Shown here one piece after another: positions 1-26,338 of a stretch of DNA of 26,338 nucleotides. The position numbers and the translations under genes are program-made. The notes beneath the pieces were generated by a model. That model did not search any database and was not told the origin of the DNA. It saw only the letters and a program-made list of their open reading frames with translations. Source of the stretch: a virus. Where the stretch lies: positions 1 to 26,338 of IMG/VR virus record IMGVR_UViG_3300020202_000201; one strand, 5' to 3'. Each line of letters opens with the position of its first letter. Positions within the stretch are counted from its first letter, which is position 1.

Positions 1-1
1 G

Positions 2-121
2 ATCAAGGCGGCGAAGCCGGGACAGATCATCGAACTGTGCCCAGGCTGCTCGAAGGCGTCACGGAACTGGATGGGCACCGTCAAGCGCGTAGTGGGCACG
101 CCAGCCAAGGACCAGCCGTGA
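2..121 (+). CDS. Partial small Cys-pair protein (3' end only)
   Basis: The frame is open from the first complete codon of the window to a TGA at 119-121, giving 39 residues of a protein whose start lies outside the window. It contains a CPGC pair followed by a basic stretch and ends in Gln-Pro. The stop overlaps the GTG start of the next gene (GTGA), the same junction used along this operon, which is the main reason to believe it is real. The single Cys pair could be half of a zinc knuckle. No function is recognised. Confidence 0.6.
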   Translation: MKAAKPGQIIELCPGCSKASRNWMGTVKRVVGTPAKDQP

Positions 122-127
122 CGCTGG
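114..127 (+). repeat. 14-bp junction repeat, copy 1
   Basis: AGCCGTGACGCTGG spans the stop of the partial first gene and the start of the second. It contains the Pro codon CCG, the overlapping GTG/TGA and the next two codons, ACG CTG. Exact copies lie at 460-473 and 711-724, each at a gene junction. Confidence 0.8.
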
Positions 128-273
128 TGTGCCCACGCTGCGAGTGCCCGGCCACGCCCGATCACGAGTGCGTGACGCACGTAGCCCCCATGTCGAACCG
201 GTGGGCCGAGTTCCTGGCCGGTGCCATGGACGAGCAGCATGCCAAGAACGAACGCGCAAAGGACAGGCCATGA
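118..273 (+). CDS. Small putative zinc-binding protein
   Basis: This 51-residue protein starts at the GTG that overlaps the upstream TGA. The frame stays open further upstream to 37, but the overlap pattern of the operon favours 118. The N-terminus has CPRC-x-C followed by a DHEC about seven residues later, a Cys/His arrangement typical of a zinc knuckle or short zinc ribbon. The rest is charged, and the protein ends in Arg-Pro. The stop overlaps the ATG of the next gene. Product family not recognised; the role is presumably that of an early or accessory phage protein. Confidence 0.6.
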   Translation: MTLVCPRCECPATPDHECVTHVAPMSNRWAEFLAGAMDEQHAKNERAKDRP

Positions 274-467
274 AGCCCTGCGTGTGGTGCGAAACGGCCC
301 CCTGTCGCTGCCAGGAAATCGAGCGCACCATGGCGGCCCTGGAGGCGCTGTTCATGTGGGGCGTGGCTGAACGAGCCGAGCGGTTCGGGGAGAGCGTGAA
401 GAAGTGGCGCAAGATGGGCGACAAGGCGGCCAAGCGGGCTATCAGGCTCAACGGAGGCAAGCCGTGA
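270..467 (+). CDS. Small Cys-rich basic protein
   Basis: A 65-residue protein starting at the ATG that overlaps the previous stop (ATGA). The N-terminus reads CVWC then CRC seven residues later, a possible four-Cys zinc site, and is followed by a helical, strongly charged segment rich in Lys and Arg. It ends in Lys-Pro. It is the third member of this tightly coupled chain; the arrangement suggests co-translation with its neighbours. The Cys cluster and basic tail would suit nucleic-acid binding, but that is inference. The family is not recognised. Confidence 0.6.
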   Translation: MKPCVWCETAPCRCQEIERTMAALEALFMWGVAERAERFGESVKKWRKMGDKAAKRAIRLNGGKP

Positions 468-473
468 CGCTGG
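460..473 (+). repeat. 14-bp junction repeat, copy 2
   Basis: Identical to the copy at 114-127 and again spans a Pro-stop/GTG-start overlap, here between the 65-residue Cys protein and the 84-residue gene. Confidence 0.8.
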
Positions 474-718
474 CTGATGAGCAGCGGCAACGGCGCCTGA
501 CAAGGCTACACGAGGAGTTCCTGCGCCAGTGCGAACCGTGGGTGAAGCTGAAGGCCCAGGTGATGGCTACGAGGCTGCCGGCGCGCATGGTGTTCACCCG
601 GGACAGCATCGAGATGGTGAACGTGCCTGACCCAGACGGAGGCGCGGTCATTGCCCAGTGCGACGAGGCGATGGCGCACCTGGCGCGTTGGCTCGAACGG
701 GAGGCGGGGCAGCCGTGA
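464..718 (+). CDS. Hypothetical 84-residue phage protein
   Basis: The gene starts at the GTG overlapping the upstream TGA and begins Met-Thr-Leu like two other genes of this chain. The protein has an amphipathic, Arg/Glu-rich helix (about residues 5-40), a short central part likely to form strands, and a second helix at the C-terminus ending Gln-Pro. It has no transmembrane segment and only two isolated Cys. Its codons are GC-ending like those of the neighbouring genes. No known family was recognised. Confidence 0.6.
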   Translation: MTLADEQRQRRLTRLHEEFLRQCEPWVKLKAQVMATRLPARMVFTRDSIEMVNVPDPDGGAVIAQCDEAMAHLARWLEREAGQP

Positions 719-724
719 CGCTGG
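711..724 (+). repeat. 14-bp junction repeat, copy 3
   Basis: Third exact copy of the 114-127 sequence. It spans the overlap between the 84-residue gene and the small membrane gene at 715-819. Confidence 0.8.
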
Positions 725-819
725 TGGAGGTGGTGAGGGAGGCGCTGCCGTGGTTCATCGGAGGCGCCGCGCTGTCGTTCCTCCTGGGACGCTGGAACAG
801 GCGCAAGAGGCAACCGTGA
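715..819 (+). CDS. 34-residue single-span membrane peptide
   Basis: This very short frame starts at the overlapping GTG (715-717) and ends at TGA 817-819. The predicted peptide has an acidic N-terminus, one hydrophobic stretch of about 15 residues (LPWFIGGAALSFLLG) and a C-terminal cluster of Arg and Lys, so it would be a small inner-membrane peptide with a positive tail, probably cytoplasmic. It keeps the operon pattern at both ends: the GTGA overlap, the Met-Thr-Leu start and the Gln-Pro end. Host-membrane or regulatory roles are possible, but none can be assigned. The chief doubt is its length. Confidence 0.5.
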   Translation: MTLVEVVREALPWFIGGAALSFLLGRWNRRKRQP

Positions 820-1040
820 AGCGCAAGGGCAAGGCGAAGGGGCGGTGGTACTGGGGGACGTTGCCTAGCGGGCTGTGGGTGCCGTTCAAGTCGCGCCGCA
901 AGTTGAAGGCCGGCGAGCATCACACCGTGCGCTTCGCCGACTGCGTCCATGCGCTCAAGGTGGAGGGTACGATGAAGGCGTCAGAGAGGCGGCCCAAGCG
1001 CCAGCAGCAGCCCGCCAAGCGCAAGGGGCGGACGCGGTAG
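816..1040 (+). CDS. Small basic protein, last gene of the left chain
   Basis: The 74-residue protein starts at the GTG overlapping the previous TGA. It is extremely basic, with KRKGKAKGR at the N-terminus and an Arg/Lys/Gln-rich tail. Between them is a compact core with Trp-Tyr-Trp and a Val-Pro-Phe-Lys-Ser motif. Such composition fits nucleic-acid binding, but no domain was recognised. It is the last rightward gene of the chain; no intrinsic terminator was seen immediately after it. Confidence 0.6.
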   Translation: MKRKGKAKGRWYWGTLPSGLWVPFKSRRKLKAGEHHTVRFADCVHALKVEGTMKASERRPKRQQQPAKRKGRTR

Positions 1041-1100
1041 AACTAGCGCGTCACCCGAAACAATCAGAAACACGATTGGCGGCCAAATCAGCGTCGCTTT

Positions 1101-1121
1101 GTCACTCTCACGAACGAGTGA
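1101..1121 (+). promoter_or_regulatory. Intergenic control motif with inverted repeat
   Basis: GTCACTCTCAC (1101-1111) is the first of five related intergenic sites (others at 1670, 4407, 4461 on the minus strand, and 11130). Here it overlaps a perfect inverted repeat, TCACTC (1102-1107) and GAGTGA (1116-1121), with an 8-nt loop. It lies in the 189-nt gap between the left small-gene chain and the leftward helix-turn-helix gene; no gene is seen in that gap. Operator or promoter function is inferred from recurrence and position. Confidence 0.45.
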
Positions 1122-1229
1122 TTGCGCAGTTACGAACGGCGGGCGTAACGAGGCATACAGACAGCATTTGCTGCCGCATGGCGTTCTAACCCAACGCGCG
1201 CGCTGTAGCTTGGAGCCCGTGGCGACTCT

Positions 1230-1529
1230 TCACGAGAAGACGCCGGCCCGAAGCTGACGCAAGAACTGCTCGAGGTCGTCAACGTGGACGTACCAGCACG
1301 CACGAGGCGACTTGCGGACGCGGTCATCGGCGTAGTGGCGCGTTGATATGCGTTGAGCCCTGAGAGCGCCAGCGCGAATCCAGCGGTAGATGGTGGCTTT
1401 ACTACGGCCCAGGTGCCGGCAGAGAGCCGGGATGCCGATCCATTGAGGCCCGAGGGTCACGAATGGAGTGTAACGCGAGGGCTGACGACTGGGCGACGGG
1501 GCGAATGGCGACGGGGAAATTGGCCGCAC
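1230..1529 (-). CDS. Helix-turn-helix DNA-binding protein (excisionase/MerR-like)
   Basis: This 99-residue leftward gene encodes a helix-turn-helix of the small MerR/excisionase type at residues 30-56 (LCRHLGRSKATIYRWIRAG). It is followed by basic residues and the closing WYVHVDDLEQFL motif at 79-90, which is characteristic of that family. The first 25 residues are Pro/Ser-rich and may not be translated. The GTG at 1529 gives the longest form, and a GTG at 1460 would start just before the domain. It likely binds DNA as a repressor, activator or excisionase. Inverted repeats on both sides (1102-1121 and 1622-1638) are candidate binding sites. It is the only recognised transcription-factor-like gene in the window. 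Confidence 0.75.
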   Translation of the reverse strand: MRPISPSPFAPSPSRQPSRYTPFVTLGPQWIGIPALCRHLGRSKATIYRWIRAGALRAQRISTRHYADDRVRKSPRACWYVHVDDLEQFLRQLRAGVFS

Positions 1530-1621
1530 GCGCTCTCTAATTCCCGCCCGGCGCCCTCAACGCGATTTGTGCAATACCGACATGTCGCAGTCAACGGACT
1601 ACCAATCCACTGACCCGGTAG

Positions 1622-1638
1622 TTACCCTACCAGGGTAA
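1622..1638. promoter_or_regulatory. Operator-like inverted repeat
   Basis: TTACCCT (1622-1628) and AGGGTAA (1632-1638) form a perfect 7-bp dyad with a 3-nt centre. An overlapping dyad is formed by GGTAG just upstream and CTACC. It sits in the gap between the divergently oriented helix-turn-helix gene and the rightward gene at 1693, the usual place for an operator recognised by the adjacent regulator. Binding is inferred. Confidence 0.4.
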
Positions 1639-1669
1639 GCACTCTGCAACGAATCTCGCTACTTAGCCC

Positions 1670-1680
1670 GTCACTCTCAC
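1670..1680 (+). promoter_or_regulatory. Intergenic control motif, second copy
   Basis: GTCACTCTCAC is identical over 11 nt to the site at 1101-1111, and both are followed within 6-8 nt by GTGATTG. It lies just upstream of the rightward frames starting at 1693 and 1703, consistent with a promoter or operator for that transcription unit. Confidence 0.45.
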
Positions 1681-1692
1681 AGCAGCAGGTGA

Positions 1693-2478
1693 TTGTTTCC
1701 AGGTGGTACGCTGCTGGAGGTGGCAAGTCCTGGGGTACCCCGCGCGAATCCAGGTGCAGGGCAGAGCGACGACGCTGCTGCAGCTGAGGCTACGCAGCCT
1801 CACGCAGGCGCAGCGATTGGTGGAGCTCGCGACGTTCAGCCACCGACGCTGACGACGACAGGGGCACCGACGCTCGGAGCGACGGGGACGACGCTGGTCG
1901 AGGGCGAGTTGGTCGACAGCGGCTCGAGGCAGGCAGGGCAGGGGGGGGAGGCCAGGGGGCGCCCCCCCTCGATCGCGTCGTCGGCCCCCCCGCTCCCAAA
2001 ATTCTCCACCCCTCACCTTTCGCCGCACAGCGACACGTCCCTCACGACGACGCTCGCTCCCGGTGCCATTCGCAAACCGACGTTGATGGACCGGCAGATG
2101 GCGTTGGTCCGCAAGGTAGACGAGCGGGTCAAGCGCAAGGCGACGCGGATTGTGGAGGCGGCGTTGGCAGGTGCGGAGCTCAACGACGACGGGACGCCTG
2201 TGGAGCCTCACCGGCACATGGGCGAGCACGGCCGGCCGCTGGATGATCGGGGGAAGGAGTGGAGTGGGGTGCGGTACCGGGTGGCGATGGATGCGAGAAA
2301 GCCGCTCAAGCAGCAGCCGGGGTACTTGGCGATGGCTCAACGGGTGCTGGAGAGTTACAAGCGGGCCGAGGCGGCGAAGGAACCGGCGCCCGAGTTGGGG
2401 GCGGATATCCGGGTGTACCTGACGCAGAACGTGTTCAATTACCCGACGAAGGACGTCAGCGACCGGGGGGGGAAGTGA
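1693..2478 (+). CDS. Possible terminase small subunit (start uncertain)
   Basis: The longest frame gives 261 residues from a TTG at 1693. Residues 1-125 are low-complexity (Ala, Gly, Thr, Pro), while residues 126-261 look like a folded, mostly helical domain. The C-terminus (IRVYLTQNVFNYPTKDVSD) is reminiscent of terminase small subunit tails, and the gene lies upstream of the large subunit, though separated from it by the leftward operon. Later starts (GTG 1720, TTG 1909, ATG 2086) are possible, and a competing frame covers 1703-1852. Homopolymer runs (eight G near 1941, seven C near 1965 and 1985) could shift the frame. The stop overlaps the next GTG. The functional call is weak. Confidence 0.4.
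   Translation: MFPGGTLLEVASPGVPRANPGAGQSDDAAAAEATQPHAGAAIGGARDVQPPTLTTTGAPTLGATGTTLVEGELVDSGSRQAGQGGEARGRPPSIASSAPPLPKFSTPHLSPHSDTSLTTTLAPGAIRKPTLMDRQMALVRKVDERVKRKATRIVEAALAGAELNDDGTPVEPHRHMGEHGRPLDDRGKEWSGVRYRVAMDARKPLKQQPGYLAMAQRVLESYKRAEAAKEPAPELGADIRVYLTQNVFNYPTKDVSDRGGK
1703..1852 (+). CDS. Candidate short frame overlapping the start of the 1693 gene
   Basis: In a different frame from the 1693-2478 gene, GTG 1703 to TGA 1850-1852 encodes 49 residues. It has strongly GC-ending codons (all but about eight of 49 sense codons), more typical of this genome than the competing frame over the same bases. An AGGTGA ribosome-binding-like sequence lies 10 nt upstream, and the intergenic motif at 1670-1680 is just before it. 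The peptide is basic with a likely helix (LLQLRLRSLTQAQRLVELA). If it is real, the longer gene would begin near 1849, overlapping this TGA. It may be spurious. Confidence 0.3.
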   Translation: MVRCWRWQVLGYPARIQVQGRATTLLQLRLRSLTQAQRLVELATFSHRR

Positions 2479-2615
2479 ACCACAAGCGCGGCAAGCCGAA
2501 GTCCAGGCGGTCGGGCTGCCTCCACTGCAAGGGCTGGAAGCACCAGCGCGAGGCCAAGGCGGAGCGGTTCAAGGCATCGGAGCGGCGCAAGCTCCAGGAG
2601 CCGGTGAAGCCATGA
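2475..2615 (+). CDS. Small basic CxxC protein
   Basis: A 46-residue protein whose GTG start overlaps the upstream TGA. A purine-rich tract (eight G then AA at about 2465-2474) lies immediately upstream. It carries a CLHC pair after a Lys/Arg-rich N-terminus, then a Trp-Lys-His step and a long basic helix. It ends in Lys-Pro with an ATGA overlap to the next gene. The composition resembles small phage nucleic-acid-associated proteins with one Cys pair, but no family is assigned. Confidence 0.55.
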   Translation: MNHKRGKPKSRRSGCLHCKGWKHQREAKAERFKASERRKLQEPVKP

Positions 2616-2836
2616 AGCCCCACGGCGGCTACAAGCCTTGGGTGCCCAGGGAGCAGTGGAAGTGGTGCTGTGCCTACAACACCGCGTTCGGGTCGCGGCG
2701 CCAGTCGCGCACGGGCGAAAAGGCCGCGTGGCAGCGCGAGGTGGACGAAGAAAAGACGGGGCCCGGCATTTCCAGTGCTCGGACCCCGTGTCGAACCCCC
2801 ATCCGCAAAGAAGTGAGCCGACGACCGGGAAGATAG
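2612..2836 (+). CDS. Hypothetical protein carrying an antisense terminator in its 3' end
   Basis: The 74-residue frame starts at the ATG overlapping the previous stop. The first 47 residues, with several Trp and a WCCAYNTAFG segment, look like ordinary protein. From about residue 48 the coding sequence is the hairpin at 2756-2789, and the encoded peptide becomes Arg/Pro/Ser-rich. The C-terminal part may therefore be constrained by the DNA element rather than by protein function. It is the last gene of this rightward group and converges on the leftward HNH operon. No function is recognised. Confidence 0.5.
   Translation: MKPHGGYKPWVPREQWKWCCAYNTAFGSRRQSRTGEKAAWQREVDEEKTGPGISSARTPCRTPIRKEVSRRPGR
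2747..2789 (-). terminator. Intrinsic terminator of the leftward operon
   Basis: Read on the minus strand, an 11-bp stem with one mismatch (2789-2779 with 2766-2756) encloses a 12-nt loop. It is followed at once by CTTTTCTTC (2755-2747), the stem-plus-U-tract form of a rho-independent terminator. It lies about 130 nt past the end of the last leftward gene (2922) and inside the convergent gene at 2612-2836. There is no T-tract on the plus strand, so it should act leftward only. Confidence 0.6.
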
Positions 2837-2874
2837 CCGGGACACTTGCGGTGTCAAGAAAAGTGGCCCGGGGA

Positions 2875-2895
2875 GGCGCCGAGGGGAACGGCGCC
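2875..2895. other. GC-rich hairpin between convergent operons
   Basis: GGCGCCG (2875-2881) and CGGCGCC (2889-2895) form a perfect 7-bp stem with a 7-nt loop in the 85-nt gap between the convergent genes. A smaller GACAC/GTGTC stem lies at 2841-2855. No T-tract follows on either strand, so it may be a termination aid, a processing site or neither. Confidence 0.4.
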
Positions 2896-2921
2896 CGTCG
2901 CCGCGATGGATCAGATCGCGA

Positions 2922-3212
2922 CTACCCCGAGCCTAAAAGTATACGCCGGTCGAGCGCGTCCATGCGGACGCGCGCGGCGCGCTCTAGTCTCTGGCCGGCG
3001 CTCTTCGGGCGGCGCATGAGAATGAGCTCGTAACGACCGGGGGAGACGGTGACCGCCAGCCCGTTCCGGTAGACGACTCCCCACCCCGTCGCCTCATACT
3101 GCGCCACGGTGGCGAACCTGCGAGCCCTGGCGTTCACGAAGATGTAGTCGTGGTCTCGGCGCAGTCGTAGCGCGTGTGTCTGCGCAGTGATCTGCTGTTT
3201 TTTGCGCTTCAC
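2922..3212 (-). CDS. Paralogue of the capsid-operon protein at 11316
   Basis: The 96-residue protein starts at GTG 3212, 4 nt after the upstream stop; a longer version from 3299 would overlap that gene by about 80 nt. It aligns by eye with the protein of 11316-11750: DY-x2-VN (residues 22-27 against 30-35), YEATGW against YEAMGY, LMRRP against LMSRP, and MDALDRRIL against ADALDRRIL, in the same order with near-equal spacing. That protein precedes the capsid genes, so this copy may be a virion component or a regulator derived from one. It is the last gene of the leftward operon. Confidence 0.65.
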   Translation of the reverse strand: MKRKKQQITAQTHALRLRRDHDYIFVNARARRFATVAQYEATGWGVVYRNGLAVTVSPGRYELILMRRPKSAGQRLERAARVRMDALDRRILLGSG

Positions 3213-3216
3213 GGCG

Positions 3217-3456
3217 TCACGTCTTCGGTGCGGCAACTGCTTGCCGATGGGCCGCCAGTCTACGGCGAGCCTCACGGAGTTGTTTCGCGTTTCTGGCAAC
3301 TATCCCGTCAAGCATGTCCACAGTCCACGCGTTCACGAGCGCCGGGCAGCCGCAGACCCGCAGGCACTTTCCCCGCAGAGACGTCCCGCTCCGGTGTTGA
3401 TGGCTGCTTACGGCGTGTCCGCAGACGCACCTCTCGTACAAATCGTGGATCGTCAC
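3217..3456 (-). CDS. Small putative zinc-binding protein
   Basis: A 79-residue protein whose GTG start overlaps the stop of the upstream leftward gene. The N-terminal half contains CVCGH-x4-H and, about 15 residues later, CLRVCGC, giving two Cys/His clusters spaced like a zinc ribbon or a four-ligand knuckle. The C-terminal half is a basic helix (about residues 45-75). It belongs to the HNH-led operon and could help it bind DNA, but no family is recognised. Confidence 0.55.
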   Translation of the reverse strand: MTIHDLYERCVCGHAVSSHQHRSGTSLRGKCLRVCGCPALVNAWTVDMLDGIVARNAKQLREARRRLAAHRQAVAAPKT

Positions 3457-3905
3457 CCCGTCACCACCAATCCCGCGTCGCCATTCACCGCCGGCTTGTC
3501 TCGGAGGAAGTGACGCAGGAACAGCGGTGCCGGGCAGCGGTACACCTCGTCGAGCGGTATCAGCGCAATCGGGTACTGGCCGTCCTTGGAGACGATATTG
3601 CGGGTCACCTGCGAGCCCATGAGGTGGACGACGTAATCGAGGTGCTCGAACCCGAGCTTGGTTCCCTCGGCGACGACCTCGGAGCCTTCCGGGGGCGTCT
3701 GCCAGCTGTCCTGACCGTCCACGGTGACCAGCACTTCCGTTTCGCCTGCCTCGTTCTTGCGGATCTTCTCGGGCGGCACGATGAGCAGCCCTTGGCGCAG
3801 GTTGAATCCGCCCCGTAACTGGCAGTTGGTGTAATCGGCGCCGATCGGGAACGCCGGGAGCATGGCCCGGATGATCGCTTCGCGGTTGTGTCTAGCTTCG
3901 TTCAC
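3453..3905 (-). CDS. Hypothetical 150-residue protein of the HNH operon
   Basis: The chosen GTG start at 3905 overlaps the end of the HNH gene by 14 nt and has AGAGGAA about 10 nt upstream; a longer frame to 4025 would run deep into the HNH gene. The N-terminal part is helical. The middle reads as a beta-rich domain with a Pro-Pro-Glu-Lys-Ile turn and a strand-like VLVTVDGQDSW, and the C-terminal third contains a likely amphipathic segment with CPAPLFLRHFL. There is no signal peptide or transmembrane span. Its stop overlaps the next start. The product is not recognised. Confidence 0.6.
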   Translation of the reverse strand: MNEARHNREAIIRAMLPAFPIGADYTNCQLRGGFNLRQGLLIVPPEKIRKNEAGETEVLVTVDGQDSWQTPPEGSEVVAEGTKLGFEHLDYVVHLMGSQVTRNIVSKDGQYPIALIPLDEVYRCPAPLFLRHFLRDKPAVNGDAGLVVTG

Positions 3906-4404
3906 GGCTGAGTTTCCTCTTCTGGCGCGCGCGCCGGTTGTATTCCGCGAAAGCCGCGGCATGTTTTTCGCATCTGTAGTTCTCCCCGGTGACGACCTCG
4001 CAACCCTCGTACGCACACAGGCCATATCTGCGTCGCTCCTGTCGGTGTCTGGCCTGCTTGGAGTTGGCCGGTCGTTGCGGCTGCTTGTTCCGCGCCATGC
4101 GCCCCTTGGCCACGGCGTCGCGCATGTTGTCCAACTGCGTTCCCAGGAACAGGTGACTTGGTTTGACGCAAGAGCGGTTGTCGCACTTGTGGCACACGTA
4201 CATGCCCTCTGGGATGGGGCCGACGAATAGCGTCCAGGCTACGCGGTGGGCTAGGCCCGTCTGCTTATAGCCAGCGGATGCCCGTCCGTAGCCATCGGGG
4301 AGGCGGCAGCCTGTCCACTCCCAACACCCGCTCTGCGCCGGTCGCGCCCTTCGCAGAAATCGGATCACCTGCCCCATGTCTTCGCTCTGTTGCGTTTCGT
4401 GCAT
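3892..4404 (-). CDS. HNH endonuclease with C-terminal Cys/His module
   Basis: This 170-residue protein has the layout of the HNH family seen in phage homing endonucleases. It has CWEWTG at 27-32, H53-R-V-A-W, a GPIPEGM turn at 62-68, the zinc-type core CHKC-x4-C-x4-HL at 71-85, and the closing DNM-x5-KGR at 92-102. It should nick or cut DNA in a metal-dependent way. A basic linker (103-126) leads to a second module, C130-x4-C-x9-C-x2-H148, that is shared with the protein at 4457-4630. The ATG at 4404 abuts the divergent repeat region; ATG 4377 is an alternative. It could be a free-standing homing endonuclease or a packaging- or replication-linked nuclease. Confidence 0.85.
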   Translation of the reverse strand: MHETQQSEDMGQVIRFLRRARPAQSGCWEWTGCRLPDGYGRASAGYKQTGLAHRVAWTLFVGPIPEGMYVCHKCDNRSCVKPSHLFLGTQLDNMRDAVAKGRMARNKQPQRPANSKQARHRQERRRYGLCAYEGCEVVTGENYRCEKHAAAFAEYNRRARQKRKLSRERS

Positions 4405-4461
4405 CTGTCACTTTCAACAGTTGCAATTCGTGCAACAGACGTCAAGGCTGTTGAAAGTGAC
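4389..4461. promoter_or_regulatory. Divergent control region with nested repeats
   Basis: Between the leftward HNH gene and the rightward operon lie a perfect 13-bp inverted repeat (GTCACTTTCAACA at 4407-4419, complement at 4449-4461) and an inner hairpin GTTGCA/TGCAAC (4420-4436). There is also a 15-bp direct repeat with 13 matches (4389-4403 and 4420-4434). Both arms of the 13-bp repeat are copies of the intergenic motif also present at 11130. The layout suggests paired divergent promoters or an operator controlling both directions. No clear sigma-70 -10 box was found. Confidence 0.6.
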
Positions 4462-4630
4462 GCGGCAGCTTGTCCATGTGAAAGCGCGCAGGGCAAAGGG
4501 GCTTTGCGCGTTCGAGGGCTGCCCGAAGGTCACCGGCGACCGGTACCGCTGCGACGAGCACGCCAAGGCACACGCGGCGGCGGTGCTTCTGTGGCGTGGC
4601 AAGCGCACGGCGAAGGAGGCAAGCAAGTGA
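4457..4630 (+). CDS. Small protein made of the HNH-associated Cys/His module
   Basis: The GTG at 4457, with AAGG 9 nt upstream, gives 57 residues; GTG 4478 is an alternative, and longer forms would start before the repeat region. The core is C17-x4-C22-x9-C32-x2-H35, with the same ligands, spacing and surrounding residues (GLCAFEGC, VTGDRYRCDEH) as the C-terminus of the divergent HNH endonuclease. It is followed by a basic helix. It probably binds one zinc ion. Possible roles are DNA targeting or competition with the endonuclease. It is the first gene of the rightward terminase-containing operon. Confidence 0.65.
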   Translation: MTRQLVHVKARRAKGLCAFEGCPKVTGDRYRCDEHAKAHAAAVLLWRGKRTAKEASK

Positions 4631-5013
4631 GTCTCGAGATCGGGCAGAAGGTCGTGCGCGTGGGTGGTCCGTCCCGTGACGGACAGCGTGGTCACGTCGT
4701 GCAGATGGACGACGGCGGGCTCGGTGTGCAGCTCGACCGCGCTGCAGAGCGGCTGATCGTGCCGCTGACCGAGCGCAACCGGACCGAGTGGGCGCCGGAT
4801 ACGCGCTCGTCGCTGCAGCCGATGCAGATGGCGCGCGTTTCGTACGGTGCCGATCGCGAACTGCGCATCGCCCGCGGCGAATACGGCGTCAAGGAGTGGA
4901 TGAACCTGGCCGAGCGCGACCGGGTGGCGTGGATGCAGGCTGGTGCGCCGGCATCCGACGCGGACAGGCGGCGCCTTTACCTCGCCATCACGGCCGCGCT
5001 CAAGGGGGAGTGA
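4627..5013 (+). CDS. Hypothetical 128-residue protein with KOW-like N-terminus
   Basis: The GTG at 4627 overlaps the upstream TGA and has an excellent ribosome-binding site, GAAGGAGG, at 4612-4619. Residues 5-45 (KVVRVGG, QRGHVVQMDDGG, then VQLD) look like the small beta-barrel of KOW/SH3-like domains, in which a Gly closes the first turn. The remainder is helical and ends in a Arg/Leu-rich stretch. KOW-like folds often bind RNA or protein, but this is resemblance only. Translation is probably coupled to the preceding gene. Confidence 0.6.
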   Translation: MSLEIGQKVVRVGGPSRDGQRGHVVQMDDGGLGVQLDRAAERLIVPLTERNRTEWAPDTRSSLQPMQMARVSYGADRELRIARGEYGVKEWMNLAERDRVAWMQAGAPASDADRRRLYLAITAALKGE

Positions 5014-5015
5014 CC

Positions 5016-5168
5016 GTGAAGTACCTGCAGCGCAGCTTCACCGTCGCCCCAGGCAACGAAAAGGCGTATCGCGACAACTACGATCGGATTTTCGGCAAGA
5101 AATCGGAGCCGAAAAAGGCCCGCATCCGCGTCCGTAAGCAACTGCAGCCGAAGAAGGCGGGCGGTTGA
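5016..5168 (+). CDS. Small basic protein
   Basis: A 50-residue protein starting at GTG 5016, 2 nt past the previous stop, with AGGGGGAG upstream. It has an ordered-looking N-terminus (KYLQRSFTVAPG), then an aromatic/acidic helix and a very basic C-terminus (KKARIRVRKQLQPKK). Its stop overlaps the TTG of the next gene. Such size and charge are common among phage accessory nucleic-acid-binding proteins. No family was recognised. Confidence 0.55.
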   Translation: MKYLQRSFTVAPGNEKAYRDNYDRIFGKKSEPKKARIRVRKQLQPKKAGG

Positions 5169-5650
5169 GGCTGACCGTCCCGTTTCCGGTGTCCGACAAG
5201 CCCATCGAGCAGGGCGGGCTGCTCTATTGGGTCAACAGCGAGGCGCAAAAGCTGTTTCGGCAGATCCGCACGTTTGCCAATGCGCTGGCAGTGGAGCGAA
5301 AGACGGCCGATACGGCTGGTGACGGCGCGTACGTTCGGATCTGGGAGTCGGACGCCATGCCGACTAACGCTTGCTGGGCGGTTGTGGCCAACGTCGTCGG
5401 CGTTACGAAGTCGGGAACGGCGCAGCGTGCGTCTTACGGCATCGCCGGAACGTTCCAGTCGACCAGCAGCACGGTCGCCCAGGTCGATACGGACACGACG
5501 CTGTGGTCGGACGAGTCGACGGCTGCGATCAACGCCCGATTTGGCGTGGATACGGCGTCGCGGACGGTCTACGTCGAGGTTCGTGACGACGGGGCGAGCC
5601 CGATGCGTTTTTCCGCCGTGGTGCAGGTGAATGAGGCGCTGCCGTCGTGA
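5165..5650 (+). CDS. Hypothetical phage protein upstream of terminase
   Basis: The TTG start at 5165 overlaps the previous TGA (TTGA), the rare-start form of the overlap used all along this operon. The 161-residue product has an N-terminal segment with a likely helix (EAQKLFRQIRTFANAL), then a Thr/Ser/Ala-rich beta domain with an AVVANVVGV strand and a final VYVEVRDDG...FSAVVQV pair. The profile resembles a virion surface or fibre-associated beta-sandwich more than an enzyme. Position just before the terminase gives no specific clue. Function is unassigned. Confidence 0.6.
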   Translation: MRLTVPFPVSDKPIEQGGLLYWVNSEAQKLFRQIRTFANALAVERKTADTAGDGAYVRIWESDAMPTNACWAVVANVVGVTKSGTAQRASYGIAGTFQSTSSTVAQVDTDTTLWSDESTAAINARFGVDTASRTVYVEVRDDGASPMRFSAVVQVNEALPS

Positions 5651-7128
5651 CGATTGCAGCGCTCTTGCTGGCGGTCTTCGCCATGCACTATGACCCGGCA
5701 CCGGTCCAGCGCGAATTCCACGCGCTGCAGACCACGGAGGCACTCTTTGGTGGCTCGGCCGGCCCCGGCAAGTCGCTGGCGCTCACCTGCGACCCGTTCG
5801 ACCAGATCATAGTCGAGCACGAGCGCTGCAAAGCCGGCGAGTTGCGCTGGGGCGAGTCGTCGGGGATGGCGATCCACTTCCGGCGCGAGATGCCGCGCCT
5901 GGAAGAGACGATGTTCCGGGCGAAGGTGCTCTACAGCAAGCTCGACTCGGGCTTCAAGTGGGCCGAGCAGATCCACCTGGGCACGTTCTCGAGCGGCTAC
6001 CGCGTCAAGTTCGCCCACCTCAAGGACAACGACGCGTTTCTCAACTACCGCTCTAACCAGTACACCCGCGTCTACTTCGACGAGTTGATCGAATTCGAGG
6101 CCGACCAGTACCACGAACTCGTCGGCCGCTGCCGTTCCACGGATCCGGTGCTGCGGCAGATGCTCAAGGTCCGCGCGGCGTCCAACCCCGCCCCGAACTG
6201 GGTCCGCGAATACTTCGTCGACCCTGCGCCGAGGGGCCGGGTCATCCTGAAAAAGCGGTTCAAGCTACGGGACGGCTCCATCGAGGAGCGCACGCGGCTG
6301 TTTCTGCCGGCGAAGCTCTACGACAACCCCGACAAAGAGTACGTCCGCCAGTACGAAGCGAACCTCATGGACAAGCCGCACCACATCCGCGCGGCGCAAC
6401 TCCATGGCGATTGGTACATCGTCGCGGGCGCGTTCTTCGCCGAGGAGTGGGACGTAGATCGCGTCGTCGTCAAGCCGTTCAAGATTCCCGCCGGCTGGCG
6501 CAAGTTTCGCAGCGGCGACTGGGGCTACAAAGAGGAGTGCGTGATCCTGTGGTGGGCCGTCGACCCTGACGGCAACCTGATTTGCTACCGGGAACTGACG
6601 CTCAACGGCCGCAAGGCCCGTCACCGGTACGACGCGCGCGAGGTCGCCGAGAAGATCAAGGAGATCGAACAGGCGGCCGGCGAGTGGAACAACACCCGCG
6701 GCTGCTCGCGTCTGCAGGGCTGGATGGATACGCAACTCTGGGAGGAGCGCGGCCACCGCGGCCCGACCATGGCGGATGACATGGCGTCCGTCGGCGTCTA
6801 CTGGAACAAGGCGACCAAGGGGCGCAAGCAGGCGGCGCAGCAGTTCATCAAGCGGCTGAACGAGCAGGGCCCCAACGGTGAGCCGGGGGTCATGTTCTTC
6901 GAGACGTGCCGCGGCTGCATCACGACGATTCCCGCTATCGGAACCGACGCGACCGACCCGGAGAAGCCGGCGGACGGCGGGCCCGATCACTGGTGGGCGG
7001 CGGTCAGCTACGCAGTCGCGGCGAACCCGCTGCCCAGCGGAAACGAGCACAGCAACTACCAGGACGATGACGACTACGACGATGCGCCCAGGGCCCAAAA
7101 CTGGGGCCGCTACGGATACGGGAGTTAG
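5647..7128 (+). CDS. terL: Terminase large subunit
   Basis: The 493-residue protein is the packaging motor that pumps DNA into the prohead and cuts it. The N-terminal ATPase shows Walker A GGSAGPGKS at 35-43 and Walker B VYFDE at 142-146, followed by the coupling-type ASNP. The C-terminal nuclease shows acidic residues in SGDWG (D291), WMDT (D361) and GPDHWW (D447), consistent with an RNase H-like fold. The GTG at 5647 overlaps the previous stop; ATG 5683 is an alternative that still keeps both domains. The length is normal for the family. It works with the portal encoded next. Confidence 0.95.
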   Translation: MTIAALLLAVFAMHYDPAPVQREFHALQTTEALFGGSAGPGKSLALTCDPFDQIIVEHERCKAGELRWGESSGMAIHFRREMPRLEETMFRAKVLYSKLDSGFKWAEQIHLGTFSSGYRVKFAHLKDNDAFLNYRSNQYTRVYFDELIEFEADQYHELVGRCRSTDPVLRQMLKVRAASNPAPNWVREYFVDPAPRGRVILKKRFKLRDGSIEERTRLFLPAKLYDNPDKEYVRQYEANLMDKPHHIRAAQLHGDWYIVAGAFFAEEWDVDRVVVKPFKIPAGWRKFRSGDWGYKEECVILWWAVDPDGNLICYRELTLNGRKARHRYDAREVAEKIKEIEQAAGEWNNTRGCSRLQGWMDTQLWEERGHRGPTMADDMASVGVYWNKATKGRKQAAQQFIKRLNEQGPNGEPGVMFFETCRGCITTIPAIGTDATDPEKPADGGPDHWWAAVSYAVAANPLPSGNEHSNYQDDDDYDDAPRAQNWGRYGYGS

Positions 7129-7131
7129 CCC

Positions 7132-9372
7132 ATGGAAAACGACCAGGAAAAGAAACCCGTCTCCGTGGAGATGGATCAGGACGACGACAAGGCAGAGCAG
7201 GCGCTAGCCGACTATCCCGCCGATGCGCCCAACATCGTGCCGTTCTTCCTGCAGCATGGTGACGCGGGAAAGCTGTTCCTGAAGAAGCTGTCGGATCAGT
7301 TCTGGGACGACTACCAGACGGCGTGGGACAGCTGCGAGGACTGGCGGAACCGGTGCGCGGAGAACAACCGGATCATCACCGGGCATCTCAAGGGCAAGAA
7401 CCTGCCCTATGCCGGCTGCGCAAACGCGCACATGCCGATCGCGCTCGAGCGCATGTTGCGGCTGACCAGCAACGTGTTCGTCGAAATCTTCATCGAGCGG
7501 GACACCATCTTCGGCGTCAAGCCCACCGGTCCCGACGACTTCGAAGACGCCGAGGTGCTGACCATCCACGGCAACTGGCAGCTACAGAACGAGCAGACCG
7601 ACTTCATCCGCCAGCAGCACCGGGGCGTCTGGAACTACTTCACCACGGGCTCTGTGTTCGCCCACTCGTCGCGGGACACGGCCAAGGACCGCAACCGCCA
7701 CGACATCATGAACTGCGACGAGATGTTCGTGCCGTACGTCTGGACGACGTACGAGACGGACATGAGCGACGTTCCCTACAAGGGCCGCATCATCCGCAAG
7801 TACCGGCACGAGCTCGAAGCGCTGCGCGACGCTGACGACCCTGGTAAGGCGTGGGCGAACGTCGACGCGGTATTGGCCAAGGACCCGCCGGCCTGGGACA
7901 TCATCAGCGAGACGAAGGCGCGCGAGGAAGGCGCCAAGCACGAAGGCATCATCGCGCCCGACCGGAACAAGCGCGCGCCCTACGTGTTCATCGAGTACCA
8001 CGGCTGGGCGCAGATGCCGGGGGCCAAGTCGATGCGCCCGGTGTGCGCCATCCTCGACGTCAGCACCAAGGAACTGACCAAGCTCTACATCCGTGAAGAG
8101 GACGACTGGCGCGACCGCGCCCGCTACGACTTCCAACTCGAGGAGAAGGCCCGCTACGAAGAGGATCTGCAGGCGTACCAGGCGGCCATGGAGCAGGAGC
8201 AGAGCCTACGTATGGCGCTGCAGAACCCCGAGATCCTGCCCGAAGACAGGATGGAGCTCGAATCCGCGCTGGCCGCCGAGCCGCTGCAGCCGCCCGTGCC
8301 ACCAGCATGGATGGAAGGCGGGAAGACCGAGCCCGACCCGATTCGCAAGGTGCCGCTTGAGTACTTCAGCCACGGCGTCTGCGCGGAAAACCCGTTCGGC
8401 ATGCTGGGGCTGTCGTTCGGGTCCATCCAGGCGGACCTAAACCGCCTGGCCAACGAAGCACTCAACCGCTTCTACGACGCCGCGACGCTGGGCAACGTCT
8501 GGTCGGTGATCGCGCCCGAGTCGTTGGACTTCGGGTCCACGCAGCTCGGCATCGGACCCGGCAAGGTCATCCGCGTAAAGGGGATGACGGGCGAGCAGAT
8601 AAAGAACAGCATCATCGAGCTCAAGCCAGCCCCCGCGAACCCGCAGTTGCTCGACATCGTCGGTATGGCCGAGGAGGCGGCTGACAGTTCAATCGCGGCG
8701 CCGTCCGTGCTCTCGGGCGAGCCGGGCAAGAGCGGCGAGACGTTCCGCGGGCTGGCGACGCGCGTGGAGAAGGCGACACGGCAACTGAGCGCGGCCGGGA
8801 TCAAGTACCTCGACTTCCTGACCAACATCCTGCGCAACAACGCGCGACTTAACTCGTACTTCCTGCCCGATGAGCAGGTGCTGCAGGTGCTCGACCACGT
8901 CGACCTGCCGGATTTCCTGCTCGGCGGCAAGCCACGGCCGACCACGCGGGGCATGCGTGAGATCCACATCGGCCGCGACATGTACCGTCGCAATTACGAC
9001 GTGACGTTCACCGCCGACGTGCGGTTCGCCTCACAGGCGCAGCGGATCAGCGAGGCTGACGAACTGGTGGCGATGGCCGAGCACCCGGCGCTGCAGGGCA
9101 ACGCGGCCTTTGCGTACCAGGCGATTGCCAAGTCGCTGCGGGCGCGCGGGCAGCACGACATGATCCCGACCCTCGGCCCGCCGCCGCCCATGCCAGAGGT
9201 GCCGATGGGTATGGCACCGCCGATGGACGTGGCAATGGGCGGGCAGGCGATGGGACCGCCCGATACGACGCTGCCCGGCGGCCCTCCAGGCGAGCCACCA
9301 CCTGAGGACGTGCCGACGCCAGAGGCAGCGCCGGGGCCGATCCAGGGGCCGCAGCCGGGGGCAGAGGCGTGA
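7132..9372 (+). CDS. Portal protein (P22-like, large)
   Basis: At 746 residues this matches the large portals of P22-type podoviruses, which form the dodecameric head vertex where packaging and ejection take place. Supporting traits are its place directly after the terminase gene, the PYAGCANAHMPI motif near residue 90, long acidic and aromatic helical segments, and a conserved-looking stretch around SGEPGKSGETFRG (residues 526-538) in the region expected for the clip/stem. The C-terminus (about 680-746) is Pro/Gly/Met-rich and probably disordered. The start ATG 7132 has GGGAG upstream. Its stop overlaps the next start. Confidence 0.88.
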   Translation: MENDQEKKPVSVEMDQDDDKAEQALADYPADAPNIVPFFLQHGDAGKLFLKKLSDQFWDDYQTAWDSCEDWRNRCAENNRIITGHLKGKNLPYAGCANAHMPIALERMLRLTSNVFVEIFIERDTIFGVKPTGPDDFEDAEVLTIHGNWQLQNEQTDFIRQQHRGVWNYFTTGSVFAHSSRDTAKDRNRHDIMNCDEMFVPYVWTTYETDMSDVPYKGRIIRKYRHELEALRDADDPGKAWANVDAVLAKDPPAWDIISETKAREEGAKHEGIIAPDRNKRAPYVFIEYHGWAQMPGAKSMRPVCAILDVSTKELTKLYIREEDDWRDRARYDFQLEEKARYEEDLQAYQAAMEQEQSLRMALQNPEILPEDRMELESALAAEPLQPPVPPAWMEGGKTEPDPIRKVPLEYFSHGVCAENPFGMLGLSFGSIQADLNRLANEALNRFYDAATLGNVWSVIAPESLDFGSTQLGIGPGKVIRVKGMTGEQIKNSIIELKPAPANPQLLDIVGMAEEAADSSIAAPSVLSGEPGKSGETFRGLATRVEKATRQLSAAGIKYLDFLTNILRNNARLNSYFLPDEQVLQVLDHVDLPDFLLGGKPRPTTRGMREIHIGRDMYRRNYDVTFTADVRFASQAQRISEADELVAMAEHPALQGNAAFAYQAIAKSLRARGQHDMIPTLGPPPPMPEVPMGMAPPMDVAMGGQAMGPPDTTLPGGPPGEPPPEDVPTPEAAPGPIQGPQPGAEA

Positions 9373-9593
9373 TCGACGGACTGAGCGCGGATGACCTGGA
9401 CGGCTGGCGGTCCAACCCCGTAACCCGCGCCATCATGCGCGAGGTCGACAAGCGGGCGAAGGAGAAGGCCACCGAGCTCCGCAACGCCTCGGTCGACGCC
9501 AGCCTGGACCGCGTGCGCCGCGTGTCGGGGGCGCTGGAAGAGATCGAATGGATTCAGAAGCTCATGAACTCCAAGGGGGTCGAAGACACATGA
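9369..9593 (+). CDS. Small helical protein between portal and GroES-like gene
   Basis: The 74-residue protein starts at the GTG overlapping the portal stop (GTGA) and ends overlapping the next ATG. It is almost entirely charged helix (VDKRAKEKATELRN, SLDRVRRVSGALEEIEWIQKLM), which could form a coiled coil. There are no Cys residues or membrane segments. Small helical proteins at this position in podovirus head modules are common and poorly characterised; an assembly or portal-associated role is plausible but unsupported. Confidence 0.6.
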   Translation: MIDGLSADDLDGWRSNPVTRAIMREVDKRAKEKATELRNASVDASLDRVRRVSGALEEIEWIQKLMNSKGVEDT

Positions 9594-10207
9594 ACCTGGT
9601 TGAGGACGTCAGCAACGGCCACAACAAGAAGCCGCCCAAGGCCAAGAAGCCGGCGGACGAAAAGAAGCCCATCGGTAACTGGAAGCGGCCGAAGACGGGG
9701 GCGCAGTTCCCGCACATCCCGCTGGCGCAGAGAGCGGTCGCAACCCCGCTCCTGCTGCACAGGATCGAGCAGTTCGGGCTGGTGCTGCCCAAGGGCCGGC
9801 CGGTGTACGACCGCATCTACGTCTACCCGATCGGCGACAAGGACCAGGACGAGAAGATCGCCGGGTCGATTCTCTACAAGCCGCAGATGACCAAGGACCG
9901 ATTCGCAGCGTCCCGAGGAGTCATCGTCAAGGCCGGCATCAAGGCGCTCGAGCACATGTGGGCACACGGCATCGAGTTGGGACACATCGTGTTGGTCGCT
10001 CGCCTGTCCCCCTGGGAGCGCAAGTACGAAGGCAAGGGCCGCGAGCACACCGTCATGGTCCTGCGCTCGTCGGAGATCGTATCCAGCGAAGACCTGGAAG
10101 AAGACGTGTTGGATCAGTGCGTGGGGTTCAAGTTGGCTGAGGACGGGACGCTCATGATCGAGGACCGTCCCCGCGTCGACCCCGAAGAGACCGACGAAGG
10201 CATTTGA
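9590..10207 (+). CDS. GroES-like co-chaperonin fold protein
   Basis: In this 205-residue protein, residues 70-165 follow the GroES plan. VYDRIYVYPI matches the opening DRV-x-V strand. EKIAGSILY corresponds to the mobile loop and GGI region. ASRGVIVKAG matches the RG-x-V-x2-VG segment. GIELGHIVLV corresponds to VKVGD-x-V, and TVMVLRSSEIV to the closing strand. The Lys/Pro-rich N-terminus (about 1-40) is an extension not found in GroES. A phage protein of this type could replace host GroES during capsid folding, as T4 gp31 does. AAGGGGG precedes the ATG. The call rests on pattern only. Confidence 0.6.
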   Translation: MNLVEDVSNGHNKKPPKAKKPADEKKPIGNWKRPKTGAQFPHIPLAQRAVATPLLLHRIEQFGLVLPKGRPVYDRIYVYPIGDKDQDEKIAGSILYKPQMTKDRFAASRGVIVKAGIKALEHMWAHGIELGHIVLVARLSPWERKYEGKGREHTVMVLRSSEIVSSEDLEEDVLDQCVGFKLAEDGTLMIEDRPRVDPEETDEGI

Positions 10208-10218
10208 AAGGAGAACAC

Positions 10219-11127
10219 ATGCCGCTCGCGAACGCTGCCGAGGAGCCCGAGGACAAGACCGTATCGACCGTCGACCCTAACGAGGGCAAGGCCACTGAAA
10301 AGCCGCAACTGGAAGTCGACCTGTCAGAGGACGATGACGGGGACGACGGGGCACCGGAGCCGAAGGAAGAGGGACGACGCGAGCGACGACGGCGGCGCGT
10401 CCGCGAGTTGGACGCCGAACTTAAGCGGGAGCGCGAGGAGCGACAGAAGCTAGAGCGACAGCTGGCCGAGATCAGCGGCAAGGTGACGGGCCTGCAGACG
10501 GGCCTGCAGGCTTTGCCGCGCCAGCAGCCGGCGGCCGAGGAGTCTGACCCGCTGCAGACCGAGATCGACGGCATCGAGGCGCAGCAGCGTGCGATCTTGC
10601 TGCAACTGCGGTCCGGGCAGTTGGCCGACGACGTCGCGGAAAAGCTGGCGTCGCAGCACAGCCAACTCGAGAAGAAGCGCCGTAAGCTGGAATTCCAGCA
10701 GTTTTCGCGCGAGTCGGGAGGCGGCGAGGCTGCCCCATCCCGCACCGACTACGAAAACCAGATGCTCGCGGCTGAGTTTCCCGAGGTGTTCGGCGACCCC
10801 GTTCGTCTGCAAGAGGCGAAGACCGAGTTGATCCGCCTCAACCGGACCCGTGGTCTGCCGATCAACTACGCCACCGCGAAACTGGCGGCCAAGGCGGTAC
10901 AGGACCGGTACACCCGCAAAGCGCCGCCGCCGTCGGAAGCGGAGAAGGCAAAGCATGCCGCGGAGCCGGGGCGCGCCGGTGCTGCCGGTGGCGGAACGCG
11001 GTTCGTGCCGACGAAGTTGCACCTGAACGCAGCGCGCGCCTACACGTCGCACATGGAAGGGCTGAGCGACGAGGAGCGCGTGAAAATCTGGGCGAAGAAG
11101 GTCGGCAAGCCGCGCGGGCTGATCTGA
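10219..11127 (+). CDS. Capsid scaffolding protein
   Basis: The ATG at 10219 has AAAGGAGA six nt upstream and is preferred over the TTG at 10204. The 302-residue product has an acidic N-terminus (about 1-50), a long charged coiled coil (about 55-150) with Arg/Glu/Leu/Gln heptads, a central helical part and a basic C-terminus. That is the usual composition of podovirus scaffolds, which bind coat protein through a positively charged tail and are expelled before DNA entry. Its position between the portal and capsid genes agrees. A 188-nt regulatory gap follows. Confidence 0.75.
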   Translation: MPLANAAEEPEDKTVSTVDPNEGKATEKPQLEVDLSEDDDGDDGAPEPKEEGRRERRRRRVRELDAELKREREERQKLERQLAEISGKVTGLQTGLQALPRQQPAAEESDPLQTEIDGIEAQQRAILLQLRSGQLADDVAEKLASQHSQLEKKRRKLEFQQFSRESGGGEAAPSRTDYENQMLAAEFPEVFGDPVRLQEAKTELIRLNRTRGLPINYATAKLAAKAVQDRYTRKAPPPSEAEKAKHAAEPGRAGAAGGGTRFVPTKLHLNAARAYTSHMEGLSDEERVKIWAKKVGKPRGLI

Positions 11128-11129
11128 TT

Positions 11130-11150
11130 GTCACTTTCAACGCGTTGACA
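11130..11150 (+). promoter_or_regulatory. Control motif upstream of the capsid operon
   Basis: GTCACTTTCAAC at 11130-11141 is identical to the arms of the divergent repeat at 4407 and 4461. It is fused to a 12-bp palindrome, TCAACGCGTTGA (11138-11149), and to TTGACA (11145-11150). No convincing -10 box follows at normal spacing, so if it is a promoter it is probably read by a phage or phage-modified polymerase. The first downstream gene starts at 11316. Confidence 0.5.
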
Positions 11151-11203
11151 GCATAGCCACTCGTCATCAACGCTGATACCAGCAGTTGGGACGGCCGTGG
11201 CCG

Positions 11204-11220
11204 CTGCGAGTGAATCGCAG
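11204..11220. other. Stem-loop in the leader of the capsid operon
   Basis: CTGCGA (11204-11209) and TCGCAG (11215-11220) form a perfect 6-bp stem with a 5-nt loop, about 95 nt upstream of the 11316 start codon. There is no T-tract, so it is not an obvious terminator. It could be a leader-RNA structure or a processing site. Confidence 0.35.
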
Positions 11221-11315
11221 GACTGGCGCAAAGCTCCCGGGCCTAGTTGTCCCGCCGTTGTACGCCCGACGGTGTGCGGATAGGCCGGCATGGGCGGAGC
11301 AACGGAGTTCTGCGA

Positions 11316-11750
11316 ATGGCGCGCAAGCGCAAAGATCCGACGTCGCGTTCCGCTGACGGTTACCGCGCCTACGACCAGATCGAAGACCTGGACCCGACCC
11401 GCGATTACAAGCTCGTCAATCCAAACGACGAGCTGAGCGGCGTTGAGGTCTACGAGGCCATGGGGTACGAGATCGAAACTCGCCGCCCCGGTGGTCCGCG
11501 TCCCAAGATCGGCAAGACGGTGACCGATGGACAGGCCATCACTGTCCTTGGCCAGGTGCTCATGTCGCGGCCGATCGAGGTCGCCCAGGCTGAGTACGAG
11601 GCCGGTCAGAAGCGCGCCGACGCCCTGGATCGCCGCATCCTGAAGGACGGGAACATCGAGGACGGGTTGCGCGGCCAAGGGCTGCGGCTCGGCGTCGATC
11701 GCGACCCGAACTTCACCAGCGGGCCGTTCGTGGAGCTCGAGGGAGCGTAA
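11316..11750 (+). CDS. First protein of the capsid operon
   Basis: The ATG at 11316, with GGAG about 9 nt upstream, gives 144 residues. The N-terminus is basic, followed by DPTRDYKLVNPND, YEAMGYE (46-52), VLMSRP (81-86) and a helix ending ADALDRRIL (101-109). The gene sits between scaffold and coat, where podoviruses commonly encode a small conserved head-module protein of unknown role. Its paralogue is the last gene of the leftward operon (2922-3212). Likely a minor head or assembly factor. Confidence 0.65.
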   Translation: MARKRKDPTSRSADGYRAYDQIEDLDPTRDYKLVNPNDELSGVEVYEAMGYEIETRRPGGPRPKIGKTVTDGQAITVLGQVLMSRPIEVAQAEYEAGQKRADALDRRILKDGNIEDGLRGQGLRLGVDRDPNFTSGPFVELEGA

Positions 11751-11753
11751 CCC

Positions 11754-12362
11754 ATGGCGAACCGAGCAACGTTCGGCGGGGCGCGCTGGAGGCAGAATCT
11801 CACTGCGCCAGCGTCGACCAGCCCGCCCATCGAGATCCTTCCCGTCGCCGACGACTACAATACCCAGCTGTCGATCGGCGACTTCGTCAAGCAAATCTCC
11901 ACCGGCTACATGGAGCGAGCCGCGGCCGGCGACACCATTTACGGCGTCTTCGTCGGCTGCGAGCAGTACTACGACGGCACGGCGATCCGCCGGGGCGGCA
12001 AGTACCCTGCGTCGCAGTCGTACGACACTAACTTTGAGCGCCAGACCCTGATCCGGGTCATCCCGGCGTTCGGGCAGGTGTTCGAGATGTGTACCGACGA
12101 CGTCGGTTCGACGTACGACACCTACGCCGAGCACCTGGCGTTCGTCGGCGAAAACTGTGAGTGGGTGTCCGGGACCGCCAGCGGCGATTACTCGGGGAAC
12201 CTGCTCGACATCAGCACCCACGCCACCACCAACACGCTGTCGCTGCACCTGCGGGGCATCGCCAAGCATGTTGACCACGACTTCGCGGCCCTCGGCGTCC
12301 GCTACTACGTGACCGTCAACCTGACCCAGCAGCCGGCGGCTGGGTCGACCACGGGGGTCTAA
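11754..12362 (+). CDS. Putative head structural or decoration protein
   Basis: The 202-residue protein starts at ATG 11754, 3 nt past the previous stop. It contains a run of probable beta strands with DTIYGVFVGCEQYY, LIRVIPAFGQVFEMC and NTLSLHLRGIAKHVDHDF, and its last third (GVRYYVTVNLTQQ) is strand-like. There is no signal peptide or membrane segment. Its place directly before the coat gene and its length suggest a virion protein such as a decoration or capsid-stabilising subunit. No family is recognised with confidence. Confidence 0.55.
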   Translation: MANRATFGGARWRQNLTAPASTSPPIEILPVADDYNTQLSIGDFVKQISTGYMERAAAGDTIYGVFVGCEQYYDGTAIRRGGKYPASQSYDTNFERQTLIRVIPAFGQVFEMCTDDVGSTYDTYAEHLAFVGENCEWVSGTASGDYSGNLLDISTHATTNTLSLHLRGIAKHVDHDFAALGVRYYVTVNLTQQPAAGSTTGV

Positions 12363-12364
12363 TC

Positions 12365-13264
12365 ATGCAGACCACTTCAGTTGCATTCGCGACCCTCAAG
12401 GCGACCCTCGAGGAGATCGTTACGGACGACACGGACAACGTCGAAAAGAACGTCGTCTACAAGCAGTACATGAAGGTCGAGGGGATGAAGGACAACTACG
12501 TCGACGACCTGTCGAACGGTGGTCCTGGCCTCGCGACGGAGAAGGCCGAAGGTCAGGCGCTCGACGTCCTCGACCTGAACAACGGGTACCAGACTCGCTA
12601 TCTGGCCCGGAAGTTCGGCCTGATCATGCAGATCACCGAGGAGCTGGACGAGGACGGCAAGTACAACGACGAGTACGTCGATGCTGCTCGCCGGATGAAG
12701 CGCGCGGTCTTCAAGACCATGGAGGTCGAGTGCGCGCAGATTCTGAACCGCGTCCACAATGCGTCGTACGTCGGCGGTGACGGTCTGTGCCTGGGCAACT
12801 CGGCGCACACCATCCCCGGCGGCGGGACGTTCAGCAACACGCTGTCGACGGCGTTTTCGCCCTCGCGCGCGGCGCTGATCGTGGTTCGCCAGAACCTCAT
12901 GACTCTGCCCGGCTGGGACGGCGTCACCGAGGGCTACATGCCCACGGCGGTCGTTCACCCGCCGGCGCAGTGGGGCGCCTGGGCGGGCATCCTGCAGTCG
13001 GAGAAGGTGCCCGAGAGCGGCAACAACGAGACGAACGTCGCCAAGTCGCTCAACCTCAAGCAGGTGCCGGTGCCGTACTGGACGGCGAGCACCACCAACT
13101 GGCTGGTGCTGACCGATGCGGCCCGCCTGAAGCTGAAGGTGCGCCGCAAGCCCAAGGCCCGTACGTGGTACGACGAGGCCACGGAGGTCATCAACTACGG
13201 CATCAGCGCTCGCTGGGCGCGTGGTTGGTCGGATCCGCGGGCGGTCTACACGAGCAACGCGTAG
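12365..13264 (+). CDS. Major capsid protein
   Basis: A 299-residue protein placed after the scaffold, as expected for a coat protein of the HK97-type fold. Features consistent with that fold are an N-terminal helical arm, LNNGYQTRYLARKFG and the following helix (about 75-115), a Gly-rich loop before PSRAALIVVRQNLM (the spine-helix region), PTAVVHPPAQWGAWAGIL, and a C-terminal beta segment with KARTWYDEATEVINYGISARWARGW cut by turns. No signal or processing site is evident. It is the best candidate for the main virion shell component, although identification depends on order and composition. Confidence 0.78.
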   Translation: MQTTSVAFATLKATLEEIVTDDTDNVEKNVVYKQYMKVEGMKDNYVDDLSNGGPGLATEKAEGQALDVLDLNNGYQTRYLARKFGLIMQITEELDEDGKYNDEYVDAARRMKRAVFKTMEVECAQILNRVHNASYVGGDGLCLGNSAHTIPGGGTFSNTLSTAFSPSRAALIVVRQNLMTLPGWDGVTEGYMPTAVVHPPAQWGAWAGILQSEKVPESGNNETNVAKSLNLKQVPVPYWTASTTNWLVLTDAARLKLKVRRKPKARTWYDEATEVINYGISARWARGWSDPRAVYTSNA

Positions 13265-13273
13265 GGAGGGGCC

Positions 13274-14242
13274 ATGTACGGCAACTACACGTTCCCTCAC
13301 CTCCCGCACCAGCACTTCCCGGTTGGGGTGCATTTGGGACCGGTCACCGTGCTCCCGGGCGGCGCGAACGTCCACTACGTCCGGTCGACGGGCGCGGCGG
13401 ACTACGATCCCCCGGAGCTCGCCGGCCGCATCCACACGACGGTGAACTCGGCGCTTGCCCAGTGCAGGGCGAACCGTGGCGACACGGTCATCATCCTGGA
13501 GGGCCACGCCGAGAGCATCTCGGCGGCGGACGCCTGGTCCAGCCTGGTCGCTGGCACGCGCATCATCGGCCGCGGGGTCGGCGATGCGCGGCCAACGTTC
13601 ACCTGGACTGCGGCGGCGGGGACCATCCTCGCCGACGTGGCTGATGTGATGATCACCAACTGCCGCTTCCTGATGGCGGGCGCTCTGTCGAGCACCACGG
13701 CGCTGACGGTGACGGTTGGTATCCCTGTCACGGCCACCGGGTTCACGTTCGTAAACAACGAGGTGAACGTTGGCGTGGATGCGGACCAGTTGACCACGGA
13801 CGCGTTTACGCTGTCCGCGGCGGCCGACCGCTGCACGTTCGCGGGGAACTTCATCTACGGGCGGGCTGCGGCCGAAATCTCCAGCGTCATCAAGACGACG
13901 GCCGCGGGTGCGGATGACCTGCACATCATCAACAACGTTATCTCGGCGGACGTGGCCACGGCTGCGACCGGCGTGCTGCTCGACATCGACGCGGGGGCCA
14001 TCCTGCGGAACCTCATCATCGGGAACCACCTCGCCAACAACACGGCGAGCAGCAAGTACGTGTTGGACGCTCACGCGTCGAACACGGGCTTGATCGATGG
14101 GAACAAGTACTACGTTGGCGACGGCGCCACGGGTCCTGCGTCCCTCGGTTCTCCGGAGTGGGGCGCCTACAAGATCGGCACCAACTACTGCGTCACTGCG
14201 GTGGCTGCCTCGGCGATTCTCTGCCCGGCGGCTGACTCGTAA
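13274..14242 (+). CDS. Beta-helix virion protein, first tandem copy
   Basis: The ATG at 13274 follows a strong GGGAGGGG site. The 322 residues form a repetitive right-handed beta-helix pattern: short strands of V/I/T/N separated by about 20-25 residues, such as DTVIILEGHAESI, TRIIGRGVG, DVMITNCRF, GFTFVNNEVN and LHIINNVIS. The N-terminus carries YVRSTGAADYD. It appears homologous to the next gene, indicating tandem duplication. It could be a head decoration or spike-type protein; no catalytic residues stand out. A location between coat and head-closure genes is unusual for a receptor-binding spike. Confidence 0.65.
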   Translation: MYGNYTFPHLPHQHFPVGVHLGPVTVLPGGANVHYVRSTGAADYDPPELAGRIHTTVNSALAQCRANRGDTVIILEGHAESISAADAWSSLVAGTRIIGRGVGDARPTFTWTAAAGTILADVADVMITNCRFLMAGALSSTTALTVTVGIPVTATGFTFVNNEVNVGVDADQLTTDAFTLSAAADRCTFAGNFIYGRAAAEISSVIKTTAAGADDLHIINNVISADVATAATGVLLDIDAGAILRNLIIGNHLANNTASSKYVLDAHASNTGLIDGNKYYVGDGATGPASLGSPEWGAYKIGTNYCVTAVAASAILCPAADS

Positions 14243-14292
14243 CAGGTTGGTGGGCCGCTCGGCCTCCGGCGGGGCTGCCCGAGGAAGGCTGA

Positions 14293-15126
14293 GTGGCTTC
14301 ACCGAATTTCTACAGCACGGGCAACGGCGGGTCGTCAGGCTCAACCCTGGCGACCGTCTCGCCCATCCTGTCGTCAGGGACGACATGGTACGTCTCCAGC
14401 ACGGCCACGGGTGCAGCCGACGCAGGCTCGCCCGCTGGCCGGGAGCGTATCAAGCCGCTGCTGACGCTGGCGCAGGCGATCACCAACGCGAGCGCCAACG
14501 ACACGATCTGCATCCTGGCCAACCATACCGAGACGCTGACCAGCACGCAGACCATCAGCACGAACGGGCTCAACATCATCGGTGAGGGCACCGGGTCGAA
14601 CCGGCCGAAGTTTACGCGCAACATCGCCGCGAACGGCGTCATGTGGGACGTCACGGGCGCAGGGATCACGATCGACAACATCTACTTTCCTGCGACGGCG
14701 ACGACCGCCAGCACGGGGGCGAAGATCAAGATTTCCAATGCCGTCGATCGCATCCTCAACTGCTACTTCGAGGCGTCGACGCTGGACGACGGTCCGCAGC
14801 TCGAAACTGTCACCTCGGCCGGGCAGCTGACCATCTACAACACGACCTTCATCAGCACGGCATCCGGCCCGAGCGACCAGCCTGATAGCGCAATCAAGAT
14901 CACCAACGCGCTGACTGACTTGACGCTGGATACGGTCGTCTTCAGCGGCGGATCGAGCGGCTGGGCAAACCCGTTTGCGTTCAACGGCGCGGGCGCCATC
15001 ACCCGGCTGCGAGCCATCAACTGCGATCTGCTGCTCGACAGCGACGTCACGCTGGCAACGGGCACGGTCGGTTACTGGCACACCAGGAACAAGAGCGGCT
15101 CTGCACGGGTGGTGTGGGCGGCATGA
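14293..15126 (+). CDS. Beta-helix virion protein, second tandem copy
   Basis: GTG 14293, with GAGGAAGG upstream, gives 277 residues with the same plan as the preceding gene. Parallels are WYVSSTATGAAD against YVRSTGAADYD, ANDTICILANHTETLT against GDTVIILEGHAESIS, LNIIGEGTGSNRPKFT against TRIIGRGVGDARPTFT, and ITIDNIYF against VMITNCRF. Repeating short strands continue to the C-terminus. The copies have diverged considerably, so the duplication is old. It is probably a surface-exposed virion protein. The stop overlaps an ATG (ATGA) of the next frame. Confidence 0.65.
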   Translation: MASPNFYSTGNGGSSGSTLATVSPILSSGTTWYVSSTATGAADAGSPAGRERIKPLLTLAQAITNASANDTICILANHTETLTSTQTISTNGLNIIGEGTGSNRPKFTRNIAANGVMWDVTGAGITIDNIYFPATATTASTGAKIKISNAVDRILNCYFEASTLDDGPQLETVTSAGQLTIYNTTFISTASGPSDQPDSAIKITNALTDLTLDTVVFSGGSSGWANPFAFNGAGAITRLRAINCDLLLDSDVTLATGTVGYWHTRNKSGSARVVWAA

Positions 15127-15134
15127 GGCGGACC

Positions 15135-15356
15135 ATGTCCCGCAATTACTCGCCCCTGCCGGGCCCGGCCGGCGAGCGGCGCGTGTCCTGCGACTACTGC
15201 GGGTCCAAGTGGTACCGGTCCGAACTGGTCCGCGATGCCTCGGGCCACCTTGCCTGTCCTGACGACCAGGACGGCCGCGACGTCGCGACCCTGGACCGCA
15301 TCAACGCGCAGAACGCAGCCAGGGCGGCCCAGCGTAGGCCGCGGGTGCTCGATTGA
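15135..15356 (+). CDS. Small zinc-ribbon-like protein
   Basis: The ATG at 15135 has GAGG 6 nt upstream; an earlier in-frame ATG at 15123 overlaps the previous stop and is also possible. The 73-residue product holds CDYCGSKWYRSEL and, about 20 residues later, LACPDDQD, resembling half of a rubredoxin- or ribbon-type zinc site with Asp as a possible fourth ligand. A charged helix ends the protein. Similar short Cys-pair proteins are often encoded in phage head modules. Its stop overlaps the TTG start of the gp4-like gene. Confidence 0.6.
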   Translation: MSRNYSPLPGPAGERRVSCDYCGSKWYRSELVRDASGHLACPDDQDGRDVATLDRINAQNAARAAQRRPRVLD

Positions 15357-16042
15357 CCGTCTCGTCTACCGCCACGTTCGAGCTCGACGTGTCGGGCATC
15401 ATCCGCCGCGGGATGCAGGTTGCGGGTCTGCTCGAGGCGTCCCAGCAGCCGAGCGACGCCGATGAGGAGATGGCCCGCGACTTCGTCAATCTCGAGCTCG
15501 ACGAACTTCAGGCCGAAGGCGACGTCCAGCGCACCTGGACGCGTACGACGCTACCGCTGGTGGCGGGAACATCCACGTATTCGCTCGATAGCGACTGCGT
15601 TGACGTGTTCGTCGGGCCTGACAACGTGGTCGGGACCATCGTCCCGTCATCCGGGGCGGAAACGCCCGTGACCGTCATGTCCAGGCACGAGTACGTTTCG
15701 AAGTCGGACAAGACGAGCCAGTCGACGCCGACGCGGGTCATGGTCGAGCGGACCGCGACGATCAAGTTGGTGTTTTGGCCTGTCCCGCCGACGTCGCCGG
15801 GGTCGTTCCGCTACCAGAAGGGGACGCTGATGCGGGACGCGAATCCGACCAACTACACGCCTGACATCGACCGCAAGCGGGCCAAGGCGCTGATCTGGGC
15901 GGTAGCGTACGACATGGCGGTCGCAAAGAAGATGGGCATCGACCGGGTGGGGATGCTCAGGGCCGAACGCGATCGGCTCAAGGCGGTAGCCAGAGCAAAC
16001 GACGTGGAGCGCGGCCACGCACAGTTCTACGTGGCGCACTGA
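15353..16042 (+). CDS. Head-closure protein, P22 gp4-like
   Basis: The 229-residue protein, from TTG 15353 overlapping the previous TGA, follows the known pattern of P22 gp4 relatives that bind under the portal and seal packaged DNA. An N-terminal helical bundle starts with TATFELDVSGIIRRGMQVAG, followed by ARDFVNLELDELQAEGDVQRTW, then TLPLVAGTSTYSL, SRHEYVSKSDKTSQSTPTRV and KLVFWPVPP, and the helical ending with AKALIWAVAYDMAV. The order portal-coat-gp4-gp10 also matches. It should form the platform for the hub encoded at 17676. Confidence 0.8.
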   Translation: MTVSSTATFELDVSGIIRRGMQVAGLLEASQQPSDADEEMARDFVNLELDELQAEGDVQRTWTRTTLPLVAGTSTYSLDSDCVDVFVGPDNVVGTIVPSSGAETPVTVMSRHEYVSKSDKTSQSTPTRVMVERTATIKLVFWPVPPTSPGSFRYQKGTLMRDANPTNYTPDIDRKRAKALIWAVAYDMAVAKKMGIDRVGMLRAERDRLKAVARANDVERGHAQFYVAH

Positions 16043-17676
16043 TGGCAACCCTGGTCGCTCCTCTTGCATCTGGTGTGGTCGGCGCAGCGTCCGGAACCGC
16101 AGAGTTTTACGTGCGCGGCACGAATACGACCGCGTCCGTGTACTCAGACAAGGACGCGCAGACCGCCGTCACAACGCACGCGCTCGACAGCAACGGCGGG
16201 ATCGTCCGCTACGTGACCGAGCCCGTTGACGTTGTCGTCAAGAGTTCGGCTGGCGCCACCGTCCGCGAGTTCACCTGGGAGATTGCCGCCGGCTCTGTCC
16301 AGGTCACCAACAGCAGCTTCACGGGCACAGACCCGGTCACGTCGCAGAGCGTAGCTGGCGGGCGGCTGACGCTGAACGAGGTCCTTACGCTGGTCCTGGG
16401 CAGCTTCGGGACCACTGACTTCGACCTGCTCAAAGACGGCGATACGACGGCGGTCAAGCTCAAGGACGCTTTTTCCGCCATCGACAGTTCGTTGCCGTTC
16501 TTCGATGTCACCGAGTACGGCGCGACCGGGGACGGCACGACCAACGACTACGCGGACATCCTCGAAGCGTATGACGCTGCGGTGGCTGATGGCGGCGGGA
16601 TCTTGTTCTTCCCGGCCGGCACCTACGCCATCGGCACGACGCTGACCATCGCGAGCCAGAAGGTGTCACTTCTGGGCGTCGGCGGCAACGCTTCGATCAT
16701 CAAGCAGACCACGGCATCGTCAACGCCCATCGTGGTCAGCGATTCGGACCGCGATCAGTCGATCATTGGCCTCGCCATCGACCATAGCGGGAACGCGACC
16801 CACGGCATCCAGCTGACCGACAGTTCGGCGGCCGGCCCGCGCATCGTGGCCTGCCGGGTGTCTGCGAAATTCACCAATGCCATCACGGACGCCACCCAGC
16901 GCGGGGCGCGCATCGAGCGCTGCACGATTTCCGTCCGGGATGCGGCGTCGGCGAAGGGCGTGCTGAGCAGCGGCGCGCAAATCACGGAGGTCACGGGGTC
17001 GGATTTCATCTTCCCGACGACCTCGGGCGCTGGCACGTACTACGGCATCTACAACGACGCGGCCAACGGGTCGATCCGCTCGACCGATAACCGATTCGAC
17101 GTTTCAGGGCTGAGCGGCAGCGCGATCGGAGACGCGCACTTCGCCTCGGCCGCAAGCTACTGGTCGATCCGCGGCGCGTTCATGAGCACGGGCGCGAACG
17201 GCCGCCTGTACGGCGCGGGCACGGGCGCGTCTGTCTTCGAAGAGGGGACGACGGGCCTCGTGACTACGGGGCCGACCCTGTTCGACACATCCGGTGGTGG
17301 TCCCGCGTGGCGTACGGTGTCGTCTACCGTTCCGTTTATCCAATGGGTGGGCACGCGCGAGACGTCCTACATCGAAACGACGCTGAACGGGACGAGCTAC
17401 ACGGCCGATGTGATGAATTTTGGCATCCACTGGATAACGCACGCCTCGGGCGCGTCCATGACGTTCGCCAACCCGTCGACGACGACGCTCTACAAGGGGG
17501 CGCGACTCGTCATCATCTACCGGAACACAACCGGCGGCAGCTTGACGCCGACGTTCGGTACGTCGTTCTCGTTCAACACGGTGGCTGCCGTCGCTAATAA
17601 CGAGGTCTCCACATACTTTTTCATCTGGGACAACACCAACTTTGTCCAGGTCAACGACCAGGGGTTCGCGTATTGA
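16042..17676 (+). CDS. Tailspike with pectate-lyase-type beta-helix
   Basis: The ATG at 16042 overlaps the previous stop (TGATG). The 544 residues begin with an Ala/Thr/Gly-rich N-terminal region that probably attaches to the tail (about 1-150). Next comes DVTEYGATGDGTTND (155-169) with AVADGGGILFFPAGTYAI, the entry motif of phage pectate-lyase-like spikes. The repetitive beta-helix then extends to about residue 400, and a beta-rich C-terminus follows that may trimerise and end the spike. It likely binds, and perhaps degrades, a host surface polysaccharide. Its place between the gp4-like and gp10-like genes is atypical compared with P22. Confidence 0.82.
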   Translation: MATLVAPLASGVVGAASGTAEFYVRGTNTTASVYSDKDAQTAVTTHALDSNGGIVRYVTEPVDVVVKSSAGATVREFTWEIAAGSVQVTNSSFTGTDPVTSQSVAGGRLTLNEVLTLVLGSFGTTDFDLLKDGDTTAVKLKDAFSAIDSSLPFFDVTEYGATGDGTTNDYADILEAYDAAVADGGGILFFPAGTYAIGTTLTIASQKVSLLGVGGNASIIKQTTASSTPIVVSDSDRDQSIIGLAIDHSGNATHGIQLTDSSAAGPRIVACRVSAKFTNAITDATQRGARIERCTISVRDAASAKGVLSSGAQITEVTGSDFIFPTTSGAGTYYGIYNDAANGSIRSTDNRFDVSGLSGSAIGDAHFASAASYWSIRGAFMSTGANGRLYGAGTGASVFEEGTTGLVTTGPTLFDTSGGGPAWRTVSSTVPFIQWVGTRETSYIETTLNGTSYTADVMNFGIHWITHASGASMTFANPSTTTLYKGARLVIIYRNTTGGSLTPTFGTSFSFNTVAAVANNEVSTYFFIWDNTNFVQVNDQGFAY

Positions 17677-19097
17677 TGCCGACGGAACCGATCAACTTCG
17701 GACCGCAGCAGGCTAGCGGTGACTCGCCGCTCGCCGGCGCTGCGCCGTTGTGCATGAACGTGGTCGTAGACGGTATGGGCGCCGTCCGCCGTCGTCCTGG
17801 GCTGTCGGCGTATTCGCAGGTTGCGACCATGCCGGGCGAGGTCCGCGCGATCGGGTACTTCGGCGCTGACAATGCGGCACTGTTCGTGTCCTACGACGAG
17901 GACCAGGAGAACAGCCGGATCTATGCGCTCAAGTACGGCGTTGGGTTCTCAGAGGTGTCGGACAGTTCCACGTCAACGCGGCTACTGGGGACGGCCCGGC
18001 CTATCATCGCCGACTCGAAAAACGACGCGTTCATCATCGCCGGCAAGGCGCCGCAGCGGATCCGCATGGGGCTGACGTCCGAGCGGCTGGCGGGCTCTCC
18101 GCCGGTCGGCAACAGCATCGCGTCCATCGCGTCGCGGGTGCTCATCGACGACCGCAACAGCAAGAGCACGCGCGGTCAGATCCGTTGGTGCGACCCAGGC
18201 GTCACGGGCATCGAAACATGGGACGAGTTGGAGTTTGCCGAGGCCGAGGCGCGCCCTGACGAGTTGGTGCGTATCGCCGAGAACACTAACGAGCTGTGGG
18301 CGTTCGGTCAGACGACTACACAAATTTTCAACCCTGACCCGGTGTCCGTGTTCGCTCCTGGGCGAGCTCTGAATGTCGGCTGCGCTGCCACTCACTCGCC
18401 GATTCGCGTTGACGACTCGTTCGCGTGGCTGGACAACCAGAAGCGTTTCATCATCAGCGACGGGCGCGGCTACCAGGAGTTGAGCGGCGGCATAGCCGAT
18501 ACCCTGGACGGCATCACGACCGTTTCCGACTGCTACGGGTTCCGCGTGAACATCGGGCAGTTCGATTGCCTGTGCTGGACGTTCCCGACCGATGGGCGGA
18601 CGTTCGTCTACCAGCAGGGCGGCGGCTGGGCGCAGTGGAGCGGCTACACGAACGGTCGCTACCAGCCGTTCGCGTTGAGGTCGCACCACTACGTTGACAC
18701 GCAGGATGTCCACCTGGTGGGCCTCGAGAGCGGGCGCGTGGCTGAGTTCGACACGGCAGCGACGACCGACCTTGGCGACACGATCAAGGGCGAGGTCACG
18801 ACCGGCTTCATCAACCGTGGCACCGACGCTACGAAGGAGTGCAACGTCGTGCGGCTGGTGCTCAAGCGCGGCCAGGCGACGACCGCGCCGGTCCTGCGAG
18901 TGTCGTGGCGGGATGACCTGGGCGCGTTCTGCAGGCCGGTCACAGTCTCCCTTGGCACGCGCGGCGACTACGTCCACACGGTCGAACTGCGGAGCCTGGG
19001 GACCTACCGGGCGCGGCAGTGGAAGCTGGAGATGAGCGACGCGGCGGACATCGTGGTCGCGCGCGTCGAGGAAGACTTTTCGATGGGGGCCAACTGA
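17676..19097 (+). CDS. DNA stabilisation/tail hub protein, P22 gp10-like
   Basis: ATG 17676 overlaps the spike stop and is preferred to the TTG three nt upstream. The 473-residue protein starts with LCMNVVVDGMGAVRRRPGL, typical of the P22 gp10 family. It continues as a beta-propeller-like series of strands (IGYFGADNAALFVSY, NELWAFGQTTTQIF, FAWLDNQKRFIISDGRGY, GRTFVYQQGGGWAQW), ending in a beta domain with WRDDLGAF. Gp10 forms the hexameric hub under gp4 that holds the tail needle and spikes. I could not find an obvious needle gene (gp26-like) next to it. Confidence 0.8.
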   Translation: MPTEPINFGPQQASGDSPLAGAAPLCMNVVVDGMGAVRRRPGLSAYSQVATMPGEVRAIGYFGADNAALFVSYDEDQENSRIYALKYGVGFSEVSDSSTSTRLLGTARPIIADSKNDAFIIAGKAPQRIRMGLTSERLAGSPPVGNSIASIASRVLIDDRNSKSTRGQIRWCDPGVTGIETWDELEFAEAEARPDELVRIAENTNELWAFGQTTTQIFNPDPVSVFAPGRALNVGCAATHSPIRVDDSFAWLDNQKRFIISDGRGYQELSGGIADTLDGITTVSDCYGFRVNIGQFDCLCWTFPTDGRTFVYQQGGGWAQWSGYTNGRYQPFALRSHHYVDTQDVHLVGLESGRVAEFDTAATTDLGDTIKGEVTTGFINRGTDATKECNVVRLVLKRGQATTAPVLRVSWRDDLGAFCRPVTVSLGTRGDYVHTVELRSLGTYRARQWKLEMSDAADIVVARVEEDFSMGAN

Positions 19098-19432
19098 TGG
19101 CATCAGCGGACGACTACTTCGCGCCGACGCTCATGGGGGCCGGGTCTGGTGCGGCAACCGGGTACGCCATTGGCGGCCCGATCGGCGCCGGCATCGGCGC
19201 CGGGCTCGGTGGCATCGGCGGTTTCTTCCAGGGGCGTGCGAACGCCAAGAAAAAACAGGGCATGGCCAAGGCGCGCAAGGAGATGCAGGAACTGGCGCGC
19301 AGACAGTACGCCCAGCGCATGGCGGACCTGGAGCGCGCGATGGGGTACTTCAAGCCCGTGAACGACCGGCTGCGTCGCCTCTACGGCGACGACGCCGCGG
19401 TCGACTACGTGCCGCCCGAAAGGATGTTCTAG
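19097..19432 (+). CDS. Glycine-zipper membrane-active ejection protein
   Basis: A 111-residue protein with ATG 19097 overlapping the hub stop. Residues 13-45 are a dense glycine zipper (GAGSGAATGYAIGG, GAGIGAGLGGIGGFF) that would cross or perforate a membrane. A charged helix follows (about 50-85, KKKQGMAKARKEMQEL). Small glycine-zipper proteins adjacent to gp10-type genes are typical of podovirus DNA-ejection modules, such as P22 gp7-like partners. A holin is less likely, since there is a single hydrophobic region and a long basic tail. Confidence 0.6.
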   Translation: MASADDYFAPTLMGAGSGAATGYAIGGPIGAGIGAGLGGIGGFFQGRANAKKKQGMAKARKEMQELARRQYAQRMADLERAMGYFKPVNDRLRRLYGDDAAVDYVPPERMF

Positions 19433-21160
19433 GTGGCCGGCTACTACGACGCAGAGGGGAACTGGATCGACACCAGCGGCGGCAGGACCCCGCCGCCCGG
19501 TGGCGTGTCCGGTCGCGGTGGACACAGCGAGTATCAGCCGCCGATGCCGCCCGCGCCCGTGGCACCGACTAGCCAGCCGCTGCGCCGTCCCCGTACGCCC
19601 GGCCTGCTCGACGTACCCGGCGAGGGCGAGAGCTGGTGGCAGGCCAACAAAGGCCGATGGCGCCAGCCGCGCCGCTCGGTCGAGTACTGGCAGGGGATGC
19701 AGGGTCGCCGGCCGCACGCCACCCGGACATCATGGGACTACGTCAGCGGGCAACTGCAGGGCATGAGGCGCGGCTCCACGACCGCGCGGCGTGGGGCTGA
19801 CTTCATCCGCACCTACAAGTTGCAGCAGCCGGGGCTGGGCGAGGACTACGCCAAGCGCAACGTCGGGTACTTCGAGAACCCCGGTGAGATGGAGAACTAC
19901 TACCGGCAGTTCAGCAGCTACTTTTCGACGCCGGGCCAGGGCGAAGACTGGGTCCGTAAGAACATGGGCGGGTTCGAGAAGGCCGGCGATGCCGAGACGA
20001 ACTACGGCAACGCTCAGCGCCGCATCGCCAGCGGCGCGCAGAACACGCTGGGCTACTTCAGAGACACCCGCCCGTACGCCACCGGGTCCACGGCGGTGGA
20101 CAGCGAGCGCGGCTACTTCTCGCCGCAGCTGCGCAACAAGAGCTACAGCGAGCAGATTTACGATTCGGGCGCGGGCGGGCTCATTGACCCGTACCAGCGG
20201 GCGCTGGACAAGCGCACACGCGACATCCGCAACGCAGCGGCGGCGCGTGGCATGTTTGGCACCGGCGCTGGCCTGCGAGCGGAAGCGGAACTTGGCGCGG
20301 ACATCGCCGCTGAGGAAGCCCGCGACCGTATCGCGCTGGCCGACCAGGCGGACACGCAGCGACTCGGCCGGGCCGGGGCCGCCCTCGACTTCGCGTCCGA
20401 GGCCGAACGGGCGCTGCTGGGGCGGCGTAGCTTCGGGCTGGACGCGGCGACGGCTGCGGATGCGTCGACTCGGGAGAACGTCGGGCTCGAGACGGACGCG
20501 GCGCGTATCTCTCAGCAGGCCATGATTGACCGCCTGTTCAAAGGCGGCCAGCTCGGCCTGCAGGCGGACGAGGTCGGTCAGGGTCGAGTGCGGCTCGGCA
20601 TGGATGCGGCGGACCGGGCCCAGAGCGCTGGAAACCGTCGTGTCACGTCCGGGATGGACGTGGCGTCGCGTGGCCAGGAGTTGGAGCAGGACCGGATCAG
20701 GAACGAGGTGCAGCGCATCCTGGATGCGGCCGGCCTCGACATCGACGCCGACAAGCTCGACATGGACGTGCTCGATCGCTTGATGAAGGGCGCCGGCCAG
20801 GTCGACGACCAGTACAACCAAGACTTCACGACCGACTTCAACGCCACGCGCGCGCTCGACCGCGACGAGCTCGATTGGCTGGAGAGCGAGTACGGCGGCG
20901 CGAAGGATGCGCAGGGTCTGTTCGAGGGTCGCGAGCGGGGCGCACTCCAGGACATCGAGCGGAGCGCACGCGACCAGGCCGGCCTGCTCACCGGCGCACT
21001 CGGCAACGCGACCGAGGAGCAGAAGCAGATGGCCCAGGACGTGATTCAGACGCTCATGGCCGAATACGGGCTTGACGCCAAGCAGGCCGAGGCGATGGCC
21101 GAGAAGGCGTATCAGACGGGTCAGTTGGCCATGTACTACAAGCTCCTGAAAAGCAAGTGA
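19433..21160 (+). CDS. Internal virion/DNA-ejection protein with a repeated motif
   Basis: The 575-residue product, from the GTG directly after the previous TAG, has a Pro-rich N-terminus. It then carries three copies of a PG-x-GE-[DS]-[WY] motif ending in N-x-G-x-[WF] (PGEGESWWQANKGRW at 62, PGLGEDYAKRNVGYF at 133, PGQGEDWVRKNMGGF at 167), spaced 71 and 34 residues apart. From about residue 265 there is a long amphipathic helical region with AAARGMFGTGAGLRAEAELG, in the style of phage ejection proteins. The C-terminus contains ATEEQKQMAQDVIQTLM. It is probably ejected into the host with the genome. Identification is by position and composition. Confidence 0.55.
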   Translation: MAGYYDAEGNWIDTSGGRTPPPGGVSGRGGHSEYQPPMPPAPVAPTSQPLRRPRTPGLLDVPGEGESWWQANKGRWRQPRRSVEYWQGMQGRRPHATRTSWDYVSGQLQGMRRGSTTARRGADFIRTYKLQQPGLGEDYAKRNVGYFENPGEMENYYRQFSSYFSTPGQGEDWVRKNMGGFEKAGDAETNYGNAQRRIASGAQNTLGYFRDTRPYATGSTAVDSERGYFSPQLRNKSYSEQIYDSGAGGLIDPYQRALDKRTRDIRNAAAARGMFGTGAGLRAEAELGADIAAEEARDRIALADQADTQRLGRAGAALDFASEAERALLGRRSFGLDAATAADASTRENVGLETDAARISQQAMIDRLFKGGQLGLQADEVGQGRVRLGMDAADRAQSAGNRRVTSGMDVASRGQELEQDRIRNEVQRILDAAGLDIDADKLDMDVLDRLMKGAGQVDDQYNQDFTTDFNATRALDRDELDWLESEYGGAKDAQGLFEGRERGALQDIERSARDQAGLLTGALGNATEEQKQMAQDVIQTLMAEYGLDAKQAEAMAEKAYQTGQLAMYYKLLKSK

Positions 21161-22506
21161 TGGGCACCTACGACTACTCTCCATTCTTCGCACCGGTCCA
21201 GCCCGACGGGCAGGGCCGAGGCATGTCGCACGTCGGGAGCGTGCTCGACGCGATCATGGAGCGGAGAGAACGGGCCAAGCTGCAGAAGATGCAGGAAGAG
21301 GAGGCGTACCGTCGCGCCATCCTCAACGAACAGGGCGAAGCGGTCCGCGCCAACATGGTCGAAGGCCGCGAACGCGACAAGATGGCCGCGGACGCTGACC
21401 GCCACAGAGAGGACATGGAACTGCGCCGCGCGGCGGCTGATCGGGATGAGCGGCGGCTTGGTATCGACGCCTGGGGCCGCGCTGTCCCGCACATTCAGGA
21501 CGACCGCCCGTCGCTGGCGGCGAAGTACCTGGAACTGGTCGACCCGGTGGGGACTGCAAGGGCGCGGGCCGGGTCGCAGCAGCCGCAGGTGCCATCTCTG
21601 CAACTGCAGGCGCCGCCGTCCATTGCGGACATGCAGCCGCAGCCGGCACCGCAGGCGCCTGCGCCGGGGCCGACTGTCCCGCCGGTGGGCGGCGTGGCCG
21701 ATGCCATCATGGACGGCGTAAGTGCTGACCGGAAGAGGCGCGAGGAGCGCGCGCGCGCGACACTGTCCAAGCTGGTCAAGCCCGGCGACAAGTTCGGCGA
21801 GAAGGCGCTTGAGGACGTTGTGGCTGCTTTGGGCGACGTGCCGGCGACTGAGTGGGAGAAGCGATTCACTGCTCGACGGCAGTTCCTAGAGGGGCAGGCC
21901 GGCGCTCTCGAGCGCTCCAGGAACGCTCGGTTCGTCATGTCGCCCGACAAGCGCGCCGACAACGAACGGGCCGACGTTCAGGCGTTCGAGGGCGCGTACC
22001 AGAAATGGGAGGGCGCGAACAACGTCGACAAGCTGACCGACGCCTACGACAAGTTCCGCGAGATGTCGGCCAACACCGACAACTTCACGCGAGACGGGTC
22101 CACCATCGACCTGCGCAGCGCTCTGTACCAGACGGCGCGTTACATCACCGGGCCGGGGGTCCTGACTCCGCAGGAGTACCAGAACACCGTCAGCAAGACG
22201 ACTGGCGCCATCGGCTCAGCGCTTACAAAGCTCCAACAGAACCTCGACGGCGCCATCGACGAAAAGGAGTTCGAAGCGCTGCGGAAGTTCGTGAAGAACG
22301 CCGAAGGGGCGATCAAGCGCCGTGGCAGCGCAGCCGTCCGCGTGTTCGACAAGAAGTTCGGAGGAAGCTACTACGAGCGCACGGCGCCAGGCGAAGTAGC
22401 GCGGGCTCGGCAAGCTCTGATCGAGCGCTTCGGAGCCGATGACCCGAAGGCGATTGACGACTCAGCCGCTGCGGCTAGGAGTCTTCTTGAGGAGACAAGG
22501 AAGTGA
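21160..22506 (+). CDS. Internal virion protein, coiled-coil type
   Basis: The ATG at 21160 overlaps the previous stop. The 448 residues comprise a very charged N-terminal helix (about 25-110, ERRERAKLQKMQEEEAYRR), a Pro/Gln-rich flexible section (about 140-180), and a C-terminal globular helical region with FREMSANTDNF and KFVKNAEGAIKRR. There is no enzyme motif. With its two neighbours it forms the third part of a P22-like ejection set. Its 3' end overlaps, tail to tail and by 32 bp, the leftward holin-like gene. Confidence 0.6.
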   Translation: MGTYDYSPFFAPVQPDGQGRGMSHVGSVLDAIMERRERAKLQKMQEEEAYRRAILNEQGEAVRANMVEGRERDKMAADADRHREDMELRRAAADRDERRLGIDAWGRAVPHIQDDRPSLAAKYLELVDPVGTARARAGSQQPQVPSLQLQAPPSIADMQPQPAPQAPAPGPTVPPVGGVADAIMDGVSADRKRREERARATLSKLVKPGDKFGEKALEDVVAALGDVPATEWEKRFTARRQFLEGQAGALERSRNARFVMSPDKRADNERADVQAFEGAYQKWEGANNVDKLTDAYDKFREMSANTDNFTRDGSTIDLRSALYQTARYITGPGVLTPQEYQNTVSKTTGAIGSALTKLQQNLDGAIDEKEFEALRKFVKNAEGAIKRRGSAAVRVFDKKFGGSYYERTAPGEVARARQALIERFGADDPKAIDDSAAAARSLLEETRK

Positions 22507-22693
22507 CCGTGGACGTTCGCTTCTTCTTCTCCATCAGCTCCGCGAGCGACGTCGTGGCCAGTGCGATGCCGCCCATGAGTCCCCACGCCCACGGCGGCGC
22601 GCCCAAGAGTTCGCCGCCAAACACGTACTTCACGGTCGCCGAGCAGGCCGCGAACGGCACCATGAAGAACGCCCACGAAGCGATCGTCATCAT
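22475..22693 (-). CDS. Antisense holin-like small membrane protein
   Basis: This leftward 72-residue protein has two predicted membrane spans (about 4-25, ASWAFFMVPFAACSATVKYVF, and 34-51, WAWGLMGGIALATTSLAEL), a short turn between them, and a cytoplasmic-type basic tail with EKKKR. That topology and length fit a class II-like holin. Codons are mostly GC-ending, and it fills an otherwise empty 246-nt gap in an operon whose genes overlap or abut, which favours reality over the antisense frame. The start is one of two adjacent ATGs at 22693/22690. No endolysin was seen nearby, so the lysis role is inferred. Confidence 0.6.
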   Translation of the reverse strand: MMTIASWAFFMVPFAACSATVKYVFGGELLGAPPWAWGLMGGIALATTSLAELMEKKKRTSTVTSLSPQEDS

Positions 22694-22724
22694 GACCCCA
22701 GCGTCAGGCTATCTAGCGGGGTCA
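22693..22724 (-). promoter_or_regulatory. Hairpin covering the start of the antisense membrane gene
   Basis: TGACCCC (22693-22699) and GGGGTCA (22718-22724) are perfect 7-bp complements. In the leftward transcript they would fold over the GGGG that could serve as ribosome-binding site and reach the first base of the first ATG, closing translation initiation unless it is melted. For the rightward transcript it would only be an intergenic stem without a T-tract. Confidence 0.45.
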
Positions 22725-22752
22725 GTCAACCACCGGACGGGTGTTCAGTACG

Positions 22753-24420
22753 ATGGCTAGCCGAGAAGAAGCCATCGCGCTCTGGCGCAAAGTCGCGCAA
22801 ACCAAGCCTGAACACCGCGACAGGGCTGCGGCGGAACTGCAGAAGTTGGGCGCATCGGTCGAGGACGCGCCCCCTTCCAACGCCCCGCCCCCCGAGGGCA
22901 TCAGGCGCGGCGACTACGCGAATCCGGTCATGGGGCCGCACTACGAGAGCGCCAATACGACCATGGTCGACCCTGAGGGCGCCGCGTTCTTCGGCGGCAC
23001 CAAGGATGAGGCGCGCGAGGCGTTGGGGACTGCGGCCGGCGCCTACACGGGCATCGTCGGAAGCGGCGCGACTGGCGGCGTCGTGAAAGAGGGGCTGAAG
23101 CGGGTCGCCACTCCTGCACTGAAGAAGGTCGGCACGGTCGCTGGCAATCTGCTGGACGACGCAGTGGGCGCGTTCACCGGCGGCACGACGTACGGGGCGA
23201 TCACGCACCAGGACCCGGCCAAGGCCGTCGACGAAGGCGTGGACGCCATCCCGGGCAGCATGGCGATTGGGGCGGGGGCGCGGGCGGTTGGCAGTGTCGC
23301 CGACGCTGTGATCGACGGCGTCAAGGCGATGCGTGCGCGTAACCCTAGCGTCCAGTTCATCGAGTCGCGCGGCGGCACGGTGTCTGCCGGCACGCCGGGC
23401 AAAGGCGGGCCGTTCGATGACCCGCTCGTCGCGAAGGGCATCGACAAGGGCAGCGGACGTGTGACCGAGGCGGGCATCGGCAAGGTTAGGCGTGCAGGGG
23501 CGCGCGAAGTCGGGAGCTTCGTCAAGGGACGGGAGGCCGCCGTCAAGGGCCAGTTCCACGGCGATGCGCCCGCGCGTGGCTCTGGCGAGATGGTCGACAT
23601 CACCGACGTCTACGACGAGGCGATGCGGATGACCAAGGACGTGGACCTGCCGAGCAACGTCCGCGCGACCATCTACCGCGAGATCGTCGGCGACTTCATG
23701 AACCAGGCCGACGACTCTGGAAAGATGGTCGCCGAGCTGGTCGACGACGGGGCGGGAGGCCAGCGGATCCTGATGCCCGCCGAGCGGGCCAACGCGCTCA
23801 AGCGGAAGATCCAGTACTTCGCCGAGTTCAGCGCAGAGGGCAAGGCAGAGCCGAACTTTGCGCGTCTCTCGAGCGAGGCGCAGGCGCCCCTGGAGGGGAC
23901 AGAGATCGCCGCTCGCAATAAGGCGTTCAAGCAGGCGGCCGACGAGGTGGAGGAGTTGCGCGGAGCGGTCGGGCTCAAGAAGAAGTTTGACGCCCCCATC
24001 ACGCGCGCGCAGGAGAAGACCGTAGGCGTCCAGCTTGGACGAATGGGGCAGGACACCGTCGCGGCCGGCGCCGACATGACGCCTGAGCTTGAGGCGGCCA
24101 TCGCAAAGCACCGGGAGTTGCGCCGCCTCTACGAGGCCATCCCGGCGCTGCGCGCACGTAGCGCGCTGGAGTTCAAGGGCCCCGGTTCGCTGCCAACCGG
24201 CGGGCTCTACGAGAAGTTCAAGGGGCTACTGAGCGCGAACGTCGACCCGACGCTAGTGCGCATCCTGGCCCCGCTCACCACCGATACGGCCGGAGTCGTG
24301 TCCGGTGCGGCAACGGGCGCAGGTGCGCTCGCGCCTTCGATCGCAACCGTGCTCGACCCGGCTGGCGCCGCCCTCGAAGAAGGCCGCCGCAAGCGAAAGC
24401 AGAAGCAGGAGAGGAAATAG
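22753..24420 (+). CDS. Large internal virion/ejection protein
   Basis: The ATG at 22753 is preferred to GTG 22741. The 555 residues have a charged N-terminus, then an Ala/Gly/Val-rich section (about 90-195) with several weakly hydrophobic helices, such as GTAAGAYTGIVGSGATGGVV and AGNLLDDAVGAFTGGTTYG, suited to membrane insertion. A long charged helical region follows, including a segment with IQYFAEFSAEG, and a last hydrophobic helix (TDTAGVVSGAATGAGALAPS) precedes a Lys-rich tail. That mix is typical of podovirus ejection proteins. I see no transglycosylase motif. It restarts rightward coding after the antisense gene. Confidence 0.6.
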   Translation: MASREEAIALWRKVAQTKPEHRDRAAAELQKLGASVEDAPPSNAPPPEGIRRGDYANPVMGPHYESANTTMVDPEGAAFFGGTKDEAREALGTAAGAYTGIVGSGATGGVVKEGLKRVATPALKKVGTVAGNLLDDAVGAFTGGTTYGAITHQDPAKAVDEGVDAIPGSMAIGAGARAVGSVADAVIDGVKAMRARNPSVQFIESRGGTVSAGTPGKGGPFDDPLVAKGIDKGSGRVTEAGIGKVRRAGAREVGSFVKGREAAVKGQFHGDAPARGSGEMVDITDVYDEAMRMTKDVDLPSNVRATIYREIVGDFMNQADDSGKMVAELVDDGAGGQRILMPAERANALKRKIQYFAEFSAEGKAEPNFARLSSEAQAPLEGTEIAARNKAFKQAADEVEELRGAVGLKKKFDAPITRAQEKTVGVQLGRMGQDTVAAGADMTPELEAAIAKHRELRRLYEAIPALRARSALEFKGPGSLPTGGLYEKFKGLLSANVDPTLVRILAPLTTDTAGVVSGAATGAGALAPSIATVLDPAGAALEEGRRKRKQKQERK

Positions 24421-24423
24421 ACC

Positions 24424-24804
24424 ATGGGATACGAACCCACGACGGACATTGCCGTCAGCGCGACCGCGCCGACGGACAGCAACGACACGACGCTGCTGGA
24501 CACTACGACGGCGTTCGGCCCGTACGCCTTGCCGTTCAGCGGGATCAAGCGCATCAGCTTCTCGGCCGAGCACAGCCACTCCGGGACGTTGAAGGCGTAC
24601 CGCTCGACGAACGGCGGCACGACATGGGACCAGTACGACGAGCGTAGCGTAGCGGCGCCGGGAGCAACGACCATTTCCGGGCCGTTCGACTACCTCGTCG
24701 ATACGTTCAAAGCCTGGAAGCTAGTCTGGACGAACGGCGGCACCACGCAGACCACCTGGCGGCCAGAGATGAAGGGGCACCCGGACCGGGCGCCAGGAGG
24801 CTAA
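24424..24804 (+). CDS. Hypothetical beta-rich virion protein
   Basis: ATG 24424 with AGGAGAGG upstream starts a 126-residue protein dominated by Thr, Ser and short strands (ISFSAEHSHSGTLKAYRS, GTTWDQYDERS, AWKLVWTNGGTTQTTW). The alternating aromatic and polar residues resemble a small beta-sandwich, as in decoration or fibre-associated proteins. There is no Cys and no membrane span. It lies 3 nt after the ejection gene and 3 nt before a fibre-like gene. Family not recognised. Confidence 0.6.
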   Translation: MGYEPTTDIAVSATAPTDSNDTTLLDTTTAFGPYALPFSGIKRISFSAEHSHSGTLKAYRSTNGGTTWDQYDERSVAAPGATTISGPFDYLVDTFKAWKLVWTNGGTTQTTWRPEMKGHPDRAPGG

Positions 24805-24807
24805 CCC

Positions 24808-25548
24808 ATGGCGTACACGACAATCCCTGATGCCTCTGATACGACCGTGCCGTCAGGCGAAACGGCCGACTGGGTCGTCGAGGACTCGACCACCAACGCG
24901 TCCAGCACCGTCGCCACCTACACCCATCGCACGACCGGCACGGCTGCCGCTGGCATCGGCGTCGCGATCGAGTACACGACCGAGGACGCTGGCGGCGACG
25001 ATCAGGACGTTGCGATCATGCGCTACGTCCTCACGACGGCCACGGCGGGCGCGGAGATTGGCGCCGTCCGTCTGGCGATCGTCAATGCCGGCACGGTCCC
25101 GGCCGCCGGCTCAGAACAGCATCGATGGACGCCTGGGCAGTACCTGGGGCCTGACGGCACGCAATCGCTGCCTGGAGTTTCCTTCACTGCCGATCCGGAC
25201 ACGGGGATCTGGCGGTCCGGCTCCAATGTGATGGAATTTATCTGCGGCACCGTCCGCTCAGTGATTGTAACCAGCGCCACCATTTCCGTCGGCGAGGGGA
25301 TCAATTTCTCGTTTGGCGGCACGACCGGCACGCAGTTCGGCGACAACACGACCGACAAACTAAGCTTTTGGGCCCAGACGCCAATTGTGCAGCCAACCAG
25401 CACCGGCCAGACCGCGGGCCACACCGCTGGCGCAGGGGCTGGCGTTACGGCCGATTCGACATTTACCGGCGGCACAGGAACGAAGGCGTACACGATCGGC
25501 GATGTCGTTCGACATCTGAAACTTGTTGGCCTACTGGCCGCCTCGTAA
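24808..25548 (+). CDS. Tail-fibre-like structural protein
   Basis: The 246-residue protein from ATG 24808 has a beta-rich N-terminus and then the repeating motif PGVSFTADPDTGIWRSG with SNVMEFICG, GTQFGDNTTDKLSFWAQTP and VQPTSTGQTAG. Such PDTG-I-WR, TDKL-x-FW and VQP blocks are familiar from the distal parts of many phage fibres and surface proteins. The C-terminus ends in a helix (IGDVVRHLKLVGLLAA). It may provide a second receptor-binding or appendage component besides the spike. No chaperone or peptidase domain is visible. Confidence 0.65.
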   Translation: MAYTTIPDASDTTVPSGETADWVVEDSTTNASSTVATYTHRTTGTAAAGIGVAIEYTTEDAGGDDQDVAIMRYVLTTATAGAEIGAVRLAIVNAGTVPAAGSEQHRWTPGQYLGPDGTQSLPGVSFTADPDTGIWRSGSNVMEFICGTVRSVIVTSATISVGEGINFSFGGTTGTQFGDNTTDKLSFWAQTPIVQPTSTGQTAGHTAGAGAGVTADSTFTGGTGTKAYTIGDVVRHLKLVGLLAAS

Positions 25549-25558
25549 GGAGACACGC

Positions 25559-25897
25559 ATGGCTACCGCATCCAGTCCAGCCACACGCAGCACGATCAAC
25601 ACGTTCGACATCACCGACGTTCACCTTTCGGCCGGCGCCGTAGATGCTGACGTCACGTTCAAGGACACCGCAGGCCGAGCCATCGGCTCGTTTCGTGTCC
25701 AGGTGCGTGCCGGCTCTGGCATCGGACTGCGCTATGCCGCTGATGGCAGCGTCGAGGGCTACACGCGCAACGATGCCTCCATCACCGTTGCAGGAGCGTT
25801 CAACGCCTTCGCCAGCGCTGCCGGCGGGTTCGCGGCGAAAGCGGCGGCCCTGGAAGTGTGGATGCAGAACGCATCGCGGGCGCTGTTGCCAGTATGA
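25559..25897 (+). CDS. Hypothetical structural protein
   Basis: ATG 25559 with AAGGAGA upstream gives 112 residues. The first half is beta-rich (TFDITDVHLSAGAVDADVTF, SFRVQVRAGSGIGL) and the second half is Ala-rich and helical (FNAFASAAGGFAAKAAALEVW), ending in Leu-Pro-Val. The hydrophobic run is weak and interrupted, so membrane insertion is unlikely. The stop overlaps the ATG of the next gene. No function is recognised. Confidence 0.6.
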   Translation: MATASSPATRSTINTFDITDVHLSAGAVDADVTFKDTAGRAIGSFRVQVRAGSGIGLRYAADGSVEGYTRNDASITVAGAFNAFASAAGGFAAKAAALEVWMQNASRALLPV

Positions 25898-26106
25898 CCA
25901 TCATCGTCAACCCGCTGGAGGTCGCCGCGCGGCTCGAGGCTAACGCCAAGCCGCTGGCCGTGCGTGGCGAGTTGGCGCTAGCGGGGCTCATGATCCAGGC
26001 GGCCGAGACGCTACGGGCGCTGTCGCCGAAACAGGCTGAAGAGCAACCGGCTACCAACGGAGCTGCGGCCGAGTCACCCGCAGCGGAGGCGAGCAATGGT
26101 GCATGA
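25894..26106 (+). CDS. Small helical protein
   Basis: A 70-residue protein starting at the ATG overlapping the previous TGA. An N-terminal helical segment (EVAARLEANAKPLAVRGELALAGLMIQAAETLRAL cut into two helices around the Pro) is followed by an Ala/Glu/Pro-rich tail likely to be disordered. It might be a small assembly or lysis-module protein. Its end overlaps two possible downstream genes. Confidence 0.5.
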   Translation: MTIIVNPLEVAARLEANAKPLAVRGELALAGLMIQAAETLRALSPKQAEEQPATNGAAAESPAAEASNGA

Positions 26107-26338
26107 GCGACGAGCAGTACGACTCCGACGAGCCGCGCAGGTACACTGGCCCCGATTCCGGTACGCCGTCGTCCTCGTCGTCTACGCCCTCATCGGCCTT
26201 GGCATCGCCGCGATCGGTGGCCTCGGAAGTGGTCGCGCAGATTACCGGGGCGGCGGTCAGCCTGTTCTGCGCGTGGAAGGCAGCGGGCCTGCTCATGGAC
26301 AATACGCCCGGCCCCCTTGGCGTCCCGAAGCGGGGATG
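26096..26338 (+). CDS. Partial small membrane protein (frame A)
   Basis: An ATG at 26096 has GGAGG six nt upstream. The frame is open to the end of the window (81 codons, no stop). The predicted N-terminus is Arg-rich and is followed by one clear transmembrane span (YAVVLVVYALIGLGIAAIGG), giving an N-in orientation, then a Gly/Pro/Arg-rich part. GC-ending codon preference is strong only around the membrane segment. It competes with the frame at 26103; one may be spurious, or they may be nested like some spanin gene pairs. Confidence 0.4.
   Translation, partial: MVHERRAVRLRRAAQVHWPRFRYAVVLVVYALIGLGIAAIGGLGSGRADYRGGGQPVLRVEGSGPAHGQYARPPWRPEAGM
26103..26338 (+). CDS. Partial protein with acidic N-terminus (frame B)
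   Basis: The ATG at 26103 overlaps the stop of the gene at 25894 (ATGA), a usual junction in this genome, and the frame is also open to the window end. It encodes an acidic start (MSDEQYDSDEP), a Ser/Pro-rich stretch and a moderately hydrophobic helix (VVAQITGAAVSLFCAWKAAG). About 83% of its codons end in G or C, higher than in frame A, but the ribosome-binding site is 13 nt away. The coding status of each frame is undecided. Confidence 0.4.
   Translation, partial: MSDEQYDSDEPRRYTGPDSGTPSSSSSTPSSALASPRSVASEVVAQITGAAVSLFCAWKAAGLLMDNTPGPLGVPKRG

Follow-up and report, generated by a model that had tools for sequence, protein, structure and literature searches.

A leftward HNH endonuclease gene upstream of the terminase operon of a tailed phage encodes, at its C-terminus, a Cys/His module that is homologous to ZF57, the free 57-residue protein encoded rightward on the other side of a short divergent control region. 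The sequence analysed here (the window) is the full IMG/VR record IMGVR_UViG_3300020202_000201, 26,338 bases in length. Our preferred reading, to which we would assign a probability of roughly 60%, is that the nuclease is a free-standing HNH_3 homing endonuclease that inserted behind the divergent control region and was re-armed with a targeting module of the ZF57 family. The features on which the argument rests are collected in Table 1.

Table 1. Features of the terminase-upstream locus and its surroundings, with positions in the window.
Feature	Position	Strand	Basis or remark
150-aa leftward gene, unknown function	3453..3905	-	52% identity to L051 protein; synteny
HNH_3 homing-type endonuclease, 170 aa, C-terminal ZF57-type module	3892..4404	-	Pfam HNH_3 4e-17; PHROG endonuclease families; fold match
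ZF57-homologous part of the HNH protein, residues 122-170	3895..4041	-	HMM 3.3e-16; alignments; Cys/His motif 3961-4017
HNH_3 catalytic core, residues 51-95	4120..4254	-	Pfam coordinates; catalytic-type residues present: HR, CHKCDN..CVKPSHL
Left arm of inverted repeat, CTGTTGAAAGTGAC	4407..4420	-	Ends 2 bp before HNH ATG
Inner dyad GTTGCA-ATTCG-TGCAAC between arms	4420..4436	.	Read from sequence; possible operator (putative function)
Right arm of inverted repeat	4448..4461	+	Overlaps ZF57 GTG start
ZF57, 57 aa, heads rightward terminase operon	4457..4630	+	GTG start at 4457; syntenic orthologues in L051, L067, L073, L074; Cys/His motif 4505-4561
128-aa gene 3' of ZF57, conserved terminase-operon member, synteny marker	4627..5013	+	54% identity to L051; matches in L066, L067, L070, L073
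Terminase large subunit (TerL)	5647..7128	+	Pfam Terminase_6N 2.6e-07; phrog_979; anchors conserved neighbourhood
Gene called portal by position and size	7132-9372		No convincing family match
Major-capsid-like gene	12365-13264		Named by position

Upstream of the terminase the window has a rightward operon headed by ZF57 and a leftward set in which the HNH gene comes first and the 150-aa gene second. Related records were collected by a terminase-alignment search, with L073 added through the 150-aa protein and L074 through the motif pattern; the L074 terminase is a distant relative (profile 3e-37). The relatives are few and nearly all are metagenomic fragments, and the fusion is carried by the window lineage only. 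Two further records, L003 and L052 (IMG/VR 3300021062_000118 and 3300021061_000125), match the window at 100% identity over 9.6 and 5.4 kb and, being identical in sequence, are not independent evidence. Three other small proteins are encoded nearby. The leftward set includes a second Cys/His-rich protein of 79 aa (3217-3456, minus strand; CVCGH..SSH..GKCLRVCGC) with no convincing family match. A basic 45-aa protein with a CLHC motif (2478-2615, plus strand), for which Pfam gave no match, is encoded upstream. The third is a small HTH_17 excisionase-like protein (1230-1529, minus strand), with similar proteins in L051 and L066 and a weaker one in L074.

The open reading frames and their translations contain both of the motifs described in the sequence-only reading, C-x4-C-x9-C-x2-H, as C130-x4-C135-x9-C145-x2-H148 at the C-terminus of the HNH protein and as C17-x4-C22-x9-C32-x2-H35 in ZF57. 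That reading had proposed a shared core of 20 residues; the similarity spans about 50. In a tblastn search of ZF57 against its own record, residues 3-50 aligned with the HNH C-terminus (50% identity, E 2.8e-12). A hidden Markov model built from the five free ZF57 proteins, without the HNH tail, scored that tail at 58 bits (3.3e-16) among 10,412 translated frames, and the next frame from outside the family, an N-terminal module in an HNH protein of an Arthrobacter phage, reached 21 bits (1.2e-4). This score gap excludes chance and shows that the two segments share more than the same motif: profile comparison places them in one family, not in two unrelated ones, and the C-terminus of the HNH protein is homologous to ZF57. 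The shared motif might instead reflect a widespread phage fashion for zinc fingers with no special link between neighbours, given that C-x4-C-x8/9-C-x2-H modules occur N-terminally in many HNH proteins. Such modules, however, score 1e-4 or worse with the ZF57 profile against 3e-16 for the tail of the neighbour, and in viral contigs the strict motif pattern matches this phage group only; we consider this explanation very improbable.

Surveying how often the module occurs alone or fused gives an answer that is specific to the family. With the strict pattern, the matches in viral contigs comprise free proteins and a single C-terminal fusion. Relaxing the pattern adds six proteins, all of which carry the module N-terminal to another type of HNH domain. 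Among named phage records, neither the HNH tail nor the L051 protein has a match at E up to 1; the window ZF57 has five weak matches (E 0.04-0.8), and all three of those that were translated carry the module N-terminally. The best PHROG match of both modules is phrog_144, whose profile matches the module only (4e-4 and 1.3e-3); its HNH proteins have an N-terminal finger, and the window module is either C-terminal or alone. As a broader class, short Cys/His modules on HNH proteins are common.

Five genomes (the window, L051, L067, L073 and L074) encode free ZF57, each time roughly 1 kb upstream of TerL. In each it heads the terminase operon as a protein of 57-65 aa with the signature RR..GLCA..GC.....G..YRC..H, and in L051, L067 and L073 it is followed by the same small genes. 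It was not found in records L066, L069, L070 and L053, some of which are fragments. Conservation of the small gene in relatives, on which the sequence-only reading had staked its proposal, thus holds across five genomes. The four Cys/Cys/Cys/His ligands are invariant in 6/6 sequences, and the predicted model puts the second pair where a helix begins. Between the window and L051, dN of 0.20 against dS of 1.31 points to purifying selection on ZF57, an estimate that is short, covering the first 38 codons. No match among solved structures was returned by a fold search with the ZF57 model. There is a weak Pfam match to antitermination protein Q (0.096), with which only the location of ZF57 as first gene of the terminase operon agrees. 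No cellular homologues were found; pattern matches in genome contigs fell outside the family both by inspection and by profile score. ZF57 is probably a zinc-finger-like, DNA-binding protein, with the conserved ligands as the presumed zinc site. The slot facing it differs between genomes: L051 and L073 have the 150-aa gene there, L067 has a gene for a macro-domain protein and the window has the HNH gene, so that it seems to be occupied by variable accessory genes. The macro-domain protein of L067 (4496-5050, minus strand; Pfam 9.5e-08) is divergent to ZF57.

The HNH_3 domain of the facing protein scores 61.9 bits against a curated Pfam cut-off of 24.8, and the predicted model of the protein has a mean pLDDT of 90.9. 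A fold search with this model ranks I-HmuI first (probability 1.00, E 1.7e-3) and I-PpoI at ranks 2-5; the TM-scores are low (~0.3) because only about 83 columns align. Against the sequences of solved structures the protein has no match at E up to 1. Identity as a homing nuclease, which these comparisons suggest, would imply site-specific cleavage and transfer of its own gene. HNH relatives in viral contigs keep the core and carry helix-turn-helix-like tails, several with weak Pfam HTH matches, and in many of them a Cys/His module is present at the N-terminus instead. A ZF57-type tail was seen in none of the HNH relatives found. The window nuclease therefore looks tail-replaced: relative to these proteins, its tail is swapped for a module of the ZF57 family. 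Composition was considered as a sign of foreign origin and dropped, as the GC3 of the HNH gene (0.75) is below that of TerL and the capsid gene (0.89-0.90) but lies inside the range of several window genes (0.70-0.79).

The distribution of the HNH gene is sporadic, as for an HNH_3 homing gene. The HNH_3 profile has no match in any of the seven relatives, most of which are fragments, and in searches with the HNH protein L051 yields only its ZF57 orthologue and L053 yields nothing. Two HNH-free versions of the site are available, in L051 and L073, where the 150-aa gene faces ZF57 directly across a spacer of ~55-85 bp; in the window, a similar distance of 52 bp separates the HNH gene from ZF57. 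The simplest reading is that, in the window lineage, the HNH gene was inserted behind the control region and ahead of the 150-aa gene. Placed there, it would rely on leftward transcription; its stop and the start of the following leftward gene overlap by 14 bp. An apparent HNH remnant in the L051 spacer (YNR-like codons) proved no better than shuffles (22/60). The reverse history, in which the fusion is ancestral at the locus and L051 and L073 lost the nuclease and kept free ZF57, draws on the small sample, one presence against two absences at a directly comparable site; the absence of the gene from 7/7 relatives and the shuffle-level score of the supposed remnant make it improbable.

The same distribution bears on a packaging function, in which the HNH protein would be an accessory nuclease like HK97 gp74, aiding the terminase cut near the start site with ZF57 as its partner. 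The position of ZF57 close to TerL in the five genomes is in keeping with this idea, as are the report that the HK97 HNH nuclease acts with terminase (PMC10448857) and the phrog_144 similarity of both modules. A gp74-type nuclease would be conserved beside the terminase across relatives, yet this one is missing in seven of them and its gene points away from the terminase operon. Moreover, its core is of the homing HNH_3 type, whereas the phrog_144-like protein that was tested has a PF01844-type HNH. A role in packaging is therefore quite unlikely in our judgement.

The divergent repeat region noticed between the two genes is a perfect 14-bp inverted repeat; no other perfect inverted repeat with arms of at least 11 bp and a loop of up to 60 is present in the window. 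The folded strand of the region gives z = -4.0. L073 has a different perfect 12-bp inverted repeat at the same position beside the ZF57 start, likewise unique in its record by these limits, and no HNH gene. The repeat therefore belongs to the divergent region itself and did not arise through the insertion; it resembles an operator that varies in sequence from phage to phage. Our guess is that ZF57 binds these repeats and may repress through them. A promoter scan of the region found no sigma-70-type promoter, and no RNA families were found. Repeats of other sequence were also seen elsewhere: L077 (905-968) has a perfect 12-bp inverted repeat and a further copy (GTGTGAGAAGT) at the ZF57 start, in the same place as in the window, and in L051 the spacer facing ZF57 contains short direct repeats instead (2213-2278; ATTCGGTTNTATTT, TGACATTCGG).

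The perfect repeat also enters into the question of where the tail came from. Identical 14-bp sequences precede two genes with homologous modules, which could be explained if the HNH tail arose when the resident ZF57 and the sequence upstream of it were duplicated in inverted orientation, an event that also created the repeat. But the modules share only 55% of their nucleotides while the repeat is perfect, and the L073 repeat, present without an HNH gene, indicates that no duplication is needed to make one. At the protein level, moreover, the tail shares 54-55% identity with the L051 protein versus 50% with the resident ZF57; at the nucleotide level, over 38 codons, it is equally close (55%) to the window ZF57 and to the L051 copy. 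A tree of 14 short module sequences has little resolution within the ZF57 group and does not pair the two window copies. The divergence of the tail and the tree make a recent copy of the resident gene unlikely, and we reject a recent inverted duplication on the divergence together with the independent L073 repeat; we give inverted duplication as an explanation of both tail and repeat a low probability. The sequences would be better explained by a diverged ZF57 gene carried by a related phage as the source of the tail, or by an old duplication. Duplication and shuffling by a mobile endonuclease had been offered as alternatives in the sequence-only reading. Shuffling is well supported by the seven relatives without the HNH gene, the two HNH-free sites and the replacement of an HTH-like tail by one of the ZF57 family; a simple recent duplication of the resident gene is not supported, with 55% nucleotide identity and a tail as close or closer to the ZF57 proteins of other phages.

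A mechanism consistent with the homing endonuclease reading can be outlined. In this phage group, ZF57 heads the rightward terminase operon and faces a leftward gene across the short divergent control region. In the window phage the HNH gene would have inserted between this region and the 150-aa gene, and a ZF57-family module, most likely acquired by recombination with a diverged ZF57 gene, would have taken the place of its HTH-like C-terminal DNA-binding domain. This module, presumably zinc-bound, would steer the nuclease to DNA recognised by ZF57-type fingers, a plausible target being the ZF57 control region or its flanks in phages without the insert. Insert-free DNA would be cut and then repaired from the carrier. 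Competition of the free and fused modules for one site, which had been raised from the outset, would be plausible by analogy. A more specific proposal goes further: the targeting domain would come from the same family as the regulator encoded where the nuclease gene inserted, both the free protein and the nuclease would recognise the same control region, and the regulator would shield carriers while phages with diverged operators were left open to cutting. We offer this extension tentatively and think it rather unlikely.

How homing endonucleases gain new target specificity is an open evolutionary question. A targeting domain that matches the protein of the adjacent gene, together with nuclease-free relatives, offers a compact case from nature for which joint tests of target, regulator and nuclease could be made. 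In addition, an unannotated family of small genes upstream of phage terminases gains a likely biochemical class, that of zinc fingers.

The individual elements can be compared with known systems. Three accounts (PMC2988022, PMC8263062, PMC10448857) provide precedents for HNH-3 nucleases that carry zinc fingers at the C-terminus, for hot spots of nucleases upstream of terminases, for zinc-finger domains that occur both in a free repressor and in nucleases, for the swapping of DNA-binding domains, and for a chimeric nuclease that takes its aim from a domain shared with another DNA-binding protein. Closest in architecture are the T4 Mob class and the ICP1 HNH-3 nuclease with a C-terminal zinc finger, which share with the window gene the HNH_3 core, the C-terminal finger and a free-standing intergenic position near an essential operon; the portions of the sources at hand do not describe mob genes with a finger from the family of a neighbour, as in the window (PMC2988022, PMC10448857). 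CapR and the T5orf172 homing endonucleases likewise use one zinc-finger DNA-binding domain in a free repressor and fused to a nuclease, but the nuclease domain is T5orf172, the finger is CxxC..CxC, and CapR is satellite-encoded and not beside the nuclease (PMC10448857). Odn (Gp88) and PLE RepA combine a homing-type nuclease domain with a domain shared with another DNA-binding protein that supplies the target; they differ in using a RepA_N domain against a satellite target, in having been tested experimentally and in being encoded by genes that are not adjacent (PMC8263062). Proteins of the phrog_144 type also join a C-x4-C-x8/9-C-x2-H module to an HNH nuclease, but theirs is N-terminal, the HNH subfamily is PF01844 and the profile similarity is weak only. 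Finally, I-TevI, which represses its own expression at an operator similar to its homing site, offers a model for the use of one DNA-binding domain in cutting as well as in repression; there a single protein carries both roles, which in the window would be split between two (PMC2988022). Each element thus has a precedent, and what is distinctive is the presence of free and fused forms side by side, with nuclease-free relatives in existence. The locus looks like the result of a type of event already known, here set out with unusual clarity.
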